From the NCBI RefSeq assembly GCF_001442805.1, contig NZ_CP011131.1:1736001-1800000 (forward strand): 64,000 bases of DNA, given 5' to 3'. Below are positions 1-64,000 of this stretch, piece after piece. This DNA is from Lysobacter gummosus. GTDB lineage: Bacteria > Pseudomonadota > Gammaproteobacteria > Xanthomonadales > Xanthomonadaceae. The notes beneath the pieces are model-generated. The model worked only from the letters and a program-made list of their open reading frames with translations, made no database searches and was not told the origin of the DNA. How positions within the stretch are numbered: the stretch's first letter is position 1; each line of letters starts with the position of its first letter. The position numbers were made by a program, and so were the translations under genes.

Positions 1-109
1 GCAGCCGCGCGACTGGCGACAACCGACACATAGAAACAACTTCGCAACCCGATCGCGCATGCCCGCGGCGTTATGCTGTCGGCCCCCTCAGCCCACAACG
101 GATGCCCGC

Positions 110-565
110 ATGAGCGCCCGGCCGTTCCAGCTATTGCAACTCGACCACGTGGTGCTGCGCGTGCGCGACACCGCGGCGATGATCGCCTTCTATTGCGACG
201 TCCTGGGCTGCAGCGTCGAGCGGCGCCAGGACGCCATCGGCCTGGTGCAGTTGCGCGCCGGTTCCTCGCTGATCGACCTGGTCGATGTCGAAGGCAAGAT
301 CGGCCGCATGGGCGGAGCCGCGCCCGGCGAGCAGGCGCGCAACATGGATCATCTGTGCCTGCGCGCCGAACCTTTCGATCGCGACGCCATCGTCGAGCAT
401 TTGCAGGCCCACGGCGTGCGCATCGGCGACTTCGGCTCGCGCTACGGCGCCGAGGGCGAAGGCCCGTCGCAGTATTTGTTCGATCCGGAAGGCAATCTGG
501 TCGAACTCAAGGGGCCGCCGGACCAGGTGCCGATCGACACCCACGCCCCCAACGCAGCGACCTGA
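110..565 (+). CDS. VOC/glyoxalase-family protein
   Basis: A 151-residue single-domain vicinal-oxygen-chelate protein. The N-terminus has the usual first strand with a metal-ligand His (LDHVVLRV, H13), then the FYCDVLGC turn. A second HLCLRA strand and a C-terminal GNLVELKGP strand carry the expected ligand Glu. Family members are lyases, dioxygenases or resistance proteins, and the substrate cannot be read here. The start at 110 puts the VOC strand near the N-terminus; an in-frame ATG at 59 would add 17 residues with no family match. The stop overlaps the next start (ATGA), so it is probably co-translated with the exporter, which hints at a drug or toxic-metabolite role (inference). Confidence 0.85.
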   Translation: MSARPFQLLQLDHVVLRVRDTAAMIAFYCDVLGCSVERRQDAIGLVQLRAGSSLIDLVDVEGKIGRMGGAAPGEQARNMDHLCLRAEPFDRDAIVEHLQAHGVRIGDFGSRYGAEGEGPSQYLFDPEGNLVELKGPPDQVPIDTHAPNAAT

Positions 566-1827
566 TGAGCCCCGACGCCGGAACCTCCGTAAAAGCCCCG
601 TCGCTGCGCCGGCTGACCTTGTTGCTCGGCGGCCTGGCCATGTTCGGGCCGTTCTCGATCGACACCATCTTCCCGGCGTTCGCGGTAATGGGCACCGAGT
701 TGAACGCCGACAAGCTGCAGATGCAGCAGACCATCAGCGTCTATCTGGCCGCGTATGCGCTGATGAGCATCGTGCACGGGCCGCTGTCGGATGCGATCGG
801 GCGGCGCAAGGTGATCATCGGCGGATTGACGGTGTTCACCCTGGCGTCGGCGGCTTGCGCCTTGTCCACGGATCTGCCTACTTTGCTTTTTTGTCGCGCG
901 ATCCAGGGGCTTTCGGCGGGTGTCGGCCTGATCGTCGGCCGCGCGGTGATCCGCGACCTGCTGCACGGCGACGATGCGCAACGGTTGATGAGCCAGGTGA
1001 TGATGGTGTTCGGCATCGCTCCGGCGATCGCGCCGATCATCGGCGAATGGATTCTGGGCCGGGCGCATTGGCCGGCGATCTTCTGGTTCCTGGTCGCCTT
1101 CTCGGTGCTGCTGCTGGCCTCGGTGATCTTTCTTCTGCCGGAAACCCATCCGCCGCAGGCGCGGCTGGCGCTCAAGCCCAAGCGTCTGTTGCGCGACTAT
1201 GTCGCGATCTTCCTCAATCCGCGGTTCCAGCGCCTGACCGCGGTCGGCGCCTTCAATTTCGGCGCATTGTTCCTGTACATCGCCTCGGCGCCGGCGTTCG
1301 TATACGACCTGCTCAAGGTGGAGTCGCTGGCGTGGTTCTTCGTGCCGACCATCGGCGGCATGGTGCTGGGCTCGTTCGTATCCGGGCGCGCGGCCGGCAA
1401 GATCAGCGGCGACCGCCTGGTCAACTTCGGCTTCGGTTTCTGCGCGCTCGCGCTGGCGATCAACCTGGGCTACAACCTGTGGACCGATACGCCGCAGGTG
1501 CCGTGGGCGGTGATCCCGATGTGCATCGGCGCGTTCGGCATCGCCCTGGTGTTCCCGATCGTGACTCTGTCGATCCTGGACATGTACCCGCACCAGCGTG
1601 GCTCGGCCTCGTCGCTGCAGGCCTTCGCCGGGTTGGTGGTCAATGCGCTGATGGCCGGGGCGATCTCGCCTTTGCTCAGCGACAGCGTGTTGCATCTGGC
1701 GATCGCCGCTTCGGTGTTGACCGCGGTGGCCTGGGGATTCTGGCGTCGGGAGGCTTGGGTGTCCAAGGCGGCCTGCGCGCGTATTCCGGAGGATGCGGTG
1801 GTGGTGGAGCCGCAGGATTCGATTTAA
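565..1827 (+). CDS. MFS multidrug exporter, Bcr/CflA type
   Basis: A 420-residue, 12-helix major facilitator. Helix 1 carries GPFSIDTIFPAF, and the loop between helices 2 and 3 carries the motif-A form GPLSDAIGRRK; both are typical of the Bcr/CflA drug:H+ antiporter subfamily. The protein would sit in the inner membrane and export small molecules. The ATG at 565 overlaps the TGA of the VOC gene by one base of each codon, which fixes this start. The same frame is open further upstream, but there it only shadows the VOC gene. The substrate is unknown. Confidence 0.88.
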   Translation: MSPDAGTSVKAPSLRRLTLLLGGLAMFGPFSIDTIFPAFAVMGTELNADKLQMQQTISVYLAAYALMSIVHGPLSDAIGRRKVIIGGLTVFTLASAACALSTDLPTLLFCRAIQGLSAGVGLIVGRAVIRDLLHGDDAQRLMSQVMMVFGIAPAIAPIIGEWILGRAHWPAIFWFLVAFSVLLLASVIFLLPETHPPQARLALKPKRLLRDYVAIFLNPRFQRLTAVGAFNFGALFLYIASAPAFVYDLLKVESLAWFFVPTIGGMVLGSFVSGRAAGKISGDRLVNFGFGFCALALAINLGYNLWTDTPQVPWAVIPMCIGAFGIALVFPIVTLSILDMYPHQRGSASSLQAFAGLVVNALMAGAISPLLSDSVLHLAIAASVLTAVAWGFWRREAWVSKAACARIPEDAVVVEPQDSI

Positions 1828-1882
1828 GAGGTTGTCTGATGTGGCGCGAGGAAATTCGCCCCACTGCAGGCGAAGAAATTTG

Positions 1883-2040
1883 CCTCCTTTGAAAAAGGGG
1901 GCGGCGCGCTGCGTCGTACGAAGTGCGAGGTGGATCGGCCGCGCGGGGGATTTGCTATTTGCTTTTTGCTTTGCGCTGGGAGCGAAGGAAGAGCAAAAGC
2001 GAATCCCCCCCTAACCCCCCTTTTTCAAAGGGGGGAACAG
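1883..2040. repeat. Palindromic interspersed repeat, family C, copy 1
   Basis: Ends are cctcctttgaaaaaggggg on the left and ccccctttttcaaagggggg on the right, an inverted repeat around a spacer that holds gggggatttgctatttgc and gcaaaagcgaatcccccc. The same design occurs at 21241-21350 and 49416-49553. It fills most of the gap between the exporter and the phospholipase, so it is intergenic and could act as a bidirectional hairpin. There is no coding capacity, which makes it a REP/MITE-like element. Confidence 0.85.
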
Positions 2041-2069
2041 CTTGGGGGGGGGCGACGGGGTGGGGAGGA

Positions 2070-4172
2070 TCAGATCAATCCCGGATCGGTGATGCCATGC
2101 TCACCGGTCTCCAAGCGCCCCGCTACCCGGCGGTAATACTCTGGATCGTTCGCATCGGTCAGCACGAAGTCGTACCACTGCTGGCTTTCGTCCAGCTTGA
2201 TCGCGCGATAACGCAACGCGCCGGCACCCAGCCGCTCCAGGCGCGATTCGTACAAGCCGTACTGATCCGTAATATCCAGCCGCAGCGGCTTGCGATGCGG
2301 GTTGCGCAACGCCAGGATCAGCTTGCGACGGCGCAGGCGCAGGTCGGGCACGGTAGTCACGCTCGGGTTGACGCCATGCAATGAGCCGCGGAATTCGCGG
2401 TAGAAACCGTTCGGCGCGAACACCTTCAAAGCGTAGGCGCGGGCGCCGTGGGTCTTGAGCGACCACTCGCCGTGCAGCGACTTGCCCGGCTCGACCGTGT
2501 AGCGGCGCGGGATCGCATTGGGATCGAGCAAGTCGTAAACATGGAACACCACCGCGACCCGGCCGCTGTTGGCGAAGCTCAGGCGCAGGCGGCGGTTGTC
2601 GCGGTCCACGCGCTCGCCGACGTGCAAGTCGTACGGCAATGCGCGCGAAGGCTTGATTCCGCGCTCCTGCTGCGGCGCGCCGGATACCGCCGGCGGCTTC
2701 GGCGCGGGCAGGCGGCTTTGTTCGGCGACGATGCGATCGGCGTCGCTGGTGTCGGGCAGGCTCGGGATCGGTTCGTGATTGGGATCGAAGAAGTTGAACG
2801 CGGTGGTGAGATCGCCGCAGACCGCGCGGCGCCACGCGCTGATGTTCGGCTCGACCACGCCGAAGCGTTTTTCCAGGAAGCGGATCACCGAGGTGTGATC
2901 GAACACCTGCGAGTTGATCCAGCCGCCGCGGCTCCACGGCGAGATCACGTACATCGGCACGCGCGGGCCCAGGCCGTAGGGACGGTTGTAGTAGATCGCC
3001 GGATCGCTGGAGGTGCCGTGCGAAGGGCCGCTGCGCGCGGTGTGATGTTCGCCGCGCAGATCGACCGTGGAGCCGCCGATCTGCGCATTGTTCGCGTCCA
3101 GCGACGGCGGCGCCGGCGGCGGCATGTGGTCGAAGAAGCCGTCGTTCTCGTCGAAGTTGACGATCAGCACCGTGCTCGCCCAAACGTCCGGATCGGCGGT
3201 GAGCGCATCGAGCACGCGCGCGGTGTAGTCCGCGCCCCAGATCGGCGCCGACGGGCCGGGATGCTCGGAGTACTTGGCCGGCGCGACCAGCCACGACACC
3301 TGCGGCAACTGGCCGCTGCGCACGTCCGCGGCCAAATCTTCCAGGGTCCAGGTTTTCAGGGCTTTCTCCGCCAAACCCGAACCCGGCAGCGCGGCGCGGA
3401 ACTGGCGGAAACCTTCCAGCGGGTTGTCGGAAAAGTTGTCGTCCATGTCCTGATACAGCTTCCAGCTCACGCCCGCCTGTTCCAGGCGCTCGGGATAGGT
3501 GGTCCAGAAATAGCCTTCGCTGGCCGGGCCGGAATCGTCGAAGGTGTTGACGATGGCGGGGCCGCCGCGATCGGCGGCCGGGTTGTTGGTGCCGGTCCAC
3601 AGGAACAGGCGATTGGGATTGGTGCCGGTCTGCTGCGAGCAGTGGTAGGCGTCGCACAGGGTGAAGGCGTTGGCGAGCGCGTACTGGAACGGGATGTCGG
3701 CTTGTTGATAGTGGCCGAGCGAGCGTTCGGTCTTGGCCGGCAGCCATTTGTCCATCAGGCCGTTGTTCCAGGCCGCCTGCGCGTCGGGCCAGGTGTGCGG
3801 GGTGCCGCCGATGCGCTGCGCGCTCGTGGTCTTGGTGTCGATGTGATACGGCTGGATTTCGCGGCCTTGCGCGGTGGCCTGCTGCCACACCGGCTTGCCG
3901 CTGGGCAGCGGAATCGGGAAGCGATCGCCGAAGCCGCGCACGCCGCGCATCGCGCCGAAGTAATGATCGAACGAGCGGTTCTCCTGCATCAGGATCACCA
4001 CGTGCTTGACGTCGCGGATGGTGCCGGTGACGCGCGCGGCGGGGATCGCGAGCGCTTTCTGGATGGCGGGCGGGAACAGGTTCAGGGCCACGCCGGCGGC
4101 GGTGGCGCCGGCGGCGCCGCGCAGGAAATCGCGGCGCTGGGTGTCGCGCGGGGAGTCGGGCTGGTCGGTCAT
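2070..4172 (-). CDS. Phosphocholine-specific phospholipase C, Tat-exported
   Basis: A 700-residue member of the acid-phosphatase/PLC superfamily (PF04185 type). A twin-arginine signal lies at the N-terminus (QRRDFLRGA, residues 12-20), followed by a hydrophobic stretch ending ALA. The catalytic start motif MQENRSFDHYFG lies near residues 62-73. The C-terminal 250 residues look like the two beta-rich DUF756 domains found in bacterial PlcC/PlcH-type enzymes. It would hydrolyse phosphatidylcholine or sphingomyelin outside the cytoplasm, releasing phosphocholine. The start at 4172 places RR at residues 13-14; the longer frame to 4244 adds 24 residues ahead of the signal and is unlikely. It is the last gene of a leftward group with a permease and a Rieske oxygenase. 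Confidence 0.9.
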   Translation of the reverse strand: MTDQPDSPRDTQRRDFLRGAAGATAAGVALNLFPPAIQKALAIPAARVTGTIRDVKHVVILMQENRSFDHYFGAMRGVRGFGDRFPIPLPSGKPVWQQATAQGREIQPYHIDTKTTSAQRIGGTPHTWPDAQAAWNNGLMDKWLPAKTERSLGHYQQADIPFQYALANAFTLCDAYHCSQQTGTNPNRLFLWTGTNNPAADRGGPAIVNTFDDSGPASEGYFWTTYPERLEQAGVSWKLYQDMDDNFSDNPLEGFRQFRAALPGSGLAEKALKTWTLEDLAADVRSGQLPQVSWLVAPAKYSEHPGPSAPIWGADYTARVLDALTADPDVWASTVLIVNFDENDGFFDHMPPPAPPSLDANNAQIGGSTVDLRGEHHTARSGPSHGTSSDPAIYYNRPYGLGPRVPMYVISPWSRGGWINSQVFDHTSVIRFLEKRFGVVEPNISAWRRAVCGDLTTAFNFFDPNHEPIPSLPDTSDADRIVAEQSRLPAPKPPAVSGAPQQERGIKPSRALPYDLHVGERVDRDNRRLRLSFANSGRVAVVFHVYDLLDPNAIPRRYTVEPGKSLHGEWSLKTHGARAYALKVFAPNGFYREFRGSLHGVNPSVTTVPDLRLRRRKLILALRNPHRKPLRLDITDQYGLYESRLERLGAGALRYRAIKLDESQQWYDFVLTDANDPEYYRRVAGRLETGEHGITDPGLI

Positions 4173-4283
4173 AAATATCCGGGCAAAAGCGGCTGGGGGA
4201 GCGGCGGGCGACCGCTGCCGCAGCGTGCTGCGCGCAGATGGCATCGCGGTTACCGCTTGTAGACCCGTGCGCGGACTTGTGCG

Positions 4284-5627
4284 CTAGCTCGCGGAACCCT
4301 GCGATCTTTGTCGCAAGCGCAGCAGCAGATGAACAGGCAAACCCGCCGCGACCAGCAGCGCGCCCCACAGCAAAGCCTCCGCGCCGATGCCGGCCAGCGC
4401 GTAGACGCTGAATGCCAGCGCGAAGGCGGCGACGATGCGGCTGCGGCCTTCGCCGCGCCACAGCCAGGCCGCGCTGCCGGCGACATAAGGCAACAAGGTC
4501 GCCGCGGTCGACAGCAGGATCGAGAACACGAACACCTGCACCAGCGAGCGGCTGAAATTCGCCAGCACCAGGATCGAGGCCAGCGCGCTGCCGATCAACA
4601 CGCCCAGCCACGGCGTGCCGCGACGGTCGACGCGGGCGAAGAACGCCGGGAACACCCGGTCGCGCGCGGCCGCCAGCGGTAACTGCCCCGACAGCAGTGT
4701 CCAGCCGTTGAGCGCGCCCAGGCACGACACCGCCGACACCGCCGCCAACGCCAGGCCCGCGCCCGGTCCCCATAACATGCTGGCCGCGTCGGCCATCGGC
4801 GATTGCGATTGCTTGAGGCTGTCGGCCGGCAACAGACCGACCACCACGCTGCAGGCCAGCACGGTGGCGATGCCGGCCAGCAAGGTTCCGAACACGGTCG
4901 CGCGCGGCACGTTGCGTTCGGGATCGCGGATCGAACCGGCCGGCACCGTGGCCGCTTCCAGGCCCAGCAGGGCCCATAGCGTCAAGGCCGCGGTCGCGTG
5001 CGCGGCCTGCGGCAGCGATTGCCCGCTGGGATTGAACGGGCGGAACGCGTGCGCGCCGTCCAGCCACCACAGCGCGACCGCGCCGAACAACAGCAACGGC
5101 AGCAGCTTCAAGGCGGTGGTGACGATCTGCACGCGGCCGGCTTCGCGCACGCCGAGCAGATTGATCGCGGTGCACAGCCACAACGCGGCCAGCGCGCACG
5201 CGGCCGCGCGCGCCGGCGTCGCGGTCAGCGCCGGCACCAGCGCGCCGATGCTGCCGGCGAAGGCGACCGCGATGGCGGCGTTGGCGCACCACAGCGAAAT
5301 CCAGTAACTCCAGGCGATGACGAATCCGACCGTGTCGCCGAAGGCGCGATGCGCGTAGGTGTAGGGGCCGCCGCTCTGCGGCCAGCGCATGGCCATGCGG
5401 GCGAAGGTGAAGGCCAGCAGCAGCGCGCCGCACAAGGTGATGGCCCAGCCGACCAGACTGGCGCCGCCGTAGGGCGCCAAGGCCGCGGGCAGCAGGAACA
5501 CGCCGCTGCCGATCATGTTGCCGACCACCAGCGCGATCGCCGCCCACAGTCCCAGGGGGCGGCGCTGCACGGCATCGGACAAAGGATTTTCCACCGGCGA
5601 CGGTTCTGCCGAGCCGCCGGCGCTCAT
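4284..5627 (-). CDS. APC-family amino acid/amine permease
   Basis: A 447-residue, roughly 12-helix inner-membrane transporter. Helix 1 carries the APC signature VGNMIGSGVFLLPA, with the unwound GSG where amine or amino-acid substrates bind. The SGGPYTYAHRAFG stretch follows, as in AdiC/PotE/YjeH-like carriers. The start codon lies 4 nt after the stop of the upstream Rieske gene, so the two are co-transcribed. The substrate is not readable; with an oxygenase above and a phospholipase C below, a quaternary amine or amino acid is a reasonable guess. Confidence 0.88.
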   Translation of the reverse strand: MSAGGSAEPSPVENPLSDAVQRRPLGLWAAIALVVGNMIGSGVFLLPAALAPYGGASLVGWAITLCGALLLAFTFARMAMRWPQSGGPYTYAHRAFGDTVGFVIAWSYWISLWCANAAIAVAFAGSIGALVPALTATPARAAACALAALWLCTAINLLGVREAGRVQIVTTALKLLPLLLFGAVALWWLDGAHAFRPFNPSGQSLPQAAHATAALTLWALLGLEAATVPAGSIRDPERNVPRATVFGTLLAGIATVLACSVVVGLLPADSLKQSQSPMADAASMLWGPGAGLALAAVSAVSCLGALNGWTLLSGQLPLAAARDRVFPAFFARVDRRGTPWLGVLIGSALASILVLANFSRSLVQVFVFSILLSTAATLLPYVAGSAAWLWRGEGRSRIVAAFALAFSVYALAGIGAEALLWGALLVAAGLPVHLLLRLRQRSQGSAS

Positions 5628-5631
5628 CGTT

Positions 5632-6756
5632 TCAGCCTTGTCCCGGAACGCACGCGGCGCGATAGGCCTCGCGCAACAGTTCCTGGAAATGATGCACGGC
5701 GTTTTCGCGCAACGGGTTCAAGCGTCCGGCCACGTACGAGCCCGAGCTCAAGCCGCGCTGCACGTCTTCGCAGATGGTCAGGTCTTCCAGCTGCACTTCG
5801 TCGCTGAAGGCCAGATCGGCTTCGCGGCGCGCGCGCGCCTCGCCGGAATCGTCCGCGGTGTAGTAGAAATCGAACTCGACCCGGCACCGGTCCACGCCGA
5901 CCGGCACGATGCGATTGGTCTGCAATCGCCCGGGCAGGATGTTGAGCATGGTGTTGGGCCACATCCAGTAGTACAGCGCGTCGCCGCTGCCGTACAGGCT
6001 GTCGCCGCTTTCCAGCGGGCTCCACTGGTAGGAATACCAGCGCGCGGTTTGCGTGACGTAGCTGCGGTAGTCCAGCAGCCGGTTGAGGCCGGGATGGATA
6101 TGCGGGACGTGATAACCCTCCAGGTAGTTATCGACGTAGACCTTCCAGTTGCAGGCGACGTCGTAACCGACCCGGTGGTGATGGCCGTAATCGGCCAGAC
6201 CGCGCGCATCGCCGATGCGCTGCGCAATGCCTTCCACGAATTCGTCGAAGTTCAGGGTGGCGGCCGCGGAGGCGGCGAACACCAGCCCCTGCCATACCCG
6301 CACCTGTAACTGCGGCAGACGCACCTGGCTGGGATCGAAGTCGGGCGCGTGATTCATTTCCGGCGCCGAGCGCAGCACTCCGTCCAGGCCGTAGGTCCAG
6401 CCGTGATAGCGGCAGCGCAGCGAACGCGCGGCCAGGCCGTCGCAGCTGGCGATCGGGCCGGCGCGATGGCGGCAGACGTTGTGGAAGACCCGGATCTCGC
6501 CATCGCCGCCGCGCACCGCGATCACCGGCAGGCCGGCGAAATCGGCGACGACGTGGTCGCCGGCCTCGCGCAGCTGGCACAGGTGGGCGATCAGCTGCCA
6601 GCCGCGATCGAACACCGCCTCGCGGTCGAGCGCGGCCATGCCGGCGGCGACGTAGTAGCGCGCGGGCAGGGCGGTAGCGTGGCTCAGCGGCTGCGGCGCG
6701 AGATCCGGCTGTGCGGGCGTGATGGCGGCGATGACGTTGGCGGCGGGCTCGGTCAT
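5632..6756 (-). CDS. Rieske [2Fe-2S] ring-hydroxylating-type monooxygenase, alpha subunit
   Basis: A 374-residue oxygenase subunit. The Rieske cluster ligands are C95-x-H97 and C115-x2-H118 (NVCRHRAGP, LRCRYHGWTYG). The non-haem iron site follows as NWKVYVDNYLEGYH (D209, H216, H221). The arrangement fits choline/carnitine monooxygenase-like members rather than large aromatic dioxygenases, and no beta subunit or reductase is adjacent. It would need a separate electron-transfer partner. The start at 6756 gives normal family spacing before the Rieske domain; the frame is open upstream but has no family-like sequence. It is the first gene of the leftward group with the permease and the phospholipase C. 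Confidence 0.86.
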   Translation of the reverse strand: MTEPAANVIAAITPAQPDLAPQPLSHATALPARYYVAAGMAALDREAVFDRGWQLIAHLCQLREAGDHVVADFAGLPVIAVRGGDGEIRVFHNVCRHRAGPIASCDGLAARSLRCRYHGWTYGLDGVLRSAPEMNHAPDFDPSQVRLPQLQVRVWQGLVFAASAAATLNFDEFVEGIAQRIGDARGLADYGHHHRVGYDVACNWKVYVDNYLEGYHVPHIHPGLNRLLDYRSYVTQTARWYSYQWSPLESGDSLYGSGDALYYWMWPNTMLNILPGRLQTNRIVPVGVDRCRVEFDFYYTADDSGEARARREADLAFSDEVQLEDLTICEDVQRGLSSGSYVAGRLNPLRENAVHHFQELLREAYRAACVPGQG

Positions 6757-6896
6757 GGCCGCAGTATCCGCCGCGCGGGCGCGGCGCGCAAAGCATGGGG
6801 CGGCGATGCGAGCGCGGTCTGAGCGCCACCGCGACCCGCGCACCCATGGCCCGGTCGTGGCTATACTCCGGCGCATATCCAACGCAAGGGAATGCC

Positions 6897-7580
6897 ATGA
6901 ATCAGCCCGTCATCCCCGATGTCGCCCTGGTGGACAACACCGAACAGCGCACCCCGCTGGTCCTGGTGCTGGACTGCTCCGGCAGCATGATGGGGCCGCC
7001 GATCCAGCAGTTGAACGAAGGCCTCAAGCTGTTGGAGACCGAACTCAAGGGCGATGTGATCGCGGCCAAGCGCGTGCGCGTGCTGGTCGTGCGCTACGGC
7101 GGTTTCGACCATGCCGAAGTGGTCGGCGACTGGTGCGACGCGATGGATTTCAGCGCGCCCAACCTCGAAGCCGACGGCACCACCCCGACCGGGCGCGCGA
7201 TCGATCTGGCCCTGGTCGAGGTCGAGAACGAAAAACAGCGCTTCAAGGCCGCCGGCATCGCCTACACGCGGCCGTGGCTGTTCCTGATGTCCGACGGCAC
7301 GCCGACCGATGCCTGGGAAGCGGCGGCCAAGCGCGCCTGCGACGCGGAGCGCGCCAACAAAGTGGCGATCTTCCCGATCGCGGTCGGCGAAGGCGCCGAC
7401 GACGCGATCATGAGCCAGTTCAGCAGCAAGGGGCCGGGCGGCGTCAAGCGCCTGCACGGTCTGCAGTTCCGCGAGCTGTTCCTGTGGCTCAGCGCGAGCA
7501 TGCAGGTGGTGTCGCAATCGCGTCCCGGCGGCCAGGCGCAGCTGCCGTCGACCGACACCTGGTCGGCGGTACCGACCTGA
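6897..7580 (+). CDS. vWA-domain protein, YegL/TerY-like
   Basis: A 227-residue von Willebrand A domain with a complete MIDAS metal site: DCSGS (D26, S28, S30), a Thr in DGTTPTGRAI and an Asp in LMSDGTPTD. It is cytoplasmic, with no signal peptide. In TerY-P triads and in the E. coli yegL cluster such proteins pair with a PP2C phosphatase and a kinase, and the next two genes here are exactly those, in the same order. The start is set by an AAGGG ribosome site 6 nt before the ATG. It probably scaffolds or senses in the phosphorylation circuit. Confidence 0.88.
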   Translation: MNQPVIPDVALVDNTEQRTPLVLVLDCSGSMMGPPIQQLNEGLKLLETELKGDVIAAKRVRVLVVRYGGFDHAEVVGDWCDAMDFSAPNLEADGTTPTGRAIDLALVEVENEKQRFKAAGIAYTRPWLFLMSDGTPTDAWEAAAKRACDAERANKVAIFPIAVGEGADDAIMSQFSSKGPGGVKRLHGLQFRELFLWLSASMQVVSQSRPGGQAQLPSTDTWSAVPT

Positions 7581-7597
7581 GCGGCGGGGTCGCAGGC

Positions 7598-8371
7598 ATG
7601 AGCTGGCGAATTTACGCCGCATCGGCGACCGGAACCTCCCACATCGACAAAGGCATTCCCTGCCAGGACGCGTTCGCGTTCCATGCGGCCGGCGATGTGC
7701 TGGTCGCGGTGGTCTGCGACGGCGCCGGCTCGGCGCCGCGCAGCGATGAAGGTTCGCGTCTGCTTGCCGACACCGTCGCGCGCGCATTGGGCGATCGCTG
7801 CGAGCGCGAACCCGAGTGCCTGGGCGGCGACGCCGAGGCCTGGTTCGCCATCGCCGCCGATGCGGTGACGCTCGCGCGCGATGCGCTGAGCCAGACCGCG
7901 CAGGCCGCGCAGGCGCCGCTGTCGAGCTATGCCGCGACCTTGGTCGGCTATGCCGGCGACGGCCGACGCGGCTGGTTCTTCCATATCGGCGACGGCATCG
8001 CCGTGGCCGAGCCGGCGACGCCGGACGACGGCGAAGACAGCGCCGCGGCGTGGGTGTCGCTGCCGTCCAACGGCGAGTACGCGAACGAAACCTACTTCGT
8101 CACCGGCGACTCCTGGCGCGAGCATCTGCGCGTGTCGCCGGTGCCGGCGCCGATCGCGCATCTGGCGCTGATGTCCGACGGCGCGATGCCGTTCGCGATG
8201 CAGAAGAACAACGCCGGCCTGTTCAAGCCGTTCTTCGAACCGGTCGCGCGCTATCTGGCGTCGGTGGACGAAGACCAGGGCAGCCGCGCGCTGCTGGCCA
8301 CGCTCGAGGACCCGCGCACGCACGGCATCACCTCCGACGACAAGACCCTGCTGATCGCATTGCGGAGCTGA
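7598..8371 (+). CDS. PP2C-type protein phosphatase, PphC (YegK)-like
   Basis: A 257-residue metal-dependent Ser/Thr phosphatase. Family aspartates are visible in order: CQDAFAF near the N-terminus, VVCDGAGSA (metal-binding DG), LMSDGA and TSDDKTLL near the C-terminus. The early HIDKG matches the usual first-strand region of PP2C. It follows the vWA gene by 17 nt and precedes the kinase by 8 nt, so all three form one transcript. It is likely to reverse phosphorylation by the neighbouring kinase, as proposed for E. coli PphC/YegI. Confidence 0.88.
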   Translation: MSWRIYAASATGTSHIDKGIPCQDAFAFHAAGDVLVAVVCDGAGSAPRSDEGSRLLADTVARALGDRCEREPECLGGDAEAWFAIAADAVTLARDALSQTAQAAQAPLSSYAATLVGYAGDGRRGWFFHIGDGIAVAEPATPDDGEDSAAAWVSLPSNGEYANETYFVTGDSWREHLRVSPVPAPIAHLALMSDGAMPFAMQKNNAGLFKPFFEPVARYLASVDEDQGSRALLATLEDPRTHGITSDDKTLLIALRS

Positions 8372-8379
8372 GCGCGGCG

Positions 8380-9864
8380 ATGAGCAGCCCCAGCACCGGC
8401 AGCCGCATCCAGATCGGCCCGCGCCCCAGCCGGCTCGGGCCGTTGATCAAGAGCGGCGGTGCCGGCAGCGTCTACCTGCTACCGGACTATCCCGACAGCG
8501 TGGCCAAGATCTATCACGCGCGGGTGGACCCGCCCAGCTACACCGATCGCGTCGAGGCGATGCTGCAACTGCGGCCGAAACTGCCCGATCAGCTGGAAGG
8601 CGGCAAGCGCTACGTGCAGATCGCCTGGCCCGACGCGGTGGTGCGCGACGAGCGCGGCCGCTTTATCGGCTTCACCATGCCGGCGCTGGACGTGGATTCG
8701 ACTTCGGAAGTCGAGCAAGTCCTGCAGGAGCGCCAGGCGCGCGCCGCCGGCCTGCCGGTCGGCCTGGGCCACAAGGTCACCCTGGCGGCGAATCTGGCCT
8801 CGGTGCTGGCGGCCTTGCATGCGCAGCATCATTACGTGGTCGATCTCAAGCCGGTGAACCTGCGCTTCTATCGCGCGTCGCTGTATATCGCCTTGCTCGA
8901 CTGCGACGGTTTCAGCATCCAGGGCCTGGGCCGGCGCTTTCACGCGCCGCAGTTCACGCCCGATTATCTGGCGCCGGAATACCAGGTCCACACGCTGACC
9001 GAAGCCGGCGAGGAAACCCAGGACCGGTTCGCCCTGGCGGTGGTGATTTTCCAGTTGTTGAATTTCGGCATCCATCCCTACAGCGGCCGGCCCAAGCACG
9101 ATCGCGTGCCCACCGACGTGCCCGGTCGCATCCGCGAACGCTGCTACGCCTACGGACGCCGCGGCAATGCGGCGATGGAGCCCAACCCGGTCAGCGCGCA
9201 CGCGATGATGCCGGTGCAGTTGCGCGACCTGTTCGATCGCGCTTTCGGTCAGACGCCGGCGGCGCGGCCGAGTTCGGCCGAGTGGGGCGATGCGCTGCGC
9301 GCGTACGCGCAGCCCTCGCGCGGGCTGATCGTGGTGTGCGCGAAGCATCGCGAACACCAGCACTACGCCGGCCAGTCCTGCGCCTCGTGCATGCGCCAGG
9401 AGTTGCTGACCCGCACCGCGCGCAACGCGGTGCCGCGGCCGAAGACGGTGTCGCCGTTGCCGCCGATCTGGACCGCGGCCACCCGCGCCGCGGCCGCGCG
9501 CGGCACCGGGCCCACCCGCGCGCAATTGCAGGCGCAGTTGCAAGCGCAGCTGCAGTTGCAGGCACAAATGCAGGCGCAGATGCAGGCAGCGCAGGCCAGG
9601 CCGTCGCCGGCGGTCGCGCGCGCGCCGGGCCGGATGTCGCGCTTCTCCAGCCGCATGCGGGTGGTGCTGGCGCTGCTGTTCCCGCTGGCGTTCGCCTTCA
9701 TCGCCCAGTTCGTCCAGGGCTATTACGCGGCCTTGCGCGCCGCGCCGCAGTCGCCGTTCGACGGATGGATGAACGCGATCCTGATGACGTTTCTGGGTCT
9801 GGCCTTCGTCGTCGGCTGTTATTTCTTCGTCGTGGCGGTGCCGCGCAGGTTGAACAATCGATGA
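8380..9864 (+). CDS. Ser/Thr protein kinase, YegI-like, with zinc finger and membrane tail
   Basis: A 494-residue protein. The kinase domain spans roughly residues 15-310: glycine loop KSGGAGSVYLL, VAK lysine K43, catalytic loop VVDLKPVN (D155, K157, N160), and metal loop DCDG (D174-D176) in place of DFG, as in YegI-type kinases. A Cys/His cluster follows (C320, H323, C334, C337) and resembles the C4-type finger of TerY-P kinases. Next come a Gln/Met-rich stretch at 382-405 (likely helical or coiled) and two membrane helices near 427-448 and 463-485. The order differs from PASTA-type kinases. It starts 8 nt after the phosphatase stop and overlaps the next gene by 4 nt. Confidence 0.87.
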   Translation: MSSPSTGSRIQIGPRPSRLGPLIKSGGAGSVYLLPDYPDSVAKIYHARVDPPSYTDRVEAMLQLRPKLPDQLEGGKRYVQIAWPDAVVRDERGRFIGFTMPALDVDSTSEVEQVLQERQARAAGLPVGLGHKVTLAANLASVLAALHAQHHYVVDLKPVNLRFYRASLYIALLDCDGFSIQGLGRRFHAPQFTPDYLAPEYQVHTLTEAGEETQDRFALAVVIFQLLNFGIHPYSGRPKHDRVPTDVPGRIRERCYAYGRRGNAAMEPNPVSAHAMMPVQLRDLFDRAFGQTPAARPSSAEWGDALRAYAQPSRGLIVVCAKHREHQHYAGQSCASCMRQELLTRTARNAVPRPKTVSPLPPIWTAATRAAAARGTGPTRAQLQAQLQAQLQLQAQMQAQMQAAQARPSPAVARAPGRMSRFSSRMRVVLALLFPLAFAFIAQFVQGYYAALRAAPQSPFDGWMNAILMTFLGLAFVVGCYFFVVAVPRRLNNR

Positions 9865-10337
9865 GCTGGCGCGGGCCGCCATCGCGATGGCAGCGCATGC
9901 GCGTGCCGACCCTGTTCCCGTGGCTGAAGGTGGCGATCCTGGCCTTTTTCACCGTGCTGGTGATGGCGCCGATCACCGGCTGGCTGATGTCGCTGCCGAT
10001 GTGGGCGATGGACGTGCTGGGCTATCTGTTGTCTTCGCCGCTGCACACCCAGCCCGAGCGCTGGTTCCGCGCCGGGTTGGTATTGGCCGGCGTGCCGAGC
10101 CTGATCGCGGTGGGCTGGCGCGCGCGCCAGGATCGCGATTTCGACATGGGCGTGATGACCGCGATAGCCACGCTGGTGCTGATGGTGGGCTTGATCGCGC
10201 ATTACCGCTGGATCGAGATGAAGCGCGGCGGGCGCGAGAACGCGGTGATCGAGCGGGTCGAGCCTCGCCGCGTGGATATTGGCGCGCAACTTTTTGTGGG
10301 AGGGGCTTCAGCCCCGACGCTTTTCTTTCAGCGCTGA
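9861..10337 (+). CDS. Small membrane protein linked to the kinase triad
   Basis: A 158-residue protein with about four predicted membrane helices (VAILAFFTVLVMAPITGWLM, WAMDVLGYLL, LVLAGVPSLIAVGW, VMTAIATLVLMVGLIAHY). The ATG overlaps the kinase stop (ATGA), so it is translationally coupled and likely belongs to the same pathway. I do not recognise a family. The last 15 or so residues are read from the interspersed repeat at 10291, so the original C-terminus has been replaced or extended. Confidence 0.75.
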   Translation: MSWRGPPSRWQRMRVPTLFPWLKVAILAFFTVLVMAPITGWLMSLPMWAMDVLGYLLSSPLHTQPERWFRAGLVLAGVPSLIAVGWRARQDRDFDMGVMTAIATLVLMVGLIAHYRWIEMKRGGRENAVIERVEPRRVDIGAQLFVGGASAPTLFFQR

Positions 10338-10396
10338 AAGATCCAGCACTGCGGATCGAAGAGCATCGGGGCTGAAGCCCCTCCTGCAAAAGACTT
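10291..10396. repeat. REP-like palindrome, family A, copy 1
   Basis: The left arm is gtgggaggggcttcagcccc and the right arm is ggggctgaagcccctcctgc, inverted around a spacer of about 45 nt that itself pairs in part (tttcagcgctgaaag). The family recurs at 13608, 37832, 42920 and 46351. The left end supplies the last codons and stop of the 9861-10337 gene. Confidence 0.85.
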
Positions 10397-10655
10397 CGGC
10401 CATCGCCGCGCTCATTGAATCGCGATGCCCGGCCGATGCGCGCCGGCCCCCTGCCGTACGCGCATCGGCCGGATCGCCGGAACCGGCTCCTGCAAGCCGC
10501 GTCCCCGACTGACCGCCGATACGCAACGCATCGTCGCTGTACGATGCCTGCCCTTCGTTCGGATCACCGCGCATCCGCTGGGCTGCACGCGATGATCCGG
10601 GCGGTCAATTCTTCGATCCTTTGTCTGTCGCTTTACACCGTCGTAAAACAGACTC

Positions 10656-10764
10656 GTCATTCCCGCGTTCGCGGGCTCCGCTTTACTTCGGCGGAGCCGA
10701 ACATCCAGCGACTTCAAACGTTCTCGCACGAAAGGCCCTGGATTCCCGCGTTCGCGGGAATGAC
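10656..10764. repeat. Interspersed repeat, family B, copy 1
   Basis: It begins gtcattcccgcgttcgcggg and ends ttcgcgggaatgac. Between these lie a small palindrome (ctccgctttacttcggcggag) and the conserved stretch tccagcgacttcaaacgttc followed by gcacgaaaggccctgg. The same segments occur at 59102-59287 and, shortened, at 62401-62483. Apart from repeats A and B, nothing else was seen in 10338-10782. Confidence 0.85.
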
Positions 10765-10782
10765 GACCTGATGGTGGCGCAA

Positions 10783-12201
10783 TCACACCGACGCATTAGG
10801 CAACTCCGAAACCGTAGCCCCGATAATCAACGGCCGCCGCGAAGTCGTAGTGCCGCTGAACGTCTGCGTCGCCGCATCGGCCTTCCAGCCCGCGGCGATG
10901 CTGCCGCCTTCGGCCTCGAACGTGAAAGGCCCCACGCGCAATCCGGTCGCGGCCTTGAACGGATCGACGAAGCGGCGGAAGGTCGAGGTGGTGGTGCGGA
11001 TCACGAACGAAGGCTTGTAGCCCACGCACATGCCGTTCTTGATCAGACCGAAGAAGCCTTTCTCGCCGAACACCGGCTGGCCGCGGGTCTCGATCGAATC
11101 GCCGCCGAACGGGCTGTAGCCGGGCATGAAGGGGCCGTCGATCATGCTGCGGGCGAACTCGCCGTCGAACCATTCGCCCGGGCGGATGCCGATGCGGTCC
11201 ACCGCCTGGAAATCCAGCGACAGCTCCAGCTTGTTGTCGAATTCGAATTCGTCGATGCGCTCCCAGCGGCCGTTGATGCGCACCTGCCAGAACAACTGGC
11301 GGATGCGGCCGCGGCGTCCGGCCCAGGTCTGGGCGAAATCGTACGGCGCTTCGCGATTGCTGAAACCCAGGGTGACGCCGGCCGGGCCTTGCCCGGCTTC
11401 GACCTTGGCCACCCAGTCGGCCGCGTTCTGATCGATCTGCCAGTCCGGCACCTTGGGCAGACGGATCAGGTTGAGGTCGGCGTAGCGCACGTGGAAGTCT
11501 TCGTTGCCGCAGCGGCGCTGGGCGTCGCCGAGTTCGGGCTGTTCGCACTGGGCGATCAGGTTGCTGTAGTGCGCCTGCGCCTGATTCATCGTCACCTGCG
11601 CGGCGACGATGCGGTTCTGGTAGCTGCGCCCGCGCGGGCTGCCCAGCCATTCGCTGAAGCTCGGCGGATGGTCTTCGACCTGGTTGGCGTAGGCCGAGGC
11701 GGCCGACGTGGTGGCCAGGGTGTAGTGATTGGTTGCCACCACCAGCGCGTCGTCGGCGTCGTGCAGGTGCTGGCGCAGGCTGCGGTATTCGGTCTGCGCC
11801 GGGATCACGTTGAGGAACTGCTGATAGGCCTGGTGCACGGTGTCGCCGCTGGAGACATAGGCGCCGATCGCGCTCCACTGCGGCGCGGTCGCGCAGAAGT
11901 CGTACTGGGCGGCGGGGATGAAGCCGGCCTGGGCGCGGCTCCAGTCCCACTGGGTCGAGGGGTAGGTCAGCTGGAAGTCGTCCGGCGACAGGCCGATCGA
12001 ATCGATCAGCGCGCGGTACAGCAGCCCCCAGGGCTTGTCGTCGAAGTCGCTGTTGGCGGCGATGATGCCAGCGTCCAGGCGCGCCAGTTCCAGCAACCGC
12101 CGGTCCTGGGCGCCGTGGCGGAATTGCGAGAGCGCGCCGACGTCGTCCTGGGAATTCAGCGTGTCGTCGCTGCCGGTGAAGGGAAATTCGGACTCGGACA
12201 T
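10783..12201 (-). CDS. Conserved hypothetical protein, 472 aa, family not recognised
   Basis: There is no signal peptide and no membrane helix; the N-terminus is acidic and polar (MSESEFPFTGSDD). It is rich in aromatic residues, with YDFCATAPQWSAIGAY and a C-terminal half of beta-like segments (WQVRINGRWERIDEFEF, GFFGLIKNGMC). No catalytic motif was found. The start at 12201 has AGGAG 8 nt upstream. The frame stays open to 12585, but that part is basic, low-complexity and overlaps an inverted-repeat region. It may be a secreted or cytosolic protein of secondary metabolism, but nothing in the sequence decides this. Confidence 0.75.
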   Translation of the reverse strand: MSESEFPFTGSDDTLNSQDDVGALSQFRHGAQDRRLLELARLDAGIIAANSDFDDKPWGLLYRALIDSIGLSPDDFQLTYPSTQWDWSRAQAGFIPAAQYDFCATAPQWSAIGAYVSSGDTVHQAYQQFLNVIPAQTEYRSLRQHLHDADDALVVATNHYTLATTSAASAYANQVEDHPPSFSEWLGSPRGRSYQNRIVAAQVTMNQAQAHYSNLIAQCEQPELGDAQRRCGNEDFHVRYADLNLIRLPKVPDWQIDQNAADWVAKVEAGQGPAGVTLGFSNREAPYDFAQTWAGRRGRIRQLFWQVRINGRWERIDEFEFDNKLELSLDFQAVDRIGIRPGEWFDGEFARSMIDGPFMPGYSPFGGDSIETRGQPVFGEKGFFGLIKNGMCVGYKPSFVIRTTTSTFRRFVDPFKAATGLRVGPFTFEAEGGSIAAGWKADAATQTFSGTTTSRRPLIIGATVSELPNASV

Positions 12202-12328
12202 GGCCTGGCTCCTGCATCGCCGCGAAGCGGCGTTGCGTGCCGGGTACCGCGCGCCCTGGGCGCTTCGGCTCCGGACGCGGCACGCGGCGATCCGGGTGGA
12301 GCGCAGGGTGGGTGCGCGATCCCCAGAT

Positions 12329-12545
12329 CGCCTTACGGCAACCTTACGGAGTTCGATCGCCTTTCGATTCAACGGCTTGGAGCAATCCGGGTGCGCTTTC
12401 GTCAGGTTCGGACAGGCGCGATCGGGCGCTTTCGCGACGCCCCGCGCAGTTTCGTGGTGAGCCTGAGCAGGGCGAAAGTGAGGCTGAGTGAAGCGGCCGG
12501 CGCGCGGCCCGGCCTGCCGGCCCACCGTAAGGTTGCGGTAAGGCG
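12329..12545. repeat. Segment bounded by 21-bp inverted repeats
   Basis: The arm cgccttacggcaaccttacgg (12329-12349) and its near-exact inverse at 12525-12545 (20 of 21 bases) bound 217 bp between two divergent genes. Each arm also contains the direct repeat ccttacgg twice. No ORF inside is convincing. It could be a small MITE or paired regulator sites for both divergent promoters. Confidence 0.6.
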
Positions 12546-12647
12546 CCGCCATGACCAGGGCGGCGAGGGTGTACGGGCGGCCCATGCCGTGGTGCGCAAG
12601 CCGACCGGAATCGCCGGGGCCCGCGCCTTACCCAACCGGAGAAACCC

Positions 12648-13034
12648 ATGAACGCCACGCTCGCGAAGTGCATGCTGTCCGCCGTAATCAGTCTCGCCGC
12701 ACTGCCCGCGATGGCGGGCGACCCGCCGCAGTGCGTCTCCAAGCTGCCCAAGAGCGTGCAGAAGATGGTGGCCTCGTTCAACGACTGCGCCCGCGCCGAC
12801 AACCCGACCACGGCTTGCGAAAAGGTCGAACTCAACGCCCGCGGTTACGACAACGCCCAGGGCCTGCTGCCCAAGCTCGGCGCGCTGGGGCCGAAGTACT
12901 GGCGCGCCGCGCCGCGTCTGCTCGGCTCGCCGCAGGGACTGGTGTATCTGGTCCAGGAAGGTTCCCAGGGCAAGCCGATCACCCAGCGCTATTACACCGC
13001 CGACCAGTTCGCGAGCTTCTGCCGCATCAGGTAA
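12648..13034 (+). CDS. Secreted guanyl-RNase-fold protein, catalytic residues lost
   Basis: 128 residues with a signal peptide (cleavage near AMAG, residues 21-24). The C-terminal half aligns with the microbial RNase Sa/T1/barnase group and with the next gene: YDNAQGLLP, KYWRAAP, GLVYLV, RYYTADQFASFC. Against active members, the general-base Glu is replaced by Arg (R86), the GTRR loop by SPQG, and the catalytic His by Gln (Q120). The four cysteines (29, 47, 57, 125) match those of the neighbour. It would be exported and probably inactive as an RNase; binding or decoy roles are guesses. GGAG precedes the ATG. Confidence 0.72.
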   Translation: MNATLAKCMLSAVISLAALPAMAGDPPQCVSKLPKSVQKMVASFNDCARADNPTTACEKVELNARGYDNAQGLLPKLGALGPKYWRAAPRLLGSPQGLVYLVQEGSQGKPITQRYYTADQFASFCRIR

Positions 13035-13188
13035 GCCGCGCCCGCGCAGTGCGCTGGAGTCGGGTCGGCCTTGCGCCGGCCCGATCTCGTATTCGGTGCC
13101 TGGCCGGTCGCCATGACCGCGCGTTTTCACGCCGCCGCCGCCCGCGCGTTCTGCAAGACGCTGCACCCCTCATTCAAGGAGTTTCGCC

Positions 13189-13569
13189 ATGAACGCCCAT
13201 TACCGCTATGCGGCCGTCTTGTGCCTGGGCCTGCTCGCCGCGCCCGCGACGGCCAAACCGCCGGTCTGCAAGGTACTGCCGCCGGACATCAAGGAAGCGA
13301 TGCGCAACATGTCGTTCTGCATGACCGTGGCCGACCCGGTGGCCGAATGCGGCCGTACGGGCATGGACGTGCAGGTATTCGGTAACGACGAAGGCAAACT
13401 GCCCAACCCGAGCCGCGGCCAGGAGTACTGGGAAGGCAAGATCCGCCACGACGGCGCGGCCGGGACGCGCCGGTTGGTGTATCTGATGACGATGGGGGCG
13501 CGCAAGAACATCGTCGAGAGGCGTTACTACACGCCGGATCATTACGCGACGTTCTGCCAGATCAACTGA
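13189..13569 (+). CDS. Secreted guanyl-specific ribonuclease-like protein (RNase Sa/N1 family)
   Basis: 126 residues with a signal peptide (AAPATA, residues 17-22). The segments FGNDEGKLP, EYWEGKI, GTRRLVYLM and RRYYTPDHYATFC match the core of Streptomyces RNase Sa. The catalytic set is present: Glu82, Arg94/Arg95 and His118 followed by Tyr. Four cysteines (27, 44, 54, 123) suggest two disulfides. Such enzymes cleave RNA after G outside the cell; no barstar-like inhibitor gene is adjacent, which is usual for fully secreted forms. AAGGAG lies 9 nt before the start. It forms a tandem pair with the degenerate copy upstream. Confidence 0.75.
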   Translation: MNAHYRYAAVLCLGLLAAPATAKPPVCKVLPPDIKEAMRNMSFCMTVADPVAECGRTGMDVQVFGNDEGKLPNPSRGQEYWEGKIRHDGAAGTRRLVYLMTMGARKNIVERRYYTPDHYATFCQIN

Positions 13570-13607
13570 GCCGGAGGATCCGGCCGTATCGCGCGTAGGG
13601 CTACATC

Positions 13608-13680
13608 TGTGGGAGGGGCTTCAGCCCCGACGCTTTTCGATCAAAGGCATCGGGGCTGAAGCCCCTCCTACAAAAGACTT
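13608..13680. repeat. REP-like palindrome, family A, copy 2
   Basis: Arms tgtgggaggggcttcagccc and gggctgaagcccctcctaca enclose a short loop (gacgcttttcgatcaaaggc). It lies just downstream of the RNase-like gene and may serve as its terminator. A short tandem run of gattccc (about 13702-13730) follows. Confidence 0.85.
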
Positions 13681-13739
13681 CGCTGCTTCCGCAAAATCTT
13701 GCGATTCCCGATTCCCGATTCCCGATTCCCAGCCCCAAA

Positions 13740-13764
13740 CGCAGGCGGCTGCGCGCCGCCTGCG
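13740..13764 (-). terminator. Possible terminator of the 13773-14252 gene
   Basis: Perfect 10-bp arms cgcaggcggc and gccgcctgcg with a 5-nt loop lie just past the stop of the leftward gene. The following tract is only TTT then G-rich, so rho-independent action is uncertain. Confidence 0.45.
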
Positions 13765-13772
13765 CGCGGAAC

Positions 13773-14252
13773 TCAAGCGCGCTTCTTGCGCCCGGGGATG
13801 ACCTGCGGATCGTTGCCGACCTGCGGATCGCAGGAGATCAGGTCCACATCGTTGTAGGCGCTCAGCGAGTCGCGCACCAGCACGGTGAAGAAAATCAGCG
13901 TGGACACCGAGTTCTGGTTGCGCATGCGCACGCGGCGGCCATCGTCGAGAATCTCCGGCGCGCCGATCTGCTTGTAGGCATCGGAGTTGAGCACGTTGAC
14001 GATCTGGAAACGCGAGGACACTTCCTCCTCGAATACGTATTCGAGCGTGATCGGGGTGCTGGTCTGCACTGTCACCACGTCCGGCGAAAAGCTGTAGAAA
14101 TAATGGCCCTTGCCGGCGTTGCCGCCGAAGCCGACGTGAGCCAGCGTCAGCTGGATGCTCAGCACCGGCACGTCTTCGCCCTTGCCTTTGCCTTTCTTGG
14201 TCTTGCCTTGCTTGCTGCCCTTGTCGGGAGCGGCGTCTTTCTTGCTGGCCAT
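13773..14252 (-). CDS. Small conserved hypothetical protein downstream of STAND regulator
   Basis: 159 residues: a Lys/Gly-rich flexible N-terminus (residues 1-32), then a compact beta-rich domain with no cysteine cluster or membrane helix (LSIQLTLAHVGFGG, HYFYSFSPDVVTV, FFTVLVRDSL). No family was recognised. It starts 16 nt after the stop of the large wHTH-STAND-TPR gene, with AGGA before the ATG, so it is co-transcribed and may be a partner or target. An ATG upstream at 14438 lies inside the regulator gene and is not used. Confidence 0.75.
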   Translation of the reverse strand: MASKKDAAPDKGSKQGKTKKGKGKGEDVPVLSIQLTLAHVGFGGNAGKGHYFYSFSPDVVTVQTSTPITLEYVFEEEVSSRFQIVNVLNSDAYKQIGAPEILDDGRRVRMRNQNSVSTLIFFTVLVRDSLSAYNDVDLISCDPQVGNDPQVIPGRKKRA

Positions 14253-14268
14253 GTTGAGTTCCTGTCGT

Positions 14269-17200
14269 TCAGGGGTGCTGCGGATCGGCTTCGTAGTAGG
14301 CAACGAAGCCGGGATTTCGGTAGCCGATGCGTTGCAGCCAGGCGATCTGGCGCGCGGCGCGGTCGCGCGCGCCCAGGCGTATCTGCGCGCGCGCCCAGGC
14401 GTCGAGCACGACGCGGCTGCGGCTGTCGGCTGCGGCATCGGCCAACAATTGATCGACCCGGCGCCAGTCCTGGCGCGCGCGGGCGGTGTCGCCGGCGGCG
14501 GCGTAAAACTCGCCGCGCCAAGCCAGCGCGCGGCCGAGGCCGGCGCGATTGGGCAAGTCGTCCGGCGCGGCGCGATGCAGCTTTTCCAGATCCGCTACCA
14601 CGGTGTCGGCTTGCGCGGAGGTGGTCAGCGGATCGGCCTGCGCCAGATGCAGGCGCACGTTGGCGTCGAGCAGCCGCCATTCCGGCGGCGGATCGGTCTC
14701 GCGCATGATCGGCGCGAGCGTGCGTTGGGCCGCGCGCAGCCGTTCCACGGCGCGTTCGCGCGCGCCGGAGAGCGAAGCGACCAGACCGGCGTGGGAATAG
14801 GCGTGGCCGAGATTGCGCCGCCACACTTTATTGTCCGGCTGCTGCTCGACCAGGGCATCGAGCAAGGTCACCGCTTCGTCGATCTCGGTCTGCGCCTCAT
14901 CGAGCCGTCCGCGATCCAGCGCCAGCACCGAACTGCGCAGCAGCGATGTAGCCAGCTTGCGCCGCCACTCGTCGGCGTCGGGTTCGCTGTCGATCAATTC
15001 GCGCAGCATCTGGGTTTGCGCGGCGTAACCTTGCGCCGCTTCGGTCAGCGCGCCGCTCATGTCCTGCGCGCTGCTTAGCCAGGACAGGCTGTCTACCAAT
15101 TCGAAGCGCAGCGATTTGTCGCCGGGCTTTTTCGCCAGCAGTTGCCGCTTGATCGCGACGGAGCGGTCGAACAACTCGCCGGCCTCGTCGCTGCGCTGGC
15201 CGCTGAAGGCCAGGGTGCCCAGGTTATTGAGCGCGTAGGACAACTCCAGTTGCCAGCGCGGGTCGTTCGGCGCGCGTTCGACCAGGCGCTCGGAGGCTTT
15301 CAGATACGCCTGCCAATGCGTGCGCGCGCCGTCGAATTTCTTTTGCTGATAGTCGTGATAGCCCAGCCAGTACGCGGTGGTGCCCGATTCGGCCAGCGCG
15401 TCCAGCGATTCGGGCGCGCCGGCCAGGGCCAGCGAGGAGGCTTCGTTAGCGCGTTCGAACGCCGCGCGCGCTTCGGCGAAACGCGCCTGATTCATCAACA
15501 CCTCGCCGACGGTGCGCAGCGCGCGCGCATGGCTGACCAGTTCGCGCGGCTGCATGTCGGCTTCGGGCATGTACTCCAGATAGGCCAGGGCCTGGCTGCC
15601 GACGCTGTCGAGCAGTTTCAGATTGCCGATCGGGCGCAATTGCTCGGCCAGATCGCCGAGCATGAAGGCGACCAGTTGCTGCGCCTGATCGCGCCGTTGT
15701 TCGGCTTCGCGCCGCGCCTGCCAGGCCTGCAGGCCCAGGCCGATGGAGACCAGCGCCAGCAGGCACAGCGCGCCGATCGCGCCGACCCGCAGCCATTGCT
15801 TGCGCCGCTGCTGACGCTCGGAGGCGTGCAGGAACTTCAGGTCGTCGGCGTCCAGATCGTCGGGCAGGCGGCGCGCGGCTTCGCGCGCTTCGGCCAGCGG
15901 ACGGCCGGGGTTGAGCAGGTGATCGGCGCGGCGGCCTTCGGTGACCCAGCGCCGCGCCGCGCGTTGCAGGCGTTCGCGCGCCTGCAGCAGATGGCGGTTC
16001 TCGCGCACCCATTCGCGCGCGCGCGGCCATTGCCGCAGCAAGGCTTCGTGCGCGACGCCGAAACCGGGCTCGCCGCCGCTGAGTTCGCCGACGAACAGGC
16101 GCGCGCGCACGAAGGCTTCCGCCAACTCGCGCGCGGCCGCGTCGTCCAGGCTCGACCACAGCACGCGCCGGCCGGTGACCGCGTCGCTGTCGGGGCGGAT
16201 CACGATCAGGGCCGCGAGCACGCGCTCCACGCTGGCTTGCGCGGCGGCCGGCAATTCGGCGTAGACCTGTTCCGCGCGATGCGCCAGCGCGCCTTCCAGA
16301 CCGCCCAGTTCGCGATAGGTGGACAGGCTCAGCACACCGTCGCTGCTCTGGCGTTCGTACAGCGCCTGCAGGGTGTGTTGCAGCAACGGCAGCGAATCGG
16401 GGTGTTCGGCGGCGGCGTCGCGCAGCACATCGTCCAGGCGGCTGGAGCCGTCCGGATCTTCCTCGAAACTCAGCCCGGCCAGCGCGGCCGGGGCGCGGAT
16501 GATCTGGCCGATCTCGCCCAGGCGCGGCGTCAGCAGGTCGATGTGGCCGTCGCCGGCCTTGAGTTCGGCCAGCCCGGGCACGCCTTCGATCAGCGCCGGA
16601 TAGAAATCGCTGCGGGTGATGGCGATCGTCGCCACCCGCGTGGACGCGCACAGCGCGGTCAAGGCCACGCCCAGGTCGCGGCGGTCGGCGTCGGTGATGC
16701 CGGGCGCGGCGACCGCGGCTTCGGCGTGATCGACCACCAGCGACAAATGCGCGCGTTCGGCCAAGGGCGCGGTGTGGCGCGCGAACGCGTCGTCGATGCG
16801 CGCATGCAGCGCGGCCGGGGATTCGCGCAGTTGCCGGGTCAGCCATTCGCACTCGCCGGGCAGGAACACCGGCCGCCCGTCCAGCGACCAGTCGCACAGC
16901 GATTGCGCCAGCCGCGTCAGCAGATCGCCGCCGCGGCACGCGCCCAGATCGAAGTAGGCGCTGGCCAGCGCGTGCAGGCCGTCGAAGCCGCCGTCCTGGC
17001 GCAGCAGCGGCATCACCCCGGCGCGCAGCAGCGAGGTCTTGCCGCAGCCGCTGGCGCCGGAGACCAGGACGAACCGGCGCTGGCTGTCCATCTGTTCGCG
17101 CAAGGTCGCCAGCAATTCCGCGGTGGCGCGGCTGCGGCCGAAGAACACGCCGGCATGGGCTTCGTCGAACGAACGCAGGCCGACGTAGGGGCTGCCCTGG

Positions 17201-17592
17201 GTCCACGCCGCCGCGCGCGGCAGGCCACTGCGGTAGTCGTCGGGAAAACTCACCCGCGAGACCAGCCGGTAGCCGCGCTTGCGGATGGTTTCGATGTAGT
17301 CCGGCTCGCGGCTGCTGTCGCCCAGACGGCGGCGCAACTGGGCGATGGTCTTGTGGACCGGGTTGTCGCCGTAGAAAGTGCCGCGCCAGATTTCGATCAG
17401 CAGTTGTTCGGCGCTGATCACTTCGCCGGCGCGTTCGGCCAGGGCGATCAGCACTTCCATCATCCGCGGTTCCAGCGCGGTGACCACGCCGTCGCGCACG
17501 ATCGCCAGGCGGTCGGGTTGGACCAGCAGCGCGCCGATGCGGAACTGCGACACCGCGGCCAGGTTCTTGATCCGATCGATGCGTTGGGGCAT
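14269..17592 (-). CDS. Membrane-spanning wHTH-STAND ATPase-TPR transcriptional regulator
   Basis: A 1107-residue multidomain protein. An OmpR/CadC-type winged helix covers residues 17-112 (EPRMMEVLIALAERAGEVIS, ending IRKRGYRLVSRV). A STAND-type NTPase follows with Walker A GASGCGKTS at 179-187. A single membrane helix lies near 595-617 (GAIGALCLLALVSIGLGL), after which the rest is TPR-like helical repeats rich in Ala/Leu. The domain order places DNA binding and ATPase inside the cell and the TPR sensor outside, as in CadC-like regulators. The start at 17592 gives a short leader before the winged helix; longer starts add unrelated residues. The target promoter is unknown. Confidence 0.88.
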   Translation of the reverse strand: MPQRIDRIKNLAAVSQFRIGALLVQPDRLAIVRDGVVTALEPRMMEVLIALAERAGEVISAEQLLIEIWRGTFYGDNPVHKTIAQLRRRLGDSSREPDYIETIRKRGYRLVSRVSFPDDYRSGLPRAAAWTQGSPYVGLRSFDEAHAGVFFGRSRATAELLATLREQMDSQRRFVLVSGASGCGKTSLLRAGVMPLLRQDGGFDGLHALASAYFDLGACRGGDLLTRLAQSLCDWSLDGRPVFLPGECEWLTRQLRESPAALHARIDDAFARHTAPLAERAHLSLVVDHAEAAVAAPGITDADRRDLGVALTALCASTRVATIAITRSDFYPALIEGVPGLAELKAGDGHIDLLTPRLGEIGQIIRAPAALAGLSFEEDPDGSSRLDDVLRDAAAEHPDSLPLLQHTLQALYERQSSDGVLSLSTYRELGGLEGALAHRAEQVYAELPAAAQASVERVLAALIVIRPDSDAVTGRRVLWSSLDDAAARELAEAFVRARLFVGELSGGEPGFGVAHEALLRQWPRAREWVRENRHLLQARERLQRAARRWVTEGRRADHLLNPGRPLAEAREAARRLPDDLDADDLKFLHASERQQRRKQWLRVGAIGALCLLALVSIGLGLQAWQARREAEQRRDQAQQLVAFMLGDLAEQLRPIGNLKLLDSVGSQALAYLEYMPEADMQPRELVSHARALRTVGEVLMNQARFAEARAAFERANEASSLALAGAPESLDALAESGTTAYWLGYHDYQQKKFDGARTHWQAYLKASERLVERAPNDPRWQLELSYALNNLGTLAFSGQRSDEAGELFDRSVAIKRQLLAKKPGDKSLRFELVDSLSWLSSAQDMSGALTEAAQGYAAQTQMLRELIDSEPDADEWRRKLATSLLRSSVLALDRGRLDEAQTEIDEAVTLLDALVEQQPDNKVWRRNLGHAYSHAGLVASLSGARERAVERLRAAQRTLAPIMRETDPPPEWRLLDANVRLHLAQADPLTTSAQADTVVADLEKLHRAAPDDLPNRAGLGRALAWRGEFYAAAGDTARARQDWRRVDQLLADAAADSRSRVVLDAWARAQIRLGARDRAARQIAWLQRIGYRNPGFVAYYEADPQHP

Positions 17593-18020
17593 CGCAGCGT
17601 TCGCTCGCGTGTGCTTGTCAGCCGTCGGGGCCGGTGACGCATGAAGCCTCATGCGCGCCCCGCATCTGCGACGTCCGGCGACGGTAAGCACCGTGCGGCG
17701 TGACAGGCGAGAGGCCGCCATCGTCGTTGCGCCCCATCGCAACGTCAGGCGGGGTGTATTGCCTCACTAAAACTAACAAACCTTGCGCGTTTCGTCTGTA
17801 ACGAGAGCGCCAAATCGGTGCCGATCGGCAGTATGCGCACGCAGCGGCTCATCGGTGTCCGGTGCCGGTCGCGTTTTACGTAACGCGCGCGGGCGCGTGC
17901 ATCAATAATCGGGCCGGCAGCCGAGCGGGCCCGCGTGCGTGTCGGCGCGGGCAGCGGCTGGAGGCAGCGGCGCCGCGGTCGCGATGTTCGCGACCGGACG
18001 GCATCGCCGCCGCACGGGAA
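17593..18020. other. Intergenic region without a clear gene
   Basis: The region lies between the start of the STAND regulator and the terminator of the Cys-rich peptide gene. I see no convincing ORF or repeat. It includes a more AT-rich stretch near 17758-17800 (actaaaactaacaaacc), which may hold the regulator promoter. Confidence 0.5.
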
Positions 18021-18058
18021 TAAAAAAAGCCGGCCGGGGGCCACCCCCCGCGGCCGGC
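18021..18058 (-). terminator. Rho-independent terminator of the Cys-rich peptide gene
   Basis: On the minus strand, arms gccggccg and cggccggc (18051-18058 and 18029-18036) enclose a GC-rich loop and are followed by a run of seven T. It sits 23 nt past the peptide gene stop. Confidence 0.85.
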
Positions 18059-18080
18059 AGAGGCTTGCAGCCGAGGGGGA

Positions 18081-18302
18081 TCAGCCGCAGCAATAGCAAA
18101 CCAAAGGACGTCCGGGACCGCCGGGGCCGAGATCGCCGCCGAATTCGGCGCACTCGGTGCGGCAGGCGAAGGCGTCGCACGATTCCGATTGCGCCGGCGC
18201 GCTGCCGTTGCCGGCGACTACCTGGAAGGCGCCGAATCCCATCGCGGCCGTGAACAGCAGACTCGCCAGGACGACTCGTACACCACGATTACGCTTGATC
18301 AT
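18081..18302 (-). CDS. Small secreted six-cysteine peptide
   Basis: 73 residues. An N-terminal signal-like segment (VVLASLLFTAAMGFGAF) is followed by a mature part of about 40 residues with six cysteines at 42, 47, 51, 69, 71 and 72, ending VCYCCG. The spacing C-x3-C and C-x-C recalls the CS-alpha-beta motif of defensin-like peptides, but homology is not shown. It could also be a metal-binding peptide or a RiPP precursor. The ORF is followed by a strong terminator. The thioredoxin-like gene lies upstream in the same direction. Confidence 0.7.
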   Translation of the reverse strand: MIKRNRGVRVVLASLLFTAAMGFGAFQVVAGNGSAPAQSESCDAFACRTECAEFGGDLGPGGPGRPLVCYCCG

Positions 18303-18498
18303 TGCTCAGCTCCTGTCGATGTCGCCGCGGTCCATGCCGAAAGCTCCGGCGGGCGCGGCGGTGGCGCCGGCCGGCATGATTGCCGATCCGGTCGGGCGGC
18401 GAGGCCGTGCCGTGGCCTCGCCTTACACCAGTAACGAACTCCTGAAGCCGCCGACGGCGCCATCGCCAGACCGCGGCGAGAGCCCGTCGCGCTCGCGC

Positions 18499-19128
18499 CT
18501 AACGGGACGCGAGCGGTCGTTGCATTGTGGTCGCCGGCGCGGACCGTGGCTGTGCCACCGCCATCAGTTCGCGCAAGGTCTGCTTGTCGTTGATCTCGCC
18601 CACGTGCTGGTAACGCACGCGGCCGTCGCGGCCGATCACCAGCAGCGACGGCACCTTGCGCGCGCGGAACAGCGCGGAGGTGCGGCGGTCGTCGTGGGCG
18701 ATCAGCGGGAAGTCGAGCCCGTGTTCGCGCGCGTAGGCGGCGGTCTGCGCGGGCGAGGCGAAGGCGACGCCGATCAGCTCGGTGCCGCTGGAGCCCGCGC
18801 GCAACTGCTCGGCCGCGCGCTTGAGCTGCGGCAGCGAGGCGCGGCAACGCGGGCAGGTGGTGGTGAAGAAGAACAGCACCTGGGTATCGGCGCGCGGCTG
18901 GCCGAGTTCGCGGGTCTGTCCGTCCAGCGAGGTCAGCGCGACCTTCGGCACGTACATGCCGACGTAGGGTTGGGTGACGCGATCGACCAGCCAGCGCTGG
19001 TCCGCGCGCATGCGTCCGACCTGCCAGCCCAGCGCGAGCACGAGCGCGGTGGCGAGCGCCAGCGCCGCCCACAGCAGGCGTGGACCGAGCCGGGAAAACG
19101 GGTTTTGGGTGTCGGGTGGCGACGACAT
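18499..19128 (-). CDS. TlpA/ResA-type membrane-anchored thioredoxin
   Basis: 209 residues. An N-terminal membrane anchor (LLWAALALATALVLALGW, about residues 18-35) leads to a periplasmic thioredoxin/AhpC-TSA domain with active site TTCPRC (Cys-x-x-Cys) and the cis-Pro region VPSLLVIGRDGRV. It would reduce or rearrange disulfides in the periplasm. The six-cysteine peptide gene 196 nt downstream on the same strand is a plausible client (inference). The last 15 residues are a basic tail. Confidence 0.85.
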   Translation of the reverse strand: MSSPPDTQNPFSRLGPRLLWAALALATALVLALGWQVGRMRADQRWLVDRVTQPYVGMYVPKVALTSLDGQTRELGQPRADTQVLFFFTTTCPRCRASLPQLKRAAEQLRAGSSGTELIGVAFASPAQTAAYAREHGLDFPLIAHDDRRTSALFRARKVPSLLVIGRDGRVRYQHVGEINDKQTLRELMAVAQPRSAPATTMQRPLASR

Positions 19129-19392
19129 GCCTGCGACCCTAACAGCGCTCGCGAGCGGCGAACTTGACGCGGCTCACAGTGGCGACGCGGACGCGCGCGA
19201 GCGGCGTTCGGCGCCGACGAAGCGGGCGCGGCGACCGCGCCGCTCGCGCCCGACTCGGGAATCCGGCGCTTTCCTGCGCGTGCGTACACAGCACCGCGCG
19301 ACCCGGATCGCCGGGCCGCGCAGTGCCTCGTCATGACGATTGTCAGGCGCGGCCGGTGTTCGCCGTTCGCCGCGCCCGCGACTGCGCCGAGG

Positions 19393-20295
19393 TCAGCCCG
19401 CGCATTCGCGCGTCGTTGGCAACGCGAGCGCCGGCTTCTGCCGCAGCGCCTGCGCCGTCGCCACACCCAGCAGGGTGAGGCCGCCGCCGATCCAGTGATA
19501 AGTCTGCAAGGGCTCGCCGAGCAGCAGCACCGCGAACACGGCGGTGAACACCGGGGTGAGGTTCATCAGCACCGCGGTCTTGTCCGCGCCCAGCCGCAGC
19601 AGGCCGTGCATCCAGAACCACGGCGCCAGGGTCGAGGCGAACACGCCGGCGTACAGCACCAGCGGCAGGTTGTGCGCATTGAGCGCCACCGACGGCGCCA
19701 GCAGGAAACCCGGCAACAACAGCACCGTGCCGCAGACGATCTGCAGGTACAGCGATTCGCCGTTGGGAATCGGCAGCGCCCAGCGCTTGACCAGCACGCC
19801 GTACAGCGCATACGAGCACGCCGCCAGCAGCATCATCAACTCGCCGCGGCCCAGGCCTTGCTGCAGCAACCGCGCCGGATGGCCGCCGCTGAGCAGCCAG
19901 CTCAGGCCGGCGAAGGAAATCACCGCGCCGATCAGCATCCCCGGCGACGGCCGGGTCTTGAGCACGACCATGCCGATCAGCATCGTCATCGGCGGAATCG
20001 CCGCGACGATCAGGCCCATCGACATCGCGCTGACGCTGTGCGCGGCGAAATACGCCAGCGATTGATACATCACCATGCCCAGCGCCGACAGCACCAGCAG
20101 CTTGCGCCAGTACGGGCGCACCTGCGCGCGCAGCTTCCACACCCGCGGCAGCATGTACGGGGTCAGCACCAGCAGCGCGACCAGCCAGCGGTAGAACGAG
20201 ATCGCGGCCGGTTCGATGGCGCCGGCCGACAGCTTGCTGACGATCGTGTTTCCGGCCCAGATCAGCGTGGCCAGGATCGGCAGTAACAGATGCAT
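19393..20295 (-). CDS. EamA/DMT-family transporter
   Basis: A 300-residue, ten-helix inner-membrane protein with two EamA halves. The first starts LLPILATLIWAGNTIVSKL. The second contains LMLLAACSYALYGVLVKRW and ends with the typical LTPVFTAVFAVLLLGE helix. Family members export amino acids or metabolites or act as drug/metabolite exchangers. The ATG at 20295 starts directly at helix 1. It is divergent from an AraC regulator, with a 30-bp palindrome between them, so it is probably controlled by that regulator. Confidence 0.88.
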   Translation of the reverse strand: MHLLLPILATLIWAGNTIVSKLSAGAIEPAAISFYRWLVALLVLTPYMLPRVWKLRAQVRPYWRKLLVLSALGMVMYQSLAYFAAHSVSAMSMGLIVAAIPPMTMLIGMVVLKTRPSPGMLIGAVISFAGLSWLLSGGHPARLLQQGLGRGELMMLLAACSYALYGVLVKRWALPIPNGESLYLQIVCGTVLLLPGFLLAPSVALNAHNLPLVLYAGVFASTLAPWFWMHGLLRLGADKTAVLMNLTPVFTAVFAVLLLGEPLQTYHWIGGGLTLLGVATAQALRQKPALALPTTRECAG

Positions 20296-20349
20296 TGCGG
20301 GATTCCTTCGTACAACCGGTACAACGGTGGGGCGGCCTATTCTAGAATG

Positions 20350-20379
20350 TCGGGTAATCGGCAGATGCCGATAACCCGA
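20350..20379. promoter_or_regulatory. Palindromic operator between eamA-like and araC-like genes
   Basis: Arms tcgggtaatcggca and tgccgataacccga pair at 13 of 14 positions across a 2-nt spacer. The site is centred about 70 nt from the transporter start and 40 nt from the regulator start. Its position suggests the binding site of the divergent regulator or of a dimeric regulator of both genes. Confidence 0.6.
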
Positions 20380-20404
20380 CACGCCGTAGCGAAGCCCGGA
20401 CAAG

Positions 20405-21175
20405 ATGCGCCGCAGCCGCCAATTCCATTACCCCTACCGCTCGTTGCCGGGCCCCTTGCTGCTGCGCTACGAGGCGCTGGCGGTGGATACCGAAAGCGCG
20501 CTGCACCAGCATCCCTGGGGCCAGCTGGCGTTCGTGGAATCGGGCAGCATGGCCTTCGTGGTCGAAGGCCAGCCGTTCTTCGCGCCGCCCGGTTACGCGG
20601 TGTGGATTCCGCCGCGCATGGATCACACATCGCACAACCGCCGCGAGGTGAAGTGCCGGCTGATCAATATCGCCGAGCGCTACACGCCGAGCCTGCCCAG
20701 GGCGCCGGGCATCGTGCGTCTGCATCCGTTGTTCATCGCCGGGGTCGAGGACCTGTTCGATCGCGGCGTGGAGATCCCCGACACCCCGGCCGACCGGCGC
20801 CTGGCGCGGGTGTTGATCGACAAGCTGCTGGCCACGCCGATGCTGCAGCGGTTCGTGCCGCAGAGCGAGGACCGCTTGCTCGGGCCGATCCTGGACGCCT
20901 TGCAGCATGCGCCCGGCGACAACAGCACGCTGGAGGAATGGGCGCGGCGGGTGCATACCACCGAACGCACCTTGAGCCGGCGTTGTCGCGACGAGCTGGG
21001 CATGTCTTTCAGTCAGTGGCGGCAGCGCTTGCGCTTTCAGCAATCGATCCCGCTGCTGGAGCAGGGCCGCAGCGTGCAGCAGGTTGCGGCGCAGATGGGC
21101 TATGCCAGCGCATCTGCGTTCATCGCGATGTTTCAGCAGTTCAGCGGGACTACGCCGCAGAAGTTTCGGAAATAG
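20405..21175 (+). CDS. AraC-family transcriptional regulator
   Basis: 256 residues. The N-terminal half is a cupin-like sensor (HQHPWGQLAFVESGSM, FAPPGYAVWIPP, HTSHN). The C-terminal half carries two AraC helix-turn-helix motifs, the first around TLEEWARRVHTTERTLSRRCR and the second around VQQVAAQMGYASASAFIAMF, ending GTTPQKFRK. This is the short AraC subtype that often controls a neighbouring exporter. It is divergent from the EamA transporter, which is the likely target, and it probably controls itself through the palindrome at 20350. Confidence 0.9.
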   Translation: MRRSRQFHYPYRSLPGPLLLRYEALAVDTESALHQHPWGQLAFVESGSMAFVVEGQPFFAPPGYAVWIPPRMDHTSHNRREVKCRLINIAERYTPSLPRAPGIVRLHPLFIAGVEDLFDRGVEIPDTPADRRLARVLIDKLLATPMLQRFVPQSEDRLLGPILDALQHAPGDNSTLEEWARRVHTTERTLSRRCRDELGMSFSQWRQRLRFQQSIPLLEQGRSVQQVAAQMGYASASAFIAMFQQFSGTTPQKFRK

Positions 21176-21240
21176 AGCGACGCTCGTGCTGTCCTTCCTC
21201 TAACAGCGCCCTCGCTGTTCCTCTGACAGTGTTCTTGCTG

Positions 21241-21350
21241 TTCCCCCCTTTGAAAAAGGGGGGCAGGGGGGATTCGCTTTTGTCTTTGCCTTTAGCAACA
21301 ACAGCAACAGCAAATCCCCCTGCCCCCCTTTTTCAAAGGGGGGAACAGCA
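21241..21350. repeat. Palindromic interspersed repeat, family C, copy 2
   Basis: Outer arms ttcccccctttgaaaaaggg and cccttttt-caaaggggggaa flank ggggggattcgcttttg and caacagcaaatcccccc-like inner arms. It is the most compact of the three copies and sits in the gap between the convergent AraC and amidohydrolase genes. Confidence 0.85.
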
Positions 21351-21401
21351 AAGGCGGGGGGGCGATGCGGGGTGTGCGGCTGCGCGCGGGAGACGCCGAC
21401 C

Positions 21402-22838
21402 TCACTCCACTTCGGCCGCCACGCGCTTGCGCACATCCTCCAACATCGCATCCAACGCCTTGCGGTCATAAACCTTGCCGCGCAATACGAAGGTATCGAT
21501 CTTGCGAGTCGCGCCGATATCGCGCAGCGGATCGGCATCGAGCAGAACGATATCGGCGGCCTTGCCCGCTGCGAGCGAGCCGTGCAGCTTGTCCTGCCCC
21601 ATAAAGCGCGCGCCGTTGATGGTCGCCGCGCGCAAGGTCTGCAGCGGCGTCAGGCCGCTTTCGACGAAGCGCTGCATCTCATCGTGCAGGCCCACGCCGG
21701 GGTAATTGAAGGAATTGAGGAACCCCGCGTCGGTGCCGGCCAGAAGGTTCACCCCCGACTGCTGCAGCAGCGGCAGGATAGCGGCGTCGCGCTCGTAGCG
21801 CGCATGCCGGCGTTCGATCGCCGCCGCGTCGTCCTTGGCCGCGCGTTCCACCCGCCAGGCGTAGGTCGCGCGCAGGCCCGGGCCGATGTACTTGAGGTAG
21901 TCGTCGCCGCGGTGATCGTCGCGATCCAGATAGGTGGTTACGAAGCTGCCGTTGAGCGTCGGGGTGACCGCGGTGCCGCGCCGCGCCAGGCGCCGGTACG
22001 CCGCGCGCGCGGTCTTTTCGTCGAAGCTCGCCTGGATGCGGTTCCAGCCCTCCTTGGCGTCGATCTCGCCGCGCCGGACCATCGCGCCGATGTCGGCCTC
22101 CTGGGTCGAGCCGGCCTTGTACGCGTAGTCGATGTGCTCGATCGAACTCAGGCCCGCCGCGCTGACTTCGTCGATGGTCAGCGAGAACGGCACGTGCGCG
22201 GACACGCGCAAGCCGCGCGCATGCGCCTGCTTGAGCGCGTCCATGAACAATTCCGGCGAAAGGGTGTTGTCGGTGATCTTGACGAAATCGACCTTCCAGC
22301 CCTGCAACCGGTCCAGCGCCGCGGAGATCTCTTCGTGGCTGCCGACTTCGATGTCGCCCGGCCAGATCGATTTGTAGCCTTCAAGCTTCGGGCCCGAGGT
22401 GAAAATCGTCGGGCCCTGCAGCGACCCGGCCGCGACCGCGTCGCGCCATTCGAACACGCTCGGGCTCAGGTCGCCGGCCGCGTCGCGCACCGCGGCGATG
22501 CCGTGGGCCACGTACAGCGGCAACAGATTCTTGTTTTCCTCGATCAGCTTGTCGCCGCCGCCGAAATGCACGTGCATGTCCCACAGGCCCGGGATCGCGT
22601 ACTTGCCTTGCGCATCGATGCTGCGCGCGGCGTCGAAACCCGCGGCCTTGGCGTCGGCTTCGATCGCGACGATGCGGTCGCCGCGCACGGCGATCAACCG
22701 GTCCGCACGCAGCTTGCCGGCGACGACGTCGATCACCGCGGCGTGGCGGATCAGCAGATCCACCGGCTCGGCGGCACTGGCGGCGGCGGACGCGCACAAC
22801 AACAGCAGCGCGGCGGACACACGGGATTGAGTGGGCAT
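21402..22838 (-). CDS. Secreted amidohydrolase (imidazolonepropionase/prolidase-like superfamily)
   Basis: 478 residues. A signal peptide (ALLLLCASAAASAAE, residues 10-24) precedes an amidohydrolase fold. The metal motif is MHVHFGGG (H89, H91), further ligand-type His lie in RVSAHVPF and IEHIDY, and the late Asp is in GTDAGF. The C-terminal strand cap ADIVLLDADPL is typical. It is likely a zinc-dependent periplasmic hydrolase of cyclic amides or peptides, but the substrate is not readable. The start at 22838 begins the signal peptide; the open frame upstream to 23078 overlaps the next promoter region. Confidence 0.87.
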   Translation of the reverse strand: MPTQSRVSAALLLLCASAAASAAEPVDLLIRHAAVIDVVAGKLRADRLIAVRGDRIVAIEADAKAAGFDAARSIDAQGKYAIPGLWDMHVHFGGGDKLIEENKNLLPLYVAHGIAAVRDAAGDLSPSVFEWRDAVAAGSLQGPTIFTSGPKLEGYKSIWPGDIEVGSHEEISAALDRLQGWKVDFVKITDNTLSPELFMDALKQAHARGLRVSAHVPFSLTIDEVSAAGLSSIEHIDYAYKAGSTQEADIGAMVRRGEIDAKEGWNRIQASFDEKTARAAYRRLARRGTAVTPTLNGSFVTTYLDRDDHRGDDYLKYIGPGLRATYAWRVERAAKDDAAAIERRHARYERDAAILPLLQQSGVNLLAGTDAGFLNSFNYPGVGLHDEMQRFVESGLTPLQTLRAATINGARFMGQDKLHGSLAAGKAADIVLLDADPLRDIGATRKIDTFVLRGKVYDRKALDAMLEDVRKRVAAEVE

Positions 22839-23058
22839 GCGGACTCCTGACAGGGCCGGTGGACGGAAAGCGGAAACGGCCGGCCCATTCTGCCGCAGCG
22901 CGGCCGCGCGCCGGGTCGGCGACCGCCAACCCGGTCTTATTCCGCCAGACCCGGTCATGTCCATAATGGCGGCCGTGCCGCGACGATGCGGCCGGGCCGT
23001 GTTCCGTCCAATCAGACCCGCGCCGGCATTGCGGCGCCATGCCCACGGGAGGGGCTGG

Positions 23059-25230
23059 ATGAGGAAAGTCAAACGCATCGCGACGCCGCGTTCGCTCAGG
23101 CGCCGGGAGTTGCTGGACTGGGCGCACGAGATGACCGGCTTCTATGCGCGGCCGGCGAAAGTGCGGGCGGGGATGAGGCCGCCGTTCGAGCGCTACGACA
23201 AGTTGTTTCTCGGCGAGGATGTGGTCGCGGCGCTGGGCCTGCAGTTCAGCGACAAGTGCGCGTATTGCGAAATCCTGCTCGAGCCGGGGCAGGCATTGAT
23301 CGATCCGTTCCGACCGACCATGTCGGCGTCGGACCCCGCCACCGGCGAGCAAAGCGCCGATCACTACGCATGGCTGGCGTACGAGTGGCGCAATCTGGTC
23401 TTGGCGTGCCGCGAATGCGTTTCGGCCAAGCGCAATCATTTCCCCTTGCGTTCGCCGCGCGCCCGGCCGATGACGGCGTGGCGGGAAACCGTCGCGCTCG
23501 AAAAAAACCTGTTGATCGATCCCTGCCGGGATGAACCTGGCCGCCACCTGCATTTCCTGGGCAACGGCCGGCTGGCTTCGAAGGACGACAAGGGCGCGGC
23601 GACGATCGAGCTGCTCGGCTTGAATCGCGACTCTTTGGTCGAGGCGCGACGGCAAAGGATAGATCATGCGCTGAACTGGGTTTCTTCCCAGCTTTATCAT
23701 GAAGTTCTGGAAGATTTTCCCGATGGCAGCGCGCCGCATTGGGGCGCCGCGCTGTCGGCCCTGGATTCGGTGTTCTCCGCGACGATGCGGCGGATAGGTA
23801 GGCGACCGGGGGCGGGGCCGCGCTCGGTCGATCATCTCGGTCAATTGTTGGGACACGCCGAGGCGTGGAACGCCGCGGTCGCGGAGTATCTGAGCGATGT
23901 CATGGATGCGAACCGCCCGAGTCCGCCCCTGCCTACCGCTCCAGCTGGAAGACCGAGCAGCTGGTGGCCGCCGGCACCGGTCTACGTCGAATCGATCGTG
24001 GTGAACGACTTCAAGGCCATCGACGATCTGCGCCTGGAATTCCCGTCGCTGGGATCGGCTCGGGGCGAGGCCGCCAGCGTGATGCTCCTGGGCGAAAACG
24101 CCGCAGGTAAAAGCAGCGTGATGCAGGCGCTGGCGTTGGCGCTGATGGATGAGTATCAGCGCAAGGCCAGCCGCGCGCAGGGCATCGAGTTTCTTCCGCG
24201 CGATCGCGAGAACTGGGGCGTGTTGCCGGTGTTGCCCCGGGTCGAGGTGATCCTGTCTTCCGGCGAACGGCGCTGCGTTCATGTCGATGCGCTCGGGCGC
24301 TATCGCGACGAAATTAATGGTCGCGTGCCGATGGTGCTGGGTTACGGCGCCCGCCGCTTCTTCAAGGCGCATCAGGCCAAGACCGCCGGCCCGGCGCGCA
24401 GCTTGTTCGACCCTTTCGCTGTGCTGGAAGACCCGTCCGGATGGCTCAGGGAAAGCACCGCGGTGTACTTCGAGCCGGTCGCCCGCGCCATGCGCGAGAT
24501 CCTCGCCCTGCACGGCGACGACCGCGTGTTCCGGGCCGACGACGGCCATGTGATGGTTCAGGCCCACGGCCGGGTCACGCCGGTGGAGCGCATGAGCGAC
24601 GGTTACCGCGCCTTGTTCGCGATGGCGGTGGACATCATGCGGCGCATGGTCGAGGTCTGGGGCAACCTTGAGTACGCGCAGGGCATCGTCTTGATCGACG
24701 AGATCGACGTGCACCTGCACCCGCGCTGGAAGATCGAAGTGATCTCGGCGCTGCGCCGGGCGATGCCGAAGGTGCAATTCGTGGTCACCGCTCACGACGC
24801 CCTATGCCTGCGCGGCATGCGCGACGGCGAGGTACACGTCCTGTACCGCGACGAACACGACCGCATCCGCCTGCGCGAGGATCTGCCCAACATCGAGCTG
24901 ATGCGCACCGATCAGTTGCTGACCTCGGACTTGTTCGGCCTGCTCAGCACCGCCCGGCCCGAGGTCGATGCGCATCTGCATCGTTACGCCTATCTGCTCG
25001 GCAAGCCGGAACTCGACGCCGGCGAACAGCGCGAGCGCGAGTTGCTGGCCGGGCATGTGTCGGCGTTGCCGCTGGGTGACACGCCGACAGAGCAACTGAT
25101 CGGCGAGGCCACCGAGCGCTATCTGCGCGGGCGCCGCAGCAAACCCGTCGCCGAACGCGCCAGCATGCGCGAGGACGCATTGCGCGAAATCGTCGCCTTG
25201 CTCGAAGCCGGCGCGGAGCGGGAGGCATGA
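23059..25230 (+). CDS. HNH nuclease domain fused to RecF/PtuA-like ATPase
   Basis: 723 residues. An N-terminal HNH-like domain has zinc cysteines C67-x2-C70 (CAYC) and C117-x2-C120 (CREC) with the intervening DHYAWLAYEWRN. Then comes an SMC/RecF-type ATPase: Walker A GENAAGKSS at 345-353, a signature-like MSDGYR near residue 512, Walker B GIVLIDEIDVHLHP from 542, and switch FVVTAHD. The organisation recalls PtuA of Septu plus an extra nuclease domain. At the position where the partner has EHYRPK, this domain reads DPFRPT, so the usual HNH histidine appears absent. GGGAGG lies just upstream of the ATG at 23059. The stop overlaps the next start (ATGA). Confidence 0.82.
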   Translation: MRKVKRIATPRSLRRRELLDWAHEMTGFYARPAKVRAGMRPPFERYDKLFLGEDVVAALGLQFSDKCAYCEILLEPGQALIDPFRPTMSASDPATGEQSADHYAWLAYEWRNLVLACRECVSAKRNHFPLRSPRARPMTAWRETVALEKNLLIDPCRDEPGRHLHFLGNGRLASKDDKGAATIELLGLNRDSLVEARRQRIDHALNWVSSQLYHEVLEDFPDGSAPHWGAALSALDSVFSATMRRIGRRPGAGPRSVDHLGQLLGHAEAWNAAVAEYLSDVMDANRPSPPLPTAPAGRPSSWWPPAPVYVESIVVNDFKAIDDLRLEFPSLGSARGEAASVMLLGENAAGKSSVMQALALALMDEYQRKASRAQGIEFLPRDRENWGVLPVLPRVEVILSSGERRCVHVDALGRYRDEINGRVPMVLGYGARRFFKAHQAKTAGPARSLFDPFAVLEDPSGWLRESTAVYFEPVARAMREILALHGDDRVFRADDGHVMVQAHGRVTPVERMSDGYRALFAMAVDIMRRMVEVWGNLEYAQGIVLIDEIDVHLHPRWKIEVISALRRAMPKVQFVVTAHDALCLRGMRDGEVHVLYRDEHDRIRLREDLPNIELMRTDQLLTSDLFGLLSTARPEVDAHLHRYAYLLGKPELDAGEQRERELLAGHVSALPLGDTPTEQLIGEATERYLRGRRSKPVAERASMREDALREIVALLEAGAEREA

Positions 25231-26138
25231 GATACGTCGATCGCGGCCGCATCGCGCCGCCGGCCTCGTTGAGCGATCCCGACGGCGCCGGCGCGCGCGA
25301 ACGCGCCAATGCCGAGGCTCACTACCGCGATCCGCGGGCCGGTGCGTACAAGTTCAAGGCCTACAAGGGCGATGACGTCAAGCTGGCGTTGCGGACCTTG
25401 TTCGACGGCAAATGCGCGTACTGCGAGTCGCGCCACGAATCGACGTCGCCGGCCGACATCGAGCACTACCGGCCCAAGGCGGGCGTGGTCGGCGAGGCCG
25501 GTCATCGCGGTTATTGGTGGCTGGCGGCCGACTGGACCAATCTGCTGCGCAGCTGCATCAGCTGCAATCGCGTGGAAGGCCACCGGATCGCGGCGGTCGG
25601 CATGAGCGCCGCGCAGATCGCCGCGCAGGCCACGCGCAACGCCGGCAAGGGCAATCTGTTTCCGATCGCCGCCGCGCGCGCGTTCCAGCCCGGCGACGAC
25701 TGCGACGGCGAAGATCCGTTGCTGATCGATCCGACCCGGCGCGATCCGGCCGCGCATTTGCGCTGGCACGTGGCCGAGGATTTGTCGCTGTTGGCGCCGC
25801 GCTTCGACGATAGCGGCGCGGATGCCTACGGCGAGCGTACTGTCGAGATCATGGCCTTGAACCGGCAAGCGCTGGTGGAAGCGCGCAGCCGGCATCTGCA
25901 GCGGCTCAACGAGTCGCTGCTGGACTTGGAAGAAGCGCTGGACGAAGCGGCGCAGGCCGATCCGGCCGACATCGCCGGACCGCTGCGGCGCGCGGCCAGG
26001 AAGCTGGCGAGTCTGCATGCCGCGACCGCGCCGGATCAGGAATTTTCCGCGATGGCGCGAGCGTTCGTCGAGGATGCGCAGCAGCGGTTGCTTGCGCGGT
26101 ATCGCGAGTTGATCGGGGCGATCGGCGCCGCGGTGTAG
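25227..26138 (+). CDS. HNH endonuclease, PtuB-like
   Basis: 303 residues. Zinc cysteines are C63-x2-C66 (KCAYCE) and C110-x2-C113 (CISC). The HNH core EHYRPK has His80, and DWTNLLRSC supplies the Asn. After the nuclease domain, LLIDPTRRDPAAHL and IMALNRQALVEARSRHL match the same segments of the fused upstream protein, so the two are paralogous over about 200 residues. This fits the PtuB/retron-effector HNH family (TIGR02646 type). It is translationally coupled to the ATPase. The expected role is a DNA- or RNA-cutting effector of an anti-phage system (inference from family and pairing). Confidence 0.82.
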   Translation: MRYVDRGRIAPPASLSDPDGAGARERANAEAHYRDPRAGAYKFKAYKGDDVKLALRTLFDGKCAYCESRHESTSPADIEHYRPKAGVVGEAGHRGYWWLAADWTNLLRSCISCNRVEGHRIAAVGMSAAQIAAQATRNAGKGNLFPIAAARAFQPGDDCDGEDPLLIDPTRRDPAAHLRWHVAEDLSLLAPRFDDSGADAYGERTVEIMALNRQALVEARSRHLQRLNESLLDLEEALDEAAQADPADIAGPLRRAARKLASLHAATAPDQEFSAMARAFVEDAQQRLLARYRELIGAIGAAV

Positions 26139-26220
26139 GCCGCGGGTCCGCACCCCGGGCCTCTGCCGCGCCCCGAAGGAAGTCGCCTTGGGTGGCAAGC
26201 GGGAGAGGGAGCATGAGGCG

Positions 26221-26258
26221 GACAAAGAAAAACCGGCCGAAGCCGGTTTTTCTTTGTC
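26221..26258. terminator. Bidirectional terminator between HNH and M2 peptidase genes
   Basis: Perfect 17-bp arms gacaaagaaaaaccggc and gccggtttttctttgtc with a 4-nt loop cgaa. T-rich stretches lie on both strands, so it can serve both convergent genes. Confidence 0.9.
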
Positions 26259-26295
26259 GTAAGCGGCCGCGAACTTCGCGCCCGCTCGGCAAGGC

Positions 26296-28326
26296 TCAGC
26301 CCTGCACAGGCTTACCCGGCTTGGCATCGGCCTTCGCAGGCTTGGCCGGCGAAACCGGCGCCGCAGCGCCCGCCGCCGAAGCCTGCCAGCCGCAGCTCTT
26401 GCCTTCGTTCTGCTGCTTGAGCCAGGTCTGCAGCGGCGCGAAGTATTCCAGCACCGCCGAGGCGTCCATCTTCTCGCCGCCGGTGAGTTCCTTCATGGTC
26501 TGCTGCCACGGCTGGCTCGCGCCCTTGCTCAGCATCGCCTCGAACTTCGCGCCCGCGGCCTTGTTGCCGTAGAAGCTGCATTCGTACAGCGGGCCCTTGT
26601 AGCCGGCCGCGTCGCACAGCGACTTGTAGAACTGGAACTGCAGGATATGCGAGAGGAAGTAACGCGTGTACGGCGTATTGCCCGGCACGTGGTACTTGGC
26701 GCCGGCGTCGAAGAACTCTTCGCCGCGCGCCTCGACCGGCGCCACGCCCTGGTACTTGGCCTTCAGCTCCCACCACGCCTTGTTGTAGCCATCGGGCTTG
26801 ATCGAACCGTCGAACACGCCCCAGCGCCAGCGATCGATCATCAGGCCGAACGGCAGGAACGAGACCTTGGCCAGCGCCATGCGCATCTGCGCGTTGATCA
26901 GCGCCTCGTTGCTCTGCTGCTGGCTGCCGACCATGCCGATCGAGGACAGGTACTTGGGCGTCATCGCCAGCACGATGGTGTCGCCGATGGCTTCGTGGAA
27001 GCCGTCGTGCGCGCCGGTCTGGAACAACGGCGGCTGCTTGTTGTAAGCCAGGTAGTAATAGACGTGGCCGAGCTCGTGATAGATCGTGGTGAAGTCTTCT
27101 TCGTTCGGCTTGATGCACATCTTCGTGCGCACGTCGCCGCCCATGTTCATGTCCCAGGCGCTGGCGTGGCAGACCACGTCGCGATCGCGCGGCTTGATGA
27201 ACTGGGTCTTGTTCCAATAGCTGTCGGGCAGCTTGGGCATGCCGAGCGAAACGTAGAAGTCCTGCGCGCGTTCGGTCATGCGCTTGGCGTTGGCCAGGTT
27301 GGCATCGACCTCGGCCTGCGCCTGCTCCAGCGGGCCGCGATCGCCGCCGGCCTTGGCTTCCTGCGCGTCGAGGATCTGCTGGTACTGGCGCGCCAGCGCG
27401 CCGTTGATGTCGAGGCTGCCGGCCTGCTGATCGCTGTACGGCGCCAGCACGTCCCACAAATTGCCCCAGTCCTGCTGCCACATGTTGCCGAGCAGATGCG
27501 CCGGCAGCATGCCGCCGCTGGCCTGGCCCTTGTCGGTGCCGTACTTGGATTCAAGGCGCGAGCGGGTGTAGCAGTGCAGTTGCTCGTACAGCGGCTTGAC
27601 CTGGCCCCACAGGCGATCGGTTTCCGCCGCCAGTTCTACCGGGCTCATGTCGTAGCCCGAACGCCACAATTCGCCGGTGTCGGCGTAGCCGAGATTCTTC
27701 GCGCCTTCGTTGACCAGTTCGACGAAGCGCGTGTAGTCCTTGCGCATCGGCTTGGAAATGGTGTGCCAGCCCTTCCAGGCGTCGAGCTGGGCGTCGTAGT
27801 CGCGGCTGTTGCGCAGCACGTCTTCAAGGTCGCCGAGCTGGCGGCAGTCGGTGTCGCCAGGGCCGCTGCAGTAGCTGCCCGAGCCGTACATGCCTTCCAT
27901 GCGCGTGGCGATCTGGGTGAGTTCGGCGAGCCGCGCCGGATCTTTCGGCGCCGGCATCGCGGTGCCGATCTTCAGCAACTGGATCGAACGCGCGGTGGCC
28001 GGCGACATCTGCTGGCCTTCGAATTTCTTCGACTGCTCGATCCAGCTGTTGAGCTGGGTCAGATAGCGTTCGTTGGCCTTGGCCGACAGCAACTGGCTGT
28101 CGTCGTTGATGTACGTCGACGACAGCCACTGCGCGGCGGTCATCTCCGGATACATCTTCTTGTACTCGTCGTTGACGCGAGCGATGAACTGATCCGCGGT
28201 TTCGCCCGCGGGCGCGACGGCCGGGGCGGTGGTGCTCGAGGAGGGGACGGGTTCCTTCTTGCAGCCGGCCACGCCGATCACGGCCGCAGCGACGCCGAGC
28301 GCCAACAAGGCGCGGACATATTTCAT
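26296..28326 (-). CDS. M2-family peptidyl-dipeptidase (ACE-like), lipoprotein
   Basis: 676 residues. A lipoprotein signal ([17 protein letters not shown], Cys22) leads to an ACE-like gluzincin. The zinc motif is HELGH at residues 417-421, with the third ligand Glu in GFHEAIGD about 24 residues later. The family length of roughly 600-700 residues fits. It would remove dipeptides from peptide C-termini in the periplasm or at the outer membrane. The C-terminal tail is Ala/Lys/Pro-rich and looks flexible. Confidence 0.92.
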
Positions 28327-28844
28327 GTGTGCTCTCTCCGGAATAGTGCTGCGCTTTGCGCGCGAGCCAGAAGGCTAGAGGCCGCTCGGGTCCCGCGCAA
28401 GCTGCAGTGCGACGGCGGGGCCGACCGGCTGCCGCGGCCGGAGGCGGCTTGTGAGCTTTTGCGCACATCCGGCACAAAGCCCAGACTGAAAACGGTTACC
28501 GGATTTCCGCCGCGAGGGCCGATTTGACCTATTCAGGTGTTTTCAACGCGCGGAACTGCAATCGTTGTCGCGATCTAATGTAAATATTTGGTTACGTGTA
28601 AACGGTTAGATTGTTAATTTTTCCGTATTCACATGGCTTGCACGCAACGCAGACAGATATCGTGCCCGGTTCGTTCAGGCGGTGGAACAGCGAGGGGCGA
28701 CGGCTCCTCGACCCCTGTCACAAAAACCGATTTGATTTGTGACGCCAAAACGGAAAAAGTGACGTCTAAGGGCAGCCGTTCATCGGTTGCCCGCCGGAAG
28801 CGGGGCAGGCTTCCAGCACCCGTCTTGGCTGCAATGGATAAGGC
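28327..28844. other. Intergenic region, partly AT-rich, with hairpins
   Basis: This region of about 520 bp has no convincing gene. 28555-28635 is markedly AT-rich (aatgtaaatatttggttacg) and may carry promoters. Nearer the next gene are an inverted repeat gtcacaaa...tttgtgac (about 28716-28742) and two short hairpins, gggcagcc/ggttgccc at 28770-28792 and ggaagc/gcttcc at 28796-28814, which suggest a structured 5' leader. Confidence 0.5.
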
Positions 28845-29234
28845 ATGAAATCTACGACGCGGACCGCGAGCGGCAAATTGCACACGGCCACCTTGACGAC
28901 ATTGCCACTGCGCGGCCGGGACGGCGGCGCATATCTGTTCACCGCCGACCTGAGCTGGGCGCGCGAGCACGCGCCGGCCCGTTCTCACGGCCGCCTGAGC
29001 GGCATCCATCTGGCCCGCATCGTCATGTTCGCGCTGCTGGCGCTGGCCGCGGTCGGCGTGGTGATGATGAACGGCCCGGCCGACGCCGGCCCCAACCTCA
29101 CCGGCGCGCGCGCGCTGCCCGATCCGGTCAACGAGGCCGAAGTCGAAGTCGATCGTGCTGTCCCGGTGCCCGTCGCGGCGCCGCGGGCGGCGTATGCCGT
29201 TGAAGACACGCAACGCAGGCCGGCCGCGCGCTGA
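28845..29234 (+). CDS. Small single-pass membrane protein, unknown
   Basis: 129 residues. A polar N-terminus of about 55 residues with no signal peptide precedes one membrane helix (IVMFALLALAAVGVVMM, about residues 59-75) and a Pro/Val/Glu-rich outer tail. No family was recognised. The ribosome site is weak (ATAAGG close to the ATG), but the long structured leader and the clear membrane helix support it as a gene. Confidence 0.55.
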   Translation: MKSTTRTASGKLHTATLTTLPLRGRDGGAYLFTADLSWAREHAPARSHGRLSGIHLARIVMFALLALAAVGVVMMNGPADAGPNLTGARALPDPVNEAEVEVDRAVPVPVAAPRAAYAVEDTQRRPAAR

Positions 29235-29436
29235 GGCGCGCGCCGCCAGGAACTCGGTGGGGGTAGGCGCCTGGATGGCGCATCAGGGGAAGGGAAGCAA
29301 CAGCAGTGCCAGTCGGAACCGGTTATGGGGATAGCCGGAACCGCAGAGTTTGAATGGCGTCGGCGCCAGGGAAGGCGTCGGTGACCGCTCTGCCAACCCT
29401 TTGCGTCGCAGCCCTGCCAGGCCTCAACAACCCTTC

Positions 29437-29709
29437 TCAGCCGCAAGCGCATTCCAGTCGTATCGCGATGATCGCGAGTGCGACGAACGCGCCGACCGAG
29501 GTCAGATGCACCGCCCATTCGCGGCGGTTGTAGCTCACAAGCTCCAGCGGATTGCGCGTCCAGAAGTTCCTGCGCTTACCGAGTCGTCGATGATTCATGC
29601 GCGAGGCACGGCAGGTGCCGGCGATGAGGATCGCCGTCGCCACGGCCATGACGATCAACGGCAGGCTGTCGATGAAAACCGGATGGTTGGCGGCGAGCGA
29701 ACTGCCCAT
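29437..29709 (-). CDS. Small two-helix membrane protein, unknown
   Basis: 90 residues with two hydrophobic helices (LPLIVMAVATAILIAGTC and SVGAFVALAIIAIRL) separated by a basic loop (MNHRRLGKRRNFWTRN). It ends with two cysteines. No family was recognised. Support is limited to composition and length, and an overlapping frame on the other strand looks like a shadow. Confidence 0.45.
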   Translation of the reverse strand: MGSSLAANHPVFIDSLPLIVMAVATAILIAGTCRASRMNHRRLGKRRNFWTRNPLELVSYNRREWAVHLTSVGAFVALAIIAIRLECACG

Positions 29710-29800
29710 GTCTGCGAGTCCGAAGGAGCGTGGGACAACGTCAGTTCGATTGTCGGGTAGGCGCCGCGTGTGGCGTCAGGACCTGTGCTGAGTCGGTGGC

Positions 29801-30274
29801 TCAGCGAATCAGGCTGCGCTCGGGTAGCTTCACCAATCCATGCGCAGCCAGCCACTGCCACGAACTCTCCGCATCCTGTTCGACATAAGCCCGCGCCGAT
29901 CCCAGGCGAAAGGTGTAGCCCCATTCGTCCATGTCGGCGAGGATGCGCTCGCTTCCGGCGCCCGGAATGGCGTCGCCCAGCAGCGACTGCAGCACGCACA
30001 CCGCGTCTTCTTCCTCGATCGAATCGGTCGCGTCGGTATGCACCTGGGCGCGGCGCTCCGGCGGCAGCACGATCAGGTGGCAGGCCTCGTGCAGCAGCGA
30101 GTGCACGGGCGTGTCGCCGCGCGCGTAGACGGTGCTGCCGATCAGGCCGGCTTCGCATTCGCCCCAATAGCTGCCCGGGATCGGCTCGCCGTCGGCGACG
30201 CGCTCCAGGCGCAGGCCGTAGCGCGCGAGCAGGGCGGCGACGTCGTCGAAGGCAATGTCGGACAGGGTCAGCAT
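29801..30274 (-). CDS. Putative zinc-metallopeptidase-like protein (HEACH motif)
   Basis: 157 residues with the motif LLHEACHLIVLPP, which has the HExxH pattern of metallopeptidases, followed by an acidic EEEDAVC stretch that could supply a third ligand. There is no signal peptide. The short length resembles small IrrE/SprT-like or uncharacterised proteins rather than secreted proteases. The start at 30274 begins a compact fold (MLTLSDIAFDDVAALLARYG); the open frame upstream is arginine-rich and unlikely. Confidence 0.72.
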   Translation of the reverse strand: MLTLSDIAFDDVAALLARYGLRLERVADGEPIPGSYWGECEAGLIGSTVYARGDTPVHSLLHEACHLIVLPPERRAQVHTDATDSIEEEDAVCVLQSLLGDAIPGAGSERILADMDEWGYTFRLGSARAYVEQDAESSWQWLAAHGLVKLPERSLIR

Positions 30275-30491
30275 GGTGCGGAAGGTTTCAGGGATGAGAG
30301 CGATGCTTGCGCGGATAGCGCGAACGGCGCCGACAGGGCGTGAGGCCTGGAACAGGACGTTGCGGCCGCTGCTGCGGCGCGTGGAGCGCATGCGGACGCG
30401 ACGCCGCTTCATTGGCGCTGTCGCGGCGTGCGCCGCTGCGGTTACCGGCAGATACGCGACAACGGCGTTGGCCGGGAGGCCGGCCGCGCCG

Positions 30492-30761
30492 TTACGCCTG
30501 CGCCGGATTCGGTGTTTCCGGCAGCGCGACGGAAATGTCGAGCACCTTGTTGTCGCCTTCGCCGATCAGGTCGACCTTGACCGATTCGGCATCGACGTTG
30601 ACGTACTTGCGGATCACTTCGAGCAGCTCGCGCTGCAGCATCGGCAGGTAGTCCGGGCCGCCGCCGCGTCCGGCGCGTTCGTGCGCGACGATGATGCGCA
30701 AACGCTCCTTGGCGACGGAAGCGGTGGGTTTCTTGGCCAGCAGGAAGTCGAACAGACCCAT
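30492..30761 (-). CDS. minE: Cell division topological specificity factor MinE
   Basis: 89 residues, the normal MinE length. The N-terminus [11 protein letters not shown] contains the membrane-targeting and MinD-binding start; [16 protein letters not shown] is the anti-MinCD helix/strand, and the C-terminal half is the dimerisation domain. It stimulates MinD ATPase and drives pole-to-pole oscillation so that FtsZ assembles at mid-cell. It follows minD by 4 nt in the operon. Confidence 0.97.
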
Positions 30762-30765
30762 AAGC

Positions 30766-31575
30766 TCAGCCTCCGAACAGCTTGGTGAAGAAGCCCTTCT
30801 TTTCCACTTGTGTGAAGCGCATCGGGCGGGTGTCGCCAAGCAGGCGCGCGACGGCATCGTCGTAGGCCTGGGCGGCATCGGATTCGGTTTCCAGGATCAC
30901 CGGCTCGCCCTTGTTGGAGGCGTTGAGCACGTCGCCGGATTCGGGGATCACGCCGATGGTCTTCAGGCCGAGAATTTCCTCGACGTCGCCGATGCTGAGC
31001 ATCTCCTGGTCTTCCACGCGCTTGGGGCTGTAGCGGGTGAGCAGCAGGTGTTCCTTGACCTTCTCGCCGTTCTCGGCGCGGCGGGTCTTGGACGCGAGCA
31101 GGCCGAGGATGCGGTCGGAGTCGCGCACCGAGGAGACTTCCGGGTTCACCACCACGACCGCCTGGTCGGCGAAGTACATGGCCAGGAACGCGCCTTTTTC
31201 GATACCGGCCGGCGAATCGCAGACGATGTAGTCGAAGCCTTCCGCGGCCAGGTCTTCCAGCACCTTCTGCACGCCTTCCTTGGTCAGCGCGTCTTTGTCG
31301 CGCGTCTGCGAGGCGGCCAGGATGTGCAGGTTGTCGAAACGCTTGTCCTTGATCAGCGCCTGCTTGAGGTTGGCTTCGCCGTTGACGACGTTGACGAAGT
31401 CGTACACGACGCGGCGTTCGCAGCCCATGATCAGGTCGAGATTGCGCAGGCCGACGTCGAAGTCGATCACCGCTACTTTGTGGCCGCGCCGGGCGAGGCC
31501 GCAGGAAAGGCTGGCGCTGGTCGTGGTCTTGCCGACACCGCCCTTGCCCGAAGTGACAACAATGATCTCGGTCAA
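30766..31575 (-). CDS. minD: Septum site-determining ATPase MinD (TTG start)
   Basis: 269 residues. The deviant Walker A is [11 protein letters not shown] near the N-terminus, with [14 protein letters not shown] and [11 protein letters not shown] as expected for MinD. The C-terminal amphipathic membrane-targeting helix is [11 protein letters not shown]. The family N-terminus starts right before [10 protein letters not shown]. No ATG is available there, but a TTG at 31575 has GGAGG 8 nt upstream, so TTG is the start; the frame is open further up but encodes minC shadow. It recruits MinC to the membrane and oscillates with MinE. Confidence 0.96.
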
Positions 31576-31588
31576 AATACTTTCCTCC
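31576..31588 (-). promoter_or_regulatory. Ribosome binding site that fixes the minD TTG start
   Basis: On the minus strand, GGAGG (31584-31588) is followed 8 nt later by the TTG codon at 31575-31573. There is no competing ATG with a Shine-Dalgarno sequence. Confidence 0.8.
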
Positions 31589-31600
31589 GTTCGTGCGGCG

Positions 31601-32392
31601 TCAATCCAGCGCCGCAATCTTGATTTGTTCGTCTTCCAGCCAGATCTGCACGGCCTTGCCGCGCAATTCCTTCGGTATGTCTTCGAGCACTTTGTAATGG
31701 CCTGCAATCGCCACGAGTTCGGCATGGAACTCGCGGCAGAAGATTCGCGCCTTGGTGTTGCCTTGCGCGCCGGCCAGCGCGCGTCCGCGCAACGGGCCGT
31801 AGATGTGCACCGAGCCGTCGGCGATGACTTCCGCGCCGGCGCCGACCGTGGTCAGCACGGTCAGGTCGCGGTTGTCGGCGTAGATCTGCTGGCCGGAACG
31901 CACCGGGGTGGACTGGATCATGCCGACCGAGGAGGCCGCCGTAGTCGCCGCGGGGGCGGCCGCGCGCGCGGCGCGAGCCGGTTCGGCGGCGGGTGCGGGC
32001 GCTTCGCGCTTGGGCGCCGGCGCCGCCGGGGCGTCCGTGCCGGCGTCGCTGCGCTCGTAGGAGGCGCGGAACTTGGCCAGCAGGGGCAGGCCCAGCGCCT
32101 GCGCCAGGCGGTCGGTCTCGCTGGTGCCGTAGGCCAGCGCCACCGGCAGCACGCCGGCGGCGCGCAGGCCGTCGAGCAGCGCTTGCGCGGTCGCGGTGTC
32201 CGGGGTGTGGCTCAGGCCGCCGAAATCGATCACCACCGCGGCGCGGCCGAACATGTTCGGCGCGCGCTGCACGCGGCTGCGCATTTCTTCCGTGAGTCGT
32301 TCGACGTCGAGGGTGCGGATACGCAGGTTGGCGATGCCGACCTGACCGATCTTGAGTTCGCCGGCCTGTTCGTAATCCACGGCCACGCTCAC
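31601..32392 (-). CDS. minC: Septum site-determining protein MinC (GTG start)
   Basis: 263 residues. The N-terminal domain begins at ELKIGQVGIANLRI. An Ala/Pro-rich linker (about residues 115-160) joins it to the C-terminal beta-helix domain (YADNRDLTVLTTVGAGAEVIADGSVHIYGPLRGRA, read in segments). It inhibits FtsZ polymerisation away from mid-cell with MinD. The GTG start overlaps the TGA of the upstream GNAT gene (GTGA), which supports this choice over longer frames. It is followed by minD after 25 nt. Confidence 0.95.
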   Translation of the reverse strand: MSVAVDYEQAGELKIGQVGIANLRIRTLDVERLTEEMRSRVQRAPNMFGRAAVVIDFGGLSHTPDTATAQALLDGLRAAGVLPVALAYGTSETDRLAQALGLPLLAKFRASYERSDAGTDAPAAPAPKREAPAPAAEPARAARAAAPAATTAASSVGMIQSTPVRSGQQIYADNRDLTVLTTVGAGAEVIADGSVHIYGPLRGRALAGAQGNTKARIFCREFHAELVAIAGHYKVLEDIPKELRGKAVQIWLEDEQIKIAALD

Positions 32393-33003
32393 GGGCAGGT
32401 TCCGGTGGGGCGCGGCGCGTCGGCCTGGACGCGGGCCACCGGCACGCGCGGGCGGGTCAGCCAGCTGGCCTCGGGCAGGGCGTCGCCGTAGGTGTCGCGC
32501 ACCCAGGGGTAGCTGCACAGCGGTTTCATCAGCATGGCCGCGCGCACGCCGGCTTCCTGCATGACGTGCTGGCCGACTTCGCGGAAGCCGAAGCTGCCGT
32601 GGAACAGCAGGGCCGGGTCGTTGCCGCCTTCCAGGAACACCTCGCAGGCCAGCTGCGGGTAACGCAGCTCGGCATAGCTCTGGGCGTCGGCATAGAACGC
32701 GCGGCCGACACCGCCGCCGCGGCGGCGGCTGGCGACGACGATGCGGTCGATATAGAAAAAATCCGGGTAGCGCTCAAGAAACCAGCGGAAATTGCTGCTG
32801 TCGTGGTCGCTGCCGGCGCCCATGCCGATCAAGAAACCTGCCAGGGTCCCGTCGCGCTCGGCGACGCGGAAGTACTCGGCGGTATCGAAAAAATGACGCA
32901 GACGGGCCGCATCCAGCGGCAGGATCGCGGGTCCGGCGGCGTTGTTGAGGGCAAGGACGGAATCCAGCTCGTGCTCACGCACGTCGCGGACGACGATCGA
33001 CAT
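32389..33003 (-). CDS. GNAT-family N-acetyltransferase
   Basis: 204 residues. The acetyl-CoA binding region is [20 protein letters not shown] (motif A, R/Q-x-x-G-x-G/A type). The N-terminal half is IVVRDVREHELDSVLALNN and the C-terminal part GSFGFREVGQHV. The substrate is unknown. It is the first gene before minCDE on the same strand and overlaps minC by 4 nt, so it is expressed with the division genes. GGAG lies 10 nt before the ATG. Confidence 0.88.
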   Translation of the reverse strand: MSIVVRDVREHELDSVLALNNAAGPAILPLDAARLRHFFDTAEYFRVAERDGTLAGFLIGMGAGSDHDSSNFRWFLERYPDFFYIDRIVVASRRRGGGVGRAFYADAQSYAELRYPQLACEVFLEGGNDPALLFHGSFGFREVGQHVMQEAGVRAAMLMKPLCSYPWVRDTYGDALPEASWLTRPRVPVARVQADAPRPTGTCP

Positions 33004-33144
33004 TCCACGCTCCAAGTATTCAAAAACCGGCACGCGTTCCGTGCCGGCGGCCCGATTATCGCACGGGCATCCCTTTGCCGCGAACGCCAAGTGCATGACT
33101 TCTGGACGGCTCCGCGGGAGGGCCCATACCGTTAGCATGCATTC

Positions 33145-34347
33145 ATGCTGGCTCGCCTCACTCCTACTCAACTCATGCGGTTCGCCGGGCTGTTCACCTG
33201 GGGCATGGCGGGGTGCTGGCTGGTGATCATGTGGCTGGAGCCGGAGGCGGCGTCCTCCCTGCCCGGCGGCAGCGAACACACCTTTTTCCTGCTGATTCTG
33301 CGCTGGGTGGCGATCCACCTGGCCTTCGGCGCGGTCTACTGGTGGGCCAGCCGCGGCCTGGGCCAGCGCCGGCCGGGACCGGCCGACCACGCCCTGCTGC
33401 TGGTCCTGACCGCCTGCGCGATCGGGGTCGGCTACTACTCCAACAGCGGCATCGGCAGCATTCTGCTGATGGTGGTGGCCGGGCTGCTGCCGTGGCTGCT
33501 GCCGCTGCGGATCGGGGTGGCGTGGCTGATTCTGAGTAATCTGTCGATCATTCCGGTGTTCGTGATCGCCATCGGCCAGCCGCTGATGGTCGCCATCGTC
33601 CAGTCGGTGGCCTATGCCGGCTTCTCCAGCCTGGTGTTCGTCAGCTCCCTGGTGGCCATGCAGCAGGCCCAGGCGCGCGAGGACCAGCGCCGGCTCAACG
33701 CCGAGCTGCGCGCGACCCGCGCGCTGCTGGCCGAAAGCGCCCGCATCAACGAGCGCACGCGCATTTCGCGCGAACTGCACGATCTGCTGGGCCACCACCT
33801 GACCGCGCTGAGCCTGAACCTGGAAGTCGCCGGCCATCTGTCCGAGGGCCGGGTCAAGGAGCACGTGCAGCAAGCGCATACTCTGGCCAGGCTGCTGCTC
33901 ACCGACGTGCGCGAGGCGGTCAGCCAATTGCGCGAGAACGGCGCCATCGACCTGTCGCTGGCGCTGCGCCCGCTGGCCGAAAACGTACCGGCGCTGGACA
34001 TCCGCATGGACATCGAAACGCCCCTGACCCTGGACGATCCCGAGCGCGCCCACGTGCTGCTGCGCTGCACCCAGGAGATCGTCACCAACACCGTGCGCCA
34101 TGCCGGCGCGCAGCACCTGTGGATCGATGTGCGCCGCAGCGGCGAACAGATCCTCATGAGCGCGCGCGACGACGGCCGCGGCGCCGATCACCTGATCGCC
34201 GGCAACGGCTTGCGCGGCATGCGCGAGCGGTTGCAGCAGTACGGCGGCCAATTGCGTATCGAAACCCGGGCCGAGGCCGGCTTCAGCCTGCATCTGACTC
34301 TGCCCGCCACCGCGGCCGCCATGGTCCGCGAAGGAGTTCTGACATGA
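33145..34347 (+). CDS. Sensor histidine kinase, NarL/DesK type
   Basis: 400 residues. Six hydrophobic segments in residues 13-172 form a membrane sensor with no large periplasmic domain. A HisKA_3 dimerisation domain carries RISRELHDLLGHHLTALSL, with phospho-acceptor H212. The ATPase domain has a shortened N-box (EIVTNTVRHAG) and G-box (ARDDGRGA...GNGLRGMRER). It phosphorylates the LuxR-type regulator whose ATG overlaps its stop. The stimulus is unknown; the layout resembles DesK-like membrane sensors. Confidence 0.92.
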   Translation: MLARLTPTQLMRFAGLFTWGMAGCWLVIMWLEPEAASSLPGGSEHTFFLLILRWVAIHLAFGAVYWWASRGLGQRRPGPADHALLLVLTACAIGVGYYSNSGIGSILLMVVAGLLPWLLPLRIGVAWLILSNLSIIPVFVIAIGQPLMVAIVQSVAYAGFSSLVFVSSLVAMQQAQAREDQRRLNAELRATRALLAESARINERTRISRELHDLLGHHLTALSLNLEVAGHLSEGRVKEHVQQAHTLARLLLTDVREAVSQLRENGAIDLSLALRPLAENVPALDIRMDIETPLTLDDPERAHVLLRCTQEIVTNTVRHAGAQHLWIDVRRSGEQILMSARDDGRGADHLIAGNGLRGMRERLQQYGGQLRIETRAEAGFSLHLTLPATAAAMVREGVLT

Positions 34348-34997
34348 CGTCCACCCCCATCCGCGTGTTGCTTGTCGATGACCAGACCCTGGTCCGGCAA
34401 GGCGTGCGTTCGCTGCTCGCCCTGGCCGAAGGCATCGAGGTCGTGGCCGAGGCCGGCGACGGCCGCCAGGCGGTCGAGATCATCCCGACGATCCGCCCGG
34501 ACGTGGTCCTGATGGACATGCGCATGCCGGCTATGTCCGGCCTGGAGGCCTTGCAGGCGCTGGCGCGCTCGGGCTACCTGCCGCCGACCATCATCCTGAC
34601 CACCTTCGACGACGACCAGCTGGTCCTGGCCGGGCTCAAGGCCGGCGCCAAGGGCTATCTGCTCAAGGACGTGTCGCTGGAGCAACTGGTCGGCGCGATC
34701 CAGACCGTGGCCGACGGCGGTTCGCTGGTCCAGCCGGCGATGACCCAGCGCCTGCTCTCGGGCCTGGAGCACATGCGCAACGATTTCGTCAGCCTGGACC
34801 GCCCGGACCCGCTGACCGAGCGCGAGACCGAGATCCTGCGGCTGATGGCCGGCGGCTTCTCGAACAAGGAGATCGCCAATTCGCTGGGCGTGGCCGAGGG
34901 CACTATCAAGAACCACGTGTCCAACATCCTGTCCAAGTTGGGCGTGCGCGACCGCACCCGGGCGGTGCTGAAGGCGTTCGAGCTGCAGTTGGTCTGA
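34344..34997 (+). CDS. LuxR/NarL-family response regulator
   Basis: 217 residues. The receiver domain has acidic pocket VDDQ and phospho-acceptor D58 (VVLMDMRMP), then Thr and Lys in ILTTFDD and YLLKD. The C-terminal LuxR helix-turn-helix is LTERETEILRLMAGGFSNKE, then KNHVSNILSKLGVRDRTRAV. The start overlaps the kinase stop (ATGA). A 69-bp copy of the 3' end of this gene lies downstream at 35081. Confidence 0.95.
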   Translation: MTSTPIRVLLVDDQTLVRQGVRSLLALAEGIEVVAEAGDGRQAVEIIPTIRPDVVLMDMRMPAMSGLEALQALARSGYLPPTIILTTFDDDQLVLAGLKAGAKGYLLKDVSLEQLVGAIQTVADGGSLVQPAMTQRLLSGLEHMRNDFVSLDRPDPLTERETEILRLMAGGFSNKEIANSLGVAEGTIKNHVSNILSKLGVRDRTRAVLKAFELQLV

Positions 34998-35080
34998 TCG
35001 AAGGATGTCCGGCCCGGCGCTGCGCGCCGGGCGTTCGAACGGGCCACGCGGCAGTGCCGCGTAGGCGGCCCGTTCTCACC

Positions 35081-35149
35081 CTGTCCAAGCTGGGCGTGCG
35101 CGACCGCACCCGGGCCGTGCTCAAGGCGTTGGAGCTGCAGTTGGTCTGA
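35081..35149 (+). pseudogene. Duplicated 3' fragment of the LuxR-type response regulator gene
   Basis: 69 bp that match 34929-34997 at 65 positions, encoding LSKLGVRDRTRAVLKALEL...LV and a stop. It has no start or promoter of its own. It lies 83 nt after the intact gene, so it is a relic of a tandem duplication or of recombination between response-regulator genes. Nothing else was found in 35150-35465. Confidence 0.85.
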
Positions 35150-35465
35150 GCCGGGCACCCGCGATCCGGCGCGCCGCGCCGGATCGTCGCATCGCGCCGG
35201 CGGCCGACCGATCCGTCGCATTCGCGCGCGCCATTGGCCCGCGGCAGTTGTCCTGATTTGTGCATCGGCGCGTGCGTACGCTTGCGAATGCCGGCGCGAG
35301 CCGGCAAAAAGCCGTCAAGTTCAAAGCTTTTCGCGGCCAAACTGGGATCGCGGACGCTCCGATGATCTTTCTTGGCTGTGACGGCTGCCCCTGCCGGTAT
35401 TTATCTTGCTACGATTGTGGGTCTGCGCCCCTGGCCCGACCTGGGCCCGGCCCTGGAGAACCTGA

Positions 35466-36548
35466 ATGACCCGTCTGATCGAGATCCTGATTTCCCTGGC
35501 GATCGTCGCCGCGCTGTTCCTGATCGTCGGCATCGCGCTGCCGGCGAGCCGCCATCTGTCGCACTCGGTTGAGACCAACCGCAAGCTGACCATCGTGTTC
35601 GACACCTTGAACAGCATGCGTCGCTTCAAGGAATGGAACCCGCTCGCACGCCGCGATCCCGCCATGGAGATCAAGCTCGTCGGCAAGGAAGAGGGCGTGG
35701 GCGCCCGTCTTGAGTATTCGTCCAAGGAACGCGCGCTGGGCAACGGCAGCTGGGAAATCGTCAAGAGCGAACCGGGCAAGCTGGTCGGCTACAAGATCAG
35801 CAACCCCGAGCGCGGCGAGAACAAGCGCAGCGAGTTCACCCTCAAGCCCACCGGCAAGAACAATCGCAACGTCGAGATCACCCAGACCTACGACGTCGAT
35901 TACGGCTGGAACCTGCTGGGCCGCTACTCGGGCCTGTATGTCAGCAGCAACATCGGCGAAGACATGAAGATGGGGCTGGCGCAGCTGAGCAACCTGCTCG
36001 CGACCGTGCCGAACTACGACTACTCCAAGCTGTCCGAGACCGACCCGGCCAACGCGCCCAAGGTCGTCGATCGCCCGGCCGAGAACATCCTCAGCGTGAA
36101 CGCCGCGGTCGAGCGCAACAACGACAAGATCAAGGCCCAGATCCACTCCAACATGGAATGGATCAACAAGGTCATCGCCGCCAACGGCCTCGAGGCGGTC
36201 GGCCCGATCCGCGTGGTGACCAACGAGTTCGGCAGCGAAACCTACGACTTCGACACCGTCCAGGTGGTGCGCAAGAAGGGCGACACCAGCACCGAGGCGA
36301 CCGCGATCGACGTCAAGGTCGAAGGTCCGGTCAAGGCGTCGCTGCTGCCGGCCACGAAGGTCGTCGTCGCCTCCAGCGGCGGCCACAACATCGCCGCGCT
36401 GCCGCCGGTGCGCGACGCGGTCCGCGCCTGGGCGCTGACCCGCGGCTACAGCACCAGCGACCGTCCGTACGAGGCCTGGAAGGCCGGTATCGACCAGAGC
36501 TTCGACCCGGCCCTGGGCCAGTTCGACGTGTACTGGCCGATCAAGTAA
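35466..36548 (+). CDS. SRPBCC/polyketide-cyclase-like protein with membrane anchor
   Basis: 360 residues. An N-terminal membrane helix (ILISLAIVAALFLIVGIAL) is followed by a START/SRPBCC-like domain (MRRFKEWNPLARRDPAMEIK, GNGSWEIVKSEPG) and a C-terminal GyrI-like half (GPIRVVTNEFGSETYDFD, DRPYEAWKAGI). Family members bind hydrophobic ligands or act as regulators' effector domains. It is anchored in the inner membrane with the domains probably outside. GGAG precedes the ATG, and a strong terminator follows. Confidence 0.82.
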   Translation: MTRLIEILISLAIVAALFLIVGIALPASRHLSHSVETNRKLTIVFDTLNSMRRFKEWNPLARRDPAMEIKLVGKEEGVGARLEYSSKERALGNGSWEIVKSEPGKLVGYKISNPERGENKRSEFTLKPTGKNNRNVEITQTYDVDYGWNLLGRYSGLYVSSNIGEDMKMGLAQLSNLLATVPNYDYSKLSETDPANAPKVVDRPAENILSVNAAVERNNDKIKAQIHSNMEWINKVIAANGLEAVGPIRVVTNEFGSETYDFDTVQVVRKKGDTSTEATAIDVKVEGPVKASLLPATKVVVASSGGHNIAALPPVRDAVRAWALTRGYSTSDRPYEAWKAGIDQSFDPALGQFDVYWPIK

Positions 36549-36594
36549 TACCTCGCGACATCGGGGCGCCGCTGCTGCGGCGTTCGCCATCCAA

Positions 36595-36627
36595 ACGCGC
36601 CGCGGTTATCCGCGGCGCGTTTTTTTG
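36595..36627 (+). terminator. Rho-independent terminator after the SRPBCC gene
   Basis: Perfect 11-bp arms acgcgccgcgg and ccgcggcgcgt with loop ttat, followed by a run of T. Confidence 0.92.
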
Positions 36628-36722
36628 TGTTGCATGGGGCGGCAATAGCGCCATCGGCGGTCGGCGCGCGCGGCCGCGGCTGCTATCGTTGGCCGCTCCA
36701 CGATCCGGCCGCGTCCGCCCGC

Positions 36723-37121
36723 ATGAATCTTCCCGCTTCCGAATCCCGCAACGGGCGATCGCCCGAATCGCCGCCGCTGTCGGCGCGCGCGCTGGTCGCC
36801 GCCGGTGCGTTGCTGGCAGCGCTCGCGGTCGCGCTGTCGGCCTATGCCGCCCACGTTGCCGACGCGCATTCGCAATCGCGTCTGCAGACCGCGGCGGTGT
36901 TCGCCTTCGGCCACGGCATCGCCCTGGCCGCATTGGCGCCGTCGGCGCGGCGGGCGTTGACCCGGCTGGCGCTGTTCGCGGTGCTGATCGGCGTGGCGGT
37001 GTTTTCCGGCGGCCTGGCGGCGGCGTATTTCCTCAATACCTCGACCGGGCTGCTGCCGTTCGGCGGCAGCCTGCTGATCCTGGCCTGGCTGGTGTACGCC
37101 GCCGATGCTCTGAGGCGCTGA
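36723..37121 (+). CDS. DUF423 family membrane protein (YgdD-like)
   Basis: 132 residues with four membrane helices. Typical DUF423 sequence is AAGALLAALAVALSAYAAH, LQTAAVFAFGHGIALAAL and FSGGLAAAYFLNT. The function in the family is unknown; it is found across proteobacteria. The start at 36723 leaves a short polar leader before helix 1. The downstream glycosylase begins 1 nt after its stop codon, so they are co-transcribed. Confidence 0.9.
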   Translation: MNLPASESRNGRSPESPPLSARALVAAGALLAALAVALSAYAAHVADAHSQSRLQTAAVFAFGHGIALAALAPSARRALTRLALFAVLIGVAVFSGGLAAAYFLNTSTGLLPFGGSLLILAWLVYAADALRR

Positions 37122-37122
37122 G

Positions 37123-37812
37123 ATGCCGCGACACATCCGTGGATTCGATGCGCCGACCGCGCACGCGTACCTGAGCAAGCGCGACCGCAAGCTCGGGGCG
37201 TGGATGAAGAAAGTGGATCGGTTGGAGAACGGGCCGATCCCGACCGATCCGCGCTGGCGGCAGAAGTTCGACCCGGTCGATGCCTTGGCGCGGGCGATCT
37301 TGTTCCAGCAGCTCAGCGGCAAGGCCGCATCGACCATCGTCGGCCGGGTCGAGACCGCGATCGCCAGCACGCGCCTGCATTTCGACACCCTGGGCCGTTG
37401 CGACGACGCGACCTTGCGCGGTTGCGGCGTGTCCGGCAACAAGCTGCTGGCGCTGCGCGATCTGGCCGCGCGCGAGGAGCGCGGGGAGATTCCCGATCTG
37501 CGCCGCATGTCCACGATGGACAACGACGCGATCATCGCCGCGCTGGTGCCGATCCGCGGCATCGGCCGCTGGACGGTGGAAATGATGCTGATGTTCCGCC
37601 TGGGCCGCCCGGACATTCTGCCGGTGGACGACCTGGGCATCCGCAAGGGCGCGCAGCGGGTGGACCAACTCGATGCGATGCCGGCGCCGAAGGTCTTGGC
37701 CGAAACCGGCGAGCGCTGGGGGCCGTATCGCAGCTATGCGAGCTTGTATCTGTGGCGGATCGCGGATATCGCCGATGGGCCGAAGACCAAGGTCAATCGG
37801 TCGCAGGATTGA
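37123..37812 (+). CDS. DNA-3-methyladenine glycosylase, AlkA/HhH-GPD type
   Basis: 229 residues, single domain. A helix-hairpin-helix (LVPIRGIGRWTVEMMLMF, about residues 141-158) is followed by the catalytic aspartate in LPVDDLG (D169/D170). It removes alkylated bases such as 3-methyladenine as the first step of base excision repair. It lacks the N-terminal extra domain of E. coli AlkA and resembles the shorter archaeal/bacterial AlkA-like forms. It lies directly downstream of the DUF423 gene. Confidence 0.9.
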   Translation: MPRHIRGFDAPTAHAYLSKRDRKLGAWMKKVDRLENGPIPTDPRWRQKFDPVDALARAILFQQLSGKAASTIVGRVETAIASTRLHFDTLGRCDDATLRGCGVSGNKLLALRDLAAREERGEIPDLRRMSTMDNDAIIAALVPIRGIGRWTVEMMLMFRLGRPDILPVDDLGIRKGAQRVDQLDAMPAPKVLAETGERWGPYRSYASLYLWRIADIADGPKTKVNRSQD

Positions 37813-37831
37813 GGTTGGGGGCTGTCGCGAT

Positions 37832-37932
37832 CTGAGCCGAAAGCATCGGGCCTGAAAGGCCCTCCCACAACAAACTTCGAAGCCACGAGGTCTCTGTGGG
37901 AGGGCCTTTCAGGCCCGATGCTTTCGGCTCAG
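37832..37932. repeat. REP-like palindrome, family A, copy 3 (perfect 38-bp arms)
   Basis: Arms 37832-37869 and 37895-37932 are exact reverse complements (ctgagccgaaagcatcgggc... and its inverse) with a 25-nt loop. It lies between convergent genes and is likely to act as a bidirectional terminator or mRNA stabiliser. Confidence 0.9.
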
Positions 37933-37951
37933 GTCGCTGCGCAACCCGCAA

Positions 37952-39424
37952 TCACGCCGGCAAATACTTGTCCCACATCCGGTTACGGAACCGCCCCCGC
38001 GGATCGAAAGCCTGCTTGAGCGCGGCGAACTCCGGCGCCGCGCGATAACCGCGCAGGAACTGCTCGCGCGTGCCGTGCAGTCGGTACGGCAGGTAGTGGC
38101 GGCCGCCGTGATCGAGGGCGATATCGATCAGCCGCCGCGTCCATTGCCCGGCGACCGCGTCCTCGCGTTCGCCGCTGCGCTGCTTGTGATACAGCACGAA
38201 CGAGAACACTTGCGTCGGCGACCAGCTCAGCAACGATTGCCGGTCGGCCGGCGCATGCCGGATCGAAACATTCAACGCATGCACTTCGTTGTCGCGCAGC
38301 ACCCGCGTCATCGCCCGCGCGAACGCGGCGAAGGCCGGCACCGGCACGAAGTATTCCTGCAACAGATAGGTCGAGTAGCGGCGCGTGCGCGGCTCCAGCG
38401 AGGCGATGTCCAGGCTGGCTTCGTGATTGCGCCACACCACTTCGCGTTCGCGCAGCATCTCCTCGACCGAGTAGCGCTTGCGCAGCCACGATCCGCCGGG
38501 CAGTTCCGACACGCTCCAGATCATCTTGCGGTCGTGGCGATAATCGCCGTCGCGCGGCACCAGAGGTTCGCTCAGCGTCAGCGGTTCCTCGCAGCGGGTC
38601 CAGGTCACCGCCACCGGCGCGTCGAAGCGAGGCGGCAGCAGGTCGGCGTTGTGCAGCACGCTGGCCGGATCGGCGAGCACGCGCTGGGCGAACCACGCCG
38701 GGTAGTCGTCCAGCGCCACGCGCTCGGCGCGGCGGGCGATGCGGTGGTTGGCGGCGAGGTCGAACTCGGCTTCGGTGATCACGCCCAGGCCGCCGTAGCC
38801 GCCGACCGCGGCGCGGAACAGGTCGGGGCGGTGCTCGCGGTCGAGCTCATGCACCTGGCCATCGGCGTCCACCAGTTGCAGCGCGCGCAGGCTGTGGATC
38901 AGGCTGCCCTTGCCGACGTAGCGGCCGTGGCAATTCACCGACAGCGAGCCGCCGATGCTGAAACTGCTGTAGCTCTGCATGATCGACACCGCCAGCCCGT
39001 GCGGATCGATCAGTTCCTGCAGGTCGCGCCAGCGCATGCCGGTCTGCACGCGCACGCGCCGCCGCGCGAGGTCGAGCGCGACCGGCCGATTCAAGCCGCG
39101 CATGTCCAGATGCAACGAGTTTTCGCAGGCGATCTGCCCGCCCATGCTGCAGCGCGCGCCGCCGATGGACACTACGCCGCGGCTGGCGCGCAACGCGGCG
39201 GCGACGGCTGCGACCGAGGCCGGCTTGAGCACGCGCGCGACGTTGGTTTCATCGATGCCGCTGATGTCGTGCAGGCGGCGTTCGTCGTGATCGGGCGATT
39301 CGCGCGCGCATCCGGCGGCGGCGAGGGCGGCGGAGGCGGCCAGGGCTTGCAGCACTTTGCGCCGATCCGGATCGGCGCAGGAGGCGTGCGAGCGTTCCAG
39401 GGTGCGGCGGGTGTCGGCGTCCAT
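37952..39424 (-). CDS. Exported FAD-binding oxidase (aldonolactone/sugar oxidase-like)
   Basis: 490 residues. The N-terminus has DRRKVLQALAASAALAAAGC, a twin-arginine and lipobox-like signal. The FAD domain is of the vanillyl-alcohol-oxidase type (GGVVSIGGARCSMGGQ-like segment, SFSIGGSLSVNCHG, GGYGGLGVITEAEF). The C-terminus resembles D-arabinono-1,4-lactone/gulonolactone oxidases (HGTREQFLRGY, DPRGRFRNRMWDKYLPA). It probably oxidises a lactone or sugar in the periplasm. A REP hairpin lies just past the stop. Confidence 0.85.
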   Translation of the reverse strand: MDADTRRTLERSHASCADPDRRKVLQALAASAALAAAGCARESPDHDERRLHDISGIDETNVARVLKPASVAAVAAALRASRGVVSIGGARCSMGGQIACENSLHLDMRGLNRPVALDLARRRVRVQTGMRWRDLQELIDPHGLAVSIMQSYSSFSIGGSLSVNCHGRYVGKGSLIHSLRALQLVDADGQVHELDREHRPDLFRAAVGGYGGLGVITEAEFDLAANHRIARRAERVALDDYPAWFAQRVLADPASVLHNADLLPPRFDAPVAVTWTRCEEPLTLSEPLVPRDGDYRHDRKMIWSVSELPGGSWLRKRYSVEEMLREREVVWRNHEASLDIASLEPRTRRYSTYLLQEYFVPVPAFAAFARAMTRVLRDNEVHALNVSIRHAPADRQSLLSWSPTQVFSFVLYHKQRSGEREDAVAGQWTRRLIDIALDHGGRHYLPYRLHGTREQFLRGYRAAPEFAALKQAFDPRGRFRNRMWDKYLPA

Positions 39425-39496
39425 TGCCTCTCCGGTGTGCAGCAGGTGTCGGTGCGATTGCGATATTTACTGCGGATTTTTGCGCACTGTTGCGGC

Positions 39497-40222
39497 TCAG
39501 CGCGGCTCCGGCGCGGCCGCGACCAGGATCAGCGAGGCCGGTTGCCGGGTTTGCGGATGCAGCGGTTCGGACAACTCGCGCAGTTCCAGGCCGCTGCTGC
39601 GGATCAGGCTGATCCAGCTGCCGATGGTGCGGAAATACCACGGCGCCGGTTCGCCGAATGCGGCCGTGCCGGCGGACTTGCCGCAACCGGTCCAGTCGCC
39701 ATCGCGCCAGCCGTCGCGATACGGCGCATCGCCGCCGGCCAGCGGCGGGTGCAGGGTTTGAATCAGCACGCTGCCGCCCGGCGCCAGCAAGCCGGGGATC
39801 GCGGCGAGCAACTCGGCGACCACTTCGAAACCCAGCAGCGAGAAATTACACAGCACCAGGTCGTAGCGCGCATCCAGCGCGCCGCGCGCGATGGCCTGGT
39901 AGCTCAGGCAGGCGTAGCGGTCGGCGGGCGCGCCGGGATCGGCCTGGCGCGCGGCCTCGACCAGCGCCGGCACCGCGTCCACGCCGTAGGCGCGGATGTC
40001 GCACTCGGCCAGCGCGCGGGTCAGCCAGCCTTCGCCGCAGCCCAGATCCAGGGCCGAGCGCGGCGCCAGGCGCAGGGCCGCATCGACGATGGCGTGGTCG
40101 GTGACCAGGCGCCGGCTTTCGATCGCCTTGCTGCGCACCGTTTCGGTCCACGGTTCGGCGTTCTCGTGCCAGGCTTCGAGTACGCCGGCGTCGCTGTAGT
40201 GTCTGGTATCGGGCGGCATCAT
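39497..40222 (-). CDS. Class I SAM-dependent methyltransferase
   Basis: 241 residues. Motif I is ALDLGCGEGWLTRALAE near residues 56-72, an acidic loop follows in YGVDAVPALV, and motif IV is DLVLCNFSLLGF. The C-terminal GEPAPWYFRTIGSWI is typical of UbiE-like small-molecule methyltransferases. The substrate is unknown. It starts at 40222 and lies about 70 nt downstream of, and on the same strand as, the M15 peptidase. Confidence 0.88.
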   Translation of the reverse strand: MMPPDTRHYSDAGVLEAWHENAEPWTETVRSKAIESRRLVTDHAIVDAALRLAPRSALDLGCGEGWLTRALAECDIRAYGVDAVPALVEAARQADPGAPADRYACLSYQAIARGALDARYDLVLCNFSLLGFEVVAELLAAIPGLLAPGGSVLIQTLHPPLAGGDAPYRDGWRDGDWTGCGKSAGTAAFGEPAPWYFRTIGSWISLIRSSGLELRELSEPLHPQTRQPASLILVAAAPEPR

Positions 40223-40298
40223 GATTCAGGGCGAACGAAAGGGAAGGGAGTGCGTCGGCGCGCGGCGCGCGACGGATGGCACGCGCATCGCGGCCGTC

Positions 40299-41102
40299 TC
40301 AGGCCGGTTCATGGCGCCAATGCCAGGGTTCGTAGACGATGCCGTGCGGGTTGCCGCGCGGATAGCTCATGACGAAGCCGTATCCGCCGGCCTGCTCGCG
40401 CAGCCAGGCGAAGGCGCCGGTGTGTTCGAAGGATTCTTCCGCCGGCGGCTCGCCGGGCGCGCCGATGTCCAGCGCCAGCCCGCTGTGGTGTTCGCTGTAG
40501 CCCGGCGCGGCGTTGACGTTGAGGATGTCCTCGATGCTTTGCCCGCGCGCGAGTTTGCGTTCGAAGATGCCCAGTTGGTAATCGTGGCTGCGATAGCCGG
40601 AGATCGCATCGAGCACGACGCCGTCGCGCATCGCGGCCCCGCGCAGATGCGTCCAGGCGCGCGCGGCGGCCGGATGCAGCCACAGCGGGCGGCGGAAGCG
40701 GTCGAAGCCAGCCAGGGCGAGGCGATCGGGTTCGGCGATCAGCGCAAGGCCCGTGCGCGATTCATAGCCGTCCGCGTCCAGGCCCAGCCCGGCGAGGCGT
40801 TCTTCGAGCCGGCCCAGCGGCAATTCGCCGACCCGGATCAGGCCTTCGCGCCGGTATTCGACGATGCAGTCCAGGGCGTCGAGCGCGGCGTCGATGCCGT
40901 CCTCGCGCATCAGCCGGTGCACCAGCGGCAACAGGCCTTCGGGCAGATCGGCGGCGAGGAAGCGGCCGTCGCGTTTGCGCCGCAGCACGTGGCGCGCGCG
41001 CGACAGGGCGCGCGCATCGTGATTGCTGCGCGCGCGCAGCAGGCCGCCCGGCCATAGTTCGATCTCGGGCGTGTTGATCAGAAGGTTGCCGTGGCCGCGC
41101 AT
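40299..41102 (-). CDS. M15-family D-alanyl-D-alanine carboxypeptidase-like protein
   Basis: 267 residues with the zinc motifs of the VanY/LdcB group: SGYRSHDYQ, SEHHSGLALDIG (His and Asp ligands) and EPWHWRH. The N-terminal 130 residues are not recognisable, and there is no clear signal peptide, so it may be cytosolic or exported without a classical signal. It cuts D-Ala-D-Ala or related peptide bonds in peptidoglycan. Starts upstream of 41102 add no signal-like sequence. Confidence 0.85.
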   Translation of the reverse strand: MRGHGNLLINTPEIELWPGGLLRARSNHDARALSRARHVLRRKRDGRFLAADLPEGLLPLVHRLMREDGIDAALDALDCIVEYRREGLIRVGELPLGRLEERLAGLGLDADGYESRTGLALIAEPDRLALAGFDRFRRPLWLHPAAARAWTHLRGAAMRDGVVLDAISGYRSHDYQLGIFERKLARGQSIEDILNVNAAPGYSEHHSGLALDIGAPGEPPAEESFEHTGAFAWLREQAGGYGFVMSYPRGNPHGIVYEPWHWRHEPA

Positions 41103-41210
41103 GCAGGCAGGTTAGCCGCTGCGGCGGTGGCATGCCAGATTGGCGGCGCGCGCAAGCGTGCCGCGATTCATGCGCTAACGATTTGTTTACGTGTTTGTTT
41201 GTTGCTTTGT

Positions 41211-41390
41211 CTACGCCGGCTGCTTGAAATACAGGCGCGTGCCGAGAATGGCCGGATCGTGCTCGACCGCGACCAGCTCCCAGCCCTGCGCGCCGCGCTG
41301 GTCGAGTTCGGCCTGGATGCGTTCGCGCATCGGCGCCTCGAACAATTGGTAGGTCAGTTCGGTGACGTGGTGTTTCCACTGCGGGCTCAT
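41211..41390 (-). CDS. Small DUF4177-like protein
   Basis: 59 residues: MSPQWKHHVTELTYQLFEAP, then RIQAELDQRGAQGWELVAVEH, ending RLYFKQPA. The GWELV element and overall length match DUF4177 proteins, which often accompany SPFH proteins. Its ATG overlaps the stop of the ribbon-helix-helix gene (ATGA). It is the last gene of the SPFH operon. Confidence 0.8.
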   Translation of the reverse strand: MSPQWKHHVTELTYQLFEAPMRERIQAELDQRGAQGWELVAVEHDPAILGTRLYFKQPA

Positions 41391-41569
41391 GCGTCTTCCT
41401 CGGGCGTGGCGGGGTCCTGGCGCGGCAGCCGGCCGCTCTTGCGCAGCGCGTCGCGCAGCACATATTCGATCTGGGCGTTGAGCGAACGCAACTCATCGTC
41501 GGCCCAGCGCTGCGCGGCGGCGAGGACGTCGGCGCTGACGCGCAGCGGATAGGCTTTCTTCTCGCTCAC
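41387..41569 (-). CDS. Arc-like ribbon-helix-helix DNA-binding protein
   Basis: 60 residues. YPLRVSADVLAAAQRWADDE and LNAQIEYVLRDALRKSG give a strand plus two helices, as in Arc/CopG repressors. It starts with GTG, overlapping the upstream stop (GTGA), and its own stop overlaps the DUF4177-like ATG. Lying within the SPFH operon, it is the likely regulator of the tandem TGATATCA sites at 42862-42880 (inference). Confidence 0.85.
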   Translation of the reverse strand: MSEKKAYPLRVSADVLAAAQRWADDELRSLNAQIEYVLRDALRKSGRLPRQDPATPEEDA

Positions 41570-41958
41570 TGGCCGCGCGTCCGCTCGCTGCGAGTTCCCT
41601 TCGCGTCGCCTTGCCCGCTCTGGCGGTAGTCGCGCTTGAGCGCGGTCAGCGCCAGCATCATCGCCACCGCGACCGCGTTGACCGCGACCAGCAGCGCCAC
41701 TGTGACGATCATCATGTGGTTGTGGTTTCCGTGCGCCCAGTAGTAGCCCAATGCGGCGGCGAACATCGAAATGGCGACCAGCGCCAGCAGCCGCGCGAAG
41801 CGCGCGCAGGCCGCCGCCGGATCGCGCAGGCGCGAGGCGTCCAGGCCGTTGATCAGGTGCAGGTTGCCGCGCGCGACCAGGACCGCGGCGACCAGGATCG
41901 GGACGGCGCTGATCACCATCACGCCGGGGACGATGAATGCGTTGGCGGGCAGGTTCAT
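41566..41958 (-). CDS. Membrane protein of the SPFH operon, unknown
   Basis: 130 residues with three membrane helices ([60 protein letters not shown]) and a basic C-terminal tail. No function is assigned in the sequence. It begins 10 nt after the SPFH gene stop and overlaps the next gene by 4 nt, so it is a coupled partner. Confidence 0.8.
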
Positions 41959-41968
41959 GCGCGCGTCC

Positions 41969-42832
<864 letters not shown>

Positions 42833-42861
42833 GGCGTTGGCTCGGTCGTTGTCTGAGATAT

Positions 42862-42880
42862 TGATATCAGATTGATATCA
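42862..42880. promoter_or_regulatory. Tandem TGATATCA palindromes (operator-like)
   Basis: Two identical 8-bp palindromes at 42862-42869 and 42873-42880, 11 bp centre to centre (one helical turn), within an AT-rich island 30-50 nt upstream of the SPFH start. The spacing suits cooperative binding by ribbon-helix-helix dimers such as the product of 41387-41569. Confidence 0.65.
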
Positions 42881-42919
42881 AATATTTTTGACCGCTCGTC
42901 GGCATGGCGCCTGGGGCGC

Positions 42920-43036
42920 TGTGGGAGGGGGCCGTTTTTGTGGGAGGGCCTTCAGCCCCGATGCTTTTCGCTCAGACCTCGCAGCCTCCAGGTTTCGGAT
43001 CGGAAAGCATCGCGGCTTGCCGGCCCGGCAACCTCC
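42920..43036. repeat. REP-like palindrome, family A, copy 4 (diverged)
   Basis: gtgggagg begins the element and recurs as gtgggagggccttcagcccc; the right side is agcatcgcggcttgccggc, then cccggcaacctccca, diverged from the left arm. It is followed by a short run of gaatccc units (43035-43070). It lies between the SPFH promoter and the 43076 gene end. Confidence 0.7.
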
Positions 43037-43075
43037 CAGGACCGAATCCCGAATCCCGAATCCCCAATCCCGGCC

Positions 43076-44083
43076 TTAGGGCGCGATCTGATAAAGCGGC
43101 GCCGGAATGAACTCGCCCGTCGCATACAGGCTGCGGCCGTCGGCGGCCCAGCCCAGGGCTTCGGCCTGCGGCAGCCACGGCAGGTCGCGGACCCGCGGCG
43201 CGCCCGCCACGGCCTGGGCCCAGCTCTGGCGCGGCTGGCGCGGGTACAGCAGCAGATAGCGGTAGGTCATCACCGCCAGGGTGCTGCCGTCGGGCGAAAT
43301 GTCGGCGGCGGTGATCTGGCCCTGCAGCCGCGCCCGCATCGGGTTGTCGCGCTTGAGCTGGGCGTCGGGTTGCGGAATGCCGGCCAGCTCGCCGAGCTTG
43401 GTCGCGGTCTGCAGCGCGTTGCCGGCCGGCATCAGCGGCAGCGAGAACAGCTCCGGCGGCTGGCGCTTCTTGGAAATCAGCAGCACCTGCCGGCGCGCGA
43501 TGTCCACCGCCACCGCCTCGCAATCGCGCGCGCCGTCGGGCCAGCGGAAGGCGATCGACCACGCCGGCTTGAGCCGCGCGTTCTCGATCTTCTCCGGTTC
43601 TTCCACGATATGCAGCTGCAGGGTGCGGCGCAGGCCGCCGTTGTCGCCGGTGTCGGCGATCAGCAGGTAATGGCGGCCGTCCAGGTCGAAGGCGGCGATG
43701 TCTTCCCAGTCGGTCTTGGTCACGCCCTCGATGCGCAGCGTGGCCAGGCGGTCGCCGCGGGTGTTGACCGCGAACAGGCGCTCGGGATTGCCGCCGTCGT
43801 CGTGCATCCACAGCACGTCGGTATGCCGGTGCGAGGCGGCCAGGCCGCTGATCTCGGACAACTGCGGGTCCAGCAACATCCCGCTGAGCTGGCTGCTGCC
43901 CGGCTCGGGCGGGCCGGAGCGGCCCGAGCACGACACCGCCGCGACGCCGCCCAGCAGCGCCGCGACCAGGGCCGCCAGCGCCAGCGTCCGCCAGCGCCAC
44001 GGCCGCGCCGCGCCCGGCGCGTGCGCGGTTTCGGAGGCGGAAGCGGCGGCACGCGCAGGGTGCCGTACGGGGGAGGAGGGCAT
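43076..44083 (-). CDS. Exported/anchored beta-propeller-like protein, unknown
   Basis: 335 residues. An N-terminal membrane anchor (LALAALVAALLGGVAAVSC, possibly a lipobox) is followed by repeated blade-like strands (ISGLAASHRHTDVLWMHDDG, DWEDIAAFDLDGRHYLLIAD, ITAADISPDGSTLAVMTYRY). This resembles SdiA-regulated or esterase-like propellers. No catalytic residue is obvious. It is monocistronic and divergent from purT. Confidence 0.75.
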   Translation of the reverse strand: MPSSPVRHPARAAASASETAHAPGAARPWRWRTLALAALVAALLGGVAAVSCSGRSGPPEPGSSQLSGMLLDPQLSEISGLAASHRHTDVLWMHDDGGNPERLFAVNTRGDRLATLRIEGVTKTDWEDIAAFDLDGRHYLLIADTGDNGGLRRTLQLHIVEEPEKIENARLKPAWSIAFRWPDGARDCEAVAVDIARRQVLLISKKRQPPELFSLPLMPAGNALQTATKLGELAGIPQPDAQLKRDNPMRARLQGQITAADISPDGSTLAVMTYRYLLLYPRQPRQSWAQAVAGAPRVRDLPWLPQAEALGWAADGRSLYATGEFIPAPLYQIAP

Positions 44084-44186
44084 GCTTCACAGCATCGCAT
44101 GCGGGCCGGTGTCGCCATAGCCCGCGGCCGCGGGACCGTCATGGAAAGTTAGACTAGGCGCATCCCCACGCTTCGAGGTTGCACGC

Positions 44187-45386
44187 ATGACCACGCTCGG
44201 TACGCCGCTGTCCCCGCACGCCTTTCGCGTGCTTCTGCTCGGTTCGGGCGAACTGGGCAAAGAGGTGGCGATCGAGCTGCAGCGCTTCGGCGTGGAAGTG
44301 ATCGCCGCCGACCGCTACGCCGACGCGCCGGCCATGCAGGTGGCCCATCGCAGCCACGTGCTGGACATGCTCGACGGTCAGGCCGTGCGCGCCCTGATCG
44401 CGGCCGAGCGCCCGCACCTGATCGTGCCGGAGATCGAAGCCATCCACACCCAGACCCTGGTCGAGCTGGAGCAGGAGTTCGCCGAGCGCGGCACCGATAC
44501 CCGCGTGATCCCGACCGCGCGCGCCGCGCGCCTGACCATGGACCGCGAAGGCATCCGCCGCCTCGCCGCCGAGACGCTGAAGCTGCCGACCTCGCCGTAC
44601 CGCTTCGTCGACACCGTCGAGGACTACCGCGCCGCGGTCGCCGAACTCGGCCTGCCGTGCGTGATCAAGCCGGTGATGTCGTCCTCGGGCAAGGGCCAGA
44701 GCCTGGTGCGCAATCCCGGCGACATCGACAAGGCCTGGGACTACGCCCAGACCGGCGGCCGCGCCGGTGCCGGCCGCGTCATCGTCGAGGGCTTCATCGA
44801 CTTCGATTACGAAATCACCCTGCTGACCGTGCGTCACGCCGCCGGCACCACCTTCTGCGCGCCGATCGGCCATCTGCAGCGCGACGGCGATTACCGCGAG
44901 AGCTGGCAGCCGCAGCCGATGAATCCGGTCGCGCTGGCGCGCGCGCAGGAGATCGCGCGCACGATCACCGACGATCTGGGCGGCTGCGGCGTGTTCGGCG
45001 TGGAGTTGTTCGTCAAGGGCGACGAGGTGTGGTTCAGCGAGGTGTCCCCGCGACCGCACGACACCGGCCTGGTCACCCTGATCTCGCAGGACCTGAGCGA
45101 ATTCGCCCTGCATGCGCGGGCGATCCTCGGCCTGCCGATTCCGACCATCCGCGAACACGGCCCCTCGGCCTCGTGCGCGGTGCTGGCGCAGGGCCACGGC
45201 GTGCCGGTGTTCTCCGGCGTCGATGCCGCGCTGGGCCAGACCGACACCCAACTGCGTTTGTTCGGCAAGCCGCGCGTGGAGGGCCATCGCCGCGTCGCGG
45301 TGACCCTGGCACTGGGCGCCGACATCGACCACGCCCGCGCCAAGGCGCGCGAAGCGGCCGCGCAACTGCGGATCGAATTGCGCTGA
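44187..45386 (+). CDS. purT: Formate-dependent phosphoribosylglycinamide formyltransferase PurT
   Basis: 399 residues, the PurT length. An ATP-grasp fold shows [18 protein letters not shown] at the N-terminus, [11 protein letters not shown] (ATP-grasp P-loop) near residue 160, and [20 protein letters not shown] with the metal Glu/Asn positions. It makes formyl-GAR from GAR, formate and ATP in purine synthesis. GAGG lies upstream of the ATG. Confidence 0.97.
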
Positions 45387-45431
45387 GCGCGGCCTGATCG
45401 TACTGAAGCACCCGTCCCGACCGGAGCGACG

Positions 45432-45854
45432 ATGAACGATACACAGGGGTATGCCGTTTTCTTTTTCCCGCAAGCGCTGGAAGCACTCGGCGAAGCGATT
45501 CGTCCTTATCTGCTCGATGGCCCGGCCGGCATGCACGTGCTGTGCAAGGAGATCGACACCGGCGGTGCGTTCACCGAGATGACCCTGGAAGGCCGCACCT
45601 CCGACGGACGCGATCTGTCTCTGGAGTTGATGGTGCCCGGCAGCATGGTGCGCATGATCGTCTCCGCGCACGGCGAAGCCTCGTTCGGCTTCGGCTCGCG
45701 TCTGGCGCGCAATACGACCATCGCCGCGGCCAAGAGCGCCGCGGCGGCACCGGCCGCGCCAGACGCCCCGCCGGTGGTCGCGCCCGAGGCCGAGCCCGCG
45801 CCCGTGGTGCCCGGGACGCCGGAACCGGTGATCGCGGCGAAAAAGCCGGAGTGA
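45432..45854 (+). CDS. Hypothetical protein with Ala/Pro-rich tail
   Basis: 140 residues. A folded N-terminal part of about 95 residues (YAVFFFPQALEALGEAIRPY, GGAFTEMTLEGRTSDGRDLS) resembles small cytosolic beta proteins. The C-terminal 45 residues are Ala/Pro/Val-rich and likely disordered. There is no signal peptide. It lies 45 nt downstream of purT on the same strand and may be co-transcribed. Confidence 0.7.
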   Translation: MNDTQGYAVFFFPQALEALGEAIRPYLLDGPAGMHVLCKEIDTGGAFTEMTLEGRTSDGRDLSLELMVPGSMVRMIVSAHGEASFGFGSRLARNTTIAAAKSAAAAPAAPDAPPVVAPEAEPAPVVPGTPEPVIAAKKPE

Positions 45855-45962
45855 TCCGTTGACGATGCAACCGATTCCGGCGATCGCCGGAATCGGTTGC
45901 GCGATCGCGGATCGGTAATCGACATGGCGCTGGCGGAGCCGGCGCCCACAAGGATTCGAGAG

Positions 45963-46322
45963 ATGAGCAAGGACGACACTGTCACCCTGTACCGCCCGGT
46001 CGGCCCGAACGAACTGGCGAAATTGCGCGAGAACGAGTTCAAGCGTTGGCCGGCACGTCTGCCGGATCAGCCGATTTTCTATCCGGTCACCAACGAGCAA
46101 TACGCGGCCGAAATCGCCGAGCGCTGGAACGTCAAGGACAGCGGCTACGGCGCGGTGACCCGCTTCGAAGTGCGTGCGGCATTCATGGATCGCTATCCGA
46201 TCCAGAAAGTCGGCGGCGCGCATCACACCGAATGGTGGGTGCCGGCGGAGGAACTGGAAGCGCTCAACGACGAAATCGTTGGACTGATCGAAGTGATCCG
46301 CGAGTTCCGCGCGGAGCCGTGA
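45963..46322 (+). CDS. ADP-ribosylation/crystallin J1-annotated small protein
   Basis: 119 residues matching the family that is often named ADP-ribosylation/crystallin J1, with no real evidence for that activity: VTLYRPVGPNELAKL, FYPVTNEQYAAEIA and HHTEWWVPAEELEALN. The family is widespread and small, and its function is unknown. The start at 45963 has AAGGA upstream; the open frame continues to 45897 without family sequence. Confidence 0.8.
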   Translation: MSKDDTVTLYRPVGPNELAKLRENEFKRWPARLPDQPIFYPVTNEQYAAEIAERWNVKDSGYGAVTRFEVRAAFMDRYPIQKVGGAHHTEWWVPAEELEALNDEIVGLIEVIREFRAEP

Positions 46323-46350
46323 GCTTCGGCGAGCCCGGCAGGGTGCGCCT

Positions 46351-46386
46351 TTGTGGGAGGGCCTTCAGGCCCGACGCTTTCCGATC
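46351..46386. repeat. REP-like element, family A, copy 5 (half element)
   Basis: Only the left arm tgtgggagggccttcaggcc and the gacgctttccgat that follows remain; the inverted partner is missing. Confidence 0.7.
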
Positions 46387-46431
46387 CGGCGCGCCGAATG
46401 CGTAAATGCCGGCACTCAAGTGTCCGCGCTG

Positions 46432-46779
46432 TCAGCCGACAGGGCAGCCGTCGGCGATCCAGTCGTGCAGACCGGCGCCGACCTCGACGAAATCGTCTGC
46501 GCTCATGCTGCCGTGCCCGACCACGAACACGGCCGGCGGCTCAAGCGCGCCATGGACCACGACCGCGCGACCGCCGCCGTCGTCGCCGATGGTCACGTAA
46601 CCCGGGCAATACAGCTGGGTCTCGTAGGTCTGGTTGCGTTCGACGATTTCGTCGGCGGCATACAGGCGCACTTGACCGATCTCGTCTCCGCCATGCGCGG
46701 CGATCGCGGCGCGCAGCGGCTCGCCGATCGGCGAGCCGTACCAACTCGCGAAAGCGCTGAACGCCGCATCCCGAGCCAT
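46432..46779 (-). CDS. SMI1/KNR4 (SUKH) family protein
   Basis: 115 residues with the SUKH pattern PGYVTIGDDGGGRAVVVHG, then VFVVGHGSMSADDFVEVGAG. SUKH proteins are commonly immunity proteins against polymorphic toxins or nucleases, or loosely attached partners. It begins 5 nt after the stop of the ATP-grasp gene. No toxin gene is adjacent on either side. Confidence 0.8.
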   Translation of the reverse strand: MARDAAFSAFASWYGSPIGEPLRAAIAAHGGDEIGQVRLYAADEIVERNQTYETQLYCPGYVTIGDDGGGRAVVVHGALEPPAVFVVGHGSMSADDFVEVGAGLHDWIADGCPVG

Positions 46780-46784
46780 TGACG

Positions 46785-47597
46785 TCAGTCTCGCCCGGCG
46801 CCGAACGGTTGCGCCGCGAAATGCGCCGTCACCGCCGCGACGATCTTGTCGATGTCGTGCGCATAGAACCCCGACGAGTTGAAGGTGTTGAACTCGATCA
46901 CCTTGAAGCCGTCATCGGTCTGAGCGACGTCCATCACGCAGGTCGGATGCGGCAGCCAGCCGTCGGCCAGCGACTGCGCTTGTTCGTACAACTCGGGACG
47001 TGCGACCGGATTGGCCATGCGTTGGCCGGCGATGCGGTACGAGGATCCGTCCACGACCCGCCCATCGACGATGAAGAACCGCCACTCCGCATGAATCTTC
47101 TGCGGCGGCGCCACGATCACCTCGGTCTCGCCGTCGAAACTGTAGTTGCCCGAATCCACGCTGCTCATCCAGCGCCGGATTTCCTTCGCGACCGTCACCG
47201 TGCCGTCGAAGTGCTTGAGATCCTGCACCGGCCGCACGAACCAGATGCTGTCCTCGTCTTCGTCCTGCATCGCCGCCATGCATTCGCGCACCGTCATCTG
47301 CCGTACGTGTTGGTTGAGCATGTCGTCGCGATGGCGGTTCCAGCAATCCACGCGGAAGGTCTGCGCATCGAAGCACAGCCCGCGCCAACCGCGTTCGATC
47401 GCCAGTCGCGTGAGCTTGGTCGCGCCGTAAGGAATCACCACGCCGTCGAGTTCGGGCACCTCGTTGCCCAGTTCGTCGGAAAACGGGATCACCTTGATTT
47501 CCTGCACGCGCGCGCCGGCGTCTTCGGCGGCGGTCCACACGCGGCGAATATGGTCTTCGGTGATGAAGTTGGTCTGGATGGCCCAGGTGACGGCCAT
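46785..47597 (-). CDS. ATP-grasp domain protein (DUF4343-like)
   Basis: 270 residues with the ATP-grasp features FVRPVQDLKHFDGTV, EVIVAPPQKIHAEWRFFIVD and CVMDVAQTDDGFKVIEFNTF, where the Glu/Asn metal ligands lie. It probably ligates an amino acid or peptide to an unknown acceptor. Two ATGs are close together; AAAGGA sits 6 nt before the one at 47597 but abuts the upstream one, so 47597 is preferred. It is coupled with the SUKH gene. Confidence 0.82.
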   Translation of the reverse strand: MAVTWAIQTNFITEDHIRRVWTAAEDAGARVQEIKVIPFSDELGNEVPELDGVVIPYGATKLTRLAIERGWRGLCFDAQTFRVDCWNRHRDDMLNQHVRQMTVRECMAAMQDEDEDSIWFVRPVQDLKHFDGTVTVAKEIRRWMSSVDSGNYSFDGETEVIVAPPQKIHAEWRFFIVDGRVVDGSSYRIAGQRMANPVARPELYEQAQSLADGWLPHPTCVMDVAQTDDGFKVIEFNTFNSSGFYAHDIDKIVAAVTAHFAAQPFGAGRD

Positions 47598-47655
47598 GTT
47601 CATTCCTTTGATCGGTGGCCTCACGCTTCCAGCGCGCTCGGCAAGGTGTTGCGGA

Positions 47656-48057
47656 CTAATCGCCGGAGTCCATGTTGCTGCCGCCGGGCAGCGAATCGCA
47701 ATCGGCGAAGCCGGCAGGACGCGGTTCGCCGCGATGCACGCCAGAGAAACAGGTGTGGACGCAGCGGCCGCCTACTTTGTCCGCGTCCGGACTGGCAAGG
47801 CAAGAGACCAGGCAATCGTCCGCCGGGGTGCAGCGGGCCGCCAGTTTTTCGATCTGGCAGCGTTCTCGTTCCGACAACGTCCGCCTCGGTGGCGCCTTGC
47901 AGGCATGGAAATGCGCGATGTCGCCGGTATCCGGAGGCGGCGGCTCAGGTTGTCGGCTCTCCGCGGTCGCGCCCGGCAGGTGGGGCTCGGATGCACTGCA
48001 TGCGGCAACACCGATCATCACCAACGCGGAAAAGATTAGGGCATGCAAGCGATTCAC
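47656..48057 (-). CDS. Cysteine-rich lipoprotein, unknown
   Basis: 133 residues. The lipobox is VMIGVAAC (Cys20). The rest is polar and Pro-rich, with eight further cysteines (for example CKAPPRR, CQIEKLAARC, DDCLVSC, RCVHTC), suggesting a disulfide-bonded outer-membrane or periplasmic protein. No family was recognised. Confidence 0.72.
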   Translation of the reverse strand: MNRLHALIFSALVMIGVAACSASEPHLPGATAESRQPEPPPPDTGDIAHFHACKAPPRRTLSERERCQIEKLAARCTPADDCLVSCLASPDADKVGGRCVHTCFSGVHRGEPRPAGFADCDSLPGGSNMDSGD

Positions 48058-48085
48058 GGTGTGCCTTTGGCCGGAGCAGGCGCGC

Positions 48086-49333
48086 TCAGTTCGTCAAATC
48101 CACCCAAACCAAATGATGATCGCTGGCCTCGGAAATCTTAGCCTCTTCGCTGTCGGACCTGGGCCAGAACACGCCGGTCTCGCGCACGGTCCAGCCGCGC
48201 GAGGGCAGCACGTAGTCCAGGCGCAGGGTGCCGGCCTTCGGGCCGAAGTCGCCGGTATGTTCGTTGATGTTGCCCTTGCGCGGGAAGCCGTAGAAGGTCG
48301 CGCGTTGGGCCGCGCCTTCGCTGCTCGGCACGTGGCTGGAATCGACGCGCGGGTGATCCAGCAATTGCTTGATCGAGCCCGGCACGCCGTCGCCGTCGAT
48401 GGGATCGGCATTCATGTCGCCGACGATGACGAAGCGCGCGTCGGCAGCGAGGCCGCCGCAACGGCCTTGGTCGTCGCACAGCCACGACGGAGTGCCGCCG
48501 TCGAGATAACGCGCCCACAGTGCGATTTCGTCGTGGTTGCGCGCGCCGTTGCGGTCTTCGGGACCGTCGAACACCGGCGGAGTCGGATGCGCGGCGAGGA
48601 AATGCAGCACGCCCAGCGGCGTGCGCACCGGGACGTCCCAGTGCGATTTCGACGATAGCCGCATCTGCGGCCAGACCTTCGCCGCGTACCAGGGCTTGCC
48701 GGTCTTCGGATCGCGCGGCTGGCGTGCGCCGGGCAGCGTGCTCCACTTGAACTTCTGGAAGCTGCGCACCGCATCGGCGTCGATCGGATAACGCGACAGC
48801 ACCAGCATGCCGTATTGCCCCGGATGCAGGCCGTAGCCCCAGGCGTCGTTGCCGCGCGCGCGATCGGCGCGCTGCGCGTCGCCGGATTGGCCGTCGCCGT
48901 CGAGGTCCAGCCCGCTCGGCACGCCGGTATTGACCGGGGCGAGATAGCGATAGGGATAGCGCAGCGCTTCGCCGCCGCCGGGCTGGGCGACTTCCAGGTA
49001 ATCGTGCTGGAACAGGTCGGCCGCGCGCTGTTGCGCGTCGTAGTCGAATTCGTTGAGCAGCACCAGATCGGGACGCACGCGTTGCAGCACCGCGGCGATC
49101 TTGCGCGCGTTGCCGTCGCCGGCTTGCAGGCGGCGGATCAGGCCGCCGTCGGCGTCGTCGTAGAGCGAGGTGTTGTAGGTCGCCACGCGCAGGCGCGCGT
49201 CGGCGGCGCTGTCAGCGGTGTCGTTCTGGGACTGCGCCCAGGCTTTGGGATCGCCGTGTACGTTCACTTGCGTGCAGGCCGCGAGCAGGGCCGCGATGAG
49301 GGCGGCGCAGTAGGGGAGGTGGGGTCTGGACAT
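48086..49333 (-). CDS. Exported endonuclease/exonuclease/phosphatase family lipoprotein
   Basis: 415 residues. The lipobox is ALIAALLAAC at the N-terminus, followed by an EEP fold: RVATYNTSLY, DLVLLNEFDYD (metal Glu), FVIVGDMNADP (Asp/Asn) and the final catalytic SDHHLVWVDL. Family members are nucleases or phosphodiesterases; secretion suggests nutrient scavenging of nucleic acids or lipids. The start at 49333 gives the signal peptide; the frame is open upstream through repeat C but encodes nothing family-like. Confidence 0.87.
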   Translation of the reverse strand: MSRPHLPYCAALIAALLAACTQVNVHGDPKAWAQSQNDTADSAADARLRVATYNTSLYDDADGGLIRRLQAGDGNARKIAAVLQRVRPDLVLLNEFDYDAQQRAADLFQHDYLEVAQPGGGEALRYPYRYLAPVNTGVPSGLDLDGDGQSGDAQRADRARGNDAWGYGLHPGQYGMLVLSRYPIDADAVRSFQKFKWSTLPGARQPRDPKTGKPWYAAKVWPQMRLSSKSHWDVPVRTPLGVLHFLAAHPTPPVFDGPEDRNGARNHDEIALWARYLDGGTPSWLCDDQGRCGGLAADARFVIVGDMNADPIDGDGVPGSIKQLLDHPRVDSSHVPSSEGAAQRATFYGFPRKGNINEHTGDFGPKAGTLRLDYVLPSRGWTVRETGVFWPRSDSEEAKISEASDHHLVWVDLTN

Positions 49334-49415
49334 GGGGGCATGATCGCATGGGTGGTGATGCGGTTCGTGACAGCGTTTGTCGGGTGGGCTGCGCTGTTTT
49401 TCCGCCCGTGCCGTT

Positions 49416-49553
49416 GCTGTTCCCCCCTTTGAAAAAGGGGGGCTAGGGGGATTTGCTTTTGTCGCGCCGAACGGCAAATCCCCCGGCGCGGCCAGGTTCG
49501 TCTGCAGCGGGGCTGCGCAGGCGCCAGCCCCCTTTTTCAAAGGGGGCGAATTT
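49416..49553. repeat. Palindromic interspersed repeat, family C, copy 3
   Basis: Left arm ccccctttgaaaaaggggg, then gctagggggatttgctttt; right side ggcaaatcccccggc and ccccctttttcaaagggggc. It fills the region upstream of the endonuclease-like lipoprotein gene and may influence its promoter. Confidence 0.85.
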
Positions 49554-49574
49554 ACGATGACGCTGCGTTCCAAC

Positions 49575-49607
49575 CCACAAACAACAACGCCCCGGCAAGC
49601 CGGGGCG
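49575..49607 (-). terminator. Terminator of the Ala/Pro-rich lipoprotein gene
   Basis: On the minus strand, perfect arms cgccccggc and gccggggcg are followed by ttgttgtttgt. A second GC-rich hairpin (ccggcgg/ccgccgg, about 49625-49646) lies between this and the stop codon. Confidence 0.65.
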
Positions 49608-49660
49608 TCGAATGCTGCGAAACACCGGCGGCTAAACCACCGCCGGCGCCATCGCCGCTA

Positions 49661-50095
49661 TTACAGCGTGCAACCGAACGAAGCGTACTGAGCCTTGCTC
49701 TGGTCCAGCGCGGTCTTGCAGGCGGTGGCCAGCGCGGCCTTGCCCTGCGGGGTCGCGGCAGCCTGGGCCCAGGCATTGCGACTCTGGTCCAGACCGCTCT
49801 GGAACGCGGCGCGCTGGGCTTCGGGCACCTTGTCGTTCAAGCAGGCGCTGATCTTGGTCAGGTAGTCGTCGCACTCGGCGACGCCGACGCTGGCGGCGGC
49901 CGGAGCGGCAGCCGGGGCAGCGGCATCGGCCGGCATCGCGGCCGGAGCGGCGGCGTCGGTCGGGGACGGCGGGGTCGCGGCCGGAGCGGCGGCGTCGGCG
50001 GCCGGAGCAGCTTCGGCCGGCTTGTCGGCCGGCTTGTTGCACGCGGCCAGGGACAGGGTGATCGCGGCAGCCAGGAACAGGGTGTTCAATTTCAT
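49661..50095 (-). CDS. Lipoprotein with Ala/Pro linker, unknown
   Basis: 144 residues. The lipobox is AAITLSLAAC (Cys18). A long low-complexity Ala/Pro/Asp linker (residues 20-72) is followed by a compact C-terminal domain with four cysteines (ECDDYLTKISACLNDK, LATACKTALD, SFGCTL). It is anchored at a membrane with the domain held at a distance. No family was recognised. The ATG at 50095 has GGAG upstream. Confidence 0.8.
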   Translation of the reverse strand: MKLNTLFLAAAITLSLAACNKPADKPAEAAPAADAAAPAATPPSPTDAAAPAAMPADAAAPAAAPAAASVGVAECDDYLTKISACLNDKVPEAQRAAFQSGLDQSRNAWAQAAATPQGKAALATACKTALDQSKAQYASFGCTL

Positions 50096-50218
50096 TGCGG
50101 ACTCCATGTGGCGAAAGGTAATGAGGGTGGCGACTCCATGCCATGCCTTGAGGGGCGCCGTCCCGCACGTCGTGGTTACGACGGGGCTACGAGATACACG
50201 ACCTGAACGAGACGAGTG

Positions 50219-50953
50219 TTACAAATGTGTAAAAACGCGCCAATCGCGACCGTCGAATGCCTCCAACGGTCGGTAGCGGCGCTTGTAGTCCATCTTCGGA
50301 TGCCCGGCGATCCAGTAGCCGAGGTAGAGATGGCTGCGCCGCTCGCGCCGCGCCCATTCGATCTGGCGCAGGATCGCCAGGGTGCCCAGGCTGCGCTCGG
50401 GCAGGTCGGGATCGTAGAAGGTGTAGACCGCCGACAGCGCCTGATCGACCACGTCGGTGACCGCGACCGCGAGCAGGCGGCCGTGGCCGGGCTCGCGCAG
50501 CTCCAGGAAGCGGTTCTCGCTCCAACTGCCGATCAGAAATTGGTCGAACTCCACCGCGCCGTGGCTGTCCATGCCGCCGCCGGCATGGCGCGAGGCCAGG
50601 TAGCGCTTGTACAGATCCAGTTGTTCTTCGCTGCGCTCGGCCGTGCACACGCGCATTTCCACGTCGGCGTTGCGCGCCAGGCAGCGGCGCTGGCTGCGGT
50701 CGGGCACGAAGCGATCGACCGGAATGCGCACCGCCACGCAGGCGCGGCAGCCGCTGCAGTGCGGGCGGTAGACGATGTCGCCGGAGCGGCGGAAGCCCCA
50801 GCCCAGCGCGTGCGGGTACCAGTCGCGCAGGCGCGGGTCGCGCGGGTCCAGCACCAGATCGCGGGCGGTGCGCTCCGGCCAGTAGCCGCAGGCGTGCTCG
50901 CCGGTGTGGAACAGGCGGAGGTCGTCGCTGTCAGGCTGCGGTTGCGTGCCCAT
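50219..50953 (-). CDS. bpt: Aspartate/glutamate leucyltransferase Bpt
   Basis: 244 residues. The N-terminal half has a Cys motif ([16 protein letters not shown], then [21 protein letters not shown]) and the C-terminal half a GNAT-like fold ([45 protein letters not shown]). Bpt adds Leu to N-terminal Asp or Glu, feeding the ClpS/ClpAP N-end rule pathway. An alternative start at 50989 would add 12 residues; the inner ATG gives the usual length. Confidence 0.93.
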
Positions 50954-51163
50954 GGGCTCAGCATAGCGCTGCGTTCGTGTGTTGCGCATGCCGGCGGCTC
51001 CGGTTTCGGCGATCGGGGCGAAAAGCCAGGCGGAGGGGCGAACCCGGTGTTCACCGCGCCTGTCGCGGCGATGAATATTCCCACCGCCTTGTCAACGGCC
51101 ACGTGGCCAGGGCGTTGATCCGGACATCGGCGCCGCGGTGGCGCCGACCGCAGGAGTCAACGC

Positions 51164-51796
51164 ATGAACCGTTCCCCCTTCTATGTCGCCGCGCTGGCCG
51201 CGGCCATGTTCGCCGGTGCGGCCATCGCTGCGCCCCAGGACGACGCCGCTTCGCAGCAGCGCCCGCGCATGAAGATCGACACCAACCAGGACGGCGTGAT
51301 CACGCGCGAGGAAGCCTCCAAGTTCCCGCGCCTGGCCGAGCACTTCGACACGCTCGACAAGAACCACGACGGCAAGCTCGACGCCAGCGAACGCCCGCAG
51401 CGTCGCGGCGGACGCGAGCACGGCGGCCATCGCGGCGGCCCGGGCGGCGCGGCCAAGCTCGACAGCGACGGCGACGGACGAATCAGCAAGGCCGAGGTCG
51501 CCAAGTCGCCGCGGTTGAGCGAGTCCTTCGCCCAGATCGATGCCAACCACGACGGCTACATCGTGCGCAGCGAACTGCGCGGTTACTTCGAACGCGAGCG
51601 CCCCAAGCGCGAAGCCGAGCGCGCCAAGCGTTTCGACGAAAAATTCGCCCAGGCCGATCTCAATCGCGACGGCAAGCTGAGCAAGCTGGAAGTGCAGGAA
51701 AAGATGCCGCGTCTGGCGAGCGAGTTCGCGTTCCTCGATGAGGATCGCGACGGGTTCCTGACCAAGGCCGACCTCAAGCCGGGCCCGCATCGCTAA
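51164..51796 (+). CDS. Secreted EF-hand protein with six calcium loops
   Basis: 210 residues. A signal peptide (FAGAAIAAP, residues 16-24) is followed by six EF-hand loops starting at D39, D65, D100, D126, D165 and D192, each D-x-(N/D)-x-D-G, with Glu at position 12 except the last (Asp). They look like three pairs separated by basic linkers. It would bind calcium in the periplasm or outside the cell. The 599-nt gap that follows contains a terminator at 52001. Confidence 0.88.
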   Translation: MNRSPFYVAALAAAMFAGAAIAAPQDDAASQQRPRMKIDTNQDGVITREEASKFPRLAEHFDTLDKNHDGKLDASERPQRRGGREHGGHRGGPGGAAKLDSDGDGRISKAEVAKSPRLSESFAQIDANHDGYIVRSELRGYFERERPKREAERAKRFDEKFAQADLNRDGKLSKLEVQEKMPRLASEFAFLDEDRDGFLTKADLKPGPHR

Positions 51797-52000
51797 GCGC
51801 GGGCGATCGGTTTCGCCGCGCCGGGATCCGGCGCGGCGCACGATGCACGAATGGCGCGGATGCAGGCCGGATCATCCGTCCGATGTCCGACGCAGTGACA
51901 GGCAACGAACCCAGGCGCAAGTCGGTGATGGCAGCACAACCCGACGCGCCGGATTTTCCGGAACAGGCATGCTGAGGCGTGTGCTTGTTTTCCCCTAGCG

Positions 52001-52025
52001 GGCGCACTGATGTGCGCCTTTTTTT
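52001..52025 (+). terminator. Rho-independent terminator
   Basis: Arms ggcgcac and gtgcgcc with loop tgat, then seven T. It lies 205 nt past the EF-hand gene. Confidence 0.85.
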
Positions 52026-52039
52026 GTGGTCGATGCCGA

Positions 52040-52395
52040 GCGGCGCGAGCGCGTCGGTGTGATCGATTTCGACATGTGTGAATTGGCGTGTTCTAGTCGA
52101 TAGTTACGCACAAATTTTTTGGAATTGTTCTCGCGATGCCGGCGCGATTTCGCGCGAAGCCCGTTTCGACGCCGGGCGCGGCGGCGCATAAATCCCCGCT
52201 GTTTAAGGCATCTTTGCGGCTTTTGCGTCGTTAATGCTTACTTGGTGTGTACTTTGTACGCGCTTAGTGCGGACAAATATTTTCTTTTCGAAAACAGCCG
52301 CGCGCAGGCTTTTGTTTTCTATGTTTTGCAGATAAGAGTGGTGCCGTGGCATCGCAAAATCGTGATGCCAAGATGTTGCATAAGGGGAATGCACT
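52040..52395. other. AT-rich leader/promoter region of the DUF11 gene
   Basis: It is clearly richer in A and T than its surroundings (for example gcacaaattttttggaattg and gacaaatattttcttttcg). No ORF is convincing. It ends with AAGGGG 8 nt before the next ATG. It probably holds the promoter and a long 5' leader, possibly for a regulated surface protein. Confidence 0.6.
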
Positions 52396-54693
52396 ATGGC
52401 GCCATGGCACACAGGGAATGCGTGTTCGGTAAGACAAGACCGCCTGCCGGCCTGGCGCCGCGCCGGCCTCATCGCGACGCTGGCCTTGTGCGCGTCGCTG
52501 CTGGCGCCGCCGGCCCGCGCCGATCGCGCCTTCGCCCCGCGTTATCAGAACCCGGCGACCAACGGCGACATCGTCGGCATCGGCAACATCAACCTGCATT
52601 GCGGCGGCAACGCCGTCCTGTGCGCGCAGGCGCGCAACGGCAACGGGACCGTGGTGAACCAGGATCCGGCCATCGCGATGGTCTACGTCGATGTCGATAC
52701 CGATGCGACCACCTTCAACTCCAGCAGCGCCACCCTGACCTTGCCGGCCGGCTCGACGGTGTTGTTCGCCGGTCTGTACTGGGGCGGCGTCAGCGCGTCG
52801 CTGTCGCGCAGCTCGGTGCGGCTGCGCACCCCGGGCGCGGCGGCCTACAGCGCGCTCAGCGCCGACGAACTGCTGACCAATTCCGCCGGCGCGTTCGGCG
52901 ACTCGGCCTACCAAGGTTTCGACGACGTCACCGCGCTGGTGCGCGCCGCCGGCAACGGCGTCTACACCGTCGCCAACGTGCAGACCACACCGCGCGCGTT
53001 CGGCGCGAGCGGCAGCAGTTGGGGCGGATGGGCGCTGGTCGTGGCGTATCGCGATCCGGCCCAGACCGCCACGCGCAACCTCAACATCTACGACGGCCTG
53101 CTCAGCGCCAGCGACGCTTCGGTGCCGGTGGATATCGCCTTCAGCGGCTTCATCACGCCGGCCAGCGGGCCGGTCAACACCACCCTGGGCCTGCTCGGCT
53201 GGGACGGCGACGCCACCGTCGACGGCAGCGCCGGTCTGCAGTACGGCCGTAACGTGGCCACGCTCAGCAACGTGTCCAACGCGGTCAATCCGGTCAACAA
53301 CTTCTGGAACAGCACGATCAGCCGCAACGGCGCCCAACTCACCGCGCGCACGCCCAACTACGCCGACACGCTGGGTATGGATCTGGATTTCACGCCGCCC
53401 AACGTGCCCTTGCCCAACAGCGCGACCTCGGCGCTGATCCGCGCACGCGGCAGCATCGACGAGGTATTGATCTTCGGCATGATCAGCCGCGCCACCGACG
53501 TGGCGCGGCCCAATCTCAAGGATCAATTGCTCAAGAGTTCGACCGACGTCAACGGCGGCAGCCTGCTGCCGGGCGAGTTGCTCGAATTCACCATCGCCAG
53601 CCAGAACATCGGCAGCGACGCGTCGCTGCAGAGCGTGCTGACCGATGCGATTCCGGCCAACACCACCTTCGAGCCGGGCAGTCTGAGCATCGTCAGCGGC
53701 GCCAATGCCGGCGGCAAGAGCGATGTCGCCGGCGACGATCAGGCCGAATTCGATGCGGCCAACAATCGCGTGGTGTTCCGCCTGGGCACCGGCGCGAACG
53801 GCGCGAACGGCGGCACCATCGCGCCGGGCGAGAGTTTCAGCCTGCGCTTTCGCGTGCGGGTCAACGCCGGGACCGCCGCCGGCACGGTGATCAACAACAC
53901 CGCCAGCGTGGCGCATCGCGCTGCGACCCTGGGCGACAACCTGCTCGACGTGTCCGACGCCGATTTCGCCACGCCCGGCGATCAGCCCACGCGCAATGTC
54001 GTCGCCGCGTTGCCGCGGATCGCGCTCAACAAGATCAGCCTGCGAGGCGTGGACAGTTTCGGTTTCACCCTGAGCAACACCGCGCAAGCCGCCGGCACTG
54101 TCACCACGGTGACCGCGGGCACGCCGGTGCAGGTCGATGGCGACAGCAACAGCTCCGGCCTGCAGCCGTACACGGTGAGCGGCCTGGGCACCGAGGTAAC
54201 CATCGCCGAGACCACGCTGGCGGCCGGATACAGTCTCAGCGCCGCGGTCTGCCGCAATGCCGGCGGCAGCGACGTCGGCACGCTGGCGGGCACGGTCTAC
54301 ACGATTCCCGCCGCGAGCCTGGTCGCCGACGACGTGCTGACCTGCACCTTCACCAACAGCCGCAATCAGGCCGCCTTGTCGATTACCAAGGACGACGGCA
54401 GCGCCAGCTATACGCCCGGCGGCGCGGCCAGCTACACGATCACCGTGCGCAACGACGGGCCCGATCCGGTCAGCGGCGCGCTGGTCGGCGACAGCTTGCC
54501 CAACGGCGCCACCCTCGCCGGGGCTTGGAACTGCGCGATCAGCGCCGGCATCGGTGCCTGCACTCCGGCCAGCGGCGGCGCGATCGGCGGCGCGGCGGTG
54601 AATCTGAGCGTGGATCTGGCCAGCGGTGCGGCCGCGACGATCACGGTGCCGGTGAACTTCGCCCCGGCGCCGGAGGCTTATCCGCCGCCTTGA
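52396..54693 (+). CDS. Large DUF11-repeat surface/secreted protein
   Basis: 765 residues. A signal peptide (LIATLALCASLLAPPARA, about residues 25-42) precedes a large beta-rich part with SGNINLHCGG-like and WGGVSASLSRSSVRL segments, followed by DUF11/conserved-repeat domains with the typical NLKDQLLKSSTDVNGGSLLP-type strand and TYTIT/NDGPDPVSG elements. The C-terminus ends AYPPP without an obvious anchor motif. It is probably a cell-surface or matrix protein. A perfect 16-bp hairpin terminator follows. Confidence 0.85.
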   Translation: MAPWHTGNACSVRQDRLPAWRRAGLIATLALCASLLAPPARADRAFAPRYQNPATNGDIVGIGNINLHCGGNAVLCAQARNGNGTVVNQDPAIAMVYVDVDTDATTFNSSSATLTLPAGSTVLFAGLYWGGVSASLSRSSVRLRTPGAAAYSALSADELLTNSAGAFGDSAYQGFDDVTALVRAAGNGVYTVANVQTTPRAFGASGSSWGGWALVVAYRDPAQTATRNLNIYDGLLSASDASVPVDIAFSGFITPASGPVNTTLGLLGWDGDATVDGSAGLQYGRNVATLSNVSNAVNPVNNFWNSTISRNGAQLTARTPNYADTLGMDLDFTPPNVPLPNSATSALIRARGSIDEVLIFGMISRATDVARPNLKDQLLKSSTDVNGGSLLPGELLEFTIASQNIGSDASLQSVLTDAIPANTTFEPGSLSIVSGANAGGKSDVAGDDQAEFDAANNRVVFRLGTGANGANGGTIAPGESFSLRFRVRVNAGTAAGTVINNTASVAHRAATLGDNLLDVSDADFATPGDQPTRNVVAALPRIALNKISLRGVDSFGFTLSNTAQAAGTVTTVTAGTPVQVDGDSNSSGLQPYTVSGLGTEVTIAETTLAAGYSLSAAVCRNAGGSDVGTLAGTVYTIPAASLVADDVLTCTFTNSRNQAALSITKDDGSASYTPGGAASYTITVRNDGPDPVSGALVGDSLPNGATLAGAWNCAISAGIGACTPASGGAIGGAAVNLSVDLASGAAATITVPVNFAPAPEAYPPP

Positions 54694-54754
54694 CCGGATT
54701 CGCGGCGGGCGGTGCGTGCGCAGTCGGGGGAGCGGAGCAAGGCGCGGGGGCGCG

Positions 54755-54801
54755 CCACGCCGCGGCGGCGGGCCAGGGGACGCCGCCGCGGCGTGGTTTT
54801 T
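54755..54801 (+). terminator. Rho-independent terminator after the DUF11 gene
   Basis: Perfect 16-bp arms ccacgccgcggcggcg and cgccgccgcggcgtgg with a 10-nt loop, then TTTTT. Confidence 0.92.
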
Positions 54802-54828
54802 GCGATGCGCGCGGCAGCAAGGCCGCGA

Positions 54829-56136
54829 TCAGCCGAAGCGGCCTTCGCGCCAGAGGATGAAGGCCATCGCCGCGACCAGAATCGCCACGCTGTAGACCAG
54901 CGCCTGCGGCCCGACCAGCCAACGGTAGGCGCAGCTGTCGCGCGGGTCGTAGCCGTGGCTGCGGCGGATGCGCTCGACGCTCGGCGCCAGCGCGCGCGGT
55001 ATGTAGGCCAGCCATTGCCAGGTGGTGACCGCCACGGTGAGCGCGGTGCACGCGACCGGCAGCACCCAGCCGCGGCTGGCTTCCAGGCTGACCAGGATCG
55101 AGGCCGCCATTGCCGCGCCGCTGATCGAGACCATCCGGATCATGCGGCGGATCGCTCGGCGTTCGGCGTCGTTGCCGGCGTAGGACATCAGATAGCGACT
55201 CATCAGCATCGTGGTCACCGCGCCGCCGGCGATGCCGCCGATCACCCCGCTCAGGCTGTAGACGCCGGTGTGCTGCGACAGCAGATGGATGCGCGCGCTC
55301 AGCGAGGCGACATCGATCGGCTCGCCGCCGATCGCCTGCGACACCGGCGACAGCACGCGTTCGGCGAAGAACACCAGCATTCCACCGAGCACGCCGCCCG
55401 ACGCGCCGGCCGCGCCCATGCCGCCGGCGCCGAGCTTGCTGGCCAGGCCCGAGCCGAGCGAACCGGCGCCCAGGATCGCCGCGCTGGTTGCGCTGGGCGC
55501 GATCACGCCCAGCGCGCTGGCGACCATCGTGGTGAAGCCGACCGTCGGCGCGCTGGCGGTGGCGAAGGCGGCGAAGCGGTCCATCAGTTCCTCGCGCACG
55601 CTGCTGCGCGCGCGCGACAGGCGCTTGCGCACGGCGGCGTCGCTGAGGCCGAGCAGGGCGGCGACCTGCTGCGAGCTCTGGCCTTCGCGGTAGTACAGCA
55701 ACAGCACCTCGCGGCTTTCGTCGGGCAGGGCCGAGATCAGTTCGGCGGCGACTTGCGCGCGTTCGCTTTCGATCAGGCGCTCGATCGCGCTGGGCTGCGG
55801 ATCGGCGGCCGAGGCGATCGCCGCCTCCATGTCGTCCACGCCGCGCGGCAGGCGCTGGCGCGCGCGCAGATGGTCGCGGGCGAGGTTGCGGGTGATCTGG
55901 CGCAGCCACGGCAGGAAGCTGGACGGGTTCTGCAGCTTGCGGATGTTCTGCCAGGCGTTGAGGAAAGCTTCCTGGGCGATGTCCTCGCTGGTGTGGACGT
56001 CGCGCACCATCGCCAGGGCGATGGCGGTGACCGAGTTCTGGCAGGCGCCGACGATGCGCGAATACGCTGCGGTGTCGCCGCGCGCCGCCGCCGGCAGGTC
56101 GTGGCCGATCAGCGAGTTGAGGGCTTCGGCGTTCAT
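54829..56136 (-). CDS. ECF-type sigma factor with C-terminal membrane domain
   Basis: 435 residues. The sigma-70 ECF part covers about 1-175: region 2 (SEDIAQEAFLNAWQNIRKLQ, WLRQITRNLARDHLR) and region 4 (ALLGLSDAAVRKRLSRARSS). The rest contains at least four membrane helices (GGIAGGAVTTMLMSRYLM, GAAMAASILVSL, VLPVACTALTVAVTTW, ALVYSVAILVAAMAFILW). This keeps the sigma factor on the membrane, so release or membrane signals may control it. The start at 56136 begins region 2 correctly. No separate anti-sigma gene is adjacent. Confidence 0.86.
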   Translation of the reverse strand: MNAEALNSLIGHDLPAAARGDTAAYSRIVGACQNSVTAIALAMVRDVHTSEDIAQEAFLNAWQNIRKLQNPSSFLPWLRQITRNLARDHLRARQRLPRGVDDMEAAIASAADPQPSAIERLIESERAQVAAELISALPDESREVLLLYYREGQSSQQVAALLGLSDAAVRKRLSRARSSVREELMDRFAAFATASAPTVGFTTMVASALGVIAPSATSAAILGAGSLGSGLASKLGAGGMGAAGASGGVLGGMLVFFAERVLSPVSQAIGGEPIDVASLSARIHLLSQHTGVYSLSGVIGGIAGGAVTTMLMSRYLMSYAGNDAERRAIRRMIRMVSISGAAMAASILVSLEASRGWVLPVACTALTVAVTTWQWLAYIPRALAPSVERIRRSHGYDPRDSCAYRWLVGPQALVYSVAILVAAMAFILWREGRFG

Positions 56137-56488
56137 CGCGCGCGGTGTCCGGACGAAGGGCGGTGGCGGAGATCGGGACGGTAGCGCATGTGTGCGGGTC
56201 CTGGGACGGCGGCATCGGGTGTGGTCTGGGAACCAGGACGGCGCGCGGCGGCGGATGTGACCGGCCCGTGCCGAGGCGGGCGAGGGCGCCGGAACCCGCC
56301 GCGCGGGGATAGGACGAATACGAAAGCCGGCGCACTGCGATGGCCTTGGCGAAAAACGCCCGCTCCGGGCGGGGAGGCCGATGCCGGGACGGCCGGGATC
56401 GCGAGCAAATGATCTGCCTTCGCCGACGCGCGAAGGCGGCGGCCGCATCGACGCGGCCGTCCCATCGGATCACTACAGGAAAACTTCC
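56137..56488. other. Intergenic region between divergent genes
   Basis: About 350 bp between the ECF-sigma start and the secreted protein start. No gene, repeat or clear palindrome was found. It presumably contains both promoters. Confidence 0.5.
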
Positions 56489-57070
56489 ATGACCGCGAAA
56501 TCGTTTCTTGCCTCGGCGCTGCTGTCGGCGCTCGTGCTGGCGCCGGCGTCCGCGCCGGCCGCCGACAGCGACCCGATCGTCGTTCCCGGCTCGACCGCCA
56601 ATTCCCAGGCCTATGAGGGCATCTACTACCAGCTTTTGCAGCGAGTGGTGCAGGTCGGGACCGGCTCCAGGACCGACAGCCACATCGTGATCTCCAACGA
56701 CGAGGCGGGCTGCGATTCCGCCGTTTACGACAAGCGCCAGCAGGGGTGGGGCTATCGGCAAGGACAGGCAAGCGGCCGCTGCACCAAGTCCTATGGCGCC
56801 ATCAACGAGATCCGTTACAAGTTCTCCTCCAACGGAGAAAGGCTGCCCCCGGATGGAACGGTGTCCATCATGCTCGTTACCCGCAAGCCCAGGCCGGGCG
56901 AGAGATCGCCGGTGCAGGGCCTGGTCGCCAGCAACGACACGACAGGTTGCCTGGCGGTCGTGGGAAGGGGGCAGATGTCGCCGAACTGGAGCGCCGATAT
57001 GTCCGGCGGCATCTGTCCCGAAGCCCCGGCCATCTTGTTGGTCAACGGCCGAGTGATCGGGGGCCGTTGA
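56489..57070 (+). CDS. Secreted protein, unknown
   Basis: 193 residues. A signal peptide (ALLSALVLAPASAPAAD) is followed by a mature part with four cysteines and beta-like segments (YYQLLQRVVQVGTG, GYRQGQASGRC, VSIMLVTRKPRP, GGICPEAPAILLVNG). No family was recognised. ACAGGAA precedes the ATG at 56489; the frame is open upstream without signal-like sequence. Confidence 0.72.
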   Translation: MTAKSFLASALLSALVLAPASAPAADSDPIVVPGSTANSQAYEGIYYQLLQRVVQVGTGSRTDSHIVISNDEAGCDSAVYDKRQQGWGYRQGQASGRCTKSYGAINEIRYKFSSNGERLPPDGTVSIMLVTRKPRPGERSPVQGLVASNDTTGCLAVVGRGQMSPNWSADMSGGICPEAPAILLVNGRVIGGR

Positions 57071-57238
57071 TGGGCCCGCGCGCGCGTCGAACGCGGGCCG
57101 GTTGAGCCGCCAGAGCGGGCGTTTTTCGATCCAGGCGCGCCGATCCTGACGACAGCGCGCAAGCAACCCGGCCGCGATGTTCGCGGCCGGATTGTGTCGG
57201 CGAAACCTGTTGCGCGCGCTGCGCCTGCGGTGCGGCGC

Positions 57239-58090
57239 TCAGCCCATCGAGCGCACGGTCTTCACCGTCTTCACCACCGTCCACTTGCCGCCGACCCGCT
57301 TGACCTCCAGGGTCTTGTAGGCCGCGGCCAGACGGTGGTGGTAGGCCGAATATTCGATCGTGCCGGCGTCTTTCGAGGTCGGGCGGAACGCATGCACTTC
57401 GATCAGCTCGGCCGGCGCGCCGTCGCGGGCGATGCTGCCCTTTTCTTCGTCGGCGACTTCGACGCACTGGCTGTAGGGCAGCAGGCGCAGGCCGTTGCGG
57501 GCGAGGGCGTTCAGCAGTTTGCGCGGCGCGTCGCGGCGATCCACGCGCAGGCATTGGGTAGTCTGGTCGGCTTCCGCCAACTGCTGCGCGAACACCGTCT
57601 GCGCCAGCGCTTCGGGCGTCGCCGCGACGCCGCCGTCGAACTTGTGCGTCGCCAGCGCGGCCTCGGCCGGATCGACCGGCGCCGCGGGCACCGGACGGTT
57701 GCGCAGCCCCTGGAACAAGGCCAGGCCCAGCACCACCGCGATGCACACCAGCAGGCCGACCTTGATCCGCAGCGCGCGCTTGTCCGAAGGCATGCGGCTG
57801 GCATCGACATCGGAGCGGAAGCGATACGGCGCCTGCGTCGCCTGTTCGCCGCGGGTGCTGTCGATCAAGCCGGCCTCGCGCAACAGATCGCGCGCGCGCA
57901 GCTGGTCTTCCGAACGGATCACCCACACCGTCGGGCGTTCGCCGGGTTGTTCGCGATAGCTGAAACTCGAACGCCGGTTGCCTTTGTAGGAGCGGTCGTT
58001 GGTGACCCGGATCTCGATCCCGGCATCGCGCAGCAACTGCGCCACGCCTTCGACGTTTTCCAGACGCGGACTGCTGAAAACCTGCCTCAT
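57239..58090 (-). CDS. DUF2007-like membrane protein
   Basis: 283 residues. The N-terminal 75 residues resemble DUF2007/signal-transducing domains (MRQVFSSPRLENVEGVAQLL, SEDQLRARDLLREAGL). One membrane helix (VGLLVCIAVVLGLALFQGL, about residues 110-128) is followed by an outer domain with two cysteines and a Lys/Val-rich C-terminus. Its start codon lies 1 nt after the tesB stop, so it is co-transcribed. Confidence 0.72.
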   Translation of the reverse strand: MRQVFSSPRLENVEGVAQLLRDAGIEIRVTNDRSYKGNRRSSFSYREQPGERPTVWVIRSEDQLRARDLLREAGLIDSTRGEQATQAPYRFRSDVDASRMPSDKRALRIKVGLLVCIAVVLGLALFQGLRNRPVPAAPVDPAEAALATHKFDGGVAATPEALAQTVFAQQLAEADQTTQCLRVDRRDAPRKLLNALARNGLRLLPYSQCVEVADEEKGSIARDGAPAELIEVHAFRPTSKDAGTIEYSAYHHRLAAAYKTLEVKRVGGKWTVVKTVKTVRSMG

Positions 58091-58091
58091 G

Positions 58092-58991
58092 TCATTCCTT
58101 CGCCGGCACTGCGCCGGCCGCGGCGGCGTTCTTGACCACGCGGATCAAGCCCTCCTGCGTACTGCTCGCCACCAGGTGGCCGTGGCGGTCGAAAATCTGC
58201 CCGCGCGCCAGACCGCGCGCGCCTTGCGCGCTGGGGCTGTCGATCGAATACAGCAGCCAGTCGTCGGCGCGGAAGGGGCGGTGGAACCACAGCGCGTGAT
58301 CGAGCGAGGCCATCTGCACGTTGGGCTGGTAGTAGCTGATGCCGTGCGGAAAGGTGGTGGTGCCCAGCAGATGGAAATCCGAGGCATAGGCCAGCAGCGC
58401 GCGATGCAGCTCCGGCGCGTCGCCGACCGGCTCGCTCAGGCGGAACCACACCTGCTGGAACGGCGGGCGCTTCGGCGGATTGAGCTCATCGCGCGGATAC
58501 ACGTGGCGGAACTCGAACGGCCCCTGCCGCGACAGCCAGCGCTGCACCTTGTTCGGCAGCGTGGCCATGACCTCGGCCGGCACCGCCGGCGCCGGTTCGA
58601 TGTCCTCCGGCTTGGGCACTTCCGGCATCGACAGCTGATGCTCGGCGCCGTCCTGGTCCTCGTGGAAGGACGCGGCGAGGAAGAAGATCGGCTGGCCGTG
58701 CTGGATCGCGGTGACCCGGCGCACCGAGAAACTGCCGCCGTCGCGGGTGCGGTCGGCCTGATAGACGATCGGCGCCTCGATGTCGCCGGCCTTGAGGAAA
58801 TACGCATGCAGCGAATGCGCCGCGCGCGTGGTGTCCAGGGTGGCCTGCGCCGCCGACAGCGCTTGGCCCAGGACCTGCCCGCCGAACACGTACTTGGTGC
58901 CGATGTCGCGGCTCTGGCCGCGGAACAGGTTGTCCTCGAGCCGCTCCAGCGACAGCAGTTCGATCAGTTCGGAGACGGGAGAGGAGGTCAT
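58092..58991 (-). CDS. tesB: Acyl-CoA thioesterase II TesB
   Basis: 299 residues, the TesB length: two hotdog domains with GGQVLGQALSAAQATL and LHAYFLKAGD in the first, and LLAYASDFHLLGTTTFPHG and SLDHALWFHRPFRAD in the second, where the catalytic Asp is located. It hydrolyses acyl-CoAs to free acids in the cytoplasm. The ATG at 58991 starts the first domain; the longer frame is low-complexity. Confidence 0.93.
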   Translation of the reverse strand: MTSSPVSELIELLSLERLEDNLFRGQSRDIGTKYVFGGQVLGQALSAAQATLDTTRAAHSLHAYFLKAGDIEAPIVYQADRTRDGGSFSVRRVTAIQHGQPIFFLAASFHEDQDGAEHQLSMPEVPKPEDIEPAPAVPAEVMATLPNKVQRWLSRQGPFEFRHVYPRDELNPPKRPPFQQVWFRLSEPVGDAPELHRALLAYASDFHLLGTTTFPHGISYYQPNVQMASLDHALWFHRPFRADDWLLYSIDSPSAQGARGLARGQIFDRHGHLVASSTQEGLIRVVKNAAAAGAVPAKE

Positions 58992-59101
58992 GGGCGGGCG
59001 GGGAAGTGTGGTCGGCGCAGTATAGCGGGACGGTCGGCACAGTCCGGGGCGCGCGGTGGAGCTGGGGTGGGAGGGGTGTCGGCGCCATCTGTCCAAGCCG
59101 C

Positions 59102-59287
59102 CATTCCCGCGAAGGCGGGCTCCGCTTTACTTCGGCGTAGCCGAACATCCAGAGGCTTCAGCGCCATCTCTCCAGAACGTCATTCCCGCGAACGCGGGAA
59201 TCCAGCGACTTCAAAGGTTCTCGCACGAAAGGCCCTGGATGTTCGGCTACGCCGAAGTAAAGCGGAGCCCGCGTTCGCGGGAATGAC
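59102..59287. repeat. Interspersed repeat, family B, copy 2 (composite)
   Basis: It contains cattcccgcgaaggcgggct, ctttacttcggcgtagccgaa, a second cattcccgcgaacgcgggaa, the conserved tccagcgacttcaaaggttc and gcacgaaaggccctggat, then the inverted pair ttcggctacgccgaagtaaag and cgcgttcgcgggaatgacg. It looks like two elements joined head to head. Confidence 0.85.
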
Positions 59288-59401
59288 GATAGGTGGTGGC
59301 GTGCTGTCTTGAACCAATGCGATCTGGTGCCGATGCGCTGAAAGCACCGCAAAACCTTTCAGCGCCGGTATTTCCAGCGCAAACCTCGCCGCTACCGAAA
59401 T

Positions 59402-59983
59402 CTACCGCGGCAAACGTTCCAAACCACATGCCGCCAGCACCCGCGCCCACGGAAACCACGGCCCCGGATCCAGCTTGCGCTGCACCAGCACCGAAGGATC
59501 GTCGCTGGCTTTCACCTGAGTCGTATCCAGTTCCTCATGCCCGGCGATATAGCGCAGCGACGGCAGGCGTCCGCGCAGATCGTTCAACAGGCCGATCAAG
59601 GCCTCGATCTGCACCGGCGCGTAGTCTTCGTCCATGCGCTGATGGCGCGAATCCAGCCAATGCGGATAACGCCCGGTGTTGACCAGCTCGATCCCGATCG
59701 AGCGCGGGTTGTAGCCGCGCACGTGGTGGGCGATGCGCTCCTCGCTGACGTAGCGCAAGACCGAACCGTCGCGGTCGATGTAGTAGTGGCCGCTGTTGCC
59801 GGTGCCCGATTCGGCGTACAGCACCCGCTCGCCGTATTCGCGCGCTGTGGCCAGGTCCGGCAGCTCGGTGCAGTGGATCACCACCAGGTCGATGGCGGCG
59901 GGATCGCGCGCCTGCAGCCGGGTTTCATAGGGCAACGGGACGGGCGTGAGGTTCAGGGGCGGCATGCCTGCGGATGCTACCAT
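59402..59983 (-). CDS. N-acetylmuramoyl-L-alanine amidase, AmpD-like
   Basis: 193 residues (or 187 if the ATG at 59965 is used). The Amidase_2 core has DLVVIHCTELPD (zinc His), IAHHVRGYNPRSIGIELVN and the second zinc region AGHEELDTTQVKASDDP. It removes the stem peptide from MurNAc; the lack of a signal suggests cytosolic muropeptide recycling as in AmpD. GAGG sits 4 nt before the outer ATG, which favours the longer form. It is divergent from the MOSC gene. Confidence 0.86.
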   Translation of the reverse strand: MVASAGMPPLNLTPVPLPYETRLQARDPAAIDLVVIHCTELPDLATAREYGERVLYAESGTGNSGHYYIDRDGSVLRYVSEERIAHHVRGYNPRSIGIELVNTGRYPHWLDSRHQRMDEDYAPVQIEALIGLLNDLRGRLPSLRYIAGHEELDTTQVKASDDPSVLVQRKLDPGPWFPWARVLAACGLERLPR

Positions 59984-60005
59984 TCGGCCTCACACGGAGC
60001 CCGAT

Positions 60006-60518
60006 ATGACCCTGCCGCCCGCCGATTCGGCGCTAGGAAAGCTGATGGCCACGCTGCCCAGGCCCGGCCGGGTCGAGTGGATCGGCGTGCGCCCGGCGCG
60101 CGGGGTGGCGATGCAGGCGCTGGACGAAGTGGTCGCCGTGGCCGGCGCCGGTCTGGACGGCGATCGCTATGCCGGCGGCAGCGGCAAGCGCGGCATCACC
60201 CTGATCCAGGCCGAGCACCTGCCGGCGATCGCGGCCCTGGCCGGGCTGGACGCGGTCGAGCCGGCGCGTCTGCGCCGCAATATCGTGGTCTCGGGCCTGC
60301 CGCTGATCGCGCTCAAGGGCCGGCGTTTCCGTCTTGGCGAAGCGCTGCTGGAAACCACGGAAGAATGCGACCCGTGTTCGATGATGGAAGCCGCGCTGGG
60401 CCCGGGCGGTTACAACGCGATGCGCGGCCATGGTGGCCTGTGCGCGCGGATCGTCGAAGGCGGCGCGATCCGGTGCGGCGACGCGCTGATCCCGGTGATC
60501 GATGCGTCTGCCGATTGA
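60006..60518 (+). CDS. MOSC-domain protein
   Basis: 170 residues. The MOSC fold shows GVRPARG, LDGDRYAGGSGKRGITLIQ, LRRNIVVSGLPL and the conserved cysteine region ECDPCSMMEAAL. Such proteins carry sulfur or bind molybdenum cofactor-related groups. The start at 60006 fits the domain; the upstream in-frame ATG overlaps the amidase gene start. Confidence 0.88.
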   Translation: MTLPPADSALGKLMATLPRPGRVEWIGVRPARGVAMQALDEVVAVAGAGLDGDRYAGGSGKRGITLIQAEHLPAIAALAGLDAVEPARLRRNIVVSGLPLIALKGRRFRLGEALLETTEECDPCSMMEAALGPGGYNAMRGHGGLCARIVEGGAIRCGDALIPVIDASAD

Positions 60519-60750
60519 GCCGCCGATCGGCTCCGCGGGCCGCATCCGCGTGCGACCCGGTGGTGCGATGCCGCGGCGATGGATGAAGGTTCGCCTCCGT
60601 TGATCGCATGTTCGCCGCCGGATGCCGCCGGCTTCGCATCGGCGAGGCGATCCCACATTACCGGATGTTCATTTGACACGCGGATTCGACGGGAGATGCT
60701 GGGTTGGATGCGCGTGATGGGTTGTGATTCGACGATGGCACGGTTTGGGA
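60519..60750. other. Intergenic region upstream of the repeated leader
   Basis: No clear gene or repeat. It contains several GATG/ATG-rich short frames that look like background. Confidence 0.4.
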
Positions 60751-60934
60751 ATGATCGCTTTCGAAGTGATCTGAAATTGCTACACCCCGGAAGATGATCG
60801 CTCTAGGGCAATACATTCTCCGTACTGGCGCAGCGATCTGTTCGTACTACACCTCGGCTCTAAAATGATCGCTCCAGACCATTGCATCTCTGGAATTTCG
60901 AAGCGACCTGCTCCTACTTCACCTCGGCTCTAAG
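60751..60934 (+). repeat. Tandem repeats of the downstream gene's start region
   Basis: Copies beginning at 60751, 60794 and 60865 repeat the sequence around the true start at 60935. Each has ATGATCGCT at its head and, just before the next copy, cacctcggctctaa or a variant; the period is 70-71 bp except the shortened first copy. The first encodes a 7-codon frame. The second gives a 24-codon frame whose stop overlaps the third copy's ATG. The third gives a 22-codon frame stopping 1 nt before the real start. No strong ribosome site was seen. Confidence 0.8.
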
Positions 60935-61465
60935 ATGATCGCTCCAGGACACTGCATTCTGTCTCATGGCTTCGAAAGCGGCCCCGACGCCACCAAGGTC
61001 ACCGCCTTGGCCGAGGTCGCGCAACGCCATGGCTGGACGCATGAGCGCCCGGATTACAGCGACCTGGACGCCAAGCGCGAAATCAGCGACCTGGGCGATG
61101 TCTACGCGCGCATCGATCGCCTGCTCGGGCTGGCGCGCGCCGCGGCCGAACGCGGGCCGTTGGTGCTGGCCGGCTCCAGCCTCGGCGCGTACATCTGCGG
61201 TGCGGTATCGCTGCAGGTCAAACCCGCCGGCATGTTCCTGATGGCGCCGCCGATCGCGATGGGCCCCGCGCCCAGGCTGCAGGCCGCCGACGTGCCGATC
61301 AGCATCATTCATGGCTGGGACGACGAACTGATCCCCGCCGCCGACGTCGTCGCCTGGGCTTATCCGCGCCGCGCGCGCCTGCTCCTGGTCGACGACAGCC
61401 ATCGCCTCTCCGCGCACGTGGAAGGCAGCGCCGACGCCTTCTCGCGTCTGCTGCAAAGTCTGTGA
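60935..61465 (+). CDS. YqiA-like alpha/beta hydrolase
   Basis: 176 residues. The fold starts directly at a strand (CILSHGFESGPDA). The nucleophile elbow is GSSLGAY, a likely Asp lies in IHGWDDELIP, and a terminal His in DDSHRL. It resembles the YqiA/YcfP small esterases. The upstream leader repeats its first codons (see 60751-60934), so start choice among the tandem ATGs matters; 60935 is the one continuous with the enzyme. It is followed 13 nt later by rlmKL. Confidence 0.85.
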   Translation: MIAPGHCILSHGFESGPDATKVTALAEVAQRHGWTHERPDYSDLDAKREISDLGDVYARIDRLLGLARAAAERGPLVLAGSSLGAYICGAVSLQVKPAGMFLMAPPIAMGPAPRLQAADVPISIIHGWDDELIPAADVVAWAYPRRARLLLVDDSHRLSAHVEGSADAFSRLLQSL

Positions 61466-61478
61466 GTAACGCATTCGC

Positions 61479-63791
61479 ATGAGCAAGTTCTACGCAAGCT
61501 GCGGCAAGGGCCTGGAATACCTGTTGGCCGACGAACTGGTCGCCCTGGGTTGCCAGCGCGCCACCGCCGCCACCGCCGGCGCCAACGTCGAAGGCAGCCT
61601 CGCCGATGCACAGCACGCGGTGCTGTGGTCGCGCCTGGCCAGTCGCGTGCTGTGGCCGATCGCCGAGTTCGACTGCCCGGACGAACACGCGCTGTACGCC
61701 GGCGTCGCCGCCCTGGATTGGCCCTCGCACATGGAGAGCGTGCACACGCTCGCCGTGGACGCGCACGTTTCCGGCGAAGCGATCACCCATGCGCGCTACG
61801 CCGCGCAGCGGGTCAAGGACGCGGTGGTCGATGTGATGCGCGCGCGCACCGGCGCGCGGCCCGATGTGGATACCGAAACGCCGGATCTGCGTTTGAATCT
61901 GGTCGTGCGCAAGGGCAAGGCGATCGTCTCGATCGACCTGGGCGGCGGTCCGCTGCATCGCCGCGGCTGGCGGCAGAAGCAGGGCGAAGCGCCATTGAAG
62001 GAAAATCTGGCCGCCGCGGTATTGCTGCGCGGGCAGTGGCCGAAGGTCTACGCGCAGGGCGGATCGTTGTTGGACCCGATGTGCGGCAGCGGCACCTTGC
62101 TGATCGAAGGCGCGCTGATGGCCGCCGACGTCGCGCCGGGTTTGCTGCGTCACGGCAACCTGCCGCCGACGCGCTGGCGCGGTTTCGATTTCGCCGGCTG
62201 GCGCGCGCAATGCGAGGCCGCGCGCGCGCGCGAGTTCGCCGGACTGGCCGCGCTGCGTCCGGCCTTCGCCGGCAGCGATATCGATCCGCATGCGATTCGC
62301 GCGGCGCGCGAGAACGAAGCGATGGCGGGGTTGGCCGGGGCGATCGAGTGGAGTGTGGCGAGCGTCGAGTCGCTGCAGTCTTTGTCGCTGACCCAGGATC
62401 GTCATTCCCGCGAAGGCGGAAATCCAGCGACTTTCGGGTCAGATGGCGACAAGGCACTGGATTCCCGCGTTCGCGGGAATGACGGACTTGAGGATGACGC
62501 CGGACAAAAGAGTGTAGATGCGACGTCGAGTGCGCCTGAGACCGCTCCCGGACTCGTAGTCTGCAACCCACCCTACGACGCCCGTCTCGCCGCCGACGCC
62601 GCGCTCTACCGCGCTCTGGGCGATGCACTCAAGCGCATAGTCCCGTCCTGGCGCGCCAGCCTGCTGTGCGGCGACCCGGCCCTGGCCCAGGCCACCGGCC
62701 TGCGCGCGAGCAAGAAATACCAGGTGTTCAACGGCGCGATCGAATGCGCGCTGATCGTCTGCGATCCCATCGCCCGCGTCGGTCACGCCGAACAGAAAGC
62801 CAAGGCCGAGGACGCCGCGCCGCAGCCGCTGAGCGAAGGCGCGCAGATGGTCGCCAATCGCCTGCGCAAGAATCTGCGCAAGCTCAAGAACTGGCGCCAG
62901 CGCGAAGCGGTGACGTGTTTCCGCGCCTACGACGCCGATCTGCCGGAATACTCGGCCGCCATCGACGTCTACCTCAGCGACGAAGCGCCGCCGCGCACCT
63001 GGCTGCACGTGCAGGAATACGCCGCGCCCGCCGATATCCCGGAAGCCGATCAGCGCCGCCGCCTCAACGAACTGCTGGCCGCGGCGCGCGAAGTATTCGA
63101 AGTGCCGCGCGAGCGGCTGGCGGTGAAGACCCGCAGCCGTGGCAAGGGCGGCAGCAAGTACGGACAGCTCGACCAGCGCGGCGAATTCGTGGTCGTGCGC
63201 GAGGGCGCCGCGCGCTTGCGGGTGAATCCTTTCGATTACCTCGACACCGGCCTGTTCCTCGATCATCGGCCGATGCGCCTGCGCATTGCGGAAGAGTCGC
63301 GCGGCCGGCGTTTCCTCAACCTGTTCGGCTACACGGGCGCGGCGACCGTGCACGCCGCGGTCGGCGGCGCGCAGGAAACCACCACGGTGGATCTGTCCGC
63401 GACCTACCTGCAGTGGTGTTCGGACAATCTGCGCGAGAACGGCCTGGGCGGCGCCCAGCACCGGCTGGCGCAGGCCGACGCGATGCAATGGCTGGAAGCC
63501 GATCGCGGCCGCTACGACCTGATCTTCTGCGATCCGCCGACCTTCTCCAATTCCGCGCGCGCCGACGACTTCGACATCCAGCGCGAACACGTGCGCCTGC
63601 TGCGCGCGGCGGTCGCGCGTCTGGCCGACAACGGCGTGCTGTATTTCTCGAACAACTTCCGCCGGTTCCGCCTGGACACCGACGCGATCGCGCAGTTCGC
63701 CCGTTGCGAGGACATCAGCGCGCAGACGATTCCGCCGGATTTCGAGCGAGACGCACGCATCCACCGCTGCTGGCGGCTGGAGCCGCGCTGA
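61479..63791 (+). CDS. rlmKL: Bifunctional 23S rRNA methyltransferase RlmKL with a repeat-encoded insertion
   Basis: 770 residues against about 700 in E. coli. A THUMP domain is at the N-terminus, then the RlmL part ([15 protein letters not shown]; catalytic NPPYD at 363-367, m2G2445). The C-terminal RlmK part has [15 protein letters not shown] and [10 protein letters not shown] (m7G2069). Between ASVESLQSL and the NPPY motif, about 50 extra residues include [11 protein letters not shown] and DSRVRGNDG, encoded by repeat family B at 62401-62483 in frame. The insertion precedes, but does not break, the catalytic motif, so the enzyme may still work. Confidence 0.93.
62401..62483. repeat. Interspersed repeat, family B, copy 3, inside rlmKL
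   Basis: It begins gtcattcccgcgaaggcgg and ends ttcgcgggaatgac, with a shortened middle that keeps aatccagcgactttcgggtc and ggcactggattcccg. Inserted in frame within rlmKL, it encodes about 28 residues without a stop. Confidence 0.88.
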
Positions 63792-63834
63792 TGACCGTCG
63801 ATCCGATCGGCGGCCGCGGCGCGGAGCCTCGCGC

Positions 63835-64000
63835 ATGAAGTCGCATCGCAAGCCCGGAACCTGGACCTTCTTCCGCCAGTGGCTGAAAAACCCGCTGCGG
63901 GTGGCGGCGGTGGCGCCGTCCAGCGCCGAGCTGGCGGCGGCGATGATCGCCGAGCTGCCCGACGACGTGCAGCGGGTGATCGAACTCGGCGGCGGCACCG
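63835..64000 (+). CDS. Methyltransferase-like protein, 5' part only (runs off the window)
   Basis: The first 55 codons read TWTFFRQWLKNPLRVAAVAP, then LAAAMIAELPDDVQRVIELG, ending at the SAM motif I start (ELGGGT). This matches phospholipid N-methyltransferase/rRNA dimethylase-like proteins of proteobacteria. A 15-codon frame from 63792 ends overlapping this ATG (ATGA). The 3' end lies outside the window. Confidence 0.75.
   Translation, partial: MKSHRKPGTWTFFRQWLKNPLRVAAVAPSSAELAAAMIAELPDDVQRVIELGGGT

Follow-up and report, generated by a model that had tools for sequence, protein, structure and literature searches.

Known relatives of the operon

Close known relatives of the operon analysed here include Septu systems of type I (PtuA1/PtuB1 in PADLOC), represented by PtuAB of E. 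coli (PDB 8eea, 8ee4, 8sux). PtuA and PtuB relatives also occur among the effectors of type I-A retrons (Ec78/Eco7 and Ec83; PDB 9nnb, 9kjx, 9e8z). According to the accessible parts of the respective reports, PtuAB systems vary in their target, which is either tRNA-Tyr or DNA (PMC11555353; PMC13096335). A PtuA-like ATPase in a multi-gene operon, as found here, is likewise described in the available part of the PtuXYZ report, where it is combined with DUF262 and YoeB-like proteins (PMC11980606). However, these partners differ from those of our locus and, as far as that part of the report goes, PtuX does not resemble PtuB (PMC11980606). We found no report of a fusion of a pseudo-HNH domain with PtuA or of block exchange in Septu within the literature covered, which includes parts of PMC8565338, PMC10952713, PMC11555353, PMC11980606, PMC12948488 and PMC13096335 and does not establish absence in print. 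The PtuA fusion itself is already represented in databases.

Gene layout and family assignment

The window, i.e. the whole stretch of 64,000 nucleotides from Lysobacter gummosus that was analysed, carries two overlapping plus-strand genes (Table 1). The first-pass annotation had described a 723-aa reading frame overlapping a 303-aa one by ATGA, and we confirmed this overlap as well as both starts (ATG 23059 and ATG 25227). Upstream of the ptuA start codon lies the purine-rich GGGAGGGG at 23047-23054. Long antisense reading frames, among them one of 804 aa at 22381-24795 (minus strand), were set aside, since PADLOC matches and relatives favour the plus-strand pair.

Table 1. Coordinates of the operon, its parts and its neighbours in the window
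Feature	Position	Strand	Remarks
ptuA-type gene	23059..25230	+	723 aa; PtuB-like pseudo-nuclease, ABC ATPase and C-terminal helical tail
PtuB-like domain, PtuA residues 1-285	23059..23913	+	zinc/HNH part at about residues 60-130
Helices in the PtuB-like domain	residues 191-214, 228-245, 267-285	+	predicted structure
Asp82-Pro83, site of the HNH Glu-His	23302..23307	+	catalytic His replaced by Pro
Linker, PtuA residues 286-305	23914..23973	+	low confidence; pLDDT about 50-57 (281-300 blocks)
ABC ATPase domain, about residues 308-650	23980..25008	+	invariant columns, predicted structure and fold comparison
PtuA C-terminal helical tail, residues 654-722	25018..25224	+	covaries with PtuB
ptuB gene (P0002)	25227..26138	+	303 aa; Glu79, His80, Asn105, Asn114 and four zinc Cys
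Segment replaced relative to Lysobacter sp. ISL-50	22980..24640	+	leader and PtuA residues 1 to about 510-528
Amidohydrolase family gene, upstream neighbour	21402..22880	-	site marker, outside the system
M2-family peptidase gene, downstream neighbour	26296..28326	-	site marker, outside the system

Both proteins matched Septu models of PADLOC with scores far above chance. The PtuA model PDLC00288 aligned nearly full length with the 723-aa protein (residues 1-720, 919.7 bits) and the PtuB model PDLC00328 with residues 1-292 of P0002 (314.8 bits), while a further PtuB model, PDLC00339, matched residues 4-206 of PtuA (126.7 bits). A profile of 57 fusions found solved PtuA chains (best E 4.2e-33) and, between profile positions 42 and 250, solved PtuB chains (best E 7.1e-12, positions 51-229). 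Moreover, tblastn aligned the fused part of PtuA with P0002 at 31.7% identity across P0002 residues 44-278. Among solved structures a PtuB was matched by the PtuB profile A2 (best E 4.7e-9) and not by a search with the single P0002 sequence. P0002 stayed under the NCBIfam cut-offs of TIGR02646 (39.7 of 52.15) and NF041761 (43.2 of 150); the latter is the PtuB equivalog of retron Ec78, whose PtuA equivalog NF041760 (106.1 of 500) likewise scored under its curated cut-off. The fold comparison with the whole PtuA model covers mainly residues 122-668, so that the fused HNH region is placed by the sequence profile only.

Two features of a Septu system are present in the operon: an ABC ATPase of the PtuA type, in which Walker A, signature and Walker B are intact, and an adjacent PtuB-type HNH gene with an intact active site. 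We take PtuA residues 345-352 to be Walker A, 513-515 the signature and Asp547-Glu548 Walker B, and we name His579 with them. The solved E. coli PtuA begins at our residue 308 and therefore has no fused PtuB-like part; its lack of a nuclease domain of its own is not shared by the window protein, whose residues 1-285 are PtuB-like. PADLOC does not require PtuA to be free of a nuclease domain. Judged by its sequence the operon is a variant of the Septu family and not a new kind, because fusion-length PtuA is already covered by at least three PADLOC models (PDLC00288, 00291, 00292). The first-pass annotation, which had proposed profile and PADLOC searches, had read the 723-aa protein as an HNH-like N-terminus followed by a RecF/SMC-type ATPase, the two HNH regions as paralogous beyond the nuclease core and the operon as a Septu variant with an HNH-like module built into the ATPase itself. 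The PADLOC, profile and structure comparisons bear out these readings.

A damaged nuclease copy beside an intact PtuB

In the fused copy of the window D82-P83-F84-R85-P86 takes the place of E-H-Y-R-P, and both the catalytic His (now Pro83) and the last Asn are missing. P0002 retains E79-H80, N105 and N114, in line with the intact core around H80 noted at first pass; the zinc/HNH-like region noted in PtuA is real as well, but its broken D82-P83 core had been missed. The comparison was extended to relatives, for which the homologue sets comprise 120 of 232 and 120 of 451 matches, picked by likeness to the window proteins. The four zinc Cys, Arg85, Pro86 and Asn112 are invariant in all 119 fusions scored, whereas an acid at position 82 is kept in 73, His83 in 93 and Asn121 in 42 of them. 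In 26 of the 119, one of nine other residues (N, P, Q, R, S, L, T, M, W) stands in place of the catalytic His. Taken over the four catalytic positions, the set is complete in 20/119 fusions compared with 118/119 PtuBs.

In all 46 operons scored the fusion is followed by an intact PtuB, and a PtuB partner was also present in all four further pairs that were read. A complete fused site was seen in 3 of the 45 readable operons (L117 is truncated and its HNH part not scorable), each time next to an intact PtuB. A dead nuclease is therefore not required everywhere, given these three operons and the 20 proteins. Outside the 46 loci, one truncated fusion (L061/L086, G256) ends just past the signature motif, and its 1.5-kb flank gave no PtuB match. 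The reading of operons left out L120. For the window we rejected the assumption that both HNH domains are working nucleases, because neither the His nor the last Asn is present in the fused copy; it may hold for the 20/119 relatives that have the complete site. Fusions that stand alone and replace PtuB were discarded as well, as PtuB was found at each of the 46 loci.

In the tree, 32 partner PtuBs fall on one side of a branch (support 99/95; 98% of 200 bootstrap trees). Hence the fused copy did not arise recently by duplication of the PtuB beside it, and the tree suggests that the split between the two is old. The fused copies were not recovered as one clade (three label changes), which leaves more than one fusion event possible.

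Insertion site and neighbourhood

Within Lysobacter the operon is inserted at a single site, where some genomes carry it and others lack it. It was not found in 12 of 20 genomes of the genus, seven of which keep both neighbours. In a sample of the phylum 8/398 genomes gave a match, four of them end to end including the own genome; in one other genus the count was 20/298, and relatives also occur on plasmids. A two-class genome sampling with alignment A1 returned the query genomes only (1/385 and 1/369), but few candidates were scored per genome and prevalence is thus not well measured by it. Three phage records matched partially, and only to the ATPase part.

PADLOC revealed no convincing defence gene among eight neighbours in the window, the sole match (31.9 bits) being a MinD-like protein. 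As to the parts of a type I-A retron, no reverse transcriptase model of PADLOC matched these neighbours (18499 to 32518) at E 1e-5. For an msr-msd RNA next to ptuAB, no Rfam match reached the gathering score between 20000 and 30000, but the retron RNAs in question may be missing from Rfam. A relative on a Priestia plasmid (L115) adjoins an annotated retron reverse transcriptase. Outside Lysobacter, PADLOC defence matches lie near 4 of 9 loci examined: Hachiman HamA and HamB (L088), MkoC and RmrT/RmrA (L104), PifA (L089) and partial mad3/mad8 (L093).

The first-pass annotation had held that conserved housekeeping neighbours would speak against a role in defence. This applies in part, as the Lysobacter neighbours belong to conserved chromosomal non-defence families; nevertheless, they occur with and without the operon, and four of the nine outside loci have defence matches. 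A housekeeping ATPase/nuclease pair of Lysobacter would agree with the constant, core-like neighbours at one site and with a window that has no defence island. We consider it very improbable in view of the operon's absence from most of the 20 genomes of the genus, its sporadic and plasmid-borne occurrence elsewhere and the defence neighbours of its relatives.

Exchange of the N-terminal block

Between the window and Lysobacter sp. ISL-50 the flanks are near-identical, with 3.6-7.7% fourfold-site mismatches in five flanking genes, whereas a block from PtuA residue 1 to about 520 is replaced and the remainder of PtuA together with PtuB is not. Mismatches amount to 91/157 fourfold sites before PtuA residue 528 and 30/259 after it, PtuB included, and the changepoint at this residue was reached in 0/5000 permutations. 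Identity inside the replaced segment is 42-75%; after the break the mismatches (11.6%) are still higher than in the flanks. In a second genus, L099/L100 break at residue 517 (82/194 versus 55/269 fourfold mismatches) and L095/L100, in the reverse direction, at residue 490 (6/270 versus 55/282), each with 0/5000 permutations; along ptuA the exchange shows up as a dip or a plateau that covers roughly the first 1.5 kb. Both pairs include L100 and are thus not independent. Other breaks lie at 372 (L100/L101) and 598 (L095/L099), and five pairs tested for a changepoint had no significant break. Over all pairs the identities of N-block and PtuB rise and fall together, so that block exchange holds for particular pairs and not as free reassortment. 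Its inner boundary repeats at similar places in two genera (490, 517 and 528 in three pairs). The strongest of these statements rest on operons read from DNA; in the allele-pair table CA199, P11, CA196, P6, CGJS7, P5 and P9 were matched by inference, and L011, L013, L014, L016 and L017 were excluded as duplicates.

Divergence is strongest within PtuA residues 201-320, which comprise the helical part and the linker, and not in the HNH core. Pairwise dN/dS was highest there (0.16-0.52 in all 8 computable of 11 pairs), lower in the HNH part (0.08-0.38, 10 computable of 11 pairs), and the C-lobe had low values (0.015-0.13, 11 pairs). With pairwise dN/dS below 1 wherever computable, the variable region gives no evidence of positive selection.

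In type I restriction, recombination at conserved anchors swaps the specificity domains of HsdS and leaves the enzymatic part unchanged. The exchange in PtuA follows the same swap logic with other proteins and another fold, and by analogy its block may serve recognition. Unlike type I Septu, the window PtuA has both an internal PtuB copy whose active site is damaged and an N-terminal block exchanged between strains. The exchange is a hint that this block decides what the system recognises. However, since the ATPase N-lobe belongs to the block as well, the borders may mark where homology permits crossover rather than a function. Likewise, the C-terminal tail and PtuB are physically linked, and their shared inheritance proves no contact. 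A role in effector binding, as proposed at first pass, is disfavoured in its allele-specific form, since several pairs swapped the pseudo-HNH block and not PtuB, although both do diverge together over longer distances. Binding of a target or trigger by the fused module would fit these sequences better.

A possible mechanism and its alternatives

We tentatively favour, at somewhat less than even chances, a two-gene Septu-family defence with a regulatory duplication, in which pseudo-PtuB and ATPase N-lobe would be exchanged together as a recognition module, nuclease activity being left to PtuB. PtuB would be a working HNH enzyme, while PtuA would carry in cis an old PtuB copy that kept its fold and partly lost its active site, here and in most relatives scored, and that a flexible linker would join to the ABC ATPase. 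PtuB might dock on ATP-bound PtuA oligomers, the C-terminal tail of PtuA being a candidate docking site. Infection would be sensed by the pseudo-PtuB, either through contact with a phage component or with nucleic acid altered by the phage, or as a bait for phage anti-Septu proteins; together with the ATPase N-lobe it would release or switch on PtuB, which may then cut nucleic acid. Homologous recombination would exchange the whole block (1 to about 520), the inner seam lying in the conserved ABC signature/Walker-B segment; we propose that strains exchange it because phages change. The narrower version, in which the PtuB duplicate is a sensor or decoy domain that bacteria diversify at one chromosomal site by swapping a ~1.6-kb specificity cassette, the ATPase/nuclease chassis staying fixed and the signature/Walker-B segment forming the joint, is possible, although we put it at only about a third.

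The pseudo-PtuB could instead be an intramolecular placeholder or inhibitor that sets stoichiometry and threshold, either by filling the sites where PtuB docks on the PtuA oligomer or by pairing with PtuB as the silent partner in an HNH dimer, the block divergence being drift and chance recombination. Homology to PtuB over most of its length, the invariant zinc/Arg-Pro/Asn scaffold and several groups common to the fused and partner trees agree with this, as do solved relatives with fewer PtuB than PtuA, namely 6:2 in the accessible part of PMC12948488 and 4:2 in PDB titles. The identities of N-block and PtuB correlate over all pairs (r 0.72 for 8 Lysobacter operons, 0.91 for 16 others), which also speaks for it. 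Yet several pairs swapped the block without a matching PtuB change, so that any contact between pseudo-PtuB and PtuB must use conserved surfaces, and the role of a placeholder alone does not explain the fast 201-320 region; we regard it as rather unlikely.

That region lies in helices and linker, which also argues against a fused HNH domain that still binds or cuts an allele-specific DNA or tRNA target with PtuB, degenerate copies only binding it. The fully retained catalytic positions of 20/119 fusions, the invariant Arg85, Pro86 and Asn112 and the differing targets of known PtuAB systems would suit such a subunit, but the window copy lacks His and the last Asn, and we judge it unlikely. Nine different residues in place of the catalytic His are what a decaying, functionless HNH remnant in an ordinary Septu would accumulate, with the replaced block as a chance gene-conversion tract. 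This we find improbable, given that zinc Cys, Arg, Pro and Asn are invariant in 119/119 fusions, that dN/dS in the HNH part stays well below 1 and that the inner borders repeat in two genera.

Implications

If the N-terminal block carries specificity, the natural allele pair of the window and ISL-50, in which flanks and PtuB are near-identical but the N-blocks differ, would be a ready-made reagent for mapping the trigger via chimeras. The proposed sensor role, if true, would provide an example from bacteria of an immune protein that retains a dead enzyme copy as a sensor or decoy.

Results

In the fused domain of the window protein, Asp82-Pro83, Asn112 and Val121 occupy the places of Glu79-His80, Asn105 and Asn114 of PtuB, and the four zinc cysteines are retained. 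In keeping with what is known of HNH enzymes, we take the aligned Glu, His and two Asn to be the catalytic positions. Judged by its sequence, the fused HNH is a pseudo-nuclease. We scored 119 of the 120 fusion matches listed (232 in all; the partial P0021 was excluded for length) as well as 119 PtuB proteins, namely the window's PtuB (P0002) and 118 of 120 matches listed (451 in all; two short ones were excluded). Among these listed matches the four Cys, Arg85, Pro86 and Asn112 were present in 119/119 fusions, while the acid position was kept in 73, the His in 93 and the last Asn in 42 of the 119. The complete set of four catalytic positions was found in 20/119 fusions compared to 118/119 PtuB proteins, again among the matches listed. 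Fusions lacking the His carried N, P, Q, R, S, L, T, M or W instead, and nine different substitutes suggest that it was lost repeatedly.

In 46/46 operon loci (L numbers) the fusion was followed by a PtuB, always with the identical residues C,C,E,H,R,P,N,C,C,N. These loci come from Lysobacter and another genus of its class, from further proteobacteria and from plasmids, one of them of Priestia (Bacillota). As L006/L017 and L007/L010 are near-identical, about 44 loci are distinct. Where the fused HNH was readable, the His was kept in 12 of 45 loci and the full site in three, two of them L007 and L010. At the plasmid loci L118, L119, L121 and L122 the fused His was replaced by L, R, R and R, respectively, and the partner PtuB motif was intact. 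The L123 fusion has Gln at this position, and its partner groups with the partner PtuBs in the domain tree. The pairing was constant among the loci examined. For the truncated fusion L061 no PtuB match was found in the 1.5-kb flank. In a tree of 67 domains the fused copies did not form one clade, but all partner PtuBs (32/32) fell on one side of a branch with support 99/95, recovered in 98% of 200 bootstrap trees, so that fused and free copies appear to have separated long ago.

The Lysobacter operon is a present/absent insertion whose flanking genes encode, by Pfam, an amidohydrolase and an M2 peptidase. It was present in 8/20 genus genomes, its own genome counted; 7/20 had both neighbours without the operon, and in 5/20 the amidohydrolase neighbour was absent from the 9 kb examined. 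Given that ptuAB, another ORF or nothing is found there, this site is possibly a small integration hotspot.

Nucleotide comparison of the window with Lysobacter sp. ISL-50 (L005) in 100-base bins gave mostly 90-100% identity upstream, except for 21100-21400 (56-82%). From about 22980 to 24600 identity was 42-75%; past about 24600 it was 86% and then climbed to 89-100% across ptuB and the peptidase gene, with 65% in the intergenic bin at 26100. At the protein level, three sub-regions of PtuA residues 1-505 were 59, 26 and 57% identical, and identity was 96% for residues 515-640, 98% for 641-723 and 96% for PtuB. Fourfold-degenerate sites are independent of protein constraint. Here, mismatches numbered 91/157 before residue 528 versus 30/259 after (0/5000 permutations as extreme), and in five neighbouring genes they ranged from 6/169 to 19/272, at most 10/130 (3.6-7.7%). 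Therefore, the leader and the first two thirds of ptuA were swapped for a distant allele. The mismatch after the break (11.6%) is slightly above that of the flanks.

Block exchange also occurred in other pairs. In the genus of genome G256, identity between loci L099 and L100 was 83-98% at 5.2-7.0 kb and 88-94% at 8.6-10.2 kb of the region compared. It was 54-78% between the start of ptuA and about residue 530, and the fourfold break lay at residue 517 (82/194 before versus 55/269 after; 0/5000). L095/L100, a comparison which shares L100, broke in the opposite direction (6/270 before residue 490, 55/282 after; 0/5000). Breaks at other places were found in L100/L101 (residue 372; 0/5000) and L095/L099 (residue 598; 12/5000). 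For L003/L012, L006/L015, L099/L101, L094/L100 and L001/L003 the break was not significant (1023-1979/5000). L003 compared with P0006/P0131, a presumed protein pair, showed 92, 96 and 99% identity in the N-block, 54% in the tail and 48% in PtuB. The truncation point of L061 lies close to the exchange seam (one case).

None of eight window neighbours tested was a convincing defence gene. Elsewhere the surroundings favour a defence role: PADLOC defence matches lay near the fusion operon in 4/9 loci tested (20 neighbour proteins), and an annotated Shedu protein is among the neighbours of plasmid locus L111. L115, the only Bacillota record among 16 plasmid regions viewed, may connect the fusion form with retrons. 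At L119, L120 and L121 (3/16 annotated plasmid regions) a patatin-like phospholipase gene is annotated closely downstream of the PtuB gene in the same direction; its product is possibly a third component.

Features and neighbouring genes of the fusion loci
Locus	Position	Feature	Source
Window	29400-29800	another sharp difference from ISL-50 (34-41% aligned identity) within an otherwise similar region	
L018	G016:C1:3861339-3863501	additional, divergent fusion operon beside the standard one of the same Lysobacter-genus genome; one TGA within the match; fused HNH with Arg replacing His	genome search
L040 (G003)	about 70-2369	other long ORF, 479 aa stop to stop, at the M2-peptidase/amidohydrolase site; candidate DUF2235 hydrolase	resemblance by eye only
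L061	G256:C12, 1498-3339	N-block ending just past the ABC signature, without C-part	
L115	NZ_CP137804.1, 3806-7959	Priestia megaterium plasmid; fusion PtuA and PtuB, then retron reverse transcriptase on the opposite strand	annotation (reverse transcriptase)
L088		Hachiman HamA, HamB	PADLOC
L104		MkoC, RmrT/RmrA	PADLOC
L089		PifA	PADLOC
L093		mad3/mad8	PADLOC, partial matches

Discussion

PADLOC already covers both the family and a PtuA of fusion length. In the literature searched, which leaves out papers that are probably key, we found neither the pseudo-nuclease state nor the constant second PtuB nor an exchange of the block described. Published studies describe PtuAB systems in which tRNA-Tyr is reported to be depleted or cleaved or DNA to be acted on (PMC11555353, PMC13096335). 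For one of these systems it is reported that defence was abolished by PtuA Walker mutations and by PtuB HNH mutations alike, including H75 and N91 of PtuB (PMC13096335).

The fastest part of the block, residues 201-320, showed 12-42% identity to other Lysobacter alleles (40-column windows) and corresponds to the pseudo-PtuB helical end and linker in the predicted model. Pairwise dN/dS was 0.16-0.52 there, the top region in all 8 of 11 pairs computable, and 0.015-0.13 in the C-lobe. The exchange pairs combine the same N-block with different PtuBs or the same PtuB with different N-blocks, which makes a tight allele-specific fit of pseudo-PtuB to PtuB unlikely. Taken across all pairs, the identities of N-block and PtuB nevertheless correlate (r 0.72 for 8 Lysobacter operons and 0.91 for 16 others), so that exchange is occasional on a background of common descent. 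For the tail (641-723) and PtuB the correlation is tighter (r 0.99 and 0.96, respectively), which would fit docking but mere linkage as well. The exchanged block may serve in recognition or as a decoy; the whole mechanism, with an exchangeable recognition module and PtuB as the nuclease, we put forward tentatively and at less than even confidence.
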